Source of the DNA: Roseomonas gilardii subsp. gilardii
Lineage (GTDB): Bacteria > Pseudomonadota > Alphaproteobacteria > Acetobacterales > Acetobacteraceae
DNA length: 64,000 bases
Direction: 5' to 3'
Assembly: GCF_023078375.1 (NCBI RefSeq)
Contig: NZ_CP095554.1
Coordinates: 1,488,001-1,552,000, forward strand
A program made the translations under genes and the position numbers. Shown here in pieces: positions 1 through 64,000 of this stretch. The notes under the pieces were generated by a model that searched no databases, was not told where the DNA came from, and was given only the letters and a program-made list of their open reading frames with translations. The stretch's first letter is position 1, and every line of letters starts with the position of its first letter.

Positions 1-577
1 CTGGGCCGGGCCGCCGCTGACCGACCGGGCCTGGTATCCGTTCTTCGAGAAGATGGTGGAACTGGACGTGCCGGCGATGATCCACGTCTCCGGCTCCTGC
101 AACTGCAACTTCCATGCGACCGGCGCCCATTACATCAACGCCGACACGACCGCCTTCATGCAGTTCCTGGAAGGCGACCTGTTCCGGGACTTCCCGACGC
201 TGCGCTTCGTCATTCCGCATGGCGGCGGCGCGGTGCCGTATCACTGGGGCCGCTATCGCGGGCTGGCGGACATGCTGAAGCGGCCGCCGCTGCGCGAGCA
301 TGTCATGAAGAACGTGTTCTTCGACACCTGTGTCTATCACCAGCCGGGCATCGACCTGCTGTTCCGCGTGATCGACGTGGAGAACATCCTGTTCGGCTCG
401 GAAATGGTCGGGGCGGTGCGCGGGATCGACCCGGAGACGGGGCATTATTTCGACGACACGAAGCGCTACATCGACGCGCTGCCGATCCCGGAGGCGGACA
501 AGCGCAAGGTCTTCGAGCTGAACGCGCGCCGCGTCTATCCGCGCCTCGATGCCATCCTGAAGGGGCAGGGCCGGTAA
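1..577 (+). CDS. LigJ-like amidohydrolase (4-oxalomesaconate hydratase type), 3' part
   Basis: The frame is open from base 2, so the 5' end lies outside the window; about 191 residues are visible. The sequence has the amidohydrolase-2 TIM-barrel features: a buried His in FVIPHGGGAVP and the C-terminal FGSEMVGAVRGIDPETG stretch, which with YINADTTAFMQF resembles LigJ, the hydratase that acts on 4-oxalomesaconate in the protocatechuate 4,5-cleavage pathway. Related decarboxylases share the fold, so the exact substrate is inferred. No other lig gene is visible, since the upstream context is cut off. The next gene is convergent and separated by a repeat element. Confidence 0.7.
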   Translation, partial: WAGPPLTDRAWYPFFEKMVELDVPAMIHVSGSCNCNFHATGAHYINADTTAFMQFLEGDLFRDFPTLRFVIPHGGGAVPYHWGRYRGLADMLKRPPLREHVMKNVFFDTCVYHQPGIDLLFRVIDVENILFGSEMVGAVRGIDPETGHYFDDTKRYIDALPIPEADKRKVFELNARRVYPRLDAILKGQGR

Positions 578-672
578 CGGTTTCCGCCGGACGCGCCTGT
601 GTCCGGCGCCATGGGAGAGGCGCCGCCTCTCCCACACCCTCTTCGCCCATGACCAGGAATGGGGGACCGAAG

Positions 673-930
673 CCGGTCCCCGGACCCCGGGCTTTCGTTG
701 GCACTAATGGCGGCCGTTGGCCCGCGCCCGATCTGTGGAGCAGATGGATCGGCGGGGCTCCCGGAAAGTAGAAAAACGCCTTGTCCGCGCTGATGGCACC
801 GGCAGCCCGCCGGAGAGCCATGCTCTCCGGCGCGATCCGGTGTCAGCGAGCGCCCACGAACCGGGTCCAGGGCGCGCAGCGTCCTGGCGGAAAAGGGGGC
901 ACGGGGGAAAGGCGGAGCCTTGTCCCCCGG
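673..930 (+). repeat. Dispersed structured intergenic repeat, copy A
   Basis: This fills most of the 384-base gap between the amidohydrolase and the MaoC gene. It is clearly similar over its length to 16732-16986 and to the reverse complement of 9033-9262. It contains a perfect hairpin at 808-832 (11-bp arms, loop CAT), a second weaker hairpin near 878-900, and a terminal hairpin at 903-928 (G5-A3-GGC against GCCTT-GT-C5). Small open frames across it differ between copies and are not conserved, so it is non-coding. The terminal hairpin could end transcription, although no T tract follows. Confidence 0.8.
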
Positions 931-961
931 GACAGAGCGACGCCGGACCTGAAGCCTCCGG

Positions 962-1420
962 TCAGCCAGCCACGCGGCGGGGGACCATGGCCGAGGTGAC
1001 GACGGACTGCACCACCTCCTCCGCCTGGTTCTTCGTGGTGATGCGGGCCTTCATGATGCCGCGGTCGGGGCGGGAGCGTGAGGGGCGCATCGACAGCACC
1101 TCCACCTCCACATGCAGCTCATCGCCGGGCTTGACCGGGCGCACCCAGACCAGGTTCTCCACCCCCAGCCCCTGGCCGCCGCCGGCGATGGGCGGCAGGG
1201 CATCCTGGATGAACAGCCGCATCGAGACGGCGGCGGTGTGCCAGCCGCTGGCCACAAGCTGGCCGAACTGGCTGCGCGCCGCTTCCTCCTCGCTCAGATG
1301 CTGGGGCTGCGGGTCGAATTCGCGGGCGAAGGCGATGATGGCGTCCCGTTCCATCCGGTAGGGGCCGGAGCGGAAGACCTGCCCGGCCTCGAAATCCTCG
1401 AAATACCGGGGCTCCCTCAT
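962..1420 (-). CDS. MaoC family (R)-specific enoyl-CoA hydratase-like protein
   Basis: This 152-residue protein has the size and sequence of single hot-dog MaoC dehydratases, which hydrate or dehydrate (R)-hydroxyacyl-CoA or similar CoA esters. The N-terminus MREPRYFEDFEAGQ is typical of the family, followed by the catalytic Asp/His region EFDPQPQHLSEEEA near residues 35-48. A VRPVKPGDEL stretch near residue 97 is also family-typical. The gene is convergent with the upstream amidohydrolase and diverges from the GntR regulator at 1598, so that regulator may also control it. The CoA substrate cannot be told from sequence. Confidence 0.85.
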   Translation of the reverse strand: MREPRYFEDFEAGQVFRSGPYRMERDAIIAFAREFDPQPQHLSEEEAARSQFGQLVASGWHTAAVSMRLFIQDALPPIAGGGQGLGVENLVWVRPVKPGDELHVEVEVLSMRPSRSRPDRGIMKARITTKNQAEEVVQSVVTSAMVPRRVAG

Positions 1421-1597
1421 GCCGGGTGCCTCCCCGCGGAGGCCGGCCGGGCGGGGGAGGGCTGGGGATGGGATGGGGGCATGGCGGGAACCTTGTCACC
1501 TGTCGCGGGAAAGCCGCCCGGCGGGGCGGCAGGGTGGGATGGGCCGATGGATGGACCGATCCTGGCCGGCGGGAAAGGCTTGTCAGGGGGCGCGGAA

Positions 1598-2410
1598 ATG
1601 TATTCACTTCTGGATGCAGACAGGAACGCCTGTAGGACCACCGGGCCCGTGACGCTTTCCACCGCCGTTCAGCGATCCGCCGACCGCCTTCATGGGCGGC
1701 TGAAGGCCATGGTGGCCACCTACCACCTGCGCCCGGGGGAGCGGATCAATGAGGTCGAGTTGGCGCGCCGCTTCGGCGTCAGCCGCACCCCGTTGCGGGA
1801 GGCGCTGAACCGCCTGGCCTCGGAGGGCTTCCTGCTGGCCACGGCCAATCGCGGCTATCACGTGCGGCCGCTCGACGCGGAACAGGTGCTGCGGCTGTAT
1901 GAATACCGCGTGGTGCTGGAGGTCGGGGCGCTGCGCCTGTCGGCGGAGCGCGCATCCGCGGAGGCGCTGGAGGCGCTGCGGGATTTCGCCCGGCGCAGCC
2001 GTGACGAGCCGGAGGGCGATGCGCAGGCGCTGCGCCTGCTCTCGCTGGACGAGGAATTCCATGAACGGCTGGCCGGCCTGTCCGGCAACGAGGAGCTGGT
2101 GCGGGCGCTGCGCGGGCTGAACGAGCGCATCCGCTTCGTGCGCTGGATCGACATGCAGAACCGGCGCGGCGGGACGCAGGACGAGCATCTGGAGATCCTG
2201 CGGCGGCTCGCCGCGGGTGAGGGCGAGGCGGCGGAGGCATTGCTGCGGCGGCATATCGGCCGGCGGCTCGACCAGATCACCGAGGTCATCAAGGCGGGCT
2301 ATGCCGAGATCTATACGGGCAATGCCCTGGCGGCGCATGTGGTGGGGGCGGACGGGATGGCGTCGGAGGGGCCGGTGTCCTCGCTGGCGCCCCTGGCGGA
2401 AGGGCGATGA
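1598..2410 (+). CDS. GntR family (FadR/FCD type) transcriptional regulator
   Basis: A DNA-binding regulator with a GntR winged helix (about residues 20-85, with the hallmark RRFGVSRTPLREALNRLASEG) followed by an all-helical FCD ligand domain. I chose ATG 1598 because an AGGGGG run sits seven bases upstream; GTG 1649 in the same frame would remove only 17 residues. It precedes the ThDP enzyme, FAD oxidoreductase and hydroxyacid dehydrogenase on the same strand and probably controls them in response to an acidic metabolite. The ligand is unknown. The C-terminal 30 residues are low-complexity and probably unstructured. Confidence 0.88.
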   Translation: MYSLLDADRNACRTTGPVTLSTAVQRSADRLHGRLKAMVATYHLRPGERINEVELARRFGVSRTPLREALNRLASEGFLLATANRGYHVRPLDAEQVLRLYEYRVVLEVGALRLSAERASAEALEALRDFARRSRDEPEGDAQALRLLSLDEEFHERLAGLSGNEELVRALRGLNERIRFVRWIDMQNRRGGTQDEHLEILRRLAAGEGEAAEALLRRHIGRRLDQITEVIKAGYAEIYTGNALAAHVVGADGMASEGPVSSLAPLAEGR

Positions 2411-2588
2411 GGCGCGCGGCCTGCATGGATGCCGGTCCGGGTCCGGGCCGGGCGGGGCTCTTCGCCGCCGGGCCGCTGTCACCCGTGCCCCTTTCGGCCT
2501 ATCCCGCCTTCCGCATGCCGGGGGCCGGCAACAACCTGATCGAGGCGGCACGGGAACACCGCCGCCATATCCCATGGGAGAAGAAGGC

Positions 2589-4241
2589 ATGAGTGCGCGT
2601 ACCGGAGGGCAGATCCTCGTCGACCAGCTCGTGGCGCAAGGCGTGAAGCATGTCACCTGCGTACCGGGGGAGAGCTATCTGGCCGTTCTGGATGCGCTGC
2701 ACGATGCCAGCATCGACGTGATCACCTGCCGGCAGGAAGGCGGCGCGGCGATCATGGCCGAGGCCCATGGAAAGATGACGGGGCGCCCGGGCATCTGCTT
2801 CGTCACGCGCGGGCCGGGCGCCACCAACGCTTCCTGCGGCGTGCACATCGCCATGCAGGATTCGACGCCGATGATCCTCTTCGTCGGCCAGATCGCGCGC
2901 GAGATGCGCGAGCGCGAGGCGTTCCAGGAGCTCGACTACCGCGCCGTCTTCGGCACCATGTGCAAATGGGCGACCGAGATCGATACGCCCGACCGGGTGC
3001 CGGAGATCGTGTCCCGCGCCTTCCGCGTGGCGATGCAGGGCCGCCCCGGCCCGGTGGTCATCGCCCTGCCGGAGGACATGCTGATCGAGATGGCCGAGGT
3101 GCCCGACGCGCCGCGCGTGGAGCCCGCCCAGGCCGCGCCGCTGCCCGCCGACATGGCGCGGCTGGGCGAGATGCTGGCCGCGGCGAAGCGGCCGGTCGCC
3201 ATCCTCGGCGGCTCCGGCTGGGACGAGAAGGCGGTGGCGGACTATGCCGCCTTCGCCGAGCGCTGGAACCTCGCCACCTGCACCTCCTTCCGCCGCGCCG
3301 ACCGGATGCGCTGGGACCATCCGCTCTATGCCGGTGATCTCGGCATCGGGCCCTCGCCGAAGCTGGCGGCGCGGGTGAAGGAGGCCGACCTGATCCTGCT
3401 GCTGGGCGGGCGGATGTCGGAGATGCCCTCCTCCTCCTACACGATCCTCGACATTCCGGTGCCGAGGCAGGCGCTGGTGCATGTGCATCCGGGCGCGGAG
3501 GAGCTCGGGCGCGTCTATGTGCCCGCGCTCGCCATCCAGTCCGGCCCGCGCGCCTTCTGCGCCGCGCTGGCCGATCTGGCGCCGCCTCCCTCCCTCCCAT
3601 GGGCGGAGGATGCGCGGCAGGGTCATGCCGACTACCTCGCCTGGTCGGAGACGCCGCGCAAGCTGCCGGGGGATTTCCAGTATGGCGAGGTGATGGCCTG
3701 GCTGCGCGAGCGGCTGCCGGGCGACAGCGCGCTGTGCAACGGCGCCGGGAACTTCGCGGGCTGGATGCACCGGCACTACCGCTTCTCGCAGCTCGGCACG
3801 CAGCTCGCGCCGACCTCCGGCTCCATGGGCTATGGCGTGCCGGCGGCGATCATGGCCAAGCGCGTGCGGCCGGAGGCGATCGCGCTGTGCATCGCGGGCG
3901 ACGGCGACTTCCTGATGACGGGGCAGGAGATCGCGACCGCCGTGCAGCACGGCATCGCCAGCATCACCGTGGTCATCGACAACGGCATGTACGGCACCAT
4001 CCGCATGCATCAGGAGCGCGAGTATCCCGGCCGCGTTTCCGCGACGAAGCTGCGCAACCCGGACTTCGCCGCCTATGCGCGTGCCTTCGGTGGGCATGGC
4101 GAGACGGTGCGCAGCACGGCGGAATTCGCCCCGGCCTTCGAGCGCGCCGTGGCCTCCGGCCTGCCGGCGGTGATCCACTGCTTTCTCGACCCCCGTGCCC
4201 TTTCCGTCGGGCGCGACATGCCGGAGGGGGCGCCGCTCTGA
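2589..4241 (+). CDS. Thiamine diphosphate-dependent enzyme, acetolactate synthase large-subunit-like
   Basis: This 550-residue protein has the three-domain ThDP layout: an N-terminal PYR domain with the catalytic Glu in CRQEGGAAIMAE (near residue 50), a central Rossmann-like domain, and a C-terminal PP domain with the Mg/ThDP motif GDGDFLMTGQE ending in VVIDN. It resembles the acetolactate synthase/oxalyl-CoA decarboxylase/benzoylformate decarboxylase group. No regulatory small subunit is adjacent, so a biosynthetic IlvB role is unlikely; a 2-oxoacid decarboxylase or carboligase role in the local catabolic operon is more likely. ATG 2589 is preceded by GAGAAGAAGG. The 178 bases after gntR hold nothing recognisable. 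Confidence 0.85.
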   Translation: MSARTGGQILVDQLVAQGVKHVTCVPGESYLAVLDALHDASIDVITCRQEGGAAIMAEAHGKMTGRPGICFVTRGPGATNASCGVHIAMQDSTPMILFVGQIAREMREREAFQELDYRAVFGTMCKWATEIDTPDRVPEIVSRAFRVAMQGRPGPVVIALPEDMLIEMAEVPDAPRVEPAQAAPLPADMARLGEMLAAAKRPVAILGGSGWDEKAVADYAAFAERWNLATCTSFRRADRMRWDHPLYAGDLGIGPSPKLAARVKEADLILLLGGRMSEMPSSSYTILDIPVPRQALVHVHPGAEELGRVYVPALAIQSGPRAFCAALADLAPPPSLPWAEDARQGHADYLAWSETPRKLPGDFQYGEVMAWLRERLPGDSALCNGAGNFAGWMHRHYRFSQLGTQLAPTSGSMGYGVPAAIMAKRVRPEAIALCIAGDGDFLMTGQEIATAVQHGIASITVVIDNGMYGTIRMHQEREYPGRVSATKLRNPDFAAYARAFGGHGETVRSTAEFAPAFERAVASGLPAVIHCFLDPRALSVGRDMPEGAPL

Positions 4242-4256
4242 GGTGCCCGGCCGGGA

Positions 4257-5555
4257 ATGAGCGACGGAGGAGCTGGTGAGAGTGCGAGACCGATGAGTCG
4301 ACATGTCGTGGTGATCGGGGCGGGGATCGTGGGCGCGGCCTCGGCGCTGGAGCTGCTGCGCGACGGGCACTGCGTGACGATCCTGGAGCCCGGCGAGCCG
4401 GGCGGGCCGCAGGCGGCGAGCTATGGCAATGGCTGCTGGCTCTCGGTGCAGTCGGTGATCCCGCCGGCGGGGCCGGGGGTGTGGCGCAAGGTGCCGGGCT
4501 ATCTGCGCGACCCGCTGGGGCCGCTGGCGATCCGCTGGACGTATTTCCCGAGGGTGGCGCCCTGGCTGGCGCGCTACCTGGCGGCGGGCTGGACGGAGGA
4601 GCGGGTGCTGCGCGTGGCGCGGGCCCTGCAGCCGCTGCTGCATGACGCGCCGGCGCTGCACCGCCGGCTGGCGGAGGAAGCCGGGGCCGGCGAGCTGATC
4701 CAGCAGCGCGGCGACATCTACATCTATCCGTCGCGCGCCGATTTCGAGGCCGAGGCGATGGGCTGGCGCATCCGGCGGCAGGTCGGCATCCGGTGGACCG
4801 AGCTTTCGGCCGAGGACCTGCACCAGCGCGAGCCCGAGCTGTCGCGCCGCTACGGCTTCGGCGTGCTGGTCGAGGAAGGGGGCCACTGCACCGATCCCGG
4901 CGCGCTGGTGGCGGCGCTGGTGGCGCAGGCGCAGGCCCAGGGCGCGGTGCTGCTGCGCAGTCGCGCCACGGGCTTCCGCATCGACGGCAACCGGCTGACC
5001 GCCGTGGGCACGCCGTCGGGCGAGATTGCCTGCGACGCGGCGGTGATCAGCGCGGGCGCGCATTCCCGGCGCCTCGCCGCGGCGCTGGGGGATTATGTGC
5101 CCCTGGAGACGGAGCGCGGCTACCACGCCGTGCTGCGCGACCCGGAGGTGGCGCCGCGCCATCCGCTGATGCCCTCGGACGGCAAGATGGCCATCACCCT
5201 GACGCGCGGCGGGCTGCGCTGCGCCGGGCAGGTGGAGATCGCCGGGCTGGATGCCGCCCCCGACTGGCGGCGTGCGGAGATCCTGCGCGACCATCTGCTG
5301 GAATCCTTTCCCGGCCTGCCGCGCGACCTGCCGGCGGAGCGGATGGAGGTCTGGATGGGCCACCGGCCCTCGATGCCGGACGGCATGCCCTGCCTCGGCC
5401 CCTCGCGCCGCTCGCCGGATGTGATCCATGCCTTCGGCCATGGCCATGTCGGGCTGGTGGCCGGGCCGCGCACGGGGCGGCTGGTGGCGCAGATGCTGGC
5501 CGGGCGGGCGCCGGAAATCCCCGTCGCGCCTTTCTCCCCGGCGCGCTTCCGCTGA
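4257..5555 (+). CDS. FAD-dependent oxidoreductase, DAO/DadA-like
   Basis: This protein of up to 432 residues has the DAO family N-terminus: the dinucleotide-binding motif VVVIGAGIVGAASALELLRDG, then the PGGPQAASYGNG region. The C-terminal half carries GLRCAGQVEIAGLD and the FAD-contacting FGHGHVGLVAGPRTG motif. Family members oxidise D-amino acids or N-substituted amino acids to 2-oxoacids and pass electrons to quinone or oxygen. ATG 4257 gives the longest form; ATG 4293, which begins directly before the Rossmann motif, is an equally good start. It sits 15 bases after the ThDP gene, so its 2-oxoacid product could feed that enzyme or the next dehydrogenase. Confidence 0.87.
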   Translation: MSDGGAGESARPMSRHVVVIGAGIVGAASALELLRDGHCVTILEPGEPGGPQAASYGNGCWLSVQSVIPPAGPGVWRKVPGYLRDPLGPLAIRWTYFPRVAPWLARYLAAGWTEERVLRVARALQPLLHDAPALHRRLAEEAGAGELIQQRGDIYIYPSRADFEAEAMGWRIRRQVGIRWTELSAEDLHQREPELSRRYGFGVLVEEGGHCTDPGALVAALVAQAQAQGAVLLRSRATGFRIDGNRLTAVGTPSGEIACDAAVISAGAHSRRLAAALGDYVPLETERGYHAVLRDPEVAPRHPLMPSDGKMAITLTRGGLRCAGQVEIAGLDAAPDWRRAEILRDHLLESFPGLPRDLPAERMEVWMGHRPSMPDGMPCLGPSRRSPDVIHAFGHGHVGLVAGPRTGRLVAQMLAGRAPEIPVAPFSPARFR

Positions 5556-5587
5556 GCTTTCCCCCGACCCCGACAGGAGCTTCGCGC

Positions 5588-6556
5588 ATGTTTCCGAGCA
5601 AGGACGCGCTGACCATCTGCTTCGCCCACCCCGCCTACCAGATCCAGAAGCGTTTCGAGGCGCGCGGCACCGGCATCAGGAGCTTCCAGGTGGCGACGCG
5701 GGACGAACTCCTGGCCCGCGCGCCGGAGGCGGATGTGGTGGTCGTCTCGGGCCTGTGGAGCAACGAGGTGCTGAACCGCACGGATCGCCTGCGCTATGTG
5801 CAGTCCATCAGCGCGGGGGTGGACCAGTATGCGCAGCCCGCCTTCCGCGAGCGTGGCGTGCGCCTGGCCAGCGCGGCGGGGGTGAACGCGAACGCGGTCT
5901 CGGAACATGCCATCGCGCTGGTGCTGGCGGTCAGCCGGCTTTTCCCCATGGCGCGCGACAACCAGGCGAAGCATGTCTGGCGCGGCATGATCGGGGAGAT
6001 CGCGAAGCGCGAGGACGAGCTGGGCGGCAAGACCATGCTGATCGTCGGGCTGGGCCGCATCGGCGGGCGGCTGGCGCGGCTGGCCAGGGCTTTCGGCATG
6101 CATGTCATCGGCCTGCGGCGCGATCCCTCGGCCGGCGCGGAGGGGGCGGATGAGGTGCATGCCACGGCGGCGCTGGCGTCGCTGCTGCCGCGTGCCGATT
6201 TCGTGGTGCTGACCTGCCCGCTGACACCGGAGACGGAAGGGCTGATCGATGCCGGGGCGCTGTCGCTGATGAAGCCCTCGGCGCATCTGGTGAATGTGGC
6301 GCGCGGCAAGGTCGTGGTGGAAGCCGCGATGATCGAGGCGCTGCGGGAGGGCCGGATCGCCGGTGCGGCGCTGGATTGCGTGGCGGAGGAGCCGCTGCCG
6401 GAAGCCTCGCCGCTCTGGGAGTTGCCGAATGTCTTCATCACCCCGCACACGGCGGGGGAGACCCGGCGCTACGAGGACAATGTCCTCGACATCCTGGAGG
6501 AGAACCTCGCCCGGCTGTGGCGTGGCGAGGCGGATCTGCGGAACCAGGTGGTCTGA
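5588..6556 (+). CDS. D-2-hydroxyacid dehydrogenase, NAD(P)-dependent
   Basis: A 322-residue member of the D-isomer-specific 2-hydroxyacid dehydrogenases, which interconvert 2-oxoacids and D-2-hydroxyacids. Visible are the cofactor motif GLGRIGGRLARLARAFGMHV (about residues 155-175), the NVARGKVV segment with the substrate Arg, the Glu in CVAEEPLP and the catalytic His in ITPHTAGE. The start ATG 5588 has AGGAGC about ten bases upstream. It is the last gene of the apparent gntR-ThDP-DAO-dehydrogenase unit, 32 bases after the oxidoreductase. The cofactor and substrate are not determined. Confidence 0.88.
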   Translation: MFPSKDALTICFAHPAYQIQKRFEARGTGIRSFQVATRDELLARAPEADVVVVSGLWSNEVLNRTDRLRYVQSISAGVDQYAQPAFRERGVRLASAAGVNANAVSEHAIALVLAVSRLFPMARDNQAKHVWRGMIGEIAKREDELGGKTMLIVGLGRIGGRLARLARAFGMHVIGLRRDPSAGAEGADEVHATAALASLLPRADFVVLTCPLTPETEGLIDAGALSLMKPSAHLVNVARGKVVVEAAMIEALREGRIAGAALDCVAEEPLPEASPLWELPNVFITPHTAGETRRYEDNVLDILEENLARLWRGEADLRNQVV

Positions 6557-6600
6557 TGCCGGGGGCGGCGGGGAAGGCCCCGCCGCCATCCGCCGGAGGT

Positions 6601-6810
6601 TCAGCCTTCCCGGTCTTCCTCCTCTGCGTCCTCATCCTCGTACTCGACCTCCGCCCCGTTCACGACGGCGAGGCAGTCCGCATAGGTGGACAGGATCCAG
6701 TCCCGGTCGCAGCGCGACGGGTCCGGCTCCGATTTCATGATGATCTGCAGCAGGGCCAGGGCCACGGCGGCCTCGCTGTCGCCCGCGACCTTCACCTCGG
6801 GTTCGGCCAT
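6601..6810 (-). CDS. Small acidic protein of unknown function
   Basis: I do not recognise this 69-residue protein. The frame extends further upstream, but ATG 6810 is the convincing start because AAGGAG lies about ten bases before it. The centre (SEAAVALALLQIIMKSE, then CDRDWILSTYADCLAVVNG) looks like a small helical domain with two Cys. The last 18 residues are almost all Glu and Asp. It follows the TlpA-like gene on the same strand about 80 bases downstream and is convergent with the hydroxyacid dehydrogenase. Good codon use and a good ribosome binding site support a real gene. Confidence 0.65.
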   Translation of the reverse strand: MAEPEVKVAGDSEAAVALALLQIIMKSEPDPSRCDRDWILSTYADCLAVVNGAEVEYEDEDAEEEDREG

Positions 6811-6889
6811 CGCCTCGCCTTCTCCTTGTGTGGTTGTCTCCGTGAAGACGTTCGCGCCCCCCGCCGGGATGCCGGGGCGGGGCCGTGCC

Positions 6890-7486
6890 TCACGTGGAAG
6901 TGGGGCGTTCCGGCGTCCGCGACGGGGCGAGGAGGCGGCGGATGGCCTCCAGCTTCTCCGGCGCGCTCCAGTCGGCGGAGCCTTCGAGCCGGCCCACCTC
7001 GCGCCCCTGCCGGTCCAGGACCAGGGTGGTCGGCAGGCCGCGCACGCCGAGCGCCCGCCCGGCCGCACCTTGCGGGTCCAGCCAGATATCCAGGTTCTTC
7101 ACCCGGGTGCGGGCATAGAAGCCGCGCACCTGGGAGGCGCCGCCCCGGTCGGAGGAGAGCGGCAGGACCAGGATGCCCTCCCGCTCCACCAGCTCCTGCA
7201 ACCGGTCGAGGGAGGGCATCTCCTCCACGCAGGGGGCGCACCAGGTGGCCCAGAAATTCATCACCAGCCCCTTGCCGGCGAAATCGGCCACCGTCTTCCG
7301 CGCGCCATCCGCATCGGTGAAGGACAGGTCCGGCACGGGTTTCGGGGGGCCTTCGATCAACTGCCCAAGCAGCGCGGACTGCGCCAAGGCTGGACGGGGC
7401 GGGAGGGCCATGCTCAACACTGCCCCTGCCGAGGTCCCGGCCGTCAGCGTGGCGAAAAGGGCCTGGCGGCGTCCGATCCTCAGCAC
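6890..7486 (-). CDS. TlpA-like periplasmic thiol-disulfide oxidoreductase
   Basis: This 198-residue protein has a thioredoxin fold with active site [14 protein letters not shown] and the cis-Pro motif [14 protein letters not shown], as in TlpA/ResA proteins that reduce disulfides in the periplasm, often for cytochrome maturation. The N-terminus has a Tat-like [10 protein letters not shown] followed by a hydrophobic stretch and an ALAQ cleavage site. I chose GTG 7486 because GGAGG lies seven bases upstream; the open frame extends to an ATG at 7519, which would overlap argH. It diverges from argH with a very short shared region. Confidence 0.85.
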
Positions 7487-7502
7487 GGGAAATCCTCCAC
7501 TC

Positions 7503-8891
7503 GTGTCCAGCAACAGCAATTCTCAATGGGGCGGCCGCTACGCGGGCGGACCCTCGGCGGTCATGCAGGCCATCAACGCCTCGATCGGCTTCGACCGGGA
7601 GATGTGGCGTCAGGACATCCGCGGCAGCCTCGCCCATGCCGCCATGCTCGCCCATGTGGGGATCATCACCCCGGAGGACGAGACTAGCATCCGCGACGGG
7701 CTGGAGGCCATCGCCGGGGAGATCGAGCGGGGTGAGTTCCCCTTCTCCGAGGCGCTGGAGGACATCCACATGAATGTGGAGGCCCGCCTGACCGAGCGCA
7801 TCGGGGAGGCCGGCAAGCGCCTGCACACGGCCCGTTCGCGCAACGACCAGGTGGCGCTGGATGTCCGCCTCTGGACCCGTGACGCCATCGACGGGCTGGA
7901 CGCGCAGATCGCCGACACGATGCGGGCGCTGGTGGAACGGGCTGCCGAGCACGCGGCCACGGTGATGCCGGGCTTCACCCATCTGCAGCCGGCGCAGCCC
8001 ACCACGCTGGGGCACCACCTGCTGGCCTATGTCGAGATGCTGTCGCGCGACCGCTCGCGCCTCGCCGACTGCCGGGCCCGGATGAACGAGAGCCCGCTGG
8101 GCGCGGCCGCGCTCTGCGGCACCGGCTTCCCGATCGACCGGCACATGACGGCGGCGGCGCTGGGCTTCGACGGGCCGACCCGCAACAGCCTGGATTCGGT
8201 GGCCTCGCGCGACTACGCGCTGGAATTCCTCTCGGCCTGCGCCATCTGCGCCGTGCATCTGTCGCGGCTGGCGGAGGAGTTCGTGATCTGGACGAACCCG
8301 TATTTCGGCTTCGTCCGCCTGACCGATGCCTATACCACCGGCTCCTCGATCATGCCGCAGAAGCGCAACCCGGATGCCGCCGAACTGGTGCGGGCCAAGC
8401 CGGGCCGCATCACCGGGGCGCTGGTCGGGCTGCTGACGGTGATGAAGGGCCTGCCGCTGACCTATGGCAAGGACATGCAGGAGGACAAGGAGGGCATCTT
8501 CGATGCCGCCGCCTCGCTGTCCCTGTCTCTGGCCGCCACCGCCGGGATGGTGCGGGACATGCAGCCGGACGAAGCGCGGCTGAAGGCTGCCGCCGGGGCC
8601 GGCTTCTCCACCGCCACCGACCTCGCCGACTGGCTGGTGCGGGAGCTGAAGCTGCCCTTCCGGGACGCGCACCACGTCACCGGACGCCTCGTCGCCCTGG
8701 CGGAGAAGAAGGGCGTGGACCTCGCCGGCTTGTCGCTGGAGGAGTTGCGCAGCACCGAGCCGCGCATCCACCAGGGCGTCTATGACGTGCTGAGCGTCGA
8801 GGCATCGGTGAATTCCCGCACCTCCTATGGCGGCACGGCCCCGGCCAATGTCGCGGCCATGGCGGCGGAATGGAAGGCGCGGCTCGCATGA
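7503..8891 (+). CDS. argH: Argininosuccinate lyase
   Basis: ArgH catalyses the last step of arginine synthesis, splitting argininosuccinate into arginine and fumarate in the cytosol. The 462-residue protein has the family's full length: [12 protein letters not shown]-like start, [11 protein letters not shown] near residue 115, [20 protein letters not shown], and the fumarase/aspartase signature [12 protein letters not shown] with the catalytic Ser loop. GTG 7503 is the only start that gives the usual N-terminus. It diverges from the TlpA-like gene. Its stop overlaps the next gene by four bases (ATGA), which suggests translational coupling to lptM. Confidence 0.96.
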
Positions 8892-9016
8892 TGCGGGCCG
8901 GCCTGCTCCTTCTGGCGGTCTCCCTGGCGCTTGCCGCCTGCGGCCGGAGCGGCCCGATCCGCGCGCCGGGTCCGCCGGACCAGATCACCTATCCCCGGAC
9001 CTATCCGAGCCGCTGA
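8888..9016 (+). CDS. lptM: LptM-like small lipoprotein
   Basis: This 42-residue protein is too short for most gene finders. It has a hydrophobic signal ending in the lipobox LAAC, then [23 protein letters not shown], which matches the small LptM (YifL) lipoproteins that assist LptD maturation at the outer membrane. In many alphaproteobacteria this gene lies between argH and lysA. Here ATG 8888 overlaps the argH stop, and lysA is missing: a repeat element follows instead. The identification rests on position, lipobox and the short Pro-rich tail. Confidence 0.8.
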
Positions 9017-9032
9017 TCCCCGCGGATTCGGT

Positions 9033-9262
9033 TGGGGGTGTCCCCCGGGGGCAAGGCTCCGCCTTTCCCCCGGACCCCCTATCCGCCAGGACCCTGCGGG
9101 CCCTGGACCCCATTCGTTGATGCCTGCTGTGGCCGGATCACGCCGGAGAGCCATGCTCTCCGGCGACCGCGGGCGCCACCAGCGCGAAGAGGGTGGATTT
9201 TTCCTTTCGGGAACCCGCTGATCCACCTGCTCTCGGGGATCGGGCGGCAGACTGGCTTGGCC
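9033..9262 (-). repeat. Dispersed structured intergenic repeat, copy B (inverted)
   Basis: The reverse complement of this stretch aligns with 673-930 and 16732-16986 along its length. The terminal G/C hairpin is at 9041-9072, the conserved CCAGG/CCTGG hairpin at 9087-9107 and the perfect 11-bp-arm hairpin at 9140-9164. It lies just after lptM, where lysA would be expected, and makes up the first half of the 484-base gap before the methyltransferase gene. No coding capacity is conserved with the other copies. Confidence 0.8.
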
Positions 9263-9269
9263 ATCCAGT

Positions 9270-9350
9270 GCCAACTCAAGGCGGGGCCTGGGGGGATACC
9301 ATCTCCCAGCGGAGGGGGACCGGGGGAGGCGGAGACCCCGCCCGGGGCCG
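9270..9350 (+). repeat. Fragment of the same repeat (tail end)
   Basis: The segment around 9309-9348 (AGCGGAGGGGGACCGGGGGA, then a GGCGGAG core and a C-rich arm) matches the tail of the repeat in the forward direction, the opposite of copy B just upstream. It seems to be a truncated second copy in inverted orientation. The remaining bases to 9500 show nothing else I recognise. Confidence 0.45.
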
Positions 9351-9500
9351 GCCATCAGGAGCAATACCGCAGCACATGGTGTCCTGGGAAAAGCCGTTTC
9401 CGGGGCATGAGCGTGATGCGCGAGGAAGATCGGGTGGACTTTCCCGCCAGGCGTGAAACAGGCACACAGGCGGCTCTGATGGAGCGAGGGCGGGCCGAGG

Positions 9501-10484
9501 GTGTTTCGCTGGTTGTCGATGCGCCGGGTGCGCCGGCGCGAGGCTGCGCTGGCCGCCTGGAACACCAAGATCCTGGGCTCCCTCCTGGCGCGCCGGGCCT
9601 ATGAGGCGGGGCTGGCCGGCTATGGCGTATCAGCGCCGGACAGGCCCCAGCCCGCCGGGCTGACCGGGCGCCTGTGCCGGCAGGCCGATATCGAGGCGCC
9701 CTGGCTGCACCACTGGTGCGCCCGGCAGCACATCGCCCCCCTCTATCACCGCAAGGTCTGGGAGGACTGCTTCGTGCCCCAGGCGCTCTGGGAGGCCGGG
9801 ATGCTGGCACCGGGGCGGCGCGGCCTGGGCTTCGCGGTGGGGGAGGAACTGCTGCCCTGCATCTTCGCGGCCGATGGGGTGGAGGTCCTGGCCACCGACC
9901 TGCCGGCGGGCGATCCGCGCGCCCGGGAATGGATCAGGACCGCGCAGCACATGTCGGCGCGGGAGCACCTGTTCCACCCGCATCTGATCGGGCGCGAGGA
10001 TTTCGAGGCGCGGGTGGATTTCCGGCCGGTGGACATGGCCCGCATCCCGGACGAACTGATGCAGGGTGGGTTCGATTTCGTCTGGTCCGTCTGCTCCTTC
10101 GAGCATCTGGGCACGGTGGAGGCCGGGCTGGATTTCGTGCTGCGGGCCATGCGCTGCCTGAAGCCCGGGGGCCTCGCCGTGCACACCACGGAGTTCAACA
10201 TGCTTGACGACGGGCCGGGGGTGGAGAAGGGCAAGACCGTGCTCTTCCGGCGCCGGCACCTGGAGGAACTGGCGCGCCGCCTGAGGGCGGCCGGGCACGC
10301 GCCGCTGCCGATGGATTACGAGCCGGGCGGCGGCCTCCTGGACCGTTTCGTGGATCTGCCGCCCTTCGCGGGCCAGGGTGTCTGGCCTCTGCCGATCGAC
10401 CCCGGCGATACCCCCCATCTCAGGCTTTCCGTGCGGGGCTGCATCTCAACTTCCGCGGGAATTATCATCCGCGCCGCTCAATGA
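9501..10484 (+). CDS. Class I SAM-dependent methyltransferase-like protein
   Basis: The product has about 327 residues from GTG 9501; ATG 9519 would also serve. The middle looks like a Rossmann methyltransferase: GLGFAVGEELLPCIFAADGVEVLATDLPAGD holds the glycine-rich motif I and the acidic residue after strand 2, FDFVWSVCSFEHLGTVEAGLDFVLRAM is motif IV, and CLKPGGLAVHTTEFN is the following strand. The N-terminal 90 residues are a helical cap rich in Trp, His and Arg. Such proteins often act on glycans or lipids near glycosyltransferases, but none are next to it, so the substrate is unknown. Confidence 0.72.
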   Translation: MFRWLSMRRVRRREAALAAWNTKILGSLLARRAYEAGLAGYGVSAPDRPQPAGLTGRLCRQADIEAPWLHHWCARQHIAPLYHRKVWEDCFVPQALWEAGMLAPGRRGLGFAVGEELLPCIFAADGVEVLATDLPAGDPRAREWIRTAQHMSAREHLFHPHLIGREDFEARVDFRPVDMARIPDELMQGGFDFVWSVCSFEHLGTVEAGLDFVLRAMRCLKPGGLAVHTTEFNMLDDGPGVEKGKTVLFRRRHLEELARRLRAAGHAPLPMDYEPGGGLLDRFVDLPPFAGQGVWPLPIDPGDTPHLRLSVRGCISTSAGIIIRAAQ

Positions 10485-10490
10485 AGCGGC

Positions 10491-10555
10491 TTTGATATTA
10501 AAAACGTATCAGAAACGTTTTTGCGTTTCAAGATTGCGCGATAAATTTAAACCCG
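10491..10555 (+). promoter_or_regulatory. AT-rich block with inverted repeat upstream of rlpA
   Basis: This is a conspicuous AT-rich patch in very GC-rich DNA between the methyltransferase and rlpA. It holds the inverted repeat AAAAACG (10500-10506) and CGTTTTT (10516-10522), followed by AATTTAAA near 10544. It could be a weak terminator for the methyltransferase gene, the rlpA promoter, or a regulator site; I could not fix clear -35 and -10 boxes. Confidence 0.4.
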
Positions 10556-10571
10556 CCATGCCCGCCCGCAC

Positions 10572-11048
10572 GTGACAGAGGAGCAGCGTAGGGGCGTGAG
10601 GGGTAAGACAGTGCTGGCAGCGTGCCTGGGTCTGGGGGTGGCCCTGTCGGTTGCGCCGGGCAAAGCCCGGGCGGGCGAAGGACCTGAGGAAGTGGTGATG
10701 CGCCTTGAGCCCGCCGCTTCCGCTCGGAAGGGGATGAAGGTCCAGCGTGGTCCCGCCTCCTATTATGCCGACCGGTTCCATGGCCGGAAGATGGCCAATG
10801 GCGAGCGTTTCGACCGGGATTCCAATTCCGCGGCGAGCCGGACCCTGCCGCTCGGCACGACCGTGCAGGTGACGAACCTGGAGAACGGGCGCACCGCGAC
10901 GGTGAAGATCGAGGATCGCGGCCCCTATGTCGGCAACCGTGTGATCGACCTGAGCCCGGCCACCGCCGAGGCGCTGGGCATGATCCATGCCGGTGTCGTC
11001 ATGGTCGAGGTCCGGCCCGTCCAGATGGCGAGCCTGCAGAACTTCTGA
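10572..11048 (+). CDS. rlpA: RlpA family septal-ring lytic transglycosylase-like protein
   Basis: RlpA proteins cut naked glycan strands of peptidoglycan, or bind them, at the division septum. This 158-residue form from GTG 10572 has a signal peptide ending in KARAG and one double-psi beta-barrel: QRGPASYYADRFHGRKMANGERFD, TLPLGTTVQVTNLENGRTATVKIEDRGPYV, then RVIDLSPATAEALGM. It lacks the C-terminal SPOR domain and the lipobox of E. coli RlpA, as many short alphaproteobacterial forms do. A strong bidirectional terminator follows. GTG 10596 is an alternative start. Confidence 0.88.
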   Translation: MTEEQRRGVRGKTVLAACLGLGVALSVAPGKARAGEGPEEVVMRLEPAASARKGMKVQRGPASYYADRFHGRKMANGERFDRDSNSAASRTLPLGTTVQVTNLENGRTATVKIEDRGPYVGNRVIDLSPATAEALGMIHAGVVMVEVRPVQMASLQNF

Positions 11049-11106
11049 GCCTCGCCAGGCCATCCGGCCAGCCCGCCGCATCCCATCGCGGCACCGCTGC
11101 CGGAAC

Positions 11107-11150
11107 ACGAAAAACCCCCGGCCTGGATCTCCAGGCCGGGGGTTTTTCGT
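11107..11150. terminator. Bidirectional rho-independent terminator (rlpA / maeB)
   Basis: A perfect inverted repeat with 21-base arms and a two-base loop. Each arm has a T5 or A5 run outside a CCCCCGGCCTGGA core, so the structure has a U tract in both directions. It sits between the convergent rlpA and maeB genes and should stop transcription from both sides. Confidence 0.93.
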
Positions 11151-11208
11151 GGCCGCCCCCTCCAGGGGAAAGGCGGCGCCGGGGCGGATGTCCGCCCCGG
11201 CGCGCTCC

Positions 11209-13515
11209 TCAGCGGGCGATGGCGTCGTGCGCGGCGAGGCAGGCCATGTCCAGGATCTGGTTCACGCCGGCCGACATGGGCACGATCTGCGCCGGCTTCT
11301 CCAGCCCCATCAGCACCGGGCCGATGGTGGTGGCGCTGGTCAGGCGCGGCGCCGCCTTGCTGAGGATATGGGCGGCGTGCAGGCCCGGCATGATCAGCAC
11401 GTTCGCCGGACCGTTCAGGCGGCAGAAGGGGTAGAGCGCCCGCAGCGCGGGGTCGAGCGCCACGTCGGCGGTCATCTCCCCGTCATACTCGAAATCCGCC
11501 TTCCGCTCGTCCAGCAGCTTCACGGCATCGCGGAGGGTGCTGGGGATCGAGGTGCGGGCGTCGCCGAAATTCGAGAAACTGAGGAAGGCCACGCGCGGCT
11601 CCAGCCCCAGTCGCTTCGCCGCGGCGGCGGACTGGGTGGCGATGGCGGCCAGCGTCGCCGCGTCGGGGCGCGGGTTGATCGCCGTGTCGGCGATCAGCAC
11701 CGTGCCGCGGGCGCGGGTCAGCATCATGGTCAGGCCGAAGAGCACGCTTTCCTCGCTGCCTTCCGGCGCCGGCGCCTTGCCGATGGCCATGGTCACGCCC
11801 TTCAGCGTCTCGATGTAGGAGCGGGTGGTGCCCGTCACCATGGCATCGGCATCGCCCAGCGCCACCATGCAGGCGGCGAAGACGTGGCGGTCCTGGTTCA
11901 CCGCGCGCTGGCAGTCGCGGAACAGGAAGCCCTGGCGCTGCTTGCGCTCGTACAGGTACTCGGCATAGCGGCGGTTGCTGTCGGAGAGGGAGGCGTTGTG
12001 GATCTCCACGCCGTCGGGGAGGGGCAGGCCGAGCGCCGCGGCCGTGGCCATGATGCGGTCCTCCCGCCCCACCAGCACCGGCGTGCCATAGCCCGCGTTG
12101 CGGAAGGCGATGGCGGCGCGCAGCACCTTCTCCTCCTCGCCCTCGGCGAAGACGACGCGCTTCGGATTGGCGCGCACGCGCTCGGTGATCGCCTCCAGCG
12201 CGCCGGCCGCCGCGTCCAGCCGCCCGGCCAGGCCGCGGGTGTAGCGGCGCAGGTCCTCGATCGGGCGGCGCGCCACGCCGCTCTCCATCGCCGCCTTCGC
12301 CACGGCAGGGGAGACATGGGAGATCAGGCGCGGGTCGAAGGCATTGGGAATGATGTATTCCGGCCCGAAGCGCAGCGCGCTGCCGGCGGCGACCTCCTCC
12401 GGCACGTCCTCGCGCGCCAGCATGGCCAGGGCCTCGGCGGCGGCGACCTTCATGGCGTCGTTGATGGTGCTGGCCCGCACGTCCAGCGCACCGCGGAAGA
12501 TGAAGGGGAAGCCCAGGACGTTGTTGACCTGGTTCGGGTAGTCGGAGCGGCCGGTGGCGACGATGGCGTCGGGCTTGGCGGCCTTGGCCTCGTCCGGGGT
12601 GATCTCCGGGTCCGGGTTCGCCATGGCGAAGATGATCGGCTTGTCCGCCATGGAGCGGACCATCTCCTGCGTCACCGCGCCCTTCACCGAGAGGCCGAAA
12701 AAGGCATCGGCCCCGGCCATGGCATCCGACAGGGTGCGGGCCGCGGTGTCGATGGCATAGGCCGATTTCCACTGGTTCATGCCGTTGGTGCGGCCCCGGT
12801 ACAGCACGCCCTTGGTGTCGCACATGGTGATGTTCTCGGGGCGCATGCCCATCGCCTTCACCAGCTCGGCGCAGGCGATGGCGGCGGAGCCGGCGCCGTT
12901 GATCACCAGCTTCGTGGTTTTCAGGTCGCGGCCCGTCAGGTGGCAGGCGTTGATGAGGCCGGCGGCGGCGACGATGGCGGTGCCGTGCTGGTCGTCATGG
13001 AAGACCGGGATGTCCATCAGCTCGCGCAGCCGCTGCTCGATGACGAAGCATTCGGGCGCCTTGATGTCCTCCAGGTTGATGCCGCCGAAGGAGGGGCCCA
13101 GGAAGCGCACGCAGTTGACGAACTCGTCCACGTCCTCGGTGTTCAGGCAGAGGTCCACCGCGTCCACATCGGCGAAGCGCTTGAACAGCGCCGCCTTGCC
13201 CTCCATCACCGGCTTGGAGGCCAGCGCGCCCAGGTTGCCCAGGCCCAGCACGGCGGTGCCGTTGGAGATCACCGCCACCATGTTGCCCTTGGCCGTGTAG
13301 TCATAGGCCAGCGCCGGGTCGCGGTGGATGTGCAGGCAGGGTTCGGCCACGCCGGGGGAATAGGCGAGGCTGAGGTCGCGGGCGGTGATCAGCGGTTTGG
13401 TCAGCCGGATCTCCAGCTTGCCCGGCTTGCCTTCGGCATGGAGGGCGAGAGCCTCCTCCGCCGTGACGCGCGCGGTGCGCGAATCCTTGGGCGTCATCTT
13501 GGCCACGTCGTCCAT
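11209..13515 (-). CDS. maeB: NADP-dependent malic enzyme with phosphotransacetylase-like domain (MaeB)
   Basis: MaeB converts malate to pyruvate and CO2 with NADP. The 768-residue length is the two-domain form: residues 1-430 hold the malic enzyme fold (SLAYSPGVAEPC, the metal-site FHDDQHGTAIV, NGAGSAAIACAEL cofactor motif), and about 435-768 a phosphotransacetylase-like domain (VVFAEGEEEKVLRAA, MVTGTTRSYIETL) that in known members is regulatory and binds acetyl-CoA. The start MDDVAKMTPKDS fits. It is transcribed toward the terminator at 11107-11150 and away from pncA. Confidence 0.95.
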   Translation of the reverse strand: MDDVAKMTPKDSRTARVTAEEALALHAEGKPGKLEIRLTKPLITARDLSLAYSPGVAEPCLHIHRDPALAYDYTAKGNMVAVISNGTAVLGLGNLGALASKPVMEGKAALFKRFADVDAVDLCLNTEDVDEFVNCVRFLGPSFGGINLEDIKAPECFVIEQRLRELMDIPVFHDDQHGTAIVAAAGLINACHLTGRDLKTTKLVINGAGSAAIACAELVKAMGMRPENITMCDTKGVLYRGRTNGMNQWKSAYAIDTAARTLSDAMAGADAFFGLSVKGAVTQEMVRSMADKPIIFAMANPDPEITPDEAKAAKPDAIVATGRSDYPNQVNNVLGFPFIFRGALDVRASTINDAMKVAAAEALAMLAREDVPEEVAAGSALRFGPEYIIPNAFDPRLISHVSPAVAKAAMESGVARRPIEDLRRYTRGLAGRLDAAAGALEAITERVRANPKRVVFAEGEEEKVLRAAIAFRNAGYGTPVLVGREDRIMATAAALGLPLPDGVEIHNASLSDSNRRYAEYLYERKQRQGFLFRDCQRAVNQDRHVFAACMVALGDADAMVTGTTRSYIETLKGVTMAIGKAPAPEGSEESVLFGLTMMLTRARGTVLIADTAINPRPDAATLAAIATQSAAAAKRLGLEPRVAFLSFSNFGDARTSIPSTLRDAVKLLDERKADFEYDGEMTADVALDPALRALYPFCRLNGPANVLIMPGLHAAHILSKAAPRLTSATTIGPVLMGLEKPAQIVPMSAGVNQILDMACLAAHDAIAR

Positions 13516-13851
13516 CGTCCCGAACCCTTCAACCGGTAACCTCGCCTCCCTTCCTATTGAGGTCCGCGCGCCTGCGAAAGCCAGCCGCTTCGCGCGTGCG
13601 GCATGGCACGGATGCGATCCTGGGCCTGGACGGGGGCTTTCGATGCTTCCGGATGCGTCACGAAGGCCGCGACGGAAAATTCCAGCAATATCTCACCTGT
13701 CGCAATTTGCGTACGTCCAGGGGTGCGGGGTTGTGTCGAGATTGCGCCGGATCGTCCGGAAGGGTTTCCGGAGGGCGGGGGCCGGGCGGGGCGAGGCGGC
13801 CTTCTCCGCACTGGCTGGACGGCCGGGGCCATGCGCGGGAAGCTGTCCCCC
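13516..13851. other. Gene-free gap between maeB and pncA
   Basis: This region must carry the divergent promoters of maeB and pncA. I see no conserved protein in any frame; the open frames that cross it have no recognisable sequence. The stretch 13670-13745 is somewhat less GC-rich (AATTCCAGCAATATCTCACC, then CGCAATTTGCG), which fits a promoter zone, but I cannot place boxes with confidence. Confidence 0.4.
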
Positions 13852-14514
13852 ATGCCCGCGCCGACGCTCTCGCCGAACCCGGAAACCGATGCCCTGATCG
13901 TGGTGGACGTGCAACCCGACTTCATGCCGGGCGGCGCGCTGCCGGTACCCGGGGGCGATGAGATCCTGCCACTGGTCCATGCGCTGATGCCGCGCTTCGG
14001 GCGGGTTGTGGCGACGCAGGACTGGCACCCGCCCGGCCATCTCTCCTTCGCCAGCCAGCACCAGGGCCGCGCGCCCTTCGAGGTGGTGGATTTCCCCTAT
14101 GGGCCGCAGACCCTCTGGCCGGACCACTGCGTGCAGGGCACGCCCGGCGCCGCGCTGCATCCGGCGCTGGAGACACGCCCCTTGCAGGCGATCTTCCGCA
14201 AGGGGATGCGGCGGGCGGTGGACAGTTACAGCGGCTTCACCGAGAACGACCGCCGCACCGGGACGGGGCTCGCCGGCTACCTGCGCGAACTGGGCGTGCG
14301 GCGGGTCTTCCTGTGCGGCCTGGCCACGGATTTCTGCGTCGCGGCCACGGCGCGGGACGCGGTGGCGCTGGGCTTCGAGGCGGTGGTGATCCTCGATGCC
14401 TGCCGCCCCATCGCCGCGCCGCTGCCCGGGGGTGGCGATACGCTGGCGGTTGCCATGGAAGGGTTCCAGGCGTCCGGGATCGCCACGCTGGACAGCACCG
14501 CCCTGCCGGGCTGA
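13852..14514 (+). CDS. pncA: Bifunctional nicotinamidase/pyrazinamidase
   Basis: PncA hydrolyses nicotinamide to nicotinate and ammonia in NAD salvage. All hallmark residues are visible: catalytic Asp in VVDVQPDFMPGG, the metal-site Asp and His residues in TQDWHPPGHLSF, the Lys in FRKGM, and the catalytic Cys in LCGLATDFCVAATARDA. At 220 residues it has the usual length. ATG 13852 begins just before the first strand; ATG 13831 in frame is the alternative. It is convergent with the MFS gene, with six bases between the two stop codons. Confidence 0.93.
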   Translation: MPAPTLSPNPETDALIVVDVQPDFMPGGALPVPGGDEILPLVHALMPRFGRVVATQDWHPPGHLSFASQHQGRAPFEVVDFPYGPQTLWPDHCVQGTPGAALHPALETRPLQAIFRKGMRRAVDSYSGFTENDRRTGTGLAGYLRELGVRRVFLCGLATDFCVAATARDAVALGFEAVVILDACRPIAAPLPGGGDTLAVAMEGFQASGIATLDSTALPG

Positions 14515-14520
14515 CGGGGG

Positions 14521-15699
14521 TCAGCCGCAGGCCCGGGCCAGTTCCGGGGCCGGGACCGGCCGCCGGCGGCGCAGGAGCAGCAGCATGGCGAGTCCGGCGG
14601 CCGCCATGGCCGCCCCCGCCACCGAGACCGCCGGATAGCCGAGCCCGGCATCGATCACGCCGCCGCCGAGTGCCGCGCCGATCGCGTTGCCGAGGTTGAA
14701 GGCGCCGATATTCATCGCCGAGGCGAGGTTCGGCGCCTCCGCGGCGGTGGCCACCACCCGCATCTGCAAGGGCGGGACGATGGCGAAGCTGGCCACGCCC
14801 CAGAGGAAGATCAGCGGCGCCGCGGCGCCCTCCCAGCGCATCCCGGCGGCGAAGAGCAGCAGCAGGACGACCAGCGCGGCCAGGGCACCGGTCAGCGTGC
14901 CGTCCAGGGAGCGGTCGGCGAGGCGGCCACCCAGCCAGTTCCCGGCGGCCAGGCCGAGGCCATAGACGACCAGCATGGCGGTCACGAAACCCGAACCCGC
15001 CCCGGCCTCGTGACGCAGGATGGGAGCGATATAGGTGAAGACGGTGAACATGGCGCTGGCGCCCAGCACGGTCAGGCCCAGCGCGGCCAGCACCGGCCCG
15101 CGCCGCAGCACCCGCAACTCCGCCCGCATGTCGGCCCCGGCCTCGGCCGGCAGCGGCGGCAGGGACAGGCGCAGCGCGATCATGGCGAGGATGCCCACCG
15201 CCGCGATGCCCCAGAAGGCCATACGCCAGCCCACCGCCTCGCCCACCCAGGTGGCCAGCGGCACGCCGCCGATCGTGGCGATGGTCAGGCCGGAGAACAT
15301 GGCGGCCACCGCCGCCGCGCGCCGTTCGGGCGGGACAAGGCCGGCGGCCACCACCGCGCCCACGCCGAAGAAGGCGCCGTGGTTGAAGGAGGTGACGATG
15401 CGGGCGAGGAGCAGCATGGAATAGCCGCCGGCCAGGGCAGAGAGCAGGTTGCCGAGGGTGAAGATGCCCATCAGCCCGATCAGCAGGCGCCGGCGCGGCG
15501 TGCGGGCGAAGGCGAGCGTCATGAGCGGCGCGCCGAGGAGCACCCCCATCGCATAGGCGCTCACCAGCAGCCCCGCCGCCGGGATGGAGACGCCGAGGTC
15601 GTTGGCGATCACCGGCAGCATGCCCATCGGGGCGAATTCCGTGACGCCGATGCCGAAGGCGCCGATGGCCAGCGCCAGAAGAGGTGGGTTGAGGCTCAT
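14521..15699 (-). CDS. MFS transporter, AraJ/purine-efflux-like
   Basis: A 392-residue major facilitator with twelve predicted hydrophobic segments. The N-terminus LALAIGAFGIGVTEFAPMGMLPVIANDLG is typical of the DHA1 subgroup (AraJ, NepI, PbuE, YdhP) that exports sugars, nucleosides or drugs. Motif A appears around residues 60-75 (GAPLMTLAFARTPRRRLL). The open frame runs further upstream, but Met at 15699 gives the standard start. A LysR gene is divergent 100 bases away and is the likely regulator. Substrate unknown. Confidence 0.9.
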   Translation of the reverse strand: MSLNPPLLALAIGAFGIGVTEFAPMGMLPVIANDLGVSIPAAGLLVSAYAMGVLLGAPLMTLAFARTPRRRLLIGLMGIFTLGNLLSALAGGYSMLLLARIVTSFNHGAFFGVGAVVAAGLVPPERRAAAVAAMFSGLTIATIGGVPLATWVGEAVGWRMAFWGIAAVGILAMIALRLSLPPLPAEAGADMRAELRVLRRGPVLAALGLTVLGASAMFTVFTYIAPILRHEAGAGSGFVTAMLVVYGLGLAAGNWLGGRLADRSLDGTLTGALAALVVLLLLFAAGMRWEGAAAPLIFLWGVASFAIVPPLQMRVVATAAEAPNLASAMNIGAFNLGNAIGAALGGGVIDAGLGYPAVSVAGAAMAAAGLAMLLLLRRRRPVPAPELARACG

Positions 15700-15799
15700 G
15701 CGGTTGGGTCCGGGAAATGTTCCAGCCCGGCACTTGGATGGCCTGGGTGCGGCGCAGTAGTAGGCGTGGCGGACCAGGATCTTTGCGCCGGAGGCACAG

Positions 15800-16711
15800 A
15801 TGCCGCGTGAGAAGGTGGACCGGGCGGGTGAGATGGAGGCCTTCGCCATGGTGGCGCGGGAAGGCAGCCTGTCGGGCGCCGCCCGCGCGCTGGGCCTCAC
15901 CCCTTCCGCGGTCAGCCGCATCGTTGCCCGCATCGAGGCGCGGCTGGGCGTGCGCCTGCTGCTGCGGACGACGCGGCGGCTGCGCCTGACCGCCGAGGGG
16001 GAAGCCTATGCCCGCGCCGCGACCCGCATCCTCGCCGATCTCGACGAGGTGGAGAGCGGTATCGCCGACCAGGCCTCGCCACGCGGGCGGGTGCGGGTCA
16101 GCGCTTCCATGGCGCATGGGCGGCTGGTGATCGTGCCGCTGCTGGGGGCCTTCGTGGAGCGCCATCCGGGCATTACCGTGGAGATCGACCTCAGCGACCA
16201 GATCGCCGATGTGCTGGGTGGGCGCGCCGATGTCGCGATCCGCTTCGGCCCCCTGGCCGACAGCCCGCTTTCCGCCCGGAAACTGGGGGAGACCGGACGG
16301 AGCGTGGTGGCCTCTCCTGCCTATCTCGCCCGGGTGGGCGTGCCGCGCGTGCCGGCCGACCTCGCCGGGCACAACTGCCTCGATTTCAGCTTTCGCCGCA
16401 TCGAGCCGGGCTGGCCCTTCCGCGAGGGCGGTCGGAACCACCTGATGCGGGTTTCCGGGAACATGACCGCGAACAATGGCGAGACGCTGGTGCAACTCGC
16501 CCTGCAGGGTGTTGGCATCACCCGCGTCGGCCATTTCCATGTCGATGACGAGATCGCCGCCGGGCGGCTGGTGCCGCTGCTGGAGGAATACAATCCGCAG
16601 GACCGGGAAAGCATCCACGCGGTCTTCGTCGGCGGGGCCACCATGCCGGCCCGTATCCGCGTGCTGGTGGACTTCCTGGCGGAACATCTGCGGCCGGGGG
16701 CGCGGGGATGA
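15800..16711 (+). CDS. LysR family transcriptional regulator
   Basis: A 303-residue LysR-type regulator: N-terminal winged helix-turn-helix (about residues 8-65, VAREGSLSGAARALGLTPSAVSRIVARIEARLGVRLL) and a periplasmic-binding-like effector domain. Its sequence is of the CrgA/AaeR subgroup. It diverges from the MFS gene with a 100-base shared promoter region, the classic arrangement for control of the neighbour plus autoregulation. The effector is not known. Confidence 0.92.
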   Translation: MPREKVDRAGEMEAFAMVAREGSLSGAARALGLTPSAVSRIVARIEARLGVRLLLRTTRRLRLTAEGEAYARAATRILADLDEVESGIADQASPRGRVRVSASMAHGRLVIVPLLGAFVERHPGITVEIDLSDQIADVLGGRADVAIRFGPLADSPLSARKLGETGRSVVASPAYLARVGVPRVPADLAGHNCLDFSFRRIEPGWPFREGGRNHLMRVSGNMTANNGETLVQLALQGVGITRVGHFHVDDEIAAGRLVPLLEEYNPQDRESIHAVFVGGATMPARIRVLVDFLAEHLRPGARG

Positions 16712-16731
16712 AGGGATGGCGTCCCGCCTGG

Positions 16732-16986
16732 TGTCCGGCCCCGGGCCTCCGTTGGTTCCTGTGGCTACCGTTGCTCCATGGCCTGACCCCTGAGAGCAGG
16801 TGGATCAGCGGGGCTCCCGAAAAGAAAAACAACACCCTGTCCGCGCTGGCGGCACCGGCAGTCGCCGGAGAGCATCGCTCTCCGGCGCGATCCGGCCGGC
16901 AGCAAGCACCAACGAACCGGGTCCAGGGCCCGCAGGGTCCTGGCGGATAGGGGGGCCGGGGGAAAGGCGGAGCCTTGCCCCCGGGG
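16732..16986 (+). repeat. Dispersed structured intergenic repeat, copy C
   Basis: Same orientation as copy A and similar along its length. The central hairpin at 16863-16887 keeps the 11-bp arms but has loop ATC in place of CAT. The second hairpin spans 16923-16943 and the terminal G/C hairpin 16957-16984. It occupies most of the 309-base gap between the convergent LysR and livM genes, so the terminal hairpin may also act as a terminator. Confidence 0.8.
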
Positions 16987-17020
16987 CGGCGCGGCGCCGG
17001 ACGAACCGCGAAACCCGGCG

Positions 17021-18010
17021 TCAGAGCTTCGTCTTCAGCAGGCGTGCGATCTCGCCGACGATGCCGGCGCGGAAGGCGACGACGCAGACGACGAAGATGG
17101 CGCCCTGGATCACCGTCACCCAGGCACCGAAGGGGGCGAGGTAGTTCTGCATCGCCACGATCACCGAGGCGCCGACCACCGGGCCGAACAGCGTGCCAAG
17201 GCCGCCGAGCAGGGTCATCAGCACCACCTCGCCGCTCATCGACCAATGGACGTCGGTGAGGGTGGCGATGCCGAAGACCAGGGCCTTGGTGCCGCCCGCG
17301 ACGCCGGACAGCGCCGCCGAGAGCACGAAGGCCATCAGCTTGTAGTCGTCGGCGCGGTAGCCGAGCGAGGTGGCGCGGGGCTCGTTCTCGCGGATCGCCT
17401 TCAGCACCTGGCCGAAGGGCGAATGGACGATGCGGTGGATCAGCAGGAAGCCGATCAGGAAGACCGCCGCCACCAGCCAGTACATGCTCATGTCCGGCGA
17501 GAGGTCGATCACCCCGAAGAGGCGCCCGCGCGGCACGGACTGGATGCCGTCCTCGCCATGGGTGAAGGGGGCCTGGAGGCAGAAGAAGAAGACCATCTGC
17601 GCGAGCGCCAGGGTGATCATGGCGAAGTAGATGCCCTGCCGCCGGATCGCCAGCCAGCCGAAGGCGAGGCCCAGCACGGCGCCGACGACGCCGCCGGCGA
17701 CGATCGAGACCTCCGGCGTCAGCCCCCAGACCTTGGCCGCGTGGGCGGCGAGGTAGCCGCCCATGCCGAAGAAGGCGGCATGGCCGAAGGAGAGCAGGCC
17801 GACATAGCCGATCAGCAGGTTGAAGGCGCAGGCGAAGAGGGCGAAGCAAAGCAGCTTCATCAGGAAGACGGGGTAGAGGAGGAAGGGCCCCGCCAGCAGG
17901 AAGGCGATCAGCAGGATCAGGGCGATGCCCTGGCCGCGGCTGAAGCCCAGCATGCCCGGCATGGTCGGGGGCGCGGTCAGGTCGCGCGGCGCGGTGGAAC
18001 TGGCGGACAT
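17021..18010 (-). CDS. livM: Branched-chain amino acid ABC transporter permease, LivM type
   Basis: A 329-residue inner-membrane permease with eight or nine hydrophobic segments and the LivM hallmarks: CAFNLLIGYVGLLSFGHAAFFGMGGY near residue 75 and the cytoplasmic loop KAIRENEPRATSLGY near 220, which contacts the ATPases. It is the last gene of the ABC set livG-livF-substrate-binding protein-livH-livM, five bases after livH, so it is almost surely cotranscribed. The substrate is probably leucine or another branched amino acid, as the leucine catabolic genes lie just upstream, but urea or amide transporters of this family exist. Confidence 0.92.
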   Translation of the reverse strand: MSASSTAPRDLTAPPTMPGMLGFSRGQGIALILLIAFLLAGPFLLYPVFLMKLLCFALFACAFNLLIGYVGLLSFGHAAFFGMGGYLAAHAAKVWGLTPEVSIVAGGVVGAVLGLAFGWLAIRRQGIYFAMITLALAQMVFFFCLQAPFTHGEDGIQSVPRGRLFGVIDLSPDMSMYWLVAAVFLIGFLLIHRIVHSPFGQVLKAIRENEPRATSLGYRADDYKLMAFVLSAALSGVAGGTKALVFGIATLTDVHWSMSGEVVLMTLLGGLGTLFGPVVGASVIVAMQNYLAPFGAWVTVIQGAIFVVCVVAFRAGIVGEIARLLKTKL

Positions 18011-18015
18011 GGGGG

Positions 18016-18900
18016 TCAGGCCCTCCCGAACAGGCCGGCGGGCCGCACCAGCAGCACGATCGCCATGACGACGAAGATCACGGTGGAGGCGGCCTCGGGG
18101 TAGAAGACCTTGGTCATCCCCTCCACCAGCCCCAGGGCGAAGCCGGTGACGACCGAGCCCAGGATCGAGCCCATGCCGCCGATCACCACCACGGCGAAGA
18201 CGGTGATGATGAGGCTGGAGCCCATCTGCGGGTTCACCGAGTAGATCGGCGCCGCCAGCACGCCCGCCAGCGCCGCCAGCGCCACGCCGCCGGCATAGGT
18301 CAGGGTGACGAGGCGGGGCACGTTCACGCCGAAGGCCTGCACCAGGGAGGCGTTCTCGGTCGCGGCGCGCAGATAGGCGCCGAGGCGCGACTTCTCGATC
18401 ACCAGCCAGGTGCCCAGCGAGAGGACCAGGGCCGCCGCCACCACCCAGGCGCGGTACATCGGCAGCATCATGAAGCCGAGGTCGATCGGCATGCCGGTGA
18501 GCGAGGCGGGCGGCGCGTAGGGCATGCCCGAGGAGCCGAAATACTGGCGGAAGATGCCCTCGATCATCAGGGCGAGGCCGAAGGTCAGCAGCAGGCCGTA
18601 GAGCGGGTCCGCCCCCTGCACGCGGCGGATCAGCAGCCGTTCGATCACCACCCCCAGCACGCCCATGATGAGCGGCGAGAGGATCAGCGCGGGCCAGTAG
18701 CCGATGCCCAGCCAGTTCAGCAGCATCCAGGCGACGAAGGCACCCATCATGAACTGCGCCCCATGGGCGAAGTTGATGACGTGCAGCATGCCGAAGATCA
18801 CCGCCAGGCCCAGTGAGAGAAGCGCGTAGAAGGCGCCGTTCACGAGGCCCAGGACGATCTGCGGCAGGCCCATCTCCAACTGGAACAACAGGTCTTCCAT
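18016..18900 (-). CDS. livH: Branched-chain amino acid ABC transporter permease, LivH type
   Basis: A 294-residue permease of the LivH family: GLVNGAFYALLSLGLAVIFGMLHVINFAHGAQFMMGAF near the N-terminus, then the ENASLVQAFGVNV loop that interacts with the ATP-binding subunits, and a C-terminal GGMGSILGSVVTGFALG segment. It forms the transmembrane heterodimer with LivM. It follows the substrate-binding protein by about 60 bases. Confidence 0.93.
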   Translation of the reverse strand: MEDLLFQLEMGLPQIVLGLVNGAFYALLSLGLAVIFGMLHVINFAHGAQFMMGAFVAWMLLNWLGIGYWPALILSPLIMGVLGVVIERLLIRRVQGADPLYGLLLTFGLALMIEGIFRQYFGSSGMPYAPPASLTGMPIDLGFMMLPMYRAWVVAAALVLSLGTWLVIEKSRLGAYLRAATENASLVQAFGVNVPRLVTLTYAGGVALAALAGVLAAPIYSVNPQMGSSLIITVFAVVVIGGMGSILGSVVTGFALGLVEGMTKVFYPEAASTVIFVVMAIVLLVRPAGLFGRA

Positions 18901-18961
18901 CTTGTGCCTCTCAGGACGCGCAGGCGGGGGAGGGCGGTATGCCGCCCTCCCGTTCAGGGGG

Positions 18962-20202
18962 TCAGGAGCGGACGAGCGGGCAGCCGCCTTCGGAGAGGGG
19001 GCGCCAGGCCTGGTCCGCCGGGGTGGTTTCCAGCAGCTTGTAATAGTCCCAGGGTGCCTTGCTCTCCGCCGGGGTCTTCACCTCGAAGAGATAGGCGGGG
19101 TGCAGCTTGCGCCCGTCCTCGCGGATCTTGCCCACGCCGAAGCAGTCGTCGTCGGTCGGCATGGCCTTCATGCGCTTCACCGTCTCGATGCCCGAGGCCT
19201 TGGCGGCAGGGGCGCCCATCTCGGCCACCGCCTTGAGGTAGTGCAGCGCGCCGGCATAGCAGCCGGCATGCGACATGGCCGGCATGTTGCCGTTCAGCGA
19301 ACCCTTCACCCGGTCGGTGAAGGCGCGGGTGCGGTCGTTCAGGTCCCAGTAGAAGCTCTCGGTGCAGACCAGCCCCTGGGCGGCGTTCAGGCCCAGCCCG
19401 TGCACGTCATTGATGAACATCAGCAGCACGGCGATCTTGGTGCCGCGCTTGGTGATGCCGAACTCGGCGGCCTGCTTCACCGCGTTGATCGTGTCGGTGC
19501 CGGCATTGGCGAGGCCGATCACCTTGGCCCGGCTCTGCTGCGCCTGGAGGAGGTAGGAGGAAAAGTCGGTGCTCTGCAACGGGTGGCGGACCGAGCCCAG
19601 CACCTTGCCGCCGGCCTCCTTCACGAAATTCGTGGTGTTCCTCTCCAGGTCATGGCCGAAGGCATAGTCGGCGGTGATGAAGTACCAGCTGTCGCCGCCC
19701 TGCTTCACCATGGCGCCGCCGGTGGACTTGGCGAGCATGTAGGTGTCGTAGGTCCAGTGGATGGTGTTGGGCGAGCACTGGCCGCCGGTCAGTTCCGTCG
19801 TGCCGCCGGTGGAGTTGATGTAGACCTTGTTCTTCTCCTTCACGACGCTGTTCACCGCCAGCGCCACGGCGCTGTTGGGCACGTCGATGATCATGTCCAC
19901 GCCATCCTGGTCGAACCACTGGCGGGCGACGTTGGCGCCGACATCGGGCTTGTTCTGGTGGTCGGCGGCCACGACCTCGACCTTCACGCCCTTGGCCTCG
20001 ATGCCGCTGTCCTTCACCGCCTGGCGCACGCAGGCGACGGAGGTGGGGCCGGAGATGTCGCGGTACACGCCGGACATGTCGTTCAGCACGCCGATCTTGA
20101 TCGTGCCCCCGGCCTGCGCCCGGGCCGGGCGGAAGGGCAGCAGCCCCAAGGCGGCGGCAGGGTCGCGGCGCCGAGAAGGGTGGTGCGGCGGGAGAGGGTC
20201 AT
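18962..20202 (-). CDS. livK: Branched-chain amino acid ABC transporter substrate-binding protein, frameshifted in the signal peptide
   Basis: The mature part (from AGGTIKIGVLNDMSGVYRDISG) is an intact periplasmic LivK/amide-type binding protein of about 380 residues. The signal peptide is split between frames: ATG 20202 encodes MTLSRRTTLLGAATL, a Tat-like leader, but the sequence continues in frame only after a shift near 20150-20165, where AALGLLPFRPARAQA completes the leader. The total span is two bases over a multiple of three, which fits one missing base in the CTGCCGCC run. This may be a sequencing error; if real, the protein would not be exported. A start in the second frame at 20242 gives no proper leader. 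Confidence 0.85.
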
Positions 20203-20296
20203 TCCTGGGGTTTCCCTGGCTTTCATTGGTTGCCGGCGGCACTGCCGCCCGTTTCCTGCCTCCGCCCCGCCGGAGAACCGGACGGGGCGGGGGGTG

Positions 20297-21046
20297 TCAG
20301 ACGCCGAGATATTCCTGCAGCCGCTCCGCCGCGCTGGCGAGCTCGTCGTTGCGGAAGCCATCCACCACCCGGCCGTGCTCGACCACATAGTGCCGGTCGG
20401 CCACGGTCTGGGCGAAGCGGAAGTTCTGCTCCACCAGCAGCACGGTGAAGCCGCGCGCCTTGATCTCGCGGATCGTGGCGCCGATCTGCTGCACGATCAC
20501 CGGCGCCAGCCCCTCCGTCGGCTCATCCAGCAGCAGCAGCGGCGCGCCGGTGCGCAGGATGCGCGCGATGGCCAGCATCTGCTGCTCGCCGCCGGACAGC
20601 TTGGTGCCGGGACTGTAGGCGCGCTCCTTCAGGTTCGGGAAGAGCGCGTGGATGGTTGGGATGTCGAGCCCGCCCGGGCGCACCACCGGGGGCAGCATCA
20701 GGTTCTCGGTCACGTTCAGCGCGGCGAAGATGCCGCGCTCCTCCGGGCAGTAGGCGATGCCGGCGCGGCCGATCTCGTCGGGCCGGGCGCGGATCAGCTC
20801 CCGCCCCTCGAAACTGACCGAGCCGCTGCGCCGCCCGACGAGGCCCATGATGCTGCGCAGCGTGGTGGTCTTGCCGGCGCCGTTGCGGCCCAGCAGCGTC
20901 ACCACCTCGCCCGGCCGTACGTCGAAGTCCATGCCGTGCAGCACGTGGCTCTCGCCGTACCAGGCCTGCAGCCCGCGCACCTTCAGCAGCGGATCGCCCG
21001 CCGCTCCGGCGGTGGGGCGCTCCTCCAGCAGGGCCTCAGGCGGCAT
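20297..21046 (-). CDS. livF: Branched-chain amino acid ABC transporter ATP-binding protein, LivF type
   Basis: A 249-residue ATPase with Walker A GRNGAGKTT, signature LSGGEQQMLAIAR and Walker B LLLLDEPTEGLAP, plus the LivF-specific GIAYCPEERGIFAALNVTENL. The open frame extends upstream into livG, but the Met at 21046 gives the normal N-terminus. Its start overlaps the end of livG by 11 bases, so the two ATPases are translationally coupled. Confidence 0.94.
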   Translation of the reverse strand: MPPEALLEERPTAGAAGDPLLKVRGLQAWYGESHVLHGMDFDVRPGEVVTLLGRNGAGKTTTLRSIMGLVGRRSGSVSFEGRELIRARPDEIGRAGIAYCPEERGIFAALNVTENLMLPPVVRPGGLDIPTIHALFPNLKERAYSPGTKLSGGEQQMLAIARILRTGAPLLLLDEPTEGLAPVIVQQIGATIREIKARGFTVLLVEQNFRFAQTVADRHYVVEHGRVVDGFRNDELASAAERLQEYLGV

Positions 21047-21815
21047 GGGCGGTGCCTCCGGCGATGGTGGGGTCGGTGCCGAGATAGGCGGCCACGACCT
21101 CCGGGTTGCGCGAGACCTCGGCATAGGGGCCTTCCGCCAGGATGCGCCCGCGCGTCAGCACGGTGATCCGGTCGCAAAGCCCCTCCACCACCTTCAGGTT
21201 GTGCTCCACCATCAGCACGGTGCGGCCCGCGGCCACGCGCTTCACCAGCGCGGTCACGCGGTCCACATCCTCATGCGTCATGCCGGCGGTGGGCTCGTCC
21301 AGGAGCATCATCTCCGGCTCCAGCGCCAGGGTGGTGGCGATCTCCAGCGCCCGCTTGCGGCCATAGGAGAGCGAGCCCGCTGTCAGCCCGGCGGCATTGG
21401 CCAGCCCGACCTCCGCCAGCAGTTCCATCGCCCGGGCGTCGTAGCGGGTGAGCACGGATTCGCGCCGCCAGAAGTCGAAGGAGCCGCCGCGCTCCCGTTG
21501 CAGGGCCAGTCGGACATTCTCCAGCACCGTCAGATGCGGGAAGACCGCCGAGATCTGGAAGGAGCGCACGAGGCCAAGCCGGGCCACCTCGGCCGGCTTC
21601 ATCGCGGTGATGTCGCGGCCGTTGTAGCGGATGCGGCCGCGTGTCGGCTGGAGGAACTTCGTCAGCAGGTTGAAGCAGGTCGTCTTGCCCGCCCCGTTGG
21701 GGCCGATCAGACCATGGATGCTGCCGCGTTGCACACGCAGGTTCACCCCGGAGACCGCGGCGAAGCCGCGGAACTCCTTGGTCATGTCCTCGGTCTCCAG
21801 GATGTAGTCGGCCAC
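21036..21815 (-). CDS. livG: Branched-chain amino acid ABC transporter ATP-binding protein, LivG type
   Basis: A 259-residue ATPase with Walker A GPNGAGKTTCFNLLTKF, the signature LSYGRKRALEIATTLA and Walker B MMLLDEPTAGMTHEDV, then the LivG-like MVEHNLKVVEGLCDRITVL. It is the first gene of the transporter set and starts about 105 bases after the stop of the acyl-CoA ligase gene on the same strand, so it could be read through from the leucine catabolic genes or have its own promoter. Confidence 0.94.
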   Translation of the reverse strand: MADYILETEDMTKEFRGFAAVSGVNLRVQRGSIHGLIGPNGAGKTTCFNLLTKFLQPTRGRIRYNGRDITAMKPAEVARLGLVRSFQISAVFPHLTVLENVRLALQRERGGSFDFWRRESVLTRYDARAMELLAEVGLANAAGLTAGSLSYGRKRALEIATTLALEPEMMLLDEPTAGMTHEDVDRVTALVKRVAAGRTVLMVEHNLKVVEGLCDRITVLTRGRILAEGPYAEVSRNPEVVAAYLGTDPTIAGGTAHAA

Positions 21816-21920
21816 CCGGATGTTTCCTCGTTCTTCTCAGTCTTGCGCGGGAGTTAAGGCGAAGCCGCCCCCGGTGCAAGCGGGATCGTGGCATCCCCCA
21901 CCAATATGCCCTGCCGGCCT

Positions 21921-23614
21921 TCATGCGGTCTCCTGGCGCGTCAGGCCAAGCTCCTCCTCCATCTGCCGCCGCATGAGGAATTTCTGGATCTTGCCGGTCA
22001 CGGTCATGGGAAATTCATTAACGAACTGAACATATCTCGGGATTTTCTGGTGCGCGATCTGCCCCTCGCAGAAGCCCCGCACCTCCTCCACCGTCAGCAC
22101 CTCGCCCGGCCGGATGCAATCCAGGCGCAGAGCTCCTCGCCATAGCGGGGATCGGGCACGCCGAAGACCTGCACGTCCTGGATCTTCGGGTGTCGATAGA
22201 GGAATTCCTCGATCTCGCGCGGATAGAGGTTCTCGCCGCCCCGGATCACCATGTCCTTGATCCGGCCGACGATGTTGCAATAGCCTTCCTCGTCGAGGGT
22301 CGCGAGATCGCCCGTGTGCATCCAGCGGGCGGCGTCGATCACCTCCGCCGTCCGCGCCGCCTCGTCCCAATAGCCCAGCATCACCGAATAGCCGCGCGTG
22401 CAGAGCTCGCCCGGCTGGCCGCGCGGCACGATCCGCCCCTCGCTGTCGATGATCTTCACCTCCAGATGCGGGTGGATGCGCCCGACGGTGGAGACGCGGC
22501 GTTCCAGCGGGTCGTCCACCGCACTCTGGAAGCTGACCGGGCTGGTCTCGGTCATGCCATAGCAGATGGTGAGGTCGCGCATGTTCATGCGGCTGGTGAC
22601 GCGTTTCATCACCTCGATGGGGCAGGGGGAGCCCGCCATGATCCCCGTGCGCAGCGAGGACAGGTCGAACTCCGCGAAACGCGGATGGTCCAGCTCGGCG
22701 ATGAACATGGTCGGCACGCCATAGAGCGCGGTGCAGCGCTCGGCCTGCACCGCCTCCAGCGCCGCCACCGGGTCGAAGCCCTCGCCCGGATAGACCATGC
22801 AGGCGCCATGCGTCAGCGCGGCGAGGTTGCCCATCACCATGCCGAAGCAGTGGTAGAGCGGCACCGGGATGCAGATCCGGTCCTGTTCGCTGAGCCGCAT
22901 CGCCCGGCCGACGAAATAGCCGTTGTTCAGGATGTTGTGGTGCGACAGCGTGACGCCCTTCGGCGCGCCCGTGGTACCGCTGGTGAACTGGATGTTGATC
23001 GGGTCGTCGAATTGCAGCGCCCCGCCCAGATCCCGCAGTGCCGCGCGCTCCCGCTCCCCGCCCAGGGCCGGCACATCGGCGAAGGGCAGGGCACCAGGAA
23101 GGACCGGACCGCCGAGCTGGATCACCGCGCGCAGCGCCGGAAGCCGCGCCGCGCGCAGCCGGCCCGGAGGGGCACTGTCCAGCTCCGGCGCGATCTGCCG
23201 CAGCATCCCGGCATAGTCGCTGCTCTTGAAGGCCGTGGCCGTCACCAGCGCGGCGCAGCCCACCTTGTTCAGCGCGTATTCCAGCTCGTGCAGCCGGTAG
23301 GCGGGATTGACCGTCACCAGCACCAGCCCCGCCCGTGCCGCGGCGAACTGGGTCAGCGCCCATTCCGCCCGGTTCAGCGACCAGATCCCGATCCGCTCGC
23401 CCCGCCGCAGCCCGAGCGCCAGGAAGCCCGCGGCGAGACGGTCCACCTGCTCCCGCAGTTCCGCCCAGTTCCAGCGCAGGCCCTGCCCCCGGTCGATCAG
23501 CGCCGGCCGGTCCGGCCAGGTGTCGGCGGTGCGGTCCAGACGCTGCCCGATCGTGTCGCTCAGCAGCGGCGTCTCGCAGGCCCCATGGACATAGCTGAGT
23601 TCCCCGGCACCCAT
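21921..23614 (-). CDS. Acyl-CoA synthetase (AMP-forming), frameshifted near the C-terminus
   Basis: An AMP-binding acyl-CoA ligase of about 564 residues that activates a carboxylic acid with ATP and CoA. Visible are [18 protein letters not shown] (P-loop), [27 protein letters not shown] and the catalytic C-terminal Lys in TVTGKIQKF. The first frame ends after [16 protein letters not shown] at 22094; the rest ([20 protein letters not shown] to the stop at 21921) is in another frame. The span implies one missing base near 22110-22122. Both halves match the same family, so a sequencing error or a very recent mutation is likely. In the leucine/isovalerate cluster it may activate isovalerate or a related acid. 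Confidence 0.85.
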
Positions 23615-23637
23615 CCTCTCTGTCCTTCCTCGATTGT

Positions 23638-23760
23638 TCCGGGGTTATTCCCCGGGAGAAAGGCGGTGCCTTCCCCCGGAATCCCCCCTTCGGTCCCTAT
23701 CCGCCAGGAAGCTGGGGTTCCTGGTCCGCCCACTCGTCGGTTCCGGTGGCGGCCACCGGC
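23638..23760 (-). repeat. Partial copy (D) of the dispersed structured repeat
   Basis: The reverse complement matches the tail half of copies A-C. From left to right are the terminal G/C hairpin (23652-23680), the stretch CCCTATCCGCCAGG shared with copy B, and a diverged CCAGG/CCTGG hairpin (23704-23724). The central hairpin is missing. The element abuts the stop codon of the HMG-CoA lyase gene, in the gap before the acyl-CoA ligase. Confidence 0.6.
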
Positions 23761-23764
23761 GGCG

Positions 23765-24670
23765 TCATGCCACGGCGCGCGCGGCGAGGGCGCGAGCCAC
23801 CCTGGAGGCTGGCTCGCGTTCCAGCGCGGCGCAGATCATGCGCCCGGCCGCGGCGAGGCGGGCGAGGTCCACACCGGTCGCGATGCCCATGCCGTCGAGC
23901 ATGTAGACGACATCCTCGGTCGCGACATTGCCCGAGGCGCCCTTGGCATAGGGGCAGCCGCCCAGCCCGGCCACGGCGCTGTCCACCACCGAGACACCGA
24001 GTTCCAGGCAGGCCAGGATATTCGCCAGTGCCTGGCCGTAGGTGTCGTGGAAGTGCAGCGCCAGCTGTTCCAGCGGCACCTGCTCCGCCACGATCTCCAG
24101 CATCCGCCGCGCGGCGAGCGGCGTGCCCGTGCCGATCGTGTCGCCGAGCGAGATCTCGTAGCAGCCCATGCGGTGCAGCGCCGCCGCGACGCGCGCCACC
24201 GCCTCCGGCGCCACCCGGCCTTCGTAGGGGCAGCCGAGCACGCAGGAGACATAGCCGCGCACCCGCAGCCCGGCGGCGAGCGCCTGTTCCACCACCGGGG
24301 CGAAGCGCTCCAGGCTCTCGGCGATGGAGCAGTTGATGTTGGCGCGCGAGAAGCTTTCCGAGGCCGCGCCGAAGACCGCGATCTCCCGCGCCCCGGCGGC
24401 CAGCGCCGCTTCCAGCCCCTTCAGGTTCGGCACCAGCACGGGGTGGCCGACGCCCGGGCGCGGCGCGATCCCGGCCAGGACTTCCGCCGTGCCGGCCATC
24501 TGCGGCACCCATTTCGGCGAGACGAAGCTGCCCGCCTCGATGCTGCGCAGCCCGGCATCGGCCAGCGCCTCGATCAATGCGATCCGCGTGGCGACGGAAA
24601 CCGGCCGCGCCTCGTTCTGCAAGCCGTCGCGCGGACCCATCTCCACAATGCGGACCTGTTCCGGGAACAT
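23765..24670 (-). CDS. Hydroxymethylglutaryl-CoA lyase
   Basis: The enzyme splits HMG-CoA into acetoacetate and acetyl-CoA, the last step of leucine breakdown. The 301-residue TIM-barrel protein has [11 protein letters not shown] at the N-terminus (catalytic Arg/Asp), [14 protein letters not shown] with metal-site His residues, and the signature [19 protein letters not shown] with the catalytic Cys. Its ATG shares one base with the stop of the carboxylase alpha gene (TGATG), showing tight coupling. Confidence 0.95.
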
Positions 24671-26689
24671 CAGGCCGCCCCCGCCACATCGGAAGGGGCG
24701 GCGAAGGTCACGAGCTGCGTGCCTTCCTCCACCATCTCGTCCACCCCATGGCGGATGCTCTCCACGACGCCCTCGGCGGGGGCGGAGAGGGTGAGTTCCA
24801 TCTTCATCGCCTCCAGCACCAGCAGCGGCGCGCCCTTGGCCACCTTGTCGCCGGGGGACACCAGCACGCGCGTCACCCGGGCGGGGATCGGGGCGATCAC
24901 GCGCTCGCCGCCGGCGGCCTGGCTCTCGGGCGGCGCCAGCGGGTCGAGCACGCGCAGCCGCACGCCGCGCCCGTCGCGCAGCACGGTCAGCATGTCGTCC
25001 TGCCGTGCCACGGCCATCCGGTGCTGCACGCCGTCGAGGCGCAGCCGCAGCCCGTCCTCCGTCTCCTCCGCCGCCACATGCGCGCTGTCGCCGCCGGGCA
25101 GGGTGAGGTCCAGCGATCCGTCCCGGCGCAGCGCCGCGCGCAGCGGCACGCGCTCGCCTCCGGCCTCGAAGAGCAGGTCCTGGTAGCCAGCCCCGTTCAT
25201 CCGCCAGGCATCGGCACAGGCCCAGGGCGAGAAGGGATCGCCCGAGCCGCGCGCCGCTGCTTCGGCCGCCCGCGCCTTCTCCCGCAGCAGGGTCCAGGCG
25301 GCGGCGGCCCAGGCCAGCGCATCCGGCACCGGATCGGCGGAGCCTTCCAGCACCTCCGGGTGCCGGGCGATGAAGCCGGTGTCGAGATCCGCCGACAGGA
25401 AGGCGGGATGCGTGGCCAGCGCGCGCAGCAGGGCGAGGTTGGTGCGCACCCCCACCACCTCGTATTCCGCCAGCGCGGCGGCGAGGCGCTGGGCGGCGGC
25501 GGCGCGGTCCTCCCCATGCACGATCAGCTTGGCGATCATCGGGTCGTAGTTCGGCGTGATCGCGTCGCCCTGGCGCACGCCGGTATCGACGCGCACGCCC
25601 TCGCCCTCGCGCGGCTGGCGCAGATGCGCCAGCGTGCCGGTGGAGGGCAGGAAGTCGCGACGGGTCCTCGGCATAGATCCGCGCCTCGATGGCATGGCCC
25701 TGGATGCGGAGGTCTTCCTGGCGCAGCGGCAGCGGCTCGCCGGCGGCGACGCGCAACTGCCATTCCACGAGGTCCTGGCCGGTGATCGCCTCGGTGACGG
25801 GATGCTCCACCTGGAGTCGGGTGTTCATCTCCATGAAGAAGAAGCGGCCGTCCTCCGCGATGAACTCCACCGTGCCGGCGCCGACATAGCCGACGGCCCG
25901 GGCGGCGGCGATCGCGGCATCACCCATCGCGCGCCGCTGCGCCTCGTCCAGCCCCGGGGCGGGGGCTTCCTCGATCACCTTCTGGTGTCGGCGCTGGATG
26001 GAGCAGTCGCGCTCGAAGAGCGAGACGGCATTGCCCTGCGTGTCGGCGAAGACCTGGATCTCGATATGGCGGGGGCGGGTCAGGTATTTCTCGATCAGCA
26101 CATGATCGTCGCCGAAGGAGGCCTTGGCCTCGCGCTTGGCCCCCTCGATGGCGGCTTCCAGCTCACCCGCCGCCTCCACCACGCGCATGCCCTTGCCGCC
26201 GCCGCCCGCCGAGGCCTTGATCAGCACGGGATAGCCGATCCGCGCGGCTTCCTCCGCCAGCAGCGCCACCTCCTGCCGCGCCCCGTGATAGCCCGGCACC
26301 AGCGGCACGCCGGAACGCTCCATGATCGCCTTGGCGGCGGATTTCGAGCCCATGGCGCGGATCGCCGCGGCCGGCGGGCCGATGAAGGCGATCCCGGCCG
26401 CCGCGCAGGCCTCGGCGAATTCCGCGTTCTCGGACAGGAAGCCGTAGCCGGGATGGATCGCCTCCGCCCCCGAGCGTTTCGCGGCGTCGAGGATGCGGGG
26501 GATGGAGAGGTAGCTTTCCCGTGCCGGGGCGGGGCCGACGGGCCAGGCCTCGTCGGCGAGATGGACGTGGCGCGCCGCGCGGTCGGCCTCGGAATAGACG
26601 GCGATGCTGGCGATGCCGAGGCGCCGCGCCGTGCGGATCACCCGGCAGGCGATCTCGCCGCGATTGGCGATGAGGATTCTGCGGAACAT
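24670..26689 (-). CDS. Methylcrotonyl-CoA carboxylase alpha (biotin carboxylase/carrier) subunit, frameshifted
   Basis: This subunit carboxylates its own biotin with ATP and bicarbonate and hands CO2 to the beta subunit. From 26689 the biotin carboxylase domain is intact ([48 protein letters not shown]) up to [10 protein letters not shown]; then the frame changes near 25654-25664 and continues as [15 protein letters not shown] through to the biotinyl site [11 protein letters not shown] and a stop at 24670. The span is one base over a multiple of three, so it fits one extra base or a lost CG in a CGCGCG run. The alpha identity rests on the adjacent beta subunit and leucine genes. Confidence 0.9.
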
Positions 26690-26699
26690 CGCGCGCTCC

Positions 26700-27533
26700 T
26701 CAGTTCACGCGCCCAGGGGGAATACGCCTAGGGGGAATGCGCCCAGGGGGCATGCGCCAGGACGGGGGGCGCTTGTCCAGGAAGGCGCCCAGCCCCTCGC
26801 GCCCTTCCTCCGAGGCGCGGCGCTCGGCGATGCGGCGCCCGGTCTCGGCGGAAAGGGCTTCGTCCACCACGTGCCCCTCGCACAGGAAGACGAGGTCCTT
26901 GGCCGCCGCCTGCGCCCCCGGGGCGCCCTGCAGCAGCGCCTCCAGGACCTGCTCCGCCTCCTCCTCCAGCCGTTCGGCGGGCACCACCTCGTGCACCAGC
27001 CCGATGTCCAGCGCCCGGTGGGGCGGGATCACCTCGGCGGTGGCGAAGTAGCGGCGTGCCTGCCGCGCCCCGATGGCGGCGACGACATAGGGGCTGATGG
27101 TCGCCGGCGTCAGGCCGAGCCGCACCTCGCTCAGGCAGAAGCGTGCCGTGTCGGCGGCCAGCACCACGTCGCAGCAGCAGGCGAGCCCGACGCCACCGCC
27201 ATAGGCTGCCCCCTGCACCAGCGCCAGGGTCGGCTTGGGCAGGCGCGCGAGGAGATGCATCAGCCGCGCGAGCTTCGCCGCGTCGGCGAGGTTCTCCTCG
27301 CGGGAATGGTTGGCCATGCGCCGCATCCATTCGAGGTCGGCACCCGCGGAAAAGGATCGCCCGGCGCCGGTCAGCACCACGGCGCGCACGCGCGCATCCT
27401 CGCCCAGCTCCTCCAACGCCGCGGAAAGCCCGGCGATCAGCGCGTCGTCGAAGGCGTTGTGCCGCTCCGGCCGGTTCAGGGTGATGCGCGCCACGCCGCG
27501 CGGGTCGAGGTCGAGCAGGATGGTGTCGTTCAT
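26700..27533 (-). CDS. Methylglutaconyl-CoA hydratase-like enoyl-CoA hydratase
   Basis: A crotonase-fold enzyme of 277 residues that probably hydrates 3-methylglutaconyl-CoA to HMG-CoA. It shows [13 protein letters not shown], the oxyanion-hole [14 protein letters not shown] and [21 protein letters not shown], and the catalytic-region Glu in [19 protein letters not shown]. The start ATG 27533 lies in the coding order beta-hydratase-alpha-lyase, typical of leucine clusters. The C-terminus ends in a repeated [10 protein letters not shown] motif encoded by a 15-base tandem repeat at about 26708-26755, unlike other family members. Confidence 0.92.
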
Positions 27534-27541
27534 GGCGGTCC

Positions 27542-29149
<1,608 letters not shown>

Positions 29150-29159
29150 GGCCCGGGCC

Positions 29160-30329
29160 TCACGCCGTTTCCCGGAAGAGCTCACGCCCGATCAGCATCC
29201 GGCGGATCTCGCTCGTCCCGGCACCGATCTCGTAGAGCTTGGCATCGCGCAGCAGGCGCCCGGTCGGGTATTCGTTGATGTAGCCGTTGCCGCCCAGGCA
29301 CTGGATCGCCTCCAGCGCCATCCAGGTCGCCTTCTCGGCGGCATAGAGGATCGCGCCGGCGGCGTCCTTGCGCGTCGTCTGCCCCCGGTCGCAGGCCTGC
29401 GCCACGGCATAGACATAGGCGCGGCAGGCACTGAGCGTGCTGTACATGTCGGCCAGCTTGCCCTGCATGAGCTGGAACTCGCCGATCGCCTGGCCGAACT
29501 GCTTGCGCTCGTGCACATAGGGCAGCACCACGTCCAGGCAGGCTTGCATGATGCCGAGCGGCCCGGCGGCGAGCACGGCGCGCTCGTAGTCCAGCCCGCT
29601 CATCAGCACGTTCACGCCCCGGCCGAGGCCGCCCAGGATGTTCTCCTCCGGCACCTCGCAATCCTGGAAGACCAGTTCGCAGGTGTTGGAGCCGCGCATG
29701 CCGAGCTTGTCCAGCTTCTGCGCCGTGGAGAAGCCCCGGAAGCCCTTCTCGATCACGAAGGTGGTGATGCCGCGCGGTCCGGCCGCGGGGTCGGTCTTGG
29801 CATAGACCACCAGCACATCGGCATCCGGGCCGTTGGTGATCCACATCTTGTTGCCGTTGAGCACGTAGCGGTCGCCCCGCTTCTCGGCCCGCAGCTTCAT
29901 GGAGACCACGTCCGAGCCCGCGCCCGGCTCGCTCATCGCCAGGGCGCCGATATGCTCGCCGGAGATCAGCTTCGGCAGGTAGCGGCGCTTCTGCTCCTCG
30001 CTGCCGTTGCGGCGGATCTGGTTGACGCAGAGGTTGGAGTGGGCGCCGTAGCTGAGCCCGACCGAGGCGGAGGCGCGGCTGATCTCCTCCAGCGCCACGA
30101 CATGGTCGAGATAGCCCATGCCGGCACCCCCCAGCTCCTCCGGCACGGTGATGCCGAGCAGGCCGAGATCGCCGAACTTGCGCCACAGATCATTGGGGAA
30201 GGCGTTCTCGCGGTCGATCTCCGCGGCGCGGGGGGCGATCTCGCGCCGGGCGAAGGCGGAGACCTGCTCGCGCAGGGCCTCGGTGGTCTCACCCAGGCCG
30301 AAATCCAGCCCCCGGAAGCTATTGGACAT
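29160..30329 (-). CDS. Isovaleryl-CoA dehydrogenase
   Basis: This flavoenzyme oxidises isovaleryl-CoA to 3-methylcrotonyl-CoA. The 389-residue protein has acyl-CoA dehydrogenase signatures [22 protein letters not shown] and [36 protein letters not shown], and the segment [23 protein letters not shown], which in isovaleryl-CoA dehydrogenases contains the catalytic Glu. ATG 30329 is preceded by GGGAGGATTGCT. It is the first gene of the leucine catabolic unit; a TetR gene diverges from it. Confidence 0.94.
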
Positions 30330-30390
30330 AGCAATCCTCCCTGAACGCTCACTTGGACAGGCGGGCCGCTCCCGGGCCTCGTTGCAAACG

Positions 30391-30404
30391 AACATACGTA
30401 AGTT
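30391..30404. promoter_or_regulatory. Near-palindrome, candidate TetR operator
   Basis: The 14-mer AACATACGTAAGTT is palindromic at 12 of 14 positions and sits in the 106-base region between the divergent isovaleryl-CoA dehydrogenase and TetR genes. It lies in an AT-rich patch of a GC-rich gap, as expected for a promoter and operator. The assignment to this TetR protein is inference from position. Confidence 0.5.
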
Positions 30405-30435
30405 TATTCTGGCTGGGAAGAGGCTGAGAGAGGTC

Positions 30436-31050
30436 ATGGCGCGCATCGCAGGCTCGAACGGCCCCCGCACGGCGGCGCTGATCCGCGAGGTGGGGCTGTC
30501 GCTGATCCACGAGCATGGCTTCGAGGCGATGAGCCTGCGTGACCTCGCCGCCGAGGTCGGCATCCAGCCGGCCTCGCTCTACAACCACATCGCCTCGAAG
30601 CAGGACCTGCTCTTCGGCCTGGTGCGGGAGCATATGGAGGCGCTGCTCGCCAGCACGGAGGCCGCGCTGGGCACCGCGCCGCCCGGTCCCCTCGCGCAGC
30701 TCCGGGCCTTCGTGGCGCATCACCTGCTCTACCACATGGACAAGAAGCGGGAGGTCTATGTGGCGAATTTCGAGCTGCGCGCGTTGGAGCCGCGGAACCG
30801 CGATGCGGTGCTGGCGCTGCGCCGCCGCTACGAAGGCTGCCTCATCGCGCTGCTCGACCAGGGCGTGGCGGCGGGGACACTGTCGATCCCCGACACGCGG
30901 ATCGGCGCCTATGCCATGCTGGCCATGCTGACCGGCGTCTGCACCTGGTACCGGCCGGATGGGCGGCTTTCCCCGGAGGAGGTGGTGCGGCTGCACACGG
31001 ATCTCGTGCTCCGGGGCTGCCAGACAGCGGCCGTGGCGGTCCCGGCCTGA
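30436..31050 (+). CDS. TetR/AcrR family transcriptional regulator
   Basis: A 204-residue regulator with an N-terminal helix-turn-helix ([44 protein letters not shown], split across residues 15-60) and a helical ligand domain of the type PF17932/KstR2-like. ATG 30436 follows AGAGAGGTC. It diverges from the leucine catabolic operon, so the likely role is repression of that operon with an acyl-CoA or acid intermediate as inducer. Target and ligand are inferred from context. Confidence 0.9.
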
Positions 31051-31074
31051 TCGGCCGCATGCCAGTGTCCGAAC

Positions 31075-31105
31075 CCGGGGGCACAAGGCGGAGCCTTCCC
31101 CCCGG
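31075..31105 (+). terminator. Solo G/C hairpin like the tail of the dispersed repeat
   Basis: CCGGGGGCACAAGGC, loop GGA, then GCCTTCCCCCCGG forms a strong stem. It matches the terminal hairpin of the repeat elements at 673, 9033 and 16732 but without their other parts. It lies between the convergent TetR and ugpC genes, where a terminator is expected. There is no T tract. Confidence 0.5.
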
Positions 31106-31108
31106 TGA

Positions 31109-32224
31109 TCATCCCCGGGCCAGTTCGGTATCCTGCCGCGGGCTGCTGCCGGTCCAGGGCAGCGGGCGCAGCAGGAGCCGCACCTCGCTTTCGCCGTCGA
31201 AGACATGCAGGCGCTCCGGTGGCAGGGCGAGGCCCAGCGCTTCGCCGCGCCGCAGCGGATGCTCCGTGGGCAGGTGCAGCAGGACGGCGGCGCCCTGCAG
31301 CCGGGCATGCACGAGGCGGCTGGTACCGAGATCCTCGATCACCTCGCACTGGGCGGCCAGCTCGCCCTGGGCCACATGCTCGGGCCGGATGCCCAGGGTG
31401 ATCGCCTGCCCGGGCGCCAGCGAGCCGCCCAGCGGCACGGCGAGGCCGCCTTCCAGCAGCGCGGTGCAGCCATCCTCGGCGACGCGGGCGGGCCAGAGAT
31501 TCATCGCGGGCGAGCCGAGGAACCCCGCCACGAAGCGGGTGCGCGGACGCTCATAGACCTCGCGCGGGGCGCCCATCTGCTCCACCCGGCCGGCCCGCAT
31601 CACCACCATCACATCGGCCAGGGTCATGGCCTCGATCTGGTCATGCGTCACCAGCACGGAGGTGGCCTGCAGCCGCTCATGCAGTTGGCGCAGTTCGGTG
31701 CGCATCTGGCCGCGCAGGGTGGCGTCGAGATTCGACAGCGGCTCGTCGAAGAGGAAGACCTTCGGCTGCCGCACCATGGCGCGGCCGATGGCGACGCGCT
31801 GCCGCTGGCCACCCGAGAGCTGCCCCGGCCGGCGATCCAGCATCTCGGACAGTGCCAGCGTGCCCGCCACCTCGCGCACGCGGGCCAGGCGCTCGGCCCG
31901 CCCCAGCCCCGCCACCTTGAGCGGATAGGCGATGTTCTCGGCCACCGTCATATGCGGATAGAGGGCGTAGTTCTGGAAGACCATGGCGCAGCCGCGGTCC
32001 TTGGGCTCCGCCTCGTTCACCCGCCGCCCATGGATGCGGATCTCGCCGCCGCTGATGCCCTCCAGCCCCGCGATCATGCGCAGCAGCGTGGACTTGCCGC
32101 AGCCGGAGGGACCGAGGATCACGGTGAAGGCGCGCTCGGGCAGGCTGAGCGAGACATCGCTCACCGAAGGGGTGGTGGCGCCGGGATAGAGCTTGCGGAC
32201 GCTGTCCAGGACGATCGCTGGCAT
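31109..32224 (-). CDS. ugpC: ABC transporter ATP-binding protein, UgpC type
   Basis: A 371-residue ATPase of the MalK/UgpC type that drives import of sn-glycerol-3-phosphate or a similar polar solute. It has Walker A GPSGCGKSTLLRMIAGL, signature LSGGQRQRVAIGRAMVR, Walker B VFLFDEPLSNLD, and a C-terminal TOBE/OB regulatory domain (GIRPEHV). It is the last gene of the UgpB-A-E-C order on the minus strand. Confidence 0.9.
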   Translation of the reverse strand: MPAIVLDSVRKLYPGATTPSVSDVSLSLPERAFTVILGPSGCGKSTLLRMIAGLEGISGGEIRIHGRRVNEAEPKDRGCAMVFQNYALYPHMTVAENIAYPLKVAGLGRAERLARVREVAGTLALSEMLDRRPGQLSGGQRQRVAIGRAMVRQPKVFLFDEPLSNLDATLRGQMRTELRQLHERLQATSVLVTHDQIEAMTLADVMVVMRAGRVEQMGAPREVYERPRTRFVAGFLGSPAMNLWPARVAEDGCTALLEGGLAVPLGGSLAPGQAITLGIRPEHVAQGELAAQCEVIEDLGTSRLVHARLQGAAVLLHLPTEHPLRRGEALGLALPPERLHVFDGESEVRLLLRPLPWTGSSPRQDTELARG

Positions 32225-32239
32225 CGGCGGGTGCGGCCC

Positions 32240-33154
32240 CTATTTCTCGGTGGCGATCAGGCCGCGCACGAACCAGCGCTGCATCAGCAGCACGATCAGC
32301 AGCGGCGGCAACATGACGACCAGCGCGGCCGCCATGACGATGTTCCATTCCGGCAGCCCGTCGCCGCGCGGGATCATGCGGGCGAGTTGCACCATCACGG
32401 TGCTGCGGTCGGGCTCGGTGGTGACCAGCAGCGGCCAGAGATACTGGTTCCAGGCATAGACGAACATGATGGTGGCCAGCGCCGCCATGTTGGTGCGCGA
32501 GAGTGGCAGCAGGATGTCGCGCAGGAAGCGGATCGGCCCGGCGCCATCCATGCGCGCGGCCTCCACCAGCTCCTCCGGGATGGTCATGAAGAACTGGCGG
32601 TAGAGGAAGGTGCCCGTGGCGGTCGCCACCAGCGGCAGGATCAGTCCGGTATAGGAGTTCAGCATCCGCCATTGCAGCGCGATCTCGATGCCGGAGAGCT
32701 GCCGCACCAGCCAGGTCGCCCCGGTCAGGTCCAGGATCGCCTGGAAGGGGCGCAGCGCATTGGTGGCGACCGCATAGGTCGGCACGATGCGGACCTCGAG
32801 CGGCAGCATCAGCGTGACGAAGATCAGCCAGAAGACCAGCGCCTTGGCGCGCCAGTCGAAGAACACCACGGCGAAGGCGGCCAGCATGGCGATCAGGATC
32901 TTGCCGGCCATGACCCCCACCGCCACCACGAAGCTGGTGAGGAAGCGCGTGCCGAGATCGCCGCGCAGCCAGGCGGCCTGGAGGTTCTCCCACAGATGCG
33001 GGCCGGGCAGCAGGCGCATCGGCACGGCATTGGCGCCGGCGATGTCCTGCGTGGCGGCGACGAAGGCGAGCCAGAGCGGGCCCAGCAGCGACAGCACGCC
33101 CAGCAGCAGCAGCAGGTGCGTCGCGAGATCCGTCAGCGGGCGGCGTTCAACCAT
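32240..33154 (-). CDS. ugpE: ABC transporter permease, UgpE type
   Basis: A 304-residue permease with six hydrophobic segments and the EAA loop VEAARMDGAGPIRFLRDILLPLSRTNMAAL near residue 200, which docks on the ATPase. The sequence is of the UgpE branch (MFVYAWNQYLWPLLVTTEPDRSTVMVQLARM). It sits between ugpA and ugpC with gaps of 9 and 15 bases. Confidence 0.9.
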   Translation of the reverse strand: MVERRPLTDLATHLLLLLGVLSLLGPLWLAFVAATQDIAGANAVPMRLLPGPHLWENLQAAWLRGDLGTRFLTSFVVAVGVMAGKILIAMLAAFAVVFFDWRAKALVFWLIFVTLMLPLEVRIVPTYAVATNALRPFQAILDLTGATWLVRQLSGIEIALQWRMLNSYTGLILPLVATATGTFLYRQFFMTIPEELVEAARMDGAGPIRFLRDILLPLSRTNMAALATIMFVYAWNQYLWPLLVTTEPDRSTVMVQLARMIPRGDGLPEWNIVMAAALVVMLPPLLIVLLMQRWFVRGLIATEK

Positions 33155-33163
33155 GGCACGGTC

Positions 33164-34057
33164 TCACTTGTAGTGCAGCCGCCGCTCGATGAAGCGGAAC
33201 TGGATGAAGGTCATCGCCATCACCAGCAGCATGAGCACGATGCTCTGCGCGGCGGCGCCGGAATAGTCCAGGCCCTTGAAGCCGTCGGAATAGATCTTGT
33301 AGACCATCAGCTCGGTGGAGCGCGCCGGCCCGCCCTGCGTCATCGTGTCCACCAGCGCGAAGCTGTGCGTGAAGCTGTCCGTCAGGTTGATCACGGCCAG
33401 GAAGAACAGCGTGGGCGAGAGCAGCGGCACCTGCATGTCCCACATCCGGCGCAGCGGCCCGGCCCCGTCCATCGCCGCCGCCTCGGTCAGCGAACGGGGA
33501 ATGCCCTGCAGTCCGGCCAGCAGGAAGACGAAGTTGTAGGAGACGAGCTGCCAGGCCCCGGCCATGATCAGCATGGTCATGGCATGCGAGCCGACCAGCG
33601 TGGGGTCCCAGCTTCCCGGTGCCACGGCGTTGAGGAAGGAGAAGAGGCCGGCGCGCGGGTCGAAGATGAAGCGGAAGATGATGCCGATCGCCGGCGCCGC
33701 GATGGCATAGGGCCAGACCAGGGCGAGGCGGTAGGCGCGGCTGCCGCGCAGTTCCCGGTCGACGAAGACGGCGAGCAGCAGCGAGGCCGCGACCGCCAGC
33801 GCCGTGGTGGCGAAGGCGTAGAAGATGCTGATGGCGACCGAATGCCAGTAGGCGGCGTTGCCGAAGACCTCGGCGAAGTTCTGCCAGCCGACCCAGGTGT
33901 TGCCGCCGCCCCAGGGCTGCTGCAGCGTGAAGGCCCAGTAGAAGGCCTCGCCGGTCGGCCAGTAGAAGAAGACGAAGATGATCAGCAGCTGCGGCAGCAC
34001 CAGGGCCCAGGGGAGCCAGCGGCTGCGGAACAGGGCGCGTCGTTGCATCTGGTTCAT
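33164..34057 (-). CDS. ugpA: ABC transporter permease, UgpA type
   Basis: A 297-residue inner-membrane permease with six hydrophobic segments; the EAA motif is TEAAAMDGAGPLRRMWDMQVPLLSPT. The pair of permeases with a UgpB-like binding protein points to glycerol-3-phosphate or glycerophosphodiester uptake. It follows ugpB by 43 bases. Confidence 0.9.
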   Translation of the reverse strand: MNQMQRRALFRSRWLPWALVLPQLLIIFVFFYWPTGEAFYWAFTLQQPWGGGNTWVGWQNFAEVFGNAAYWHSVAISIFYAFATTALAVAASLLLAVFVDRELRGSRAYRLALVWPYAIAAPAIGIIFRFIFDPRAGLFSFLNAVAPGSWDPTLVGSHAMTMLIMAGAWQLVSYNFVFLLAGLQGIPRSLTEAAAMDGAGPLRRMWDMQVPLLSPTLFFLAVINLTDSFTHSFALVDTMTQGGPARSTELMVYKIYSDGFKGLDYSGAAAQSIVLMLLVMAMTFIQFRFIERRLHYK

Positions 34058-34100
34058 GCTCGGGGTGGCGGGGCGGCGCGGGCCGCCCGGCCGGTCCGGA

Positions 34101-35453
34101 TCAGGGCAGGCGCTTGCCGCGATAGGTCTGTTCGAAGCGGCGCAGGAGCTGGTTGCCCTGGTCCTGCAGCGCGCTCAGCGCCTGGTCCATGGTCTTCTGG
34201 CCAGCGAAGGCCGCCTGGATCTCGTTGGCATAGGCGGCGCGGAACTGCGTCATGTTGCCCAGGCGAAGGCCGCGGGAATTCTCGGTCGGCTCGGTGAGCA
34301 GCAGACTCTCCATCGCCACCTCGCGCCCGACATTCTCGGGGCGCTGAAAGAAGCCCTGGGCCTTCAGGCTGTCATAGCCGGTGCGGGTCACCGGGATATA
34401 GCCCGTCTCGGTCGCCCAGAAGGTCTCGGATTCCGGCTTGGCCAGGAAGTCGAAGAAGGCCGCGGCCCCCTTGTATTCCTCGGCCGGGCGGCCGCGCAGC
34501 GCCCAGAGCGAGGCGCCGCCGACGCGGCTGTTGATGCGGCTGTGGCCCTCCCAGACCGGCAGCAGCGCCGGAGTCCAGTCCAGGCCGGACACCGCGGTCT
34601 TGCGGATGCTCTGGTGGCTCGCGATGGAGGCGAAGGCCACCGCGCAGTCATCGGCGGCGAAGGAGGTCACCGGGTCCTGGCCCGCCTGCTTGGTGCGGAT
34701 CTGGACCAGCCCTTCCTTGTACCAGGCGAGCAGCGTGTTGAAATGCTCGCGGATCAGGCCCTGGTTGAAGATGTACTCCGCGTCCAGCCCGCCATAGCCG
34801 TTCTGCTTGGTGGCGATCGGCAGGTTGTGGATGGCCGCGAACTGCTCGAACAGCGCCCAGCTGTCGAAGTCCATGGCCATCGGGCAGGCGCGGCCGGAGG
34901 CCTTGATGGCGCGCAGCGCCCGGCCGAGATCCTGCCAGGTGGCCGGGGCCTGCTCGATGCCCGCCTTGCGGCCCGCCGCGCGGTTCCAGTACATCACCGC
35001 GGTCGAGGAGTTGAACGGGAAGGACAGCATTTCGCCCTCCGAGGTCGCGTAGTAGGCGGCGATCGGGGGGAGGTAGTTCGTCCAGTCGATCCGGTAGCCC
35101 TGCTGCGCCATCAGCTCGCGCGCCGGGACGTACTGCCCCGAGAGCATCAGGTCGGCGGTGCCGATGTCATAGACCTGGACGATGGTGGGCTGCTCGCCGG
35201 CGCGGAAGGCGGCGATGGTGTTCTGCAGCGCCTGCGCGTACTCGCCCTGGCTGACGCAGGTGATGCGGTACTGCGCCTGGCTGTCGTTGAAGCGCTGGCA
35301 GACCTGCTGCACCACCTCGCTAAGCTGGCCGGTCAGCCCGTACCAGAAGGTGACGTTCTGGCGCGGCGCCTGCGCCTGCGCTTGACCCTGGGGGAGGGCT
35401 GGGGAGAGCAGGCCGAGGGCGAGGCCGACGGCAATGACGGATCTGCGAAGCAT
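34101..35453 (-). CDS. ugpB: ABC transporter substrate-binding protein, UgpB type
   Basis: A 450-residue periplasmic binding protein. The frame extends upstream, but Met 35453 begins a proper signal peptide (MLRRSVIAVGLALGLLSPA, cleavage near AQAQA). The mature start NVTFWYGLTGQLSEVVQQV and the stretch AAFRAGEQPTIVQVYDIGTADLM match UgpB, the sn-glycerol-3-phosphate binding protein. No glycerophosphodiesterase (UgpQ) gene is nearby, so the exact ligand is uncertain. Confidence 0.88.
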   Translation of the reverse strand: MLRRSVIAVGLALGLLSPALPQGQAQAQAPRQNVTFWYGLTGQLSEVVQQVCQRFNDSQAQYRITCVSQGEYAQALQNTIAAFRAGEQPTIVQVYDIGTADLMLSGQYVPARELMAQQGYRIDWTNYLPPIAAYYATSEGEMLSFPFNSSTAVMYWNRAAGRKAGIEQAPATWQDLGRALRAIKASGRACPMAMDFDSWALFEQFAAIHNLPIATKQNGYGGLDAEYIFNQGLIREHFNTLLAWYKEGLVQIRTKQAGQDPVTSFAADDCAVAFASIASHQSIRKTAVSGLDWTPALLPVWEGHSRINSRVGGASLWALRGRPAEEYKGAAAFFDFLAKPESETFWATETGYIPVTRTGYDSLKAQGFFQRPENVGREVAMESLLLTEPTENSRGLRLGNMTQFRAAYANEIQAAFAGQKTMDQALSALQDQGNQLLRRFEQTYRGKRLP

Positions 35454-35548
35454 GGAAGAGGTCCGGTTCTGACCCGGGGCAGCTAGCGCCGGGATGTGAC
35501 AATACCTCCTCGGTTTCATGGCGGTTTCTTGAAACCTGTCCGCGCCCC

Positions 35549-36871
35549 TTAGCCGCGCGCCGCCTCCGCGGGCGCCAGCACCCGCTCCGCGATGCCGGCG
35601 AAGAGGTCCACGCCCTGCGGCAGCGCGGCCTCATCGAAGTCGAAGTCCACCGCGTGGTGAATCCCCTTGAGGTCCGCCCCCAGCAGGAAATAGGTCGCGC
35701 TACCGCCCTGTTCCTGCACTCGCCGCAGCATCAGCGTGGCGTCGTCGCCACCGCCGATCGGCCATTCCGGCTCGATCCGCGCGATCCCCGGCACGGCGTG
35801 CGCCACCTCGGCCACGATAGCGGCGGCCTCCGGGCTCGGCATGGCGCCGATGCTGCCGCCCATCTCCTCGATGCGCAGCGTGACATCCTGCATCGCCGCC
35901 GCCCCGGCCAGAACCTCCCGTGCCCGGCGGTCCATGTAGTCCAGCGCCTCCTGCGAGCCGCCGCGCACCTCCAGCACCAGATGGCAGGAATCGGCGATCA
36001 CGTTGCGCCCGCTGCCCGCCACCATCCTCCCGACATTCACCCGCGTGGGCGATTCCGCATGGCGGCTGATGGCGTGCAGGTTCAGCGCCGCCGTGGCGCC
36101 GGCCAGCAGGGCGTTGCGCCCTTCCTGCGGCCCCATCGCCGCATGTGCCGCGCGCCCTTCGAGGAAGGCGTCCAGCTTGTTGGAATAGAGGAAGCCCGTG
36201 GCCACCGGCGCCACCGTGCCCGAGGGCAGCAGGCAGCCGAGATGCCCGGCGAAGAAATGGTCCACCCCGTCCACGACACCGGCCGCCACCATCGGCCGGG
36301 CGCCGCGCCCGCCTTCCTCGGCGGGCTGGAAGATCAGGCGGATCGTGCCCCGCCAGCGCGCCATGGGCGCCGTGAGCCGGGCGGCGAGGGCGAGGCCGAT
36401 GGCGGTATGCCCGTCATGGCCGCAGGCATGCATCACCCCGGGGCGGGCGGAGGCGAAGCCCTCGCGGTTCGGCGCATGCTCCGGCGCCGCCGTTTCCCGC
36501 ACCGGCAGCGCGTCCATGTCGAAGCGGAAGGCGAGCACCGGCCCCTCGCCGCGCCGCATCTCCGCCACCACCCCGGTCTGGCCGCCGGGCATGCGCGCCA
36601 CCCATTCCGGCGGTGCCCCGGCCGCCAGCGCCGCCTCGCACGCCGCCGCGATCTCGGCGGGGGAGGGGCGGCCGGGCATCTCACCCTCCACCATCACCTC
36701 CGGCCCCGCCTTCACCGCCCAGCCGAGGCGCTCCAGCGTGGCGGCGACCTTCGCGGCGGTGCGGTATTCCAGGAAGCCGAGTTCCGGGAAACGGTGCAGG
36801 TCGCGCCGGATGCGCGCCACCCCGCCGTCATTGGCGCTGGTCGCCGCGATGAAATCCAGATCCGTTCCCAT
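35549..36871 (-). CDS. M20 family amidohydrolase, AbgA/HipO-like
   Basis: A 440-residue metallopeptidase of the M20D type that removes acyl or aminoacyl groups from amino acids. The metal-binding motifs are visible: FRFDMDALPV, HACGHDGHTAIGLALA and FQPAEEGGRGARPMV, plus a central lid domain. The N-terminus and the inserted segment near residues 50-85 resemble AbgA, which cleaves p-aminobenzoyl-glutamate. ATG 36871 is preceded by AAAGGGACG. It lies 95 bases upstream of ugpB on the same strand, which may or may not be functional linkage. Confidence 0.87.
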   Translation of the reverse strand: MGTDLDFIAATSANDGGVARIRRDLHRFPELGFLEYRTAAKVAATLERLGWAVKAGPEVMVEGEMPGRPSPAEIAAACEAALAAGAPPEWVARMPGGQTGVVAEMRRGEGPVLAFRFDMDALPVRETAAPEHAPNREGFASARPGVMHACGHDGHTAIGLALAARLTAPMARWRGTIRLIFQPAEEGGRGARPMVAAGVVDGVDHFFAGHLGCLLPSGTVAPVATGFLYSNKLDAFLEGRAAHAAMGPQEGRNALLAGATAALNLHAISRHAESPTRVNVGRMVAGSGRNVIADSCHLVLEVRGGSQEALDYMDRRAREVLAGAAAMQDVTLRIEEMGGSIGAMPSPEAAAIVAEVAHAVPGIARIEPEWPIGGGDDATLMLRRVQEQGGSATYFLLGADLKGIHHAVDFDFDEAALPQGVDLFAGIAERVLAPAEAARG

Positions 36872-37079
36872 CTCCGCGTCCCTTTCCGGCCTCTGCCCAT
36901 GCGCGGGGCAAGCCTGCCCACGATACGGGCCGAAAGACACCCGAGCGCCAGCCAGGGCAAGAGGCCATGCCATGCCGGACGGTTGACGCACCGCCGCCGG
37001 GGGGCGGAAAGTTCCGGCCCGCCGATCATCCCCGTTCCGCCAGAGACGCCCACATGGACGCCCACATGGGAGAAGCCCG

Positions 37080-37856
37080 ATGAACGTGACCACGCCGCCT
37101 GCCAGCCTCCGGGGGATCAGCGCGGAGGAATGGAAGATCCGCTGCGAGCTCGCGGCGCTCTACCGGCTCGTCGCCTATCACCGGATGACGGACCTCATCT
37201 ACACCCATATCAGCGCCCGCCTGCCAGGGCCCGACCACTACTTCCTGATCAACCGCTATGGCGTGATGTTCCACGAGATGCGGGCCAGCGACCTGGTGAA
37301 GATCGACCTGGACGGCAACGTGGTCGAGGAGGACGCTTCCTCCAAGCCGGTCAATGCCGCGGGCTTCACCATCCACTCCGCGATCCACATGACGCGGGAG
37401 GATGCGGCCTATGTCGTCCATACCCATACCAGCGCCGGCATCGCCGTTTCGGCGCAGAAGGAGGGGCTGCTGCCGATCAGCCAGCACGCGCTGAAGTTCT
37501 ACGGCCACCTCGCCTATCACGGCTATGAGGGCATCGCCCTGGATCTCGACGAGCGCGAGAGGCTGGTCGCCGATCTTGGCCAGCACCGGGCGATGATCCT
37601 GCGCAACCATGGCCTGCTGGTCACGGGCCGCACGGCGGCGGAGGCCTTCAACAACATCTACTACCTGGAGCGCGCCTGCCAGGCGCAGGTGGCGGCGCTC
37701 TCGGCCGGCATGGACCAGATCGTCTTCCCGCCGGAGGAGGTGCGGCTGCGGACCGCGGCCCAGTTCAACCGTTCCGATTCCCCGCATATCTACGACCTCG
37801 CCTGGACCGCTGCGCTGCGCCTCGTCGATGACGACAAGGTGGATTATCGTTCATGA
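37080..37856 (+). CDS. Class II aldolase/adducin family protein
   Basis: A 258-residue zinc enzyme of the class II aldolase fold. Visible are DLIYTHISARLPGP, the paired metal His residues in VVHTHTSAGIAVSA and the third in ILRNHGLLVTGRTAAEAFNN. The length and C-terminus match the broad group annotated as class II aldolases that act on sugar phosphates or aldehydes; members lack a clear substrate. It stands alone between the M20 gene (divergent) and the creatininase-like gene, 152 bases further on. Confidence 0.9.
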   Translation: MNVTTPPASLRGISAEEWKIRCELAALYRLVAYHRMTDLIYTHISARLPGPDHYFLINRYGVMFHEMRASDLVKIDLDGNVVEEDASSKPVNAAGFTIHSAIHMTREDAAYVVHTHTSAGIAVSAQKEGLLPISQHALKFYGHLAYHGYEGIALDLDERERLVADLGQHRAMILRNHGLLVTGRTAAEAFNNIYYLERACQAQVAALSAGMDQIVFPPEEVRLRTAAQFNRSDSPHIYDLAWTAALRLVDDDKVDYRS

Positions 37857-38008
37857 AGTGAGCCGGGCCGCGGCCATCTCAAGGAAAAGCAGGAATTTCC
37901 AGGCTTTTCCGGGGTTCGGGCGTGGCTTCTGCCGCGTTTGCGAAGGCTGGGCAGGCGGGCGGGGAGGGGAGTAGACAGGATCTCACTGCCGGAGATTCCT
38001 GCTCCACC

Positions 38009-38851
38009 ATGTCCCGCCGATCCGCCTTCCGGAAGCGACACCTGGCCCTTCTCCAGATTCCGGTCCTGGCCGGCTTCCTGGTTCTCGCCCCCCTGGCCTG
38101 GGCGCAGCAGCCCGACACGGTCTGGCTCGACCAGCTCACCTGGACGGAGATCCGCGCCGCCACCCAGGCCGGCAAGCGCACCGTCATCATCCCCGTGGGC
38201 GGCACCGAGCAGAGCGGCCCCTTCATCGCCGTGGGCAAGCACAATGCCCGCGTGGCCGTGCTGGGCGAGCAGATCGCCCGGCAACTCGGCAATGCCCTGC
38301 TCGCCCCGGTGATCGCCTATGTGCCCGAGGGCAATATCGACCCGCCCAGCTCGCATATGCGCTTCCCCGGCACGATCAGCATCCCGCCCGAGGTCTTCGA
38401 GGGATTGCTGACCTCCGCCGCCGAGAGCTTCGCCGCGCATGGCTTCACCGACATCGTGCTGATCGGCGACCATGGCGGCTATCAGAAGAACCTGCAGCGC
38501 GTGGCCGACCGGCTGAACCGCCAATGGGCCAAGGGGCCGGTGCGGGCGCACTACATCCCGCAATACTACACGACCATCGAGAGCAGCTTCGCCCCGGCCC
38601 TGCGCGCCCGCGGGCTGGGCGACGATATCGGCACCCATGCCGACCTCATGGACACCGCCCTGACACTGGCCACACGCCCCGCTTTGGTGCGGCAGCAGGC
38701 CCTCCAGGCGGCGGCCAAGCCCGGCACGGCGCAGGGCGTCTATGGCGGCGACCCGCGCCCCGCCACGGCCGAGCTCGGCCAGATCGGCACCGGTGCCATC
38801 GTCGCCCAGACCGTGGCCGCCATCCGGCAGGCCACCGCGCCACGCCGCTGA
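38009..38851 (+). CDS. Exported creatininase family protein
   Basis: A 280-residue member of the creatininase fold with a signal peptide (residues 1-32, ending LAWAQ). Family residues are present: TEIRAATQAGKRTVIIPVGGTEQSGPF, then VGKHNARVAVLGEQ in place of the usual TDxxxA, VPEGNIDPPSSHMRFPGTISI, and LIGDHGGYQKNLQRVADRLN. The creatininase metal ligands Glu, Asp and His seem largely conserved, but the typical cytosolic enzymes are not exported. The start is ATG 38009. It is followed by an exported propeller protein on the same strand, perhaps a periplasmic pair. Confidence 0.8.
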   Translation: MSRRSAFRKRHLALLQIPVLAGFLVLAPLAWAQQPDTVWLDQLTWTEIRAATQAGKRTVIIPVGGTEQSGPFIAVGKHNARVAVLGEQIARQLGNALLAPVIAYVPEGNIDPPSSHMRFPGTISIPPEVFEGLLTSAAESFAAHGFTDIVLIGDHGGYQKNLQRVADRLNRQWAKGPVRAHYIPQYYTTIESSFAPALRARGLGDDIGTHADLMDTALTLATRPALVRQQALQAAAKPGTAQGVYGGDPRPATAELGQIGTGAIVAQTVAAIRQATAPRR

Positions 38852-39009
38852 CCCGCCTTTCCCTGCGGCGCCCGGCCCGGCTTCACATGCCCGCGCCCCG
38901 CGCCGCCACCCCCTTGCCCGAGAACGGGATTCGCGCTTCCGGACAGGCTTGCTCCGCTCCGGGAACGGTCCCCGTGACCCCGGGCCCGTATCGAGGAACA
39001 CGCCTGCTC

Positions 39010-40185
39010 ATGTCCCGCCCCGCTTCCCGGCTCCTTCTCCTGGCGCTGCTCGCCGCGCCCCTCGCCCCGGCCATGGCCCAAAATAGGGCTCCTGACGCGA
39101 CGCCGGCCACCGTGCAGACCGTGCCCGGCATGCCGCCCGTGACCGTGCCCGGCAACATCTACAGCGAGACGACCAGCGACAAGCTGGCGCCGGTGGTGCG
39201 CAGCGACCTGCCGCGCATCTACGTGCCGAACCTCCGCTCCAACGATGTCTATGTCATCGATCCGGAGACGATGAAGGTCGTGGACCGCTTCAAGGTCGGG
39301 CGCGGTCCGCAGCATGTCGTGCCGTCCTGGGACCTGCGCACGCTCTGGGTGACCAACAATGCCGAGGGCAAGGAGGATGGCAGCCTCACGCCCATCGATG
39401 CCGCCACCGGCAAACCGGGCGAGCCCATCCCGGTGGACGACCCCTACAACATGTATTTCACGCCCGACGGCAAGTCGGCGATCGTGGTGGCGGAGGCCCG
39501 CAAGCGCCTCGACTTCCGTGACCCGCACACGATGGCGATGCAGTTCTCCATCGACACGCCGGAATGCCGCGGCGTGAACCATGCCGATTTCTCCGCCGAC
39601 GGGCGCTATGCCATCTTCACCTGCGAGTTCGGCGGGCGCCTCGCCAAGATCGACATGGTGGAGCACAAGGTCGCGGGCTACCTGAAGCTCTCCAAGGGCG
39701 GCATGCCGCAGGACATCCGCGTGGCGCCGGATGGCCGTACCTTCTATGTTGCCGACATGATGGCCGATGGCGTCTTCGTCCTCGACGGCGACAGCTTCAC
39801 CGAGACGGGCTATGTCCCCACCGGCCCGGGCACACATGGCCTCTATCCCAGCCGCGACGCGAAGTTTCTCTACATCGCCAACCGCGGCTCGCATAAGGTG
39901 CATGGCGCGCGAAAGGGGCCGGGCAGCGTCTCGGTGCTCGACTTCGCGAGCGGCAGGATCGTCGCCAACTGGCCCATCCCTGGCGGCGGCAGCCCCGACA
40001 TGGGCAATGTCAGCGCCGACGGGAAGACGCTCTGGCTTTCCGGCCGCTTCGACGATGTGGTCTATGCCTTCGACACCACCACGGGGGCCGTGAAGCAGAT
40101 CAAGGTCGGCGCGGAGCCGCATGGCCTGACCGTCTGGCCGATGCCGGGCCGTTACTCCCTGGGCCATACCGGCATCCTGCGCTGA
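39010..40185 (+). CDS. YncE-like periplasmic beta-propeller protein
   Basis: A 391-residue exported protein: signal peptide to about residue 23 (LAPAMAQ), then seven-bladed propeller repeats such as IYVPNLRSNDVYVIDPETMKVVDRFKVG, YVADMMADGVFVLDGDSF and FLYIANRGSHKV. The family includes YncE and the PQQ-associated YVTN proteins; their functions are mostly binding or scaffold roles. It is 158 bases after the creatininase-like gene and convergent with eutC, whose frame overlaps its last 86 bases. Confidence 0.85.
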   Translation: MSRPASRLLLLALLAAPLAPAMAQNRAPDATPATVQTVPGMPPVTVPGNIYSETTSDKLAPVVRSDLPRIYVPNLRSNDVYVIDPETMKVVDRFKVGRGPQHVVPSWDLRTLWVTNNAEGKEDGSLTPIDAATGKPGEPIPVDDPYNMYFTPDGKSAIVVAEARKRLDFRDPHTMAMQFSIDTPECRGVNHADFSADGRYAIFTCEFGGRLAKIDMVEHKVAGYLKLSKGGMPQDIRVAPDGRTFYVADMMADGVFVLDGDSFTETGYVPTGPGTHGLYPSRDAKFLYIANRGSHKVHGARKGPGSVSVLDFASGRIVANWPIPGGGSPDMGNVSADGKTLWLSGRFDDVVYAFDTTTGAVKQIKVGAEPHGLTVWPMPGRYSLGHTGILR

Positions 40186-40969
40186 GGGCGTGGCACTTCC
40201 GGTGATCCCGGGTGGAGGTGCTGCCTCCACCCGGTCTCTCCTCAGCCCCCGGCAATGCTGCCGGCGCCTCGTCCTTGAGGCCGATGCCGCTCAGCTTGCG
40301 CTGCCGGGCCTCGCGCATCAGCCAGGCCAGCTTCTCCGCCGCCCCCTCATGCGACAGCCCTCCCTGCCCATGGATGTTGGAGATGCAGTTGCGGCCGGAA
40401 TCCTGGCAGCCCGTGCGCGGCGCATAGGTCAGGTACACGCCCAGGCTTTCCGCCACGCTCAGGCCCGGGCGCTCCCCGATCAGCATGGCGCAGAGCGTGG
40501 CGCCGAGGGCCTCGCCGATCTCGTCGCCCAGCGCCACCCGCGCCTGGGTCGCCACGACGACCGGCGCGATGCGCCAGCCGCGCAACCGCTCCAGCGTGGC
40601 ATGCAGAACCGGCGCCGCATGCTTCTGCACCGCCAGGGCCGAGAGCCCGTCGCCGATCACGAAGACCGCGTCGTACCCGCCCCGCCGCAGCAGCGCCCGG
40701 CTTTCCGGCGCCAGCCGCCGCCCGAGATCGGGGCGGCGCAGATAGGTGCCACGATCCCCCGCCGCGCTTCGCACCTCCACACTCTCCAGCGGCGCCAGAT
40801 CGGCCCGTAGCGCCGCGACATCGAGCGGCGTGTGCACGGCATCGCGGGCCACCGCATGCGCCATCTGAAAATCCAGCACATCGGACAGCCGCATGGCATC
40901 GCCGCTGCGCCCCAAACCGACACGCGCCCGCGTGGCGAGGCGCAGCCCTTCCCAGAAATCCGCCGCCAT
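40100..40969 (-). CDS. eutC: Ethanolamine ammonia-lyase small subunit, C-terminus probably run-on
   Basis: EutC pairs with EutB to split ethanolamine into acetaldehyde and ammonia with adenosylcobalamin. The first 240 residues are a normal EutC (TRARVGLGRSGDAMRLSDVLDFQ, VFVIGDGLSALAVQKHA, MLIGERPGLSVAESLGVYLTY, GRNCISNIHGQGG). After GIGLKDEAPAALPG the frame continues for about 45 residues that look like random sequence and overlaps the propeller gene. One more G in the run at 40246-40252 would give a stop at 40242, so a missing base is suspected. It starts four bases after eutB. Confidence 0.88.
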   Translation of the reverse strand: MAADFWEGLRLATRARVGLGRSGDAMRLSDVLDFQMAHAVARDAVHTPLDVAALRADLAPLESVEVRSAAGDRGTYLRRPDLGRRLAPESRALLRRGGYDAVFVIGDGLSALAVQKHAAPVLHATLERLRGWRIAPVVVATQARVALGDEIGEALGATLCAMLIGERPGLSVAESLGVYLTYAPRTGCQDSGRNCISNIHGQGGLSHEGAAEKLAWLMREARQRKLSGIGLKDEAPAALPGAEERPGGGSTSTRDHRKCHALSAGCRYGPGSNGPASARRSGHAAPRRP

Positions 40970-40973
40970 CCTC

Positions 40974-42371
40974 CTAGGCGTCCCGTGCCATGGTCAGCAG
41001 CCGCGCCGCCTGCGGGCTCTGCGGCAGGGGCGGGCGCATCCGCCCGCCGGGCTCCAGCATCTCCATGCGCTCCAGCCAGGATTCGAATTCCGGCGCGGGC
41101 CGCAGGCCCAGCATGGAGCGCAGCGCGAGGATGTCGTGGAAGGAAAGGCTCTGGTAGTTCAGCATGATGTCGTCCGCGCCCGGCACGGCGATCAGGAAGT
41201 TCACCCCCGCCGCGCCGAGCAGCACCATCAGCGCGTCCATGTCGTCGCCATCGGCCTCGGCATGGTTGGTGTAGCAGACATCGACCCCCATCGGCAGGCC
41301 GAGCAGCTTGCCGCAGCAATGATCCTCCAGCCCCGCGCGGAGGATCTGCTTGCCGTCATAGAGGTATTCCGGCCCGATGAAGCCGACCACCGTGTTCACC
41401 AGCAGCGGCCGGAAGGCCCGCGCCACCGCATGGGCGCGGCATTCCAGCGTCTGCTGGTCCACCCCGTGATGCGCCTCGGCCGACAGGGCCGAACCCTGCC
41501 CGGTCTCGAAATACATCACGTTGTCGCCCAGCGTGCCGCGCTTCAGCGACAGCGCCGCCTCATGCGCCTCGCGCAGTGTGGCGAGATCGGTGCCGAAGCC
41601 GCGATTGGCACCCTCCGTCCCCGCCACGGACTGGAAGACGAGGTCCACCGGCGCGCCCAGCTCGATGGCGCGGATGGAGTTCGTCACATGCGTCAGCACG
41701 CAGGTCTGGGTCGGAATCCCGTAGCGCTCGCGCAGCGTATCCAGCATGCGCAGCAGCTCCACCGCGTTGCGCAGGCTGTCGGTGGCCGGGTTGATGCCGA
41801 TCACCGCATCGCCTGAGCCGTGCAGCAGCCCGTCCAGCACCGAGACGGCGATGCCCCGCGCATCGTCGGTGGGGTGGTTCGGCTGCAGCCTGCTCGCCAG
41901 CCTGCCCTCCAGCCCGATCCTGTTGCGGAATGCCGTCTCCACGCGGCATTTCCGCGCCACGGCGATCAGGTCCTGGTTGCGCATCAGCTTCGACACCGCC
42001 GCCACCATTTCCGGCGTGAGCCCCGGCGCCAGCGCCGCCAGCGCGGCGGAATCCGCCTCGTGCGACAGCAGCCAGTCGCGGAAATCGCCCACTGTCCTGT
42101 GCGACATGGCCGAGAAAGCCGCCGCGTCATGCGTGTCGAGGATCAGCCGCGTCACCTCGTCCGTCTCGTAGGGCACCACCGTCTCGGACAGGAAGGCCTT
42201 CAGCGGCAGATCCGCCAGAACCCGCCGCGCCGCCACGCGTTCCGCATCCGAGCTGGCCGCGATCCCCGCCAGCTCGTCGCCCGAGCGCCGTGGCGTCGCG
42301 GCCGCCAGCAGGTGCCGCAGATCCTCGAAGCGGTGGCGCTCCCCGCCCGCCAGCCCGGTCCGGCCCGTCAT
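40974..42371 (-). CDS. eutB: Ethanolamine ammonia-lyase large subunit
   Basis: The catalytic TIM-barrel subunit, 465 residues, the usual length. Hallmarks: RIGLEGRLASRLQPNHPTDD, GLLHGSGDAVIGINPATDS, MLNYQSLSFHDILALR and the metal/adenosyl region EYLYDGKQILRAGLEDHCCGK. ATG 42371 is preceded by GAGGAGGTGGGCGG. No microcompartment shell or EutA reactivase genes are near, as is common in environmental proteobacteria that use ethanolamine as a nitrogen source. I looked for a cobalamin riboswitch upstream and did not find a convincing one. Confidence 0.95.
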   Translation of the reverse strand: MTGRTGLAGGERHRFEDLRHLLAAATPRRSGDELAGIAASSDAERVAARRVLADLPLKAFLSETVVPYETDEVTRLILDTHDAAAFSAMSHRTVGDFRDWLLSHEADSAALAALAPGLTPEMVAAVSKLMRNQDLIAVARKCRVETAFRNRIGLEGRLASRLQPNHPTDDARGIAVSVLDGLLHGSGDAVIGINPATDSLRNAVELLRMLDTLRERYGIPTQTCVLTHVTNSIRAIELGAPVDLVFQSVAGTEGANRGFGTDLATLREAHEAALSLKRGTLGDNVMYFETGQGSALSAEAHHGVDQQTLECRAHAVARAFRPLLVNTVVGFIGPEYLYDGKQILRAGLEDHCCGKLLGLPMGVDVCYTNHAEADGDDMDALMVLLGAAGVNFLIAVPGADDIMLNYQSLSFHDILALRSMLGLRPAPEFESWLERMEMLEPGGRMRPPLPQSPQAARLLTMARDA

Positions 42372-42793
42372 CCGCCCACCTCCTCTCGCCACGGCCCGGC
42401 CAGCACAGCCGGGGCGCCGCCCGGCGGCAAGCGATTTCCGCGCCCGGACCGGATGCGTTGGCGATGTCCCCCGGTTCGGTGCTGCGCTGGCCAGCTTCGG
42501 GGCAGCGGATCAGCGCCTGATCGCGAGTGCCGAATCAAAGTGCCGGAGGCCGGCCTGCGCCCCCCGGCCCGCGGCAGGTAGGGCAGTGCCCTTGGCGCAC
42601 CCGATACGACGGGGGGACATCCCTTTTTGAGCAGGCTGGCCGCCATGCGATGTGCCTTGAGGTGAGTGGCACCGATCATCAGCCGATCGGGATGAGCCGG
42701 ATGGCAAGACGATCCTCCCGCCTCCTGAGCCACAGGCGGTTGGCAAGGAGAGGGTCTGGCAGGCTGGCGTGGCGCTCAATCCTCCGTCCGGCC
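42372..42793. other. Gap between eutB and nikR holding an IS remnant
   Basis: 422 bases without an intact gene. It holds the eutB promoter, the end of the nikR transcript, and the IS5-type transposase remnant at 42588-42700. Nothing else is recognised. Confidence 0.6.
42588..42700 (-). mobile_element. IS5-family (IS427-type) transposase remnant
   Basis: In the minus strand, DRLMIGATHLKAHR followed by MAASLLKKG (to about 42620) and then, in the next frame, MSPRRIGCAKG matches the catalytic-core start of IS5-family transposases (consensus LMIDATHLKAHRTAASLLKKG then PRRIGRTKGG). The first catalytic Asp is Gly here and the frame is broken at about 42620, so the element is dead. Neither ends nor the rest of the gene were identified. 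Confidence 0.75.
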
Positions 42794-43189
42794 TCAATCG
42801 CCGCAGGCACGCATCACAAGCAGGTTGCCATGCTGCACCCCACGCTCAGCGGTGACCGCGTCCGCGACCTGCCGGACCTGCTGGACCTCCCCCTTCAGCA
42901 CCGCGACTTCCAGACAGGCATGATGGTCGAGGTGGACGTGCAGCATGGCGACGGAGAGGTCGTGGTGGTCGTGGAAGATGTTGGTCAGCCGGTCCGGCAG
43001 ATCGCGCCGGTGATGGTCATAGACATAGGCCAGCGCTGCGGCACAGCGCCCGTTCACGGCGCCATCGCCGACCCGTTGGCGTAGGCCGGCGCGCAGGAGG
43101 TCACGTAGCGCCTCGGAGCGGTTGCCATAGCCGAGTGCGTCGATCTCCCCCAGCAACGCATCGTCGAGGGTGATGGTGATCCTCTGCAT
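42794..43189 (-). CDS. nikR: Nickel-responsive repressor NikR
   Basis: A 131-residue ribbon-helix-helix repressor that binds DNA when Ni2+ occupies its C-terminal ACT-like domain. The N-terminal RITITLDDALLGEIDAL-YGNRSEALRDLLR segment is the DNA-binding part. The nickel site His/Cys residues appear in HHDLSVAMLHVHLDHHACLEV (His, His-x-His and Cys spaced as in E. coli NikR His76, His87, His89 and Cys95). ATG 43189 gives the normal length. It diverges from nikA with a NikR-type operator between them. Confidence 0.95.
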   Translation of the reverse strand: MQRITITLDDALLGEIDALGYGNRSEALRDLLRAGLRQRVGDGAVNGRCAAALAYVYDHHRRDLPDRLTNIFHDHHDLSVAMLHVHLDHHACLEVAVLKGEVQQVRQVADAVTAERGVQHGNLLVMRACGD

Positions 43190-43247
43190 TCGCTTGCCCT
43201 GCCTTCCTTCTGCTCCGCTTGCCTCTGGACAGGCTTCGGAGCGCACT

Positions 43248-43277
43248 GGTATGAAAAATCGTCCAAGACTGCATACC
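43248..43277. promoter_or_regulatory. NikR operator, GTATGA-N16-GCATAC
   Basis: In the nikR-nikA intergenic region the half-sites GTATGA (43249-43254) and GCATAC (43271-43276) are separated by exactly 16 bases. This matches the E. coli NikR operator GTATGA-N16-TCATAC except for the first base of the second half-site; the extended arms GGTATG and CATACC are perfect inverted repeats. It probably represses both nikR and nikABCDE when nickel is plentiful. Confidence 0.85.
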
Positions 43278-43339
43278 CTCTGCCTCTCCTCAGCACCACG
43301 TGGAGCGTTCCGTCCGGTCCTGGGTAGAAGGAGCACATC

Positions 43340-44923
43340 ATGCTGCGCCGCAATTTGCTGACCGCTGCTTCCGTATTCGGTCTCTCGCTCGGCCTTCCAG
43401 GGCTGAAGCCGGTTTCGCCAGCGCGAGCCGAGCTTCCGGGCCGTCTGACCTTCTCCTGGCCCAGCAATGCCGGGCCGTTGCACCCACATCTTTACTCGCC
43501 CAACCAGATGTATGCCCAGGCCATGCTCTACGAGCCTCTGGTCCGCTATGTCGAAGGCGGCCATGTGGCCCCGGCTCTCGCCACCGCCTGGCAGCAGGAG
43601 GCGGATGGTCGCTCCTGGACCTTCCACCTGCGTCCCGGCGTGGTTTTCTCCGACGGCACGCCCTTCGACGCCGCCGCGGTGGTGGCCAATGTGAAGGCCG
43701 TGCTGGAAAATCGCGGGCGCCATGCCTGGCTGGAACTCGTGGCCCAGATCGAGGGCGTGGAGGCGATCGACCCGGGCACGGTGCGGCTGCACCTGCGAGG
43801 CCCTTACTATCCTACCCTGCTGGAGCTGGCGTTGATCCGGCCGCTTCGCTTCGCTTCGCCGGCGGCGCTGCGCCCGGACGGCAGCCTGGCTGCTCCCATC
43901 GGTACCGGCCCCTGGCGGCTGGCGGAAACGCTGCGGGGGCAGCACGACCGCTTCCTCCGCAACGAAACCTACTGGGGCACGAAGCCAGCCCTGCGCGAGG
44001 TTCTGGTCCGTGTGCTGGGCGACGCCAACACCCGCGCCCTGGCGCTGGAGACGGGGGAGATCGACCTTGCCTACGGCACCGACCAACTCGATGCCGATAC
44101 CTTCCGACGCTTCGCCGCTGACCGGCGCTTCCGCACCGCCATCTCGCCGCCGCTGGCCACGCGGCTGTTGGCAGTGAATTCCGGACGCTTTCCGACCGAC
44201 GATCCCGCCGTGCGCCAGGCCATCGCCAAGGGCGTGGACCGGGCGGCACTGGTGCGCCACGTGCTGCTGGACATGGAACCCGCGGCGGAGACGCTGTTCG
44301 CCGGGAACTTTCCCTATACCGGTCTCGGCCTCCGCGCGCCTGCCTTCGATCCCGCCATGGCGGCGAGGGAGCTGGAGGCGGCGGGCTGGACCCTTCCTTC
44401 CGGTGGGCATGTCAGGATGAAGGACGGCCGCGCGCTGTCGCTCGACCTGTGCTTCACCGGCTCCGATATATTGCAGAAGACACTGGCGGAGGCGGTCCAG
44501 GGCGATCTTGCCCGCCTGGGCATTGCCGTACGGCTGATCGGGGAGGATGAGAGCAGCTTCCTCGGCCGACAGAAGAGCGGCGAGTTCGGGATGATTTTTG
44601 GCGACACATGGGGCGCGCCTTATGACCCGCACGCCTTTCTGGCTTCGATGCGGCAGCCGGCCCATGCCGATTACCAGGCACAGAGCGGCCTGCCGATGAA
44701 GGCGGAAATCGACCGCCGCATCGGGGCGGTCCTGACCACGACGGACGAGGCGGCGCGCGCTGCCGAATACCGCTGGCTGCTGACCACACTGCATGAGCAG
44801 GGAGTCTACTTCCCGATCTCCTTCCTGACCAACAAACTCGTTCAGCGATCTACCTTGGCGCATATGCCCTTTGGCGACACGCGCTACGAGATTCCCTTCG
44901 ACCAGATCGGCCAGGGGACGTGA
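43340..44923 (+). CDS. nikA: Nickel ABC transporter substrate-binding protein NikA
   Basis: A 527-residue periplasmic nickel (or Ni-metallophore) binding protein of the SBP family 5. Signal peptide to about residue 32 (PARAE), then LTFSWPSNAGPLHPHLYSPNQMYAQAMLYEPLVRY, as in NikA. Family features FHLRPGVVFSDGTPF, AIAKGVDRAALVRHVL and GDTWGAPYDPHAFLASMRQP follow. ATG 43340 has AAGGAG seven bases upstream. It is the first gene of nikABCDE and its stop overlaps the nikB start (GTGA). Confidence 0.94.
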   Translation: MLRRNLLTAASVFGLSLGLPGLKPVSPARAELPGRLTFSWPSNAGPLHPHLYSPNQMYAQAMLYEPLVRYVEGGHVAPALATAWQQEADGRSWTFHLRPGVVFSDGTPFDAAAVVANVKAVLENRGRHAWLELVAQIEGVEAIDPGTVRLHLRGPYYPTLLELALIRPLRFASPAALRPDGSLAAPIGTGPWRLAETLRGQHDRFLRNETYWGTKPALREVLVRVLGDANTRALALETGEIDLAYGTDQLDADTFRRFAADRRFRTAISPPLATRLLAVNSGRFPTDDPAVRQAIAKGVDRAALVRHVLLDMEPAAETLFAGNFPYTGLGLRAPAFDPAMAARELEAAGWTLPSGGHVRMKDGRALSLDLCFTGSDILQKTLAEAVQGDLARLGIAVRLIGEDESSFLGRQKSGEFGMIFGDTWGAPYDPHAFLASMRQPAHADYQAQSGLPMKAEIDRRIGAVLTTTDEAARAAEYRWLLTTLHEQGVYFPISFLTNKLVQRSTLAHMPFGDTRYEIPFDQIGQGT

Positions 44924-45858
44924 CCGGCTTCCTCCTGCGCCGGCTCGCCTCCCTGCTGCCGCTGCTGCTGCTCGCCTCCTTCGTCTTCTTCGTGATGCTG
45001 CGGCTCGGCCGGGGCGATCCGGCGTTGGACTATCTGCGCCTCGCCCAGATTCCGCCCACGGACGCGGCGCTGGCTGCGGCAAGGGTGGAACTGGGCCTGG
45101 ACCAGCCGATTCTGACGCAATACGCCGAATGGCTCATGAGCGCCCTGCAAGGTGACCTCGGCACCTCCTGGTTCACGCGGCGTCCGGTGACGGAGGAGAT
45201 CGCCCAGTACCTGCCGGCCACGCTGCAACTCGCGGGCACGGCGATGGCGCTGGTACTCGCGGTGGGTGTGCCGCTGGGGATCTGGGCGGCGCTGCGGCGC
45301 GACCGCTGGCCGGACCACGCGACGCGCCTCATGACATTTCTCGGTGTTTCGCTGCCCAACTTCTGGCTCGGCTTCCTGCTGGTGCTGCTCTTCGCCGTGA
45401 CGCTGGGCTGGCTGCCAGCGATGGGGCGCGACGGACCGCAGAGCATCGTGCTGCCGGCCATCGCCACCGCCACCATGTCCGCCTGCGTCATGCTTCGCCT
45501 GACGCGTGCCTCGGTTCTGGGCGCCATGGGGGAGCCACATCTGCGTTTCGCCCGGGCGCGTGGCCTGCCGTGGCGCACCCTTCTCGGGCGTCATATCGTC
45601 CTGAACGCCATGGTGCCGCCGCTGACGGCGGTCGGATTGCATCTGGGAGAGCTGATCGGCGGCTCGATGGTGGTGGAGAGCGTCTTCGGTTGGCCCGGTC
45701 TCGGACGCTGGGCGCTGACCGCCATCGCCAACCGTGACTATCCCGCCCTGCAGGGTTTCGTCATCGTGCTGATGCTGATCTTCGTGATGGGCAACCTGGT
45801 GGTGGACGCGCTCTATGCCTGGCTCGACCCACGCATCCGGCTGGAGCGTGAAGCGTGA
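44920..45858 (+). CDS. nikB: Nickel ABC transporter permease NikB
   Basis: A 312-residue inner-membrane permease of the DppB type with about six hydrophobic segments: FLLRRLASLLPLLLLASFVFFVMLRLGRGDP at the start and the EAA-like loop FARARGLPWRTLLGRHIVLNAMVPPL. GTG 44920 overlaps the nikA stop by four bases. It pairs with NikC to form the channel. Subunit identity comes from order and the NikA/D/E neighbours. Confidence 0.93.
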   Translation: MTGFLLRRLASLLPLLLLASFVFFVMLRLGRGDPALDYLRLAQIPPTDAALAAARVELGLDQPILTQYAEWLMSALQGDLGTSWFTRRPVTEEIAQYLPATLQLAGTAMALVLAVGVPLGIWAALRRDRWPDHATRLMTFLGVSLPNFWLGFLLVLLFAVTLGWLPAMGRDGPQSIVLPAIATATMSACVMLRLTRASVLGAMGEPHLRFARARGLPWRTLLGRHIVLNAMVPPLTAVGLHLGELIGGSMVVESVFGWPGLGRWALTAIANRDYPALQGFVIVLMLIFVMGNLVVDALYAWLDPRIRLEREA

Positions 45859-46669
45859 GGCGGCTTCTCATCCCTGTCGCCGCGCTGATGGTGGCGCTGC
45901 TGCTGGGTGCGGCGATCCTGGCACCCTGGATCGCCCCCTTGACCCGGAGGCGACCGCGCTGTCGCAGCGTTTGCTGCCACCCTCCGCGGCCCATTGGCTG
46001 GGGACGGACCACCTGGGCAGGGATCTGTTCTCCCGGCTGATCTGGGGTGCCCGCGCCTCTTTCGGCTCGGTCGCCGCGATCCTGGCGCTGGTGCTGGCGG
46101 TCGGCTGTACCGTGGGAACGGTCGCGGGCATGGCCGGCGGCGTGGTGGATGCCGTGCTGATGCGGCTTTGCGATGCCTTCATGACCGTGCCGACACTCGT
46201 GCTGGCGCTGTTCCTGATCGGAGCGCTGGGCACCGGGCTGACCAATGTGGTGATTGCCATCGCCCTGTCGCACTGGGCCTGGTACGCGCGCCTGGTCCGC
46301 GGGATGACCATGTCGCTGCGTGGCCGGGACCACATCGCCGCCGCCCGGCTGGCCGGGCTGTCACGGGCTGCCATCGTGCGGCGACATGTGCTCCCGGTGG
46401 TGGCGGGGCAGCTTGCGGTGCTGGCCAGTCTCGATCTGGGGCACTGGATGCTGCATGTCGCAGGGCTGTCGTTCCTCGGCCTGGGCCTCGCCCCGCCAGC
46501 GGCGGAGTGGGGGATCATGATCAATGATGCGAGGCCCTTCTTCCGCGTCTCGCCGATGCTGGTCTTGCTCCCCGGAATGGCAATCCTGATGACAGTGATG
46601 GCGTTCAACCTCCTCGGGGATGGGCTGCGCGACCACCTCGACCCGGCTCTGCGGGGACAGGGCCATTGA
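45855..46669 (+). CDS. nikC: Nickel ABC transporter permease NikC, frameshifted
   Basis: GTG 45855 (overlapping the nikB stop) begins MRRLLIPVAALMVALLLGAAILAPWIAPL, the first membrane segment; after about 45940 the protein continues in another frame as DPEATALSQRLLPPSAAHWLGTDHLGRDLFSRLIWG to the stop at 46669. The span is two over a multiple of three, so one G is missing from TTGGACCCGGAG (sequence reads TTGACCC). The rest is an intact DppC-type permease with EAA loop AAARLAGLSRAAIVRRHVLP. A sequencing error is likely; if real, the importer would be broken. Confidence 0.9.
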
Positions 46670-47472
46670 CCACCCGCACGCTCTCGATATCCGGCCTGGT
46701 TCTGGAGGCCGGTCCGCCTTCGCGGCCCACACAGCTGGTGAAGGATGTTTCCCTCGCGCTGGAGCGGGGGCGGGTGCTGGCGCTGGTCGGCAGCAGTGGT
46801 GGCGGCAAGAGCCTGACCACGCTGGCATTGCTGAACCTGCTGCCACCCGGCGTGCGGCGGGTGGCCGGTACGGTCGCGCTCGGCGACCGGATATTGGATG
46901 CCGCGGGACAGGACGCGTTACGGGGGCGCGTCATGGGCTTCGTGCAGCAGGCGCCACGCGGTGGCTTCAACCCGCTGGTCACGATCGGCCGACACTTCCG
47001 TGAAACCCTGGCCTGCGATGGGCTGTGTGGCGCCGAGGCGGAGGCCAGAATATCCGATCTGCTGCGTGAGGTCGGCTTTGAGCATCCCGGAAGGCTGTTG
47101 CCCCTCTATCCATCACAGATCAGTGGTGGAATGCTCCAGCGGGCGATGCTGGCGCTTGCCCTTTGCCGCGCGCCCGACTTCCTGCTGGCCGACGAACCGA
47201 CCACGGATCTCGACCTTGTGGTGCAAGCGCAGATCCTCGACCTCCTGGAACGGTTGGTGGTGCGCAGGGGCATAGGGCTGCTGCTGGTGACGCATGATTT
47301 GTCCGTGGTCGCGCGGCTCGCCGATCATGTGGCGGTGATGGTGGGTGGCCGCATCGTGGAGCAGCAACCTGTTCCGGCCCTGTTCGAGGCACCACGCCAT
47401 CCCACCAGCCGGGCCCTGCTGAAGGCGCATCTTGCACTGTATGGCGAGGCCCTATGTCCTGTCCGGGCATGA
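46666..47472 (+). CDS. nikD: Nickel ABC transporter ATP-binding protein NikD
   Basis: A 268-residue ATPase with Walker A VGSSGGGKSLTTLALL, Q-loop QQAPRGGFNPLVTI, signature ISGGMLQRAMLALALC and Walker B FLLADEPTTDLDLV. The start is TTG 46666, which overlaps the nikC stop (TTGA), continuing the coupled chain. The next gene begins 19 bases before its stop. Confidence 0.93.
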   Translation: MTTRTLSISGLVLEAGPPSRPTQLVKDVSLALERGRVLALVGSSGGGKSLTTLALLNLLPPGVRRVAGTVALGDRILDAAGQDALRGRVMGFVQQAPRGGFNPLVTIGRHFRETLACDGLCGAEAEARISDLLREVGFEHPGRLLPLYPSQISGGMLQRAMLALALCRAPDFLLADEPTTDLDLVVQAQILDLLERLVVRRGIGLLLVTHDLSVVARLADHVAVMVGGRIVEQQPVPALFEAPRHPTSRALLKAHLALYGEALCPVRA

Positions 47473-48287
47473 ATCTGCTCGACGTGCGGGATGTGTACCG
47501 CACCTACCGCCAGGGAGGTTTCTTCGGCAACCGGGCGCGTCACCCGGTTCTGACGGGAGCCTCCTTGCATGTGGGGTCGGGCGAATGCGTCGCGCTGCTT
47601 GGGCCCACCGGCTCCGGCAAAAGCACCCTTGGCCGCCTGGTGCTGGGGCTGGAGACGCCCGATGCCGGCACAGTGTGCTTCGACGGCCTGCCGCTGCATG
47701 ATCGGCGAGGCCGTATCGATAGGGCGACGCGGCGGGCGATCCAAGCCGTTTTCCAGGACCCGCAGGGCGCGACGAGCCCACGCTTCTCGGCCTTCGAGGT
47801 CGTTGCTGAACCCCTCCTGACAGACCGCATGCCCACTGGGGCGCTGCGTGATCGCGTGGTAGCCCTCCTGGAGCAGGTGGGACTGCCCGCCGGCATCATG
47901 GACCGGCCGGCACACAGTCTCAGCGGCGGGCAGTTGCAGCGCCTGTGTATCGCCCGGGCCCTGGCACCGTCACCGCGGTTGATCGTGCTGGACGAGGCGG
48001 TGAACAGCCTCGACGTGGAGACCCAGGCCCAGGTGATGGCGCTGCTTCGCAGGCTGCAGGAGCATGGCGTGGCGTATCTCTTCATCACCCACGATCTGAG
48101 GCTGCTGAAGGGCTTCGCCGACCGATGCTACGTGATGCAGGGCGGCCGTTCCGAAGAGGTCACGGATCCGTTCGGCGACGGATATCTGCCCTCTGCCTTG
48201 ATCCATCTACGCCAGGCGATCCTGCCCGCCCGTCCGGTCGAAAGGGCGAAAGCCATCCGGGAAGTCGAAGAAGAGCAAAGCGGTTGA
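47454..48287 (+). CDS. nikE: Nickel ABC transporter ATP-binding protein NikE
   Basis: A 277-residue ATPase with Walker A GPTGSGKSTLGRLVLGLE, Q-loop VFQDPQGATSPRFSAFE, signature LSGGQLQRLCIARALA and Walker B LIVLDEAVNSLDVETQ. ATG 47454 overlaps nikD. A second Met six residues in is the more common NikE start. It ends the nik operon; the next gene is convergent. Confidence 0.93.
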   Translation: MSCPGMNLLDVRDVYRTYRQGGFFGNRARHPVLTGASLHVGSGECVALLGPTGSGKSTLGRLVLGLETPDAGTVCFDGLPLHDRRGRIDRATRRAIQAVFQDPQGATSPRFSAFEVVAEPLLTDRMPTGALRDRVVALLEQVGLPAGIMDRPAHSLSGGQLQRLCIARALAPSPRLIVLDEAVNSLDVETQAQVMALLRRLQEHGVAYLFITHDLRLLKGFADRCYVMQGGRSEEVTDPFGDGYLPSALIHLRQAILPARPVERAKAIREVEEEQSG

Positions 48288-48442
48288 TGGGGCACTTGGC
48301 CGTGTCACAACCGGGGCCGGGTCTCACCGATTGACCCAGAATGCGAAGGTGGCAGCGTGGACATGGCGGGGCATCCGCCACATCCGGAAGCATGTCCCGT
48401 CACGTTGCTCCAGGCAATCAAGGAGTCCCGGATCTGGATCCT

Positions 48443-49888
48443 TCAGAAGGATCCAAAGATCGATCCGAGTATAAGCACCACCACCAGGGAGAGGATGACG
48501 CCGACAATCACCGTCATGACCATGTCGGCATAGCTCTCCGAATGGGTGAGCTTGCTGATCTGCAGCAGCAACAGGACCGTGCCGTTGTGTGGCAGCGCAT
48601 CGAGTGTGCCTGCGCTGATGACGGTCAGGCGGTGCATCAGCTCCGGGTTGATGCCGTATTCCGTGGCCATACGCATGTACTCGCCCCCCAGCGCGTTGAG
48701 AGCGATGGCCATCCCGCCCGAGGCTGTTCCGGTCAACGCGGCCAGCGCGTTCATGGAGACGACGAGAGAGGCCAATGGCCCTCCCGGTATCTCCAGCGCC
48801 GCGTCCCGCACGACGGTGAAGGCCGGCAGGGCCGCCACGACGGCGCCAAAGCCGACCAGGCTCGCGATCATCAGGATAGGCAGGACCGCCGAATTCGCGC
48901 CTGCGTCCAGGCTTTCCCTGATCTTCCCGAGGCGATTGAAGTTGAGCGCGATGACAACGACATTCGCCGCCGCCAGCGCGATCAGGACCGCCCAGACGCC
49001 AATGGTCGAGCTGACGTTGATCCCCCACGGCGCGCCTTCGAGGAAGGAGAAGTCGATCCGGGGCAGGATGATGAGCGCCATCAGGAAGTTGACCACGATC
49101 ACGGTCAGCAAGGGCATGATGGCGACGATGAAGGGCGGATACTGATCGCTCCGCTGGCCATGATGGAATTCCGCCGGGTCGAAATTGCCGTCGAGCGTTG
49201 CCTGTTCGCGCAGCTTTTCCGGGATTTCGGCCACGCCCGCGGCCGTATCATCCACATAGGTTTCGCCAGCCGCCCGGACCCTGGCTTCAGCCCGGTGGAG
49301 CCACCACATGCCGAACTGGAAGGTGACGATCGAGGCAATGATGCCGAGGCCGGGAGCCGCGAAGGTCGTCGTATTGAAATACGGCATCGGGATCGCATTG
49401 TTGGTCGAAGGCGTTCCCGGCATGGCCGACATCGTGAAGGTGAAGGCACCCAGCCCGATCGCCGCGGGCATCAGCCGCGCGGGAATGTTCGCTGCCCTGA
49501 ACATCTCCCGCGTCATGGGCACCAGCACGAAGAAGGCGACAAAGACGCTGACGCCGCCATAGGTCACAACAGCGGAAGCGAGAACCACCGCAAGCATCGT
49601 CCGGCGAACCCCGAGCTTGCTGGTCAGGAAACGCGCGATCGATTTGATCGATCCCGTATCGTCCATCAGCTTCCCGAAGATGCCGCCGAGCAGGAACAGG
49701 GGAAACCATTGCGAAACGAAGCGCGCGGTTCCTCCCATGAAGGTCGATGTCCAATGGGCCAGCAACGGCTCGCCCGAGAATAACGCGGCCAGAAGCGCCG
49801 CTGCGGGCGCGACCATGAGAACGCTCCAGCCGCGATACGCCAGCCATATCAACAGGGCCAGAGAGACAAGAATTCCAATCAATCCCAC
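48443..49888 (-). CDS. GntP family permease
   Basis: A 481-residue transporter with about twelve hydrophobic segments, of the GntP family that moves gluconate and related hydroxy acids with protons. It starts at GTG 49888 with AGGAG eight bases upstream. Family-like stretches are SEPLLAHWTSTFMGGTARF-type N-terminal segments, FLLGGIFGKLMDDTGS and GTASGGMAIALNALGG. The substrate is not clear; it sits in the urease locus next to the urea transporter on the same strand, 31 bases downstream of its stop, so cotranscription is possible. Confidence 0.85.
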   Translation of the reverse strand: MGLIGILVSLALLIWLAYRGWSVLMVAPAAALLAALFSGEPLLAHWTSTFMGGTARFVSQWFPLFLLGGIFGKLMDDTGSIKSIARFLTSKLGVRRTMLAVVLASAVVTYGGVSVFVAFFVLVPMTREMFRAANIPARLMPAAIGLGAFTFTMSAMPGTPSTNNAIPMPYFNTTTFAAPGLGIIASIVTFQFGMWWLHRAEARVRAAGETYVDDTAAGVAEIPEKLREQATLDGNFDPAEFHHGQRSDQYPPFIVAIMPLLTVIVVNFLMALIILPRIDFSFLEGAPWGINVSSTIGVWAVLIALAAANVVVIALNFNRLGKIRESLDAGANSAVLPILMIASLVGFGAVVAALPAFTVVRDAALEIPGGPLASLVVSMNALAALTGTASGGMAIALNALGGEYMRMATEYGINPELMHRLTVISAGTLDALPHNGTVLLLLQISKLTHSESYADMVMTVIVGVILSLVVVLILGSIFGSF

Positions 49889-49919
49889 GAACGGGGCTCC
49901 TTCATTGGGCCATTTCGCC

Positions 49920-50981
49920 TTAACCCACCGCCCTGTCGGCGCCCGAAAGATGGCGGCGCCGATTATCCTCCGGTGTGGTGGCATCCGGCGGCAACACCGG
50001 AATCAGCGCCTTGAAGCCATATTGGCCGAGCAGCATCAGCCAGGTGACCAGCACGAAGGTCGAGGTCAGCACCGGCATGCCGATCGGCTTCAGGAAGATC
50101 GCGACTGAGGCCCAGAGCCAGGTTGTCACGACGATGCCGAACAACGTGTAGAGGAAGCTCTGCCAGGTCAGCACCAGGAAGAAGCCGCCGAGCGCGATCG
50201 CGGTCAGTGCCGCGTTGTAGCCGAACAGCCCGTCACGGATCGCGCCTTCCGGCCCGCCGAAGATGGCGGCGACGAGCGCGGCGCCGGCCGCTCCGATCAG
50301 CGCCATACCGGCCGAGATGCGGGAATTCACGGCAATACCGAGAATGATGAGGTAGCCCGAGATCCAGTTGTCCTGGAAGAAGATCTGCCCGATAGCGTTG
50401 CCGATGCCCATGTACCAGGTTGGCAGGACATAGGCGACCGCCGCGTCGTACTGCTCGGGCGAGACCGGCTTGGCCAATGGCCCCGCCTCGATCGCCGCGA
50501 ATTTCAGCACGGCGAACAGGAACAGCCATCCCGTCAGCACGAAGGGCGCCGTCAGCGCCGCGACCTTGTGCGGCGCGAGCAGCGTGCCGATCGCCTGGAA
50601 CACGATCGCCGTCATGGCGGCCGCGAAGACGATATAGACTGCGAGATGCGGCGACGGCACGGCGCCGGTGCGGAAATTGGCACTGGTGAAGGCGACGAGC
50701 GCAAGCCCGACCAGTGCGCCGTTGAAGCCGAACAGCCCGTCGCGGATCAGCCCTCTGTCGGCTCCGAGCATCCTCGCCGTCGCCGTCGCCACGACGACGC
50801 CGAGGATGCAGATCGTACCGTAGATCCATGAGTTGAAGAACAACGCCAGCAGGATGATCAATCCCGAGAGCGGATTGTTCTGGAACACGACCTGGCCGAT
50901 ACCGCGCAGGTTCCAGTCGACGAAGCCAAGGGCCGGATGGTCACGGAACCGGTCCAGGAAGGGGACTTCTGTCTGGGTCAC
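49920..50981 (-). CDS. Urea transporter (UT family)
   Basis: A 353-residue membrane protein with the two-fold internal repeat of UT channels: QVVFQNNPLSGLIILLALFF in the first half and QIFFQDNWISGYLIILGIAV in the second, and twin DGLFGFNGALVGLALV / DGLFGYNAALTAIALG segments. UT proteins such as Yersinia Yut pass urea down its gradient. It starts at GTG 50981 and lies 33 bases downstream of ureC on the same strand. It supplies substrate for the urease. Confidence 0.94.
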   Translation of the reverse strand: MTQTEVPFLDRFRDHPALGFVDWNLRGIGQVVFQNNPLSGLIILLALFFNSWIYGTICILGVVVATATARMLGADRGLIRDGLFGFNGALVGLALVAFTSANFRTGAVPSPHLAVYIVFAAAMTAIVFQAIGTLLAPHKVAALTAPFVLTGWLFLFAVLKFAAIEAGPLAKPVSPEQYDAAVAYVLPTWYMGIGNAIGQIFFQDNWISGYLIILGIAVNSRISAGMALIGAAGAALVAAIFGGPEGAIRDGLFGYNAALTAIALGGFFLVLTWQSFLYTLFGIVVTTWLWASVAIFLKPIGMPVLTSTFVLVTWLMLLGQYGFKALIPVLPPDATTPEDNRRRHLSGADRAVG

Positions 50982-51014
50982 GCTTCTCTCCCTCAGCCTT
51001 CGCCGGCGGCCCTG

Positions 51015-52718
51015 TCAGAACAGGAAGTAACGCTGCGCCATCGGCAGGATTTTCGCTGGTTCGCAGGTGATCAACTGGCCATCGACGCGCACCTGATAGT
51101 TCTGCGGGTCCACTTCGATCTTCGGCGTCAGCGAATTGTGGATCATGTCCTTCTTGCGGATCCCCCGCGTGCCTTTGACCGCGGCAATCTGCTTCTGCAG
51201 TCCCAGCTTCTCGCCGATCTTGTCATCGAGGGCGGCCTGCGAGACGAAGGTCACGCCGGTCTTGCCACGCGCCCGGCCGAGGATGCCGTACATTGGCCGG
51301 TAGTGCACCGGTTGCGGCGTGGAGATCGAGGCATTCGGATCGCCCATCGGCGCGGTCGCGATCATGCCGCCCAGCAGCACCAGCGACGGCTTGACCCCGA
51401 AGAAGGCCGTCTTCCACAGCACGAGATCCGCGCGCTTTCCGACCTCAATGGAGCCGATCTCATGGGCGAAGCCATGGGTGATCGCCGGGTTGATCGTATA
51501 TTTGGCGACGTAGCGCTTGCAGCGGAAATTGTCGTTGCGTTCGCTGTCTTCCGGCAGCGGGCCGCGCTGGACCTTCATTTTGTGCGCGGTCTGCCAGCAG
51601 CGCAGCGTCGTCTCGCCGATGCGCCCCATCGCCTGGGAATCCGACGACATCATCGAGAAGGCGCCGAGATCGTGCAGGATGTCCTCCGCCGCGATCGTCT
51701 CCTTGCGGATGCGCGATTCGGCGAAGGCGACGTCCTCCGGGATCTGCGGGCTGAGGTGATGGCACACCATCAGCATGTCGAGGTGCTCGTCCACGGTGTT
51801 GACCGTGTAGGGACGCGTCGGGTTGGTGGAGGAGGGCAGGATGTTCTCCTGCCCCGCCGCCGTGATGATGTCCGGCGCATGGCCGCCACCGGCGCCTTCC
51901 GTGTGGAAGGAGTGGATGGCACGGCCCTTCATCGCCGCGAAGGTGTTGGCGACGAAGCCGCTCTCGTTCAGCGTGTCGGTATGCAGCGCGACCTGCACAT
52001 CCATTTCGTCGGCGACGGCGAGGCAGTTGTCGATCGCCGCCGGGGTCGTGCCCCAATCCTCATGCAGCTTGAGGCCGATGACGCCCGCCCGGATCTGCTC
52101 GCGCAGTGGCTCGGGCAGGCTGGCATTGCCCTTGCCGAGCAGGCCGACATTGATCGGCAGATCCTCGGTCGCCTCCAGCATGCGGTGGATGTACCAGGGC
52201 CCGGGCGTGACGGTGGTGGCGAGGGTGCCGACCGATGGCCCGGTGCCGCCGCCAACCAGCGTGGTGGTGCCGCTGGCCAGTGCTTCCTCGGCCTGCTGTG
52301 GGGCGATGAAATGGATATGCGTGTCGATGCCGCCGGCCGTCAGGATCATGCCCTCGCCGGCGATGACGTCGGTGCCCGGTCCGATGACGATGGTCACGCC
52401 CGGCTGGATGTCGGGATTCCCCGCCTTGCCGATGCCGGCGATGCGCCCGTCCTTGATGCCGATATCGGCCTTCACGATGCCCCAGTGGTCGAGGATGATC
52501 GCGTTGGTGATGACGAGGTCCGCGACATCGGCCGCGTTGCGCTGGCCCTGGCCCATGCCGTCGCGAATGACCTTGCCGCCGCCGAAGGTCACCTCCTCGC
52601 CATAGACGGTGTGGTCCTTCTCGATCTCGATGATGAGTTCGGTGTCGGCGAGGCGAATGCGGTCGCCCTTTGTGGGACCGTAGAGGTAGGCGTAGTTCTC
52701 GCGAGGGATGCGTACCAT
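51015..52718 (-). CDS. ureC: Urease alpha subunit UreC
   Basis: The catalytic subunit, 567 residues, the full family length. The nickel-centre motifs are present: [25 protein letters not shown] with the carbamylated Lys, [29 protein letters not shown], the flap [15 protein letters not shown] with its mobile Cys and His, and the Asp in [11 protein letters not shown]. It starts one base after ureB. It hydrolyses urea to ammonia and carbamate in the cytosol. Confidence 0.98.
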
Positions 52719-52719
52719 C

Positions 52720-53031
52720 TCAAGCCTCCAGCTTTCCCATGACCTTGGCGTTGAAACCGTACACGACGCGGTCGCCGGCCAGCGCCACGAGCTCGACCGT
52801 CCGCGATTGTCCCGGCTCGAAGCGAACGGCCGTCCCGGCCGGAATGTTCAGGCGGAAGCCCCTGGTTGGCTCGCGGTCGAATTGGAGAGCCGTGTTGGTC
52901 TCGTAAAAATGATAATGCGAACCCACCTGGATCGGACGGTCGCCGGCATTGGCGACGTCGATCGACAGCGTCTGGCGCCCGGCATTGAGCTCGATCTCGC
53001 CATCCTCGATGAACTTTTCACCTGGAGTCAT
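52720..53031 (-). CDS. ureB: Urease beta subunit UreB
   Basis: A 103-residue structural subunit: [40 protein letters not shown], then [23 protein letters not shown], as in UreB. It starts nine bases after ureA and ends one base before ureC. Confidence 0.97.
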
Positions 53032-53040
53032 GGCACGCCC

Positions 53041-53343
53041 TCACGGAATGGGATCATGGACGGTGACCAGCTTGGTCCCGTCGGGGAAGGTCGCTTCGAC
53101 CTGGACGCTATGGATGATTTCCGGGATGCCTTCCATCACATCGTCCCGCGTCAGCAGCGTCGCGCCATAGGACATCAGCTCCGCGACCGTGCGGCCTTCC
53201 CGCGCGCCTTCGAGAATGGCGGCGGAGATATAGGCGACGGCCTCAGGGTAGTTCAGCTTGATGCCCTTTGCCTTCCGCCGCTCGGCCAGCAGCGCCGCGG
53301 TGAAGAGCAGAAGCTTGTCCTTTTCGCGTGGAAGCAGCTCCAT
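53041..53343 (-). CDS. ureA: Urease gamma subunit UreA
   Basis: A 100-residue structural subunit with [42 protein letters not shown] and the C-terminal [20 protein letters not shown]. The start ATG 53343 follows GGGAAAGACA. It lies 30 bases after ureD. Confidence 0.97.
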
Positions 53344-53373
53344 TGTCTTTCCCCATCGTCACATGGTTGATCT

Positions 53374-54294
53374 TCAGGTCGCCCAGATGCGGGGCGGGTT
53401 GGCTGCCTTGCCCTGGCCCAGCCTGCGAAGCACGTTCCACGCCTGCACGAACAGCGCCTTGCCCTCGGAAACCCGTGGGCCGAGATAGCGGCAGACCACG
53501 GCCTGTTCGAGCTGGCTGACCGAGAAGACGCGACTCTCACCGATCGCGGCGCGCACCTGCTCCGCCGCATCCTCGGCGATCGCGCCGGCATGGATCATCG
53601 TTCCCCAGGTCACCTGGCCGGACAGGGCGAAGGCCGCCTCCATCAGCGGGGAGCCGCCGCCAAGGGCCAGGCGCTCGAACCAGATCGGCTTCCCGTCCCG
53701 CCACAGCTCGATGCGCTGGCTGATGCGGCCCGTCGCGAAACGCTCGCCGGCGGCGGGGCGGCCGAGGCACACGAAATCCCAGCCCACATAGGTGGCGTCG
53801 GGCGCGAGCGAAACCCGGGTTTCCAGGCACGCATCGGCGCCGTCGAAGACGATGGCCTCTTGCGGCAGGTATTCGCAGACCGCGCCCGCGGCAACCTCGA
53901 TGGAACAACTCTGCGTGCTGCGGCTCCGCTCGCTGCGATAGAATTTCGTGGCGCCCGGCGTGGTCAGCACCACCCGCGCATCGGCGGCCATGTGGAAGCG
54001 CAGATCGAGCCGGTCACCGCCCGCGACTCCGCCGGGCGGGTGAAGCAGGTAGACATGGCAGGTGCCGTCCCGCTCCGGATGAAACGGATGCTGCACTGCG
54101 AGAGGGCCGAGATGTCTTCGACGCATGAGCCGGCTCTTGCCAGCACTCACCGCAAACCACAGTTCCAGTTCGGCGAGCCACTGGCTTGGCTGTACGCAGC
54201 CCGACCGCGCACCCGAAACGAGTTGCGGATGCACGGCTTCAGGAGGAGTATCTGACACGGCTGCGTGCATGAACTGTTCCCTCAGCTTGTCCAT
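53374..54294 (-). CDS. ureD: Urease accessory protein UreD
   Basis: UreD (UreH) forms the activation complex with UreF and UreG that delivers nickel to apo-urease. This 306-residue protein shows VYLLHPPGGVAGGDRLDLRFHM, LTTPGATKFYRSE and EYLPQEAIVFDGADA, all family hallmarks. ATG 54294 gives the longest form; ATG 54270 has a better spaced GAGGGA and may be the true start. It is the first gene of the ureDABC-transporter-GntP unit and diverges from ureEGF. Confidence 0.95.
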   Translation of the reverse strand: MDKLREQFMHAAVSDTPPEAVHPQLVSGARSGCVQPSQWLAELELWFAVSAGKSRLMRRRHLGPLAVQHPFHPERDGTCHVYLLHPPGGVAGGDRLDLRFHMAADARVVLTTPGATKFYRSERSRSTQSCSIEVAAGAVCEYLPQEAIVFDGADACLETRVSLAPDATYVGWDFVCLGRPAAGERFATGRISQRIELWRDGKPIWFERLALGGGSPLMEAAFALSGQVTWGTMIHAGAIAEDAAEQVRAAIGESRVFSVSQLEQAVVCRYLGPRVSEGKALFVQAWNVLRRLGQGKAANPPRIWAT

Positions 54295-54533
54295 TTTGCA
54301 TGCGCTGCCCGTTCCGGCAAGTGTAAACGGAGCAAATTCAAAACCAAGCTGAGTGATTTGCTTGTTGTCCCAACTCTGTGCGCTCCGTCCCGCGCAGGCG
54401 GACGAATGCCTGATTGATCACTGGTGCGGCCCCATGTTTCGCGTTAATGCTTGGCCATCGTCCATTGCGCACGCGTCACTGGATCTGAATCCGTTCGCTG
54501 CAGGGCGGGCAACATCAGTCAAGGCCAGAACCA
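54295..54533. promoter_or_regulatory. Divergent promoter region ureD / ureE
   Basis: A 239-base region that must carry promoters for both urease units. It is visibly richer in A and T (for example GTGTAAACGGAGCAAATTCA near 54322-54342) than the flanks. I found no NikR half-site pair like the one upstream of nikA, and no clear sigma-54 boxes. Confidence 0.45.
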
Positions 54534-55070
54534 ATGTTGAAGGCGATAGCTGTAAGGCGAGCATCGCAGGCGGATTCGCATCATGATCCGGTGCTCGGCC
54601 GAGCGATGCTCCAGCACGATGAGCGCCACTTGCGCCGCCGGGCGATCGAACTGGTCGATGGCCGCAAGGTCCTGGTTGATCTTCCCGAGCCGGTCGTCCT
54701 GGAGGCGGGCGATGCGTTGCTGCTGGAAGGAAACGGCATCGTCGAGATCGCGGCCTCCAGCGAGCCCCTTTACGCCGTCCGCGGCCATAGTTCCCTGCAC
54801 CTCACGGAACTCGCCTGGCACATCGGCAACCGCCACCTCGCTGCGGCTATCGAGGCTGACCGAATCCTGATCCTGCGCGATCATGTCATCAAGGCGATGC
54901 TTGAGGGGCTTGGTGCCGGGGTCGAGGAGATCGAGGCGGAGTTCAACCCTGTCCGCGGTGCCTATTCCGGGCATGGCCATTCGCAGGGCGCCTCCGGTCA
55001 CCATCACGGGCATGATGAACACCATCACCACCCTCATGGATCAGAGCCCTCATCGCCGCTGAAGCCTTGA
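54534..55070 (+). CDS. ureE: Urease accessory protein UreE, nickel metallochaperone
   Basis: A 178-residue chaperone: N-terminal beta domain ([35 protein letters not shown]) and the metal-binding domain with [17 protein letters not shown] and [13 protein letters not shown], then a C-terminal tail with about a dozen His residues (residues 145-168), which binds extra nickel as in Klebsiella UreE. The internal His after GNRHL marks the metal site. Confidence 0.96.
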
Positions 55071-55105
55071 AGCATCGATCCGGCAAGCTGAAGGTATCTG
55101 CACTG

Positions 55106-55756
55106 ATGACATCAAAGAACGGCCCCCTCCGCGTCGGTATCGGCGGCCCTGTCGGCTCGGGCAAGACCACGCTGACCGAGAAGCTGTGCAAGGCGATGCG
55201 GGACAGGTTCTCCATCGCCGTCATCACCAACGACATCTATACCAAGGAGGATGCCATGATCCTGGCGCGCCTCCAGGCACTGCCCGAGGAACGCATCGTC
55301 GGTGTTGAAACGGGCGGCTGCCCGCACACCGCCATCCGCGAAGACGCCTCGATCAACCTGCAGGCTATCGCTGAGATCAATCGCAAGATCCCCGACCTGG
55401 ATATTGTTTTCATCGAATCCGGTGGAGACAATCTGGCGGCAACTTTCTCGCCCGATCTTACCGATCTGACGCTTTATGTCATCTCCGTCTGTCAGGGCGA
55501 GGAGATCCCCCGCAAGGGTGGGCCCGGTATCACCCGCTCCGATTACCTGGTCATCAATAAGAGTGATCTGGCACCCTATGTGAATGTCAATCTCGAAGTC
55601 ATGCACAAGGACGCAGCCCGCATGCGCGGGACACGTCCGTTCGGCTTCACCGATCTGTCGCGCGGCAGAGGTCTTGAGAGCGTCATCGATTTCATCATCG
55701 AGAATGGTGGGCTATCGAAGAAGCTTCGCGAGGATACCGATCTGGCCGAGATGTAA
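55106..55756 (+). CDS. ureG: Urease accessory protein UreG, GTPase
   Basis: A SIMIBI GTPase of 216 residues that powers nickel insertion. It has the P-loop [15 protein letters not shown], the metal motif GGCPHTAI (CPH), [11 protein letters not shown] and the G4 motif [10 protein letters not shown] chose ATG 55106; an in-frame TTG at 55067 would add 13 residues. It begins 36 bases after ureE. Confidence 0.97.
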
Positions 55757-55759
55757 GCG

Positions 55760-56452
55760 ATGGATGCCGTCACAGCCTTGGACAACGATCACGCTGCGCT
55801 GTTGCATTTGCTGCGCCTGGTAAGCCAGGGCCTGCCTGTTGGTGGATTTTCCTATTCCCGGGGCCTCGAAGCAGCCGTCCATGCCGGATGGGTGTGCGAC
55901 GAGAAGGCGGCGCGTGAGTGGATCCTTGGCACACTCGAGGCGAATATCGCGCAGTTGGACGGCGCCCTGTTCTGGCGCATGGTGACGGCTCTGGAGGCAG
56001 GCGACCGGGAGCGCTTCAGCACAGCGAATGCCTGGCTTGCAGCAGGCCGCGAAAGCCGCGAGTTCCAGCAGGAAGACAGACGCCAGGGGGAGGCGCTCCT
56101 ACGCCTCCTCGTCGATCTCGGCGTTCCATCTGCCCGGCACTACCAGGGTTGCGACCTGACCTATCCTGCGGCCTTTGCCCTCGCGGCCTATGAGTGGCGC
56201 ATCGCTCCGCCACTGGCGTTGAAGGGGTTGATGTGGGTCTACGCCGAAGGACAGGTGATGGCGGCCATTCGGCTGGTCCCGCTTGGCCATACGGCAGGGC
56301 AGCGCATCCTCATCGATGCGGTGGCTGCGATCGAGCGCGCAAGCGCCCGTGCCCAATCCATAAGTGATGGCGATATAGGGAACCTGGCCCCGGCCCTGGC
56401 GATGGCGAGCGCTTGGCATGAAACGCAGTATAGCCGCCTCTTTCGATCCTGA
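55760..56452 (+). CDS. ureF: Urease accessory protein UreF
   Basis: A 230-residue all-helical protein that brings UreG to UreD and apo-urease. Family stretches are RLVSQGLPVGGFSYSRGLEAAV at the N-terminus and the C-terminal LVPLGHTAGQRILIDAV. It starts three bases after the ureG stop and closes the ureEGF unit. After it the local GC content rises again. Confidence 0.96.
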   Translation: MDAVTALDNDHAALLHLLRLVSQGLPVGGFSYSRGLEAAVHAGWVCDEKAAREWILGTLEANIAQLDGALFWRMVTALEAGDRERFSTANAWLAAGRESREFQQEDRRQGEALLRLLVDLGVPSARHYQGCDLTYPAAFALAAYEWRIAPPLALKGLMWVYAEGQVMAAIRLVPLGHTAGQRILIDAVAAIERASARAQSISDGDIGNLAPALAMASAWHETQYSRLFRS

Positions 56453-56907
56453 GCGCGCTGTTGCAAATCGCACAGTTCGCGGCGGTTGTCTTTGCAATGA
56501 GTCGGGCTTGCTGTGATCTGACGGAGAGTCGTCGGATCAGTTGGCATCTGTTCTTTTGAGCTGGGCCGGGCGTGTGGAGTTGGGCGCGAAATGGCGCCGG
56601 GCAAGTTCCGGTTCCAGAACGTGCGGCGACCGCCAGGGGCAGCTGCTGTCCGGTACCTCGGTGATGCTCAGGTGACCGACGGCCGCCACCGGCGCCAACG
56701 AAAGCCCCGGTGGGGTTGGGGCCCAGGGGTGTGGGCCTTGCCCCCGGGCCGGACACGGGCGCGAGGTCCAGCCCTGCCCGCGGAATGGCGGGGAAAGCGG
56801 AGGCGGGAGGCTGGACAGGGGCGGGAGCCGGTCGTTTGATGCGCGCCCTTGAGGAGCGGCGACCTGGGAACCGGGCGGACGCGCCGGGGAAAGGGCAGGA
56901 GAGCATC
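56453..56907. other. Gap after ureF with a possible IS end fragment
   Basis: A 455-base gene-free stretch. At 56455-56470 GCGCTGTTGCAAATCG resembles the GGCNCTGTTGCAAA terminal repeat of IS6-family elements, though no transposase is visible. From about 56675, ACGGCCGCCACCGGCGCCAA and a following GGCCTTGCCCCCGGGCC recall pieces of the dispersed repeat but are too short to assign. The last 80 bases lead to the dehydratase gene. Confidence 0.4.
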
Positions 56908-58677
56908 ATGGCCAGGCTACGCAGCCAGAACTGGTTCAACGATCCCGAGGATCCGGACATGACGGCGCTCTATCTGGAGCGCTACCTGAATTTCGGCCTG
57001 ACGCCGCAGGAGCTGCAATCCGGCCGTCCGATCATCGGCATCGCCCAGACCGGCAGCGACCTCGCCCCCTGCAACCGCCACCATATCGAGCTGGCGGAAC
57101 GCACGAGGGCCGGCATCCGCGATGCGGGCGGCATCCCGCTGGAATTCCCCTGTCACCCGATCCAGGAGACGGGCAAGCGCCCCACTGCGGCGCTGGACCG
57201 CAACCTCGCCTACCTGTCGCTCGTCGAGGTGCTCTACGGCTACCCGCTCGACGGCGTGGTGCTCACCACCGGCTGCGACAAGACCACGCCGGCCCTGCTG
57301 ATGGGCGCCGCCACGGTGAACATCCCGGCCATCGTCCTGTCCGGCGGGCCGATGCTGGACGGCCACTACAAGGGCAAGCTGGCGGGCAGCGGCACCATCA
57401 TCTGGGAGGCCCGGCGCCGCATGGCGGCGGGCGAGATCGGCTACGAAGAGTTCATGGCCCTCGCCGCCGCCTCCGCGCCCAGCGTCGGCCACTGCAACAC
57501 CATGGGCACGGCGCTGTCGATGAATTCGCTGGCCGAGGCGCTGGGCATGAGCCTGCCCGGCTGCGCCTCCATCCCCGCCCCGTATCGCGAGCGCGGGCAG
57601 ATGGCCTACATCACCGGCAAGCGCATCGTGGAGATGGTCCATGAGGATCTGACGCCGCGCAAGGTGATGACCAGGGAAGCCTTCGAGAACGCCATCATGG
57701 TGGCCTCGGCCCTGGGCGCCTCCACCAACTGCCCGCCGCACCTGATCGCCATCGCGAAGCATGTCGGCGTGGAGCTGAGCCTGGACGACTGGCAGCGCGT
57801 CGGCCACGACCTGCCGCTGCTGGTCAACTGCCAGCCCGCCGGGGCCTATCTCGGCGAATCCTTCCACCGCGCCGGCGGCGTGCCGGCGGTGATGAAGGAG
57901 CTGCTGGATGCCGGCGTGCTGCATGGCGCGCCGGTGGGCGTCAGCGGCCGCCCGATCGCCGAGAGCCTGGCGGGCGTGGAGGTCGAGGACCGCGACGTGA
58001 TCCGTCCCTTCTCCGCGCCGCTGATGCCGGAGGCCGGGATGCTGGTGCTGCGCGGCAACCTGTTCGACACCGGCGTGATGAAGACCTCGGTGATCTCCAA
58101 GGAGTTCCGCGACCGCTACCTCTCCAACCCCCAGGACCCGGACGCCTTCGAGGGCCGCGCCATCGTCTTCGACGGGCCGGAGGACTACCACAAGCGGATC
58201 AACGACCCTTCGCTGGAGATCGACGAGTACTGCCTCCTCTTCATCCGCGGCTGCGGCCCGGTCGGCTATCCCGGCTCGGCGGAGGTGGTGAACATGCAGC
58301 CGCCCGATGCGCTGATCCGCCGCGGCGTGAACTCGCTGCCCTGCATCGGCGACGGGCGGCAGAGCGGCACCTCGGCCAGCCCCTCCATCCTCAACGTCTC
58401 GCCCGAATCGGCGGTGGGCGGGGGCCTCGCCCTGCTGAAGACGGGGGACCGCGTGCGCTTCGACCTGCGTGCCCGGCGGGTGGACCTGCTGCTGCCGGAG
58501 GAGGAGATCGCCGCGCGCCGTGCCGCCCTGAAGCCCTATGTGCCGAACAACCAGACGCCCTGGCAGCAGCTTTACCGCGAGCGGGTGGGGCAGCTTTCCG
58601 ATGGCGCCTGCCTGGACTTCGCCACGGCCTATCAGGACGTGGTGCACACCAAGGGCATGCCCCGGCACTCGCACTGA
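56908..58677 (+). CDS. IlvD/Edd family dehydratase (arabonate/xylonate-type)
   Basis: A 589-residue [Fe-S] dehydratase. The cluster Cys residues appear in DLAPCNRHH (near 55), [19 protein letters not shown] and [20 protein letters not shown]. Sequence and length resemble L-arabinonate and D-xylonate dehydratases, which make 2-keto-3-deoxypentonates, rather than IlvD or Edd. ATG 56908 has AGGAG six bases before it. A hydratase family gene and a hydroxyacid dehydrogenase follow on the same strand, so it likely opens a sugar-acid pathway. Exact substrate unknown. Confidence 0.85.
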
Positions 58678-58689
58678 GGCGCGTTGCGG

Positions 58690-58720
58690 CCCGGGGGAAA
58701 GGCTCTACCCTTTCCCCCGC
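58690..58720 (+). terminator. Solo G/C hairpin after the dehydratase gene
   Basis: CCGGGGGAAAGG, loop of about six bases, then CCTTTCCCCCG forms a stem like the tail hairpin of the dispersed repeat. It is 12 bases after the dehydratase stop and could attenuate read-through to the next gene. There is no T tract. Confidence 0.5.
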
Positions 58721-58816
58721 ACGGGGCACGCATCGTCCGCCCCGTTCCTGACCACCCCCAGCGCCGCTCCCGGGCCAAACACCGTGCGGGCGGCCCGACT
58801 GACGGAAGCGAGCTTC

Positions 58817-59581
58817 ATGACCGATCTGCGCGCCGCCACCGAGGCGCTGCTCCAGGCCCGCCGCAGCCGCGACTGGATCGCCGTCCTGCCCGACGGCGCC
58901 CGGCCGCAGGACGAGGACGAGGCCTATGCCATCCAGGACGCGGTGGCGGCGGCGCTGGCGCCGGAACAGGGCGGCATCGCCGCCTGGAAGGTCGGCGCCG
59001 CCAACCCCGAGGCCCCGCCCTTCGCCGCGCCCATCCTGGCCGGCACGCTGCGCTTCGACGACAGCCCCTTCGCCCCGGGCTTCTTCCAGGTGATGGGGGC
59101 GGAGGCCGAGCTCGCCTACCGCATGGGCCGCGACCTGCCGCCCCGCGCCGAGCCCTATGCGCTGGAGGAGGTGCTGGACGCCGTGGCCAGCCTGCACCCG
59201 GCCATCGAGATCGCCGACACCCGTTTCATGGGGCTGAACACCACGGACCGGCTGAGCCATCTGGCCGACCAGCAGAGCCATGGCGCCCTGATCGTCGGTC
59301 CGGCCCTGGCCGACTGGCGCGGCGTCGTGCCCACGGAGCAGCCCTTCACCCTGCGCCTGAACGGCCAGGTGGCGGCGGAGGGGCGGGGCGGCAATCCCGC
59401 AGGCGACCCGGCGCGCCTGCTGCACTGGATGGCCAACCATGCCGCCGCCCGCAGCGGCGGGCTGAAGGCGGGCGATGTGATCACCACCGGCTCCTGCTGC
59501 GGCGCCATTCCCGTGTCGCCCGGCACGGTGGTGGAGGCCGGGTTCCCCGGCATCGGCACGGTGAGGACCAGCCTGGGCTGA
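58817..59581 (+). CDS. 2-keto-4-pentenoate hydratase family protein
   Basis: A 254-residue member of the hydratase/decarboxylase branch of the FAH-like fold (MhpD, DmpH, XylJ). It shows AWKVGAANPEAPPFAAPILAG, the metal-ligand Glu residues in MGAEAELAYRMGRDLP and LHPAIEIADTRF, and the C-terminal GDVITTGSCCGAIPVSPG. ATG 58817 gives the normal start. In aromatic pathways this family hydrates 2-oxopent-4-enoate, but next to a sugar-acid dehydratase it may act on a deoxy-ketoacid. Confidence 0.85.
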   Translation: MTDLRAATEALLQARRSRDWIAVLPDGARPQDEDEAYAIQDAVAAALAPEQGGIAAWKVGAANPEAPPFAAPILAGTLRFDDSPFAPGFFQVMGAEAELAYRMGRDLPPRAEPYALEEVLDAVASLHPAIEIADTRFMGLNTTDRLSHLADQQSHGALIVGPALADWRGVVPTEQPFTLRLNGQVAAEGRGGNPAGDPARLLHWMANHAAARSGGLKAGDVITTGSCCGAIPVSPGTVVEAGFPGIGTVRTSLG

Positions 59582-59758
59582 GGCCCCTCCCGGCGGCGGA
59601 TGCGCGGGCCGGAACCATGCCCCCCTGCCTTCCGGTCTGCCCCGGCCAGGGGGCTGGAAAGGGTGGGGGACATGGGTTCCGTCTCCGGGCGAGATGTTGA
59701 AACATCGCCGGAGGAACCATGTGATCTGCGTGGGCACGGAGCCACAGGGAGAGGAAAG

Positions 59759-60705
59759 ATGAGCCAGAAGCCGGCGATCCTGGTGATGTCGAAGTTGATG
59801 CCGCCCATCGAGGCCAAGCTCGCGGCCTCCTTCGACCTTCATCCCCTGCCTCCGGCGGGGAAAGGGAGGACTTCCTGCGCGAGACGGGGCCGCGCATCCG
59901 CGGCGTCGCCACCAGCGGCAGCGCCGGGCTGCCGCGCGCGATCATGGACGCGCTGCCGGCGCTGGAGATCATCGCGGTCAACGGCATCGGCGTGGATGCG
60001 GTGGACACGGAACGGGCAAAGCAGCGCGGCATCCCCGTCACCGCCACGCCCGGTGTCCTCACCGACGATGTGGCCGATCTCGGCATCGCCCTGATGCTGG
60101 CCGTCTCCCGCCAGCTCTGCGCCGCCGACCGCTTCGTGCGGGAGGGGCGCTGGGAGCGTGAATCCCTGGCGCTCGGCCACAAGGTCAGCGGCAAGCATCT
60201 GGGCATCCTGGGCATGGGCCGCATCGGCCGCGCCGTGGCGCAGCGCGCCGCGGGATTCAACATGACCATCGCCTATAACGACCTGCGCCCGGTGGAGGAC
60301 CTGCCGGACTACCGCTTCGTCCCCTCGCTGGTGGGGCTGGCGCGGGAATCCGACTTCCTGGTGATCGCCGCCTCGGGCGGGCCGGAATCGCGCGGCCTCG
60401 TCAATGCCCATGTGCTCGACGCGCTGGGGCCGGAGGGCATCCTGGTCAACATCGCCCGCGGCTCCATCGTCTCGGAGCCGGCGCTGATCGCGGCCTTGCA
60501 GGAACGGCGCCTGGGCGGTGCCGGGCTCGACGTCTTCGCCGACGAACCGCATGTGCCCGAGGTGCTGCGCCGCCTGGAGAATGTGGTGCTGCAGCCGCAC
60601 CGCGCCAGCGCCACGGTGGAAACCCGGCTGGCCATGGGAAATCTGGTGCTGGAGAACCTGCGGGCGCATTTCGCCGGGCAGCCCCTGCCGACGCGGGTGG
60701 CCTGA
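59759..60705 (+). CDS. D-2-hydroxyacid dehydrogenase, frameshifted near the N-terminus
   Basis: ATG 59759 (GGAGAGGAAAG before it) starts MSQKPAILVMSKLMPPIEAKLAASFDLHPLP, but after about 59860 the protein continues in another frame as EDFLRETGPRIRGVATSGSAGLPRA and on to the stop at 60705. The span is two over a multiple of three: a fifth G in GCGGGGAAAGG would join the halves. The rest is a complete hydroxyacid dehydrogenase (GMGRIGRAVAQRAAGFNM, NIARGSIVSE, LDVFADEPHVPE, LQPHRASATVETR; His as in GHPR-like members). It probably acts on a sugar-acid-derived 2-oxoacid. Confidence 0.87.
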
Positions 60706-60807
60706 CGCGAGGAAGCGGCCGGGGCAGGGGCGGCAGGACGAGGGGCATCGCCGTGCCCCGGATGGCCATGCTAGCCTGCCCGGGCAACGGGCTGCAGGCA
60801 TGGCCGC

Positions 60808-61602
60808 TTGAGTTTCCAGGTCTCGAAGTCCCTCTCCCTGCTCATCCAGCCGAGCTTCCTGCTGTTCCTGTGCCTCCTGCTGGGGACGGTGCTGGTGTGG
60901 CGCCGCTGGCGGCGCGGCGGGCTCACGCTGCTCACCCTGGCGGCGGGGTTCCAGTCGCTGCTGATCCTGCTGCCGGTCGATTCCTGGCTGCTGTCGCCGC
61001 TGGAGAACCGCTTTCCGCGACCCGACCCGCCCCCGGCCCATGTGGATGGCATCATCGTGCTGGGCGGGGCGGTCCGGACGGAACTGACCGAGGTGCATGG
61101 CATCCCCTCGCTCAACGGCGCGGCGGAGCGGATGACCGCCTTCGTGGGCCTGGCCCGGCGCTATCCCGAGGCGAGACTGGCCTTCACCGGCGGCAGCGGC
61201 CGGCTGGTCAGCGGGCATGTCACGGAATCCGAGGTGGCGCGCCGCCTGTTCGAGGAACTCGGCCTGACCCGGCCGGTCATCTATGACGACGCATCCCGCA
61301 CGACCTACGAGAACGCGGTCTTCCTGCGGCAGAAGGTGCAGCCCCGGCCCGGCGAGACCTGGCTGCTGGTGACGTCCGCCTGGCACATGCCGCGCTCCGT
61401 CGGAACCTTCCGCCGGGCCGGATGGACGGTCCTGCCCTGGCCGGTCGATTACCGCAGCGGCGCCCCCTATGGCGAAACGCTGGAGAACAGCCTGCCCGAC
61501 AAGCTCGGCAACCTCGACGGCGCCGTGCATGAATGGCTGGGCCTGCTCGGCTACCGGCTCATGGGGCGCAGCGCCACGCTCTTCCCGGGGCCGGGGGAAT
61601 AG
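60808..61602 (+). CDS. YdcF family (DUF218) membrane protein
   Basis: A 264-residue protein with two N-terminal membrane segments (residues 10-30 and 38-58) and a DUF218 domain: DGIIVLGGAVRTEL, ARLAFTGGSGRL, IYDDASRTTYENAVFL and LLVTSAWHMPRSVGTFRRAG. Members such as E. coli ElyC (YcbC) affect envelope/peptidoglycan homeostasis. The start is TTG 60808; the ATG eight bases earlier is out of frame and runs into a stop at once. It is convergent with the MucR-like gene (16 bases). Confidence 0.82.
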   Translation: MSFQVSKSLSLLIQPSFLLFLCLLLGTVLVWRRWRRGGLTLLTLAAGFQSLLILLPVDSWLLSPLENRFPRPDPPPAHVDGIIVLGGAVRTELTEVHGIPSLNGAAERMTAFVGLARRYPEARLAFTGGSGRLVSGHVTESEVARRLFEELGLTRPVIYDDASRTTYENAVFLRQKVQPRPGETWLLVTSAWHMPRSVGTFRRAGWTVLPWPVDYRSGAPYGETLENSLPDKLGNLDGAVHEWLGLLGYRLMGRSATLFPGPGE

Positions 61603-61618
61603 GGGGCAGCCGGGAAGG

Positions 61619-62614
61619 TCAGCCCTTCCGGGTCTCCTCGGCCCGGCGCCGGGGCAGGGGAGGCGCCACGGGCGATGGGTGGGCCGGTTCCTGCACCGCG
61701 ACCACCGGGCCCGTCAGGGCGCGGTGCACCTCGGCGATGAGGCCGGGCAGGTCGGTGGTCTGCACCGCGTTGTTCGAGACATGGGCCGCCACGATCTGCA
61801 CGGTCAGGGACACCGGATCTCGCTTCCTGGGGGCCAGCAGCCCGGGGATCTGCTTGCGGGGGCGCTTCCGCGTCAGGGCATCCGGCTGCAACAGGGCGCC
61901 GAGGCTCCCCAGCCCGGCGCCGGCCAGGAGGGCGGCGGCATCGGCCCTGACATCCTCGCCACCGGCCGGCATGGGCGCCGCCGGGGGCGTGGCCTCCGAG
62001 GGCAAGGGTTCCGGAGATAAGGGTTCCGGAGCCACGGGTTCCGGTGGGGAAATGGCCTCCGCCCGGCTTTCCGTGGTGTCGGGCGGGCTGTCCGGAGAAC
62101 CATTCCGGAGGTTCAGCCCTGGCTGTTCCGGAGCCCGGGACGGGACCCTGGATGCTGTCCTGCCACCGGCACGGCGTGGTTTCGCCACGGTTTCCGCCGA
62201 AGGAGCGGTGGCCGGAAGGGGCAGGGCGGGGGCATCCTGCCCAGGCGGAGGGGAGGCCCCCACAGCCGGAGCGGCCTCCGCCGGGGAAGGCTCGTCCCGG
62301 AGGGCGGCCTCCTGGGATGCGGGGGCTTGGGGCGCCGGCGCCTGGGCCGCCCCGGCTGGCGGGGCATCGGCCGGCCGGGCAGCGGCATGGCCGCCGGAAG
62401 GCTCTTCGGAATGCGCGGGCGCCTGCGCGAGCAGGCGGCGCAGCGTGCCGGCGGTCTCGTGGAACCCGTCCCCGCGGCTTACGACGAAGGCCTTTCCATC
62501 CAGCCAGAAGATCCGCTGCTGCATGGACAGGCGGTGGATCTGGGATTCGGTCGCCGGCAGGAAACGACAGCCGAGCGATTCCGCGATGGCATACTGCTCG
62601 CGCGTCAGTTGCAC
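61619..62614 (-). CDS. Proline-rich protein with a C-terminal MucR/Ros-like N-domain, zinc finger absent
   Basis: I do not recognise the whole of this 331-residue protein. Residues 1-65 (LTREQYAIAESLGCRF, then QQRIFWLDGKAFVVSRG) look like a small globular domain. Residues 66-235 are low-complexity and rich in Pro, Ala and Glu. Near 275-305, SLTVQIVAAHVSNNAVQTTDLPGLIAEVHRAL closely follows the first helical region of MucR/Ros regulators, where it mediates oligomerisation; but the C2H2-type zinc finger that should come next is missing and the protein ends in a basic tail. A basic patch (TRKRPRKQIPG) precedes the MucR-like part. It may be a nucleoid-associated or anti-MucR factor; that is speculation. 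Confidence 0.6.
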   Translation of the reverse strand: MQLTREQYAIAESLGCRFLPATESQIHRLSMQQRIFWLDGKAFVVSRGDGFHETAGTLRRLLAQAPAHSEEPSGGHAAARPADAPPAGAAQAPAPQAPASQEAALRDEPSPAEAAPAVGASPPPGQDAPALPLPATAPSAETVAKPRRAGGRTASRVPSRAPEQPGLNLRNGSPDSPPDTTESRAEAISPPEPVAPEPLSPEPLPSEATPPAAPMPAGGEDVRADAAALLAGAGLGSLGALLQPDALTRKRPRKQIPGLLAPRKRDPVSLTVQIVAAHVSNNAVQTTDLPGLIAEVHRALTGPVVAVQEPAHPSPVAPPLPRRRAEETRKG

Positions 62615-63045
62615 CGATGAATTCTCATAATATCTGAAGAACCTGTGCGAAGGGCGGACAGGGCAGGACTTGGCGGGGACTTGTCACCTGCTGTCACACG
62701 CTGCATTCCGATCTGTCTTCCGTCACGAAGTTCCTGGCCAAACAATGAATGCGAATGCCTTTCCGGCTTCCCGCGCAGGACGGTTCCCGCCTGGATCGCT
62801 CCGGCACTTTCGCCGGATGCCCATCCGGATCATGGATCGGGGCGAGTTTTGCCCGCTTCCATCCGCAGAGGCAATCCATGGATGCGAATGCCCATGGGAA
62901 GGGAGGGCCGTGGGCCACGGCATTCTGCGCGCAAGCGGCACGGGATGCCAGCGCATTTTCCAGAGCTGGCCGGCGGAGGAAGCGGCCTTCCCGCGCCGGC
63001 CGGTGGAACCCTTCCCGCGGAAGTCAAGGCTTCCGCGGGGCGGCG
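62615..63045. other. Gene-free gap with a repeated 15-mer
   Basis: 431 bases between the MucR-like gene and the SDR gene. The 15-mer ATGAATGCGAATGCC (62745-62759) recurs as ATGGATGCGAATGCC (62878-62892), each near the start of a short open frame. The frames show no recognisable protein. The first 30 bases are AT-rich and probably hold the promoter of the MucR-like gene. Confidence 0.4.
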
Positions 63046-63798
63046 TCAGACGGTGCGGCCGCCATCCACGGGAAATTCCACGCCCGTGATGAACTCGGCC
63101 TCGTCGGAAGCGAGGTAGAGCGCCGCGTTGGCGATGTCCTCCGCCCGCGACATGCGGCCGAGCGGGATGGTGGAGACGAATTTCGCACGGTTCTCCGGCG
63201 TGTCGGGCACGCCCATGAACTCGCTGAGCAGGCCGGTCGCCCCCATCACAGGGCAGATCGCATTCACGCGGATCTTCCAGGGCGCGAAGTCGAGCGCCAG
63301 CGACTTCGACATCACGTTCACCGCGCCCTTGCCGGCATTGTACCAGGACAGGCCCGGCCGCGGCCGCAGCCCGGCGGTGGAGCCGATGTTCAGGATCACG
63401 CCGCCGCCCGCATCCCGCATCACCGGCACGACCTCGCGCGCGAAGAGGTAGATCGACTTCACATTCACCCGCATGACGCGGTCGAAGGTTTCCTCGTCCA
63501 CATCCAGCACCGGCTGGTTGCGGTGCGTGGTACCGGCATTGTTCACCAGGATGTCGATGCGCCCGCCGAACGCCGCGCGCACCTGCTCCACCGCGCGGTG
63601 CACGGAGGGGCCGTCGCCCACATCCGCCGTGACGGCGATGGCATCGCCGCCGATCTCGCGCGCCACGCGCTCCGCCGCCTCCCCCCGCAGGTCGAGCACG
63701 GCCACCTTCGCGCCTTCCTGCGCGAAGCGCTTCGCGATCCCCTCGCCGAAGCCGCTGCCCGCGCCGGTGACGATCGCAACCTTGTCCTTGAGCCTCAT
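63046..63798 (-). CDS. SDR family oxidoreductase (FabG-like)
   Basis: A 250-residue classical short-chain dehydrogenase with cofactor motif TGAGSGFGEGIAKRFAQEG, NNAGTTHRNQP, catalytic Ser in NIGSTAGLRP, and YNAGKGAVNVMSKSLA (Tyr-x3-Lys). The C-terminus AEFITGVEFPVDGGRTV is typical. ATG 63798 is preceded by GGAGGAGGTAGC. It lies 31 bases after an aldehyde dehydrogenase on the same strand, so the two may act in one oxidation pathway. Confidence 0.93.
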   Translation of the reverse strand: MRLKDKVAIVTGAGSGFGEGIAKRFAQEGAKVAVLDLRGEAAERVAREIGGDAIAVTADVGDGPSVHRAVEQVRAAFGGRIDILVNNAGTTHRNQPVLDVDEETFDRVMRVNVKSIYLFAREVVPVMRDAGGGVILNIGSTAGLRPRPGLSWYNAGKGAVNVMSKSLALDFAPWKIRVNAICPVMGATGLLSEFMGVPDTPENRAKFVSTIPLGRMSRAEDIANAALYLASDEAEFITGVEFPVDGGRTV

Positions 63799-63829
63799 GC
63801 TACCTCCTCCCTCGAATCACGCGCCCCAT

Positions 63830-64000
63830 TCAGGTACCGTGCCGGATCGCGATGGTCTTCATCGTGGCGAAGCCGTACAGCGCGGCGAAACCCTTCTCGC
63901 GCCCATGGCCGGAGCGCTTCATGCCGCCGAAGGGCAGTTCCACGCCGCCGGCGGCGCCGTAGTTGTTAACGAAGACCTGCCCTGTGCGCACGCGCCGCGC
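63830..64000 (-). CDS. Aldehyde dehydrogenase family protein, C-terminal end
   Basis: The last 56 codons of a gene that continues beyond the window. On the minus strand they read RTGQVFVNNYGAAGG, then ELPFGGMKRSGHGREKGFAAL and a short tail ending at a TGA at 63832-63830. This is the conserved C-terminus of NAD(P)-dependent aldehyde dehydrogenases. Substrate unknown. Confidence 0.9.
   Translation of the reverse strand, partial: ARRVRTGQVFVNNYGAAGGVELPFGGMKRSGHGREKGFAALYGFATMKTIAIRHGT

Follow-up and report, generated by a model that had tools for sequence, protein, structure and literature searches.

Palindromic repeats are common in bacteria, yet why genomes keep them and how they are removed is an open question in the field, and a 64,000-nucleotide stretch of the Roseomonas gilardii subsp. 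gilardii chromosome (C1 1,488,001 to 1,552,000; the window) poses it in concrete form. A first-pass annotation had marked three intergenic copies of a repeat of 230 to 260 bp in the window and had suggested a MITE-like element or a family of structured RNAs or terminators. What kind of repeat is this, and what maintains it?

A high-copy repeat family on one chromosome

The R. gilardii genome (G000 in our set) consists of C1, at 4.20 Mb, and a second contig of 0.42 Mb. Window copy 1, used as a query, gave 40 strong matches in this genome, and the central hairpin of the repeat, CGCCGGAGAGCNNNGCTCTCCGGCG, was found with up to 3 mismatches at 85 sites, compared with 0 for a reversed control; the three copies bearing the hairpins named in the first-pass annotation are therefore confirmed, far above chance. 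A sequence-only profile of 26 copies, including window copy 1 but neither copy 2 nor copy 3, recovered 147 matches among the best 150 of 6394 candidates, from both strands and exclusively on C1. C1 carries 87 strong copies (at least 130 bits) of a palindromic DNA repeat of ~350 bp, a few of them with internal deletions or one end missing, which disposes of the annotation's proviso that no further copies might exist genome-wide. In all, 110 copies were read from about 118 distinct places (counted by hand), the remaining 8 being short partial copies that were left out. Our literature search on repeats, intergenic or palindromic, in Roseomonas or Acetobacteraceae found no earlier description of the family.

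In the window, the profile redrew the bounds of all three copies. Copy 1, which is near-complete, lies on the forward strand at 597 to 948 (C1 1488593 to 1488948; 308 bits, model positions 21 to 364 of 366), not at 673 to 930; copy 2, near-complete and inverted, spans 9041 to 9369 (226 bits, model 9 to 348), not 9033 to 9262; and copy 3, a forward copy with its left end missing, spans 16735 to 17001 (240 bits, model 95 to 363), not 16732 to 16986. The piece at 9270 to 9350, previously listed as a separate tail fragment, is the left third of copy 2. A half copy reported at 23638 to 23760 is present as a right-hand fragment on the reverse strand with bounds of 23647 to 23753 (35 bits, model 256 to 350), and a small internal fragment occurs on the same strand at 56671 to 56709 (17 bits, E = 3.6e-5, model 102 to 140; inverted pair I13). 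The two lone tail hairpins of the annotation score only 9 and 7 bits, so that their assignment rests on likeness to the terminal hairpin: the first, moved from 31075 to 31105 to 31078 to 31108, is on the forward strand (8.6 bits, E = 0.015), and the second, at 58690 to 58720, is on the reverse strand (6.8 bits, E = 0.05). Both are likely deletion remnants of full copies.

Anatomy of the unit

The unit is about 350 bp long rather than 230 to 260 bp; the earlier bounds missed the outer inverted repeat as well as two hairpins, the left terminal one and GGGGACC..GGTCCCC. In aligned copies, the outer inverted repeat is imperfect and reads GGCGTTGCGCT ... AGCGCAACGCC. From the left, it is followed by the left terminal hairpin, the paired strands CCCCC..CCGCC/GGCGG..GGGGG, the left hairpin GGGGACCGAAGCCGGTCCCC, the paired strands TTCGTTGG/CCAACGAA, and a branched internal region whose loop is A-rich; next come the central 11-bp dyad, a right hairpin of the form CCAGG..CCTGG, and the right terminal hairpin. 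Five hairpins per unit are conserved and partly covary. No reading frame is consistently open, any given frame being stop-free in at most 32 of 87 copies, and we rejected a coding function on this ground.

In copy 1, on the forward strand, the left outer end is weak; the left terminal hairpin, GGGAGAGGC GCC GCCTCTCCC, is at 613 to 633 (motif list and alignment), the central 11-bp dyad with the 3-nt loop CAT is at 808 to 832 (hairpin family and dyad scan), the CCAGG..CCTGG right hairpin, of type GCGCGCAGCGT, is at 867 to 887 (sequence and alignment), and the right terminal hairpin, GGGGGAAAGGC GGA GCCTTGTCCCCC, is at 903 to 928 (motif list). Positions 648 to 661 hold CATGACCAGGAATG, an altered, 14-nt form of a 13-bp insertion variant seen in the R. 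gilardii genome only. The dyad scan placed the central dyads of copies 2 and 3 at 9141 to 9165 (reverse strand; C1 1497141 to 1497165) and 16863 to 16887 (forward strand, loop ATC), respectively. The loop does vary, as the annotation had it, but not between the two forms CAT and ATC: 17 loop triplets occur among the R. gilardii copies.

The proposal that stems are preserved while loops change holds up, and the stems have support beyond plain sequence identity. Two-sided changes were found in 28 cells compared with 10.9 in shuffled controls and 0 to 1 in slid ones, and they are confined to 4 of 40 pairs. Across 26 copies, 98.0% of the cells in the five hairpins pair (94.8% when shuffled), and the four copies compared with their dinucleotide shuffles fold below them with z scores of -2.2 to -6.4 (40 shuffles each).

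The dyad stands out in comparisons with a congener, G003. In eight orthologous pairs, none of them selected through the dyad, the arms of the dyad differ by 0.034, the least of the parts compared, and the three-base loop differs by 0.708; all paired columns together differ by 0.143 and all unpaired columns by 0.306, and the other hairpin loops, at 0.19 to 0.22, are far less extreme than the dyad loop. An earlier pooled figure for the arms, 0.057, was open to bias because the loci of Roseomonas mucosa, for which the arm divergence alone is 0.072, had been retrieved through exact matches to the dyad; the value of 0.034 comes from a repeat with G003 only. A near-saturated loop over near-identical arms is compatible either with recurrent opening of the tip of the hairpin or with a protein that recognizes the arms and is indifferent to the spacer.

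Probably a DNA palindrome, not an RNA

The repeat looks like palindromic DNA rather than an RNA or a terminator. If an RNA strand were selected, G-U pairs should exceed A-C mismatches on that strand, but the 74 pairs that both strand models predict hold 187 G-U and 175 A-C cells, which shows no such asymmetry; the count was limited to these shared pairs because pairs predicted for one strand only are inherently biased. Where the element lies between tandem genes, it is in the sense orientation in 19 cases and antisense in 23. Slightly better folding of the plus strand speaks the other way: it is the more stable strand in 58 of 76 copies (mean, -202.0 versus -198.5), and in the consensus fold (-203 versus -193). 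The first consensus fold, from the profile alignment, was implausibly weak, and a MAFFT alignment was used instead; the per-copy energies were kept.

An Rfam scan of the whole window matched none of the copies, and copy 1 had no match up to E = 1. These results leave the structured-RNA proposal unsupported, and the same is true of an intrinsic terminator: among the 75 copies (of 87) with a recognized right hairpin, none has at least 5 T in the 10 nt that follow it. The scan did return a match to 5_ureB_sRNA (RF02514) at 52283 to 52569 on the forward strand (108 bits). This RNA is antisense to ureB in Helicobacter, and the match may merely reflect ureB coding DNA.

Siting beside genes

Copies of at least 100 bits fall between convergent genes in 46 cases, tandem genes in 42, and divergent genes in 6, with 1 unresolved (95 copies; gene contexts are those of a home-made gene caller). 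The convergent share, 46 of 94 copies, compares with 44 of 225 neighboring gene pairs in sampled DNA (p = 3e-7). Between convergent genes, stop codon and element are separated by a median of 14.5 nt on the left side and 17.5 nt on the right side. The copies mostly adjoin gene 3' ends. A truncated copy at C1 731080 to 731386 (L099) is overlapped at its edge by a reading frame at 731322 to 732431 (L276, 1322 to 2431), which to us looks like an IS110-type transposase, as if the repeat had been the target or the landing site of an insertion sequence.

Siting of this kind is known from shorter palindromes. In the two species plotted in one survey of REPs, those between convergent genes are mostly no more than 20 bp from either gene 3' end, and those in tandem contexts are close to the end of the upstream gene (PMC3733652).

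Carriers, insertion, and loss

We surveyed 60 genomes under stricter filters, scoring the best 25 candidates per genome. Strong carriers were R. gilardii and 3 of the 14 other congeners, namely, G003, G004, and, in a diverged form, G013; six further congeners hold weak scraps, and 11 of the 15 genus genomes lack strong copies. Under these strict filters, none of the 45 genomes from outside the genus yielded a family member. When named genomes were scanned for exact dyad matches, 45 of the 49 stretches recovered were from Roseomonas mucosa ATCC BAA-692; the other four, in two Clostridia MAGs, Nocardia testacea, and Glycomyces harbinensis, are taken as chance matches. Since paired loci of G004 and R. 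mucosa ATCC BAA-692 have identical element scores, the two are apparently the same genome.

In the G013 form, 20 of the 30 retrieved copies have dyad arms reading CGCCGAGGAGC/GCTCCTCGGCG instead of CGCCGGAGAGC/GCTCTCCGGCG, a compensated substitution. Only 1 of the 30 G013 loci matches an R. gilardii address on both flanks, which makes the two expansions look largely separate, though distant flanks may be missed.

Several addresses are occupied in one genome and empty in another. At L091, the element lies between two genes in R. gilardii, G003, and G013, and a remnant is kept in G004; in the 11 remaining congeners, the same genes are 7 to 17 bp apart. The L070 address, the cleanest empty site, is vacant in G003; judged by eye, the ends fall where the outer inverted repeat predicts, and at most ~2 bp could be a target duplication. 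In R. mucosa, the L065 site has no element, and at the sites of L076 and L087 (L197 and L185, respectively) a single terminal-type hairpin replaces the full element, the leftover expected from a deletion between the two terminal hairpins. These paired loci form a natural series for palindrome deletion.

Terminal inverted repeats without coding capacity are MITE traits, and the suggestion of a MITE-like element gains from the outer inverted repeat and the empty sites; a clear target duplication and a transposase partner were not seen. Among the profile matches listed, no pair spanning kilobases stood out as a full-length relative with the same ends. A search for the Y1 transposase (PF01797) was negative in all 15 genus genomes and positive in 5 of 14 control genomes, and a RAYT/Y1 transposase was rejected on this ground.

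An origin-centered map

Sequences one mismatch away from a ParB-site consensus occur at 737 and 759 kb on C1 and at 4.138 and 4.160 Mb in G003, and none was found in G013. Between the two C1 sites lie genes read from their translations as hemE and a DUF299/PPSR-type gene; alphaproteobacteria have a hemE-RP001 origin. The hemE stretch is at 4.151 to 4.153 Mb in G003 and 4.751 to 4.753 Mb in G013. A near-complete copy (C1 745520 to 745865, L027) directly follows the PPSR-type gene beside this presumed origin, and the same address in G003 has a weaker one (149 bits).

Counted in tenths of a replichore from the hemE stretch, the 87 R. gilardii copies are distributed as 21, 20, 18, 15, 6, 5, 0, 1, 1, and 0. 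The 68 listed chromosomal copies of G003, a map that leaves out one C2 copy and weaker matches, are distributed as 18, 17, 13, 6, 8, 5, 1, 0, 0, and 0, and the 148 chromosomal copies of G013 (among the best 150 of 8948 candidates, with 2 on C2 left out) as 28, 20, 21, 24, 18, 13, 9, 10, 3, and 2. Beyond 0.62 of the arm, there are 2 of 87, 1 of 68, and 20 of 148 copies where 33.1, 25.8, and 56.2 were expected (p = 1e-15, 3e-13, and 4e-11, respectively), and the mean direction of the copies is 1.8%, 0.6%, and 3.3% of the chromosome away from the hemE stretch. The origin-side limit, at 62% of each arm, is sharp in R. gilardii and G003 and a gradient in G013, whose 20 terminus-side copies show that it is not absolute. 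The two seemingly separate expansions, in the R. gilardii clade and in G013, have the same origin-centered map.

Sampled terminus-half DNA is unremarkable in gene layout, with 15.4 convergent gene pairs per 100 kb versus 17.1. Each of the 15 genus genomes, R. gilardii included, has matches to a 10-kb terminus-side stretch at 2.90 Mb; these are contiguous in G003 (92%), nearly so in G004 (91%), and partial or in pieces elsewhere. On this single stretch, the idea that the terminus void is recent foreign DNA is unsupported. The only terminal-type hairpin in 130 kb of sampled terminus-half DNA is at position 7439 of L116 (~2.757 Mb). Copy score does not depend on distance from the origin (rho = 0.02), nor, among R. 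gilardii copies, does carriage of the 13-bp variant. Polarity with respect to the replicating strand was rejected: 44 of the 87 copies are oriented with the fork.

Fixed addresses, shuffled contents

Orthologous addresses were compared among retrieved loci only, the R. mucosa copies having been retrieved by exact dyad match and most G003 copies by score. The 47 locus pairs found, several per address, were reduced to 21 addresses at which the relative's element exceeds 100 bits (G013 left out); the R. gilardii copy at L091 is below 130 bits and was dropped from sequence comparisons, leaving 20. Orientation was counted with a 60-bit limit, which includes L001 and L091, and is the same in 26 of 26 pairs at 22 R. 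gilardii addresses (p = 3e-8 by pairs and ~5e-7 by addresses). This agreement makes independent insertion at the same addresses unlikely.

The sequence content of the copies behaves differently from their orientation: at orthologous addresses it matches no better than under random pairing. The orthologous R. gilardii copy was the most similar of the 87 in 3 of 20 cases, with ranks from 1 to 79; right-hairpin type agrees in 4 of 14 comparisons (3.0 under random pairing) and the loop in 1 of 18 (2.1). Third codon positions of the flanking genes differ by 0.13 (21 addresses), compared with 33% at unpaired element columns. Mean identity is 0.777 (~78%) among R. gilardii copies, 0.784 between these and G003 copies, and 0.773 between these and R. 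mucosa copies; it is slightly higher (0.806) only when copies are compared inside the sets selected from G003 and R. mucosa.

The 13-bp insertion is carried by 22 of 74 R. gilardii copies of at least 180 bits and by none of the retrieved copies of G003 (0 of 13), R. mucosa (0 of 40), or G013 (0 of 30); junction-like matches to it in other genomes' loci are in sequence unrelated to the element. It is present at 5 of the 20 compared addresses, each time in R. gilardii but not in the relative, and at no address in both. The 33 bp after the insertion are the only part in which carriers show less diversity than noncarriers (0.04 to 0.06 versus 0.08 to 0.11), and carriers do not otherwise form a distinct group. 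By tally, with no formal test, the insertion co-occurs with each of the four commonest right-hairpin types, and both left-hairpin types likewise occur with each of these four.

Discussion

The explanation that we favor, and to which we assign an even chance, is that the copies are overwritten in place by gene conversion among one another, driven by break repair, and are purged near the terminus. The empty sites suggest that copies first arrived by an insertion process, and they would now persist vertically. Palindromes may extrude hairpins at replication forks, and an SbcCD-type hairpin nuclease could cut them. RecA repair would then sometimes be templated by another family copy instead of the sister, replacing the content of a copy with its address unmoved, the hairpin tip scrambled, and the arms kept. 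Occasionally, everything between two terminal hairpins would be deleted and one hairpin would be left. At the terminus, which is replicated last, the sister would be present only briefly, and palindromes would be costly there and likely purged.

In-place, short-tract gene conversion explains the fixed addresses, the shuffled contents, and the 13-bp variant together. Against it, the mean identity among R. gilardii copies is low for RecA exchange, and homogenization within the genome is slight (0.777 compared with 0.784 to G003). A burst just before speciation followed by rapid change could account for much of the mismatch in content, though not for the 13-bp variant unless that was lost elsewhere. 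The flat relationship between score and origin distance, the 20 terminus-side copies of G013, and the slightly better folding of the plus strand, which an RNA reading would predict, also count against this explanation. A wider formulation, in which gene-end palindromes mark the origin side, keep their address and direction across species, share a sequence pool by mutual overwriting, and evolve as one freely recombining population on one chromosome, strikes us as unlikely.

The main rival, doubtful to a similar degree, is that the copies are landmarks held by selection and not by break repair, with a putative dimeric protein on the central 25-bp dyad marking the origin side for segregation, topology, or division-site control in the manner of SlmA or Noc sites. 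Such a protein would suit the origin-centered, terminus-poor map in three genomes and the combination of least-diverged arms with a free spacer, yet the neighboring hairpins show paired changes as structures, 11 of 15 genus genomes do without strong copies, and conserved arms could also serve spread. Noc sites are similar in length to SlmA sites. SlmA and Noc sites resemble the family in numbering dozens over the chromosome and missing the terminus region, and SlmA sites are palindromic; they are short protein sites, 12 bp for SlmA, with no need for a 350-bp structured frame (PMC3116907).

An ordinary selfish repeat of the MITE or REP kind, which spread in a transposition burst shortly before the species split, was favored at gene ends and near the origin, and then diverged plainly without exchange, seems to us improbable on the same order. 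The outer inverted repeat, the empty sites (L070 in G003 and L091 in 11 congeners), the star-like similarity within and between genomes, and a 3'-end siting typical of REPs in the species plotted (PMC3733652) all fit such a history. A 13-bp variant seen only in R. gilardii at addresses common to relatives, its free combination with other markers, and a terminus void over DNA that is conserved where checked are not easily explained by it, and Y1 transposase is absent from all 15 genus genomes.

Very improbable, finally, are structured RNAs or 3' untranslated region elements acting on the mRNA ends of adjoining genes, for which 3'-end siting, folding below shuffles, and the more stable plus strand speak, and against which stand the symmetric wobble, the mixed sense and antisense tandem contexts, and the lack of an Rfam match for copy 1 and of a T-tract.

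Compared with REPs, the family differs in size, tag, and transposase. Like REPs, BIMEs, and REPINs, it is a high-copy palindromic intergenic repeat beside gene 3' ends, but REPs in the survey's account measure 20 to 40 bp and carry a GTAG or CGTC tag (PMC3733652), in contrast to a unit of ~350 bp with five hairpins, at whose ends (GGCGTTGCGCT..AGCGCAACGCC) no REP-type GTAG or CGTC tag was seen by eye. CGTC repeats of alphaproteobacteria are reported there as missing from Acetobacteraceae (PMC3733652). REPs and REPINs pair with RAYT, and a RAYT-type Y1 transposase is what the 15 genus genomes lack. The family shares with bacterial MITEs and the Pseudomonas fluorescens R families an intergenic location, inverted repeats, and tens to hundreds of copies, and the P. 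fluorescens genome likewise has repeat-free "deserts" (PMC2718517). Those deserts consist mostly of strain-specific genes (93.7% of CDSs), unlike the Roseomonas terminus stretch checked, which matches all 15 genus genomes; and evolution with fixed addresses and shuffled contents, as seen in Roseomonas, is not described for the P. fluorescens repeats in the relevant part of that paper (PMC2718517).

Dozens of related palindromes share one chromosome, their range has a marked limit on the way from origin to terminus, and many of their addresses recur in sister species; this brings the question of how such repeats are kept and cleared within reach of experiment. Two points become directly testable: whether dispersed copies serve as templates when a palindrome breaks, and whether a missing sister near the terminus limits palindromes or a protein reads them as landmarks. 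If mutual overwriting holds, the family would offer a natural experiment on the tolerance or use of palindromes by a chromosome.
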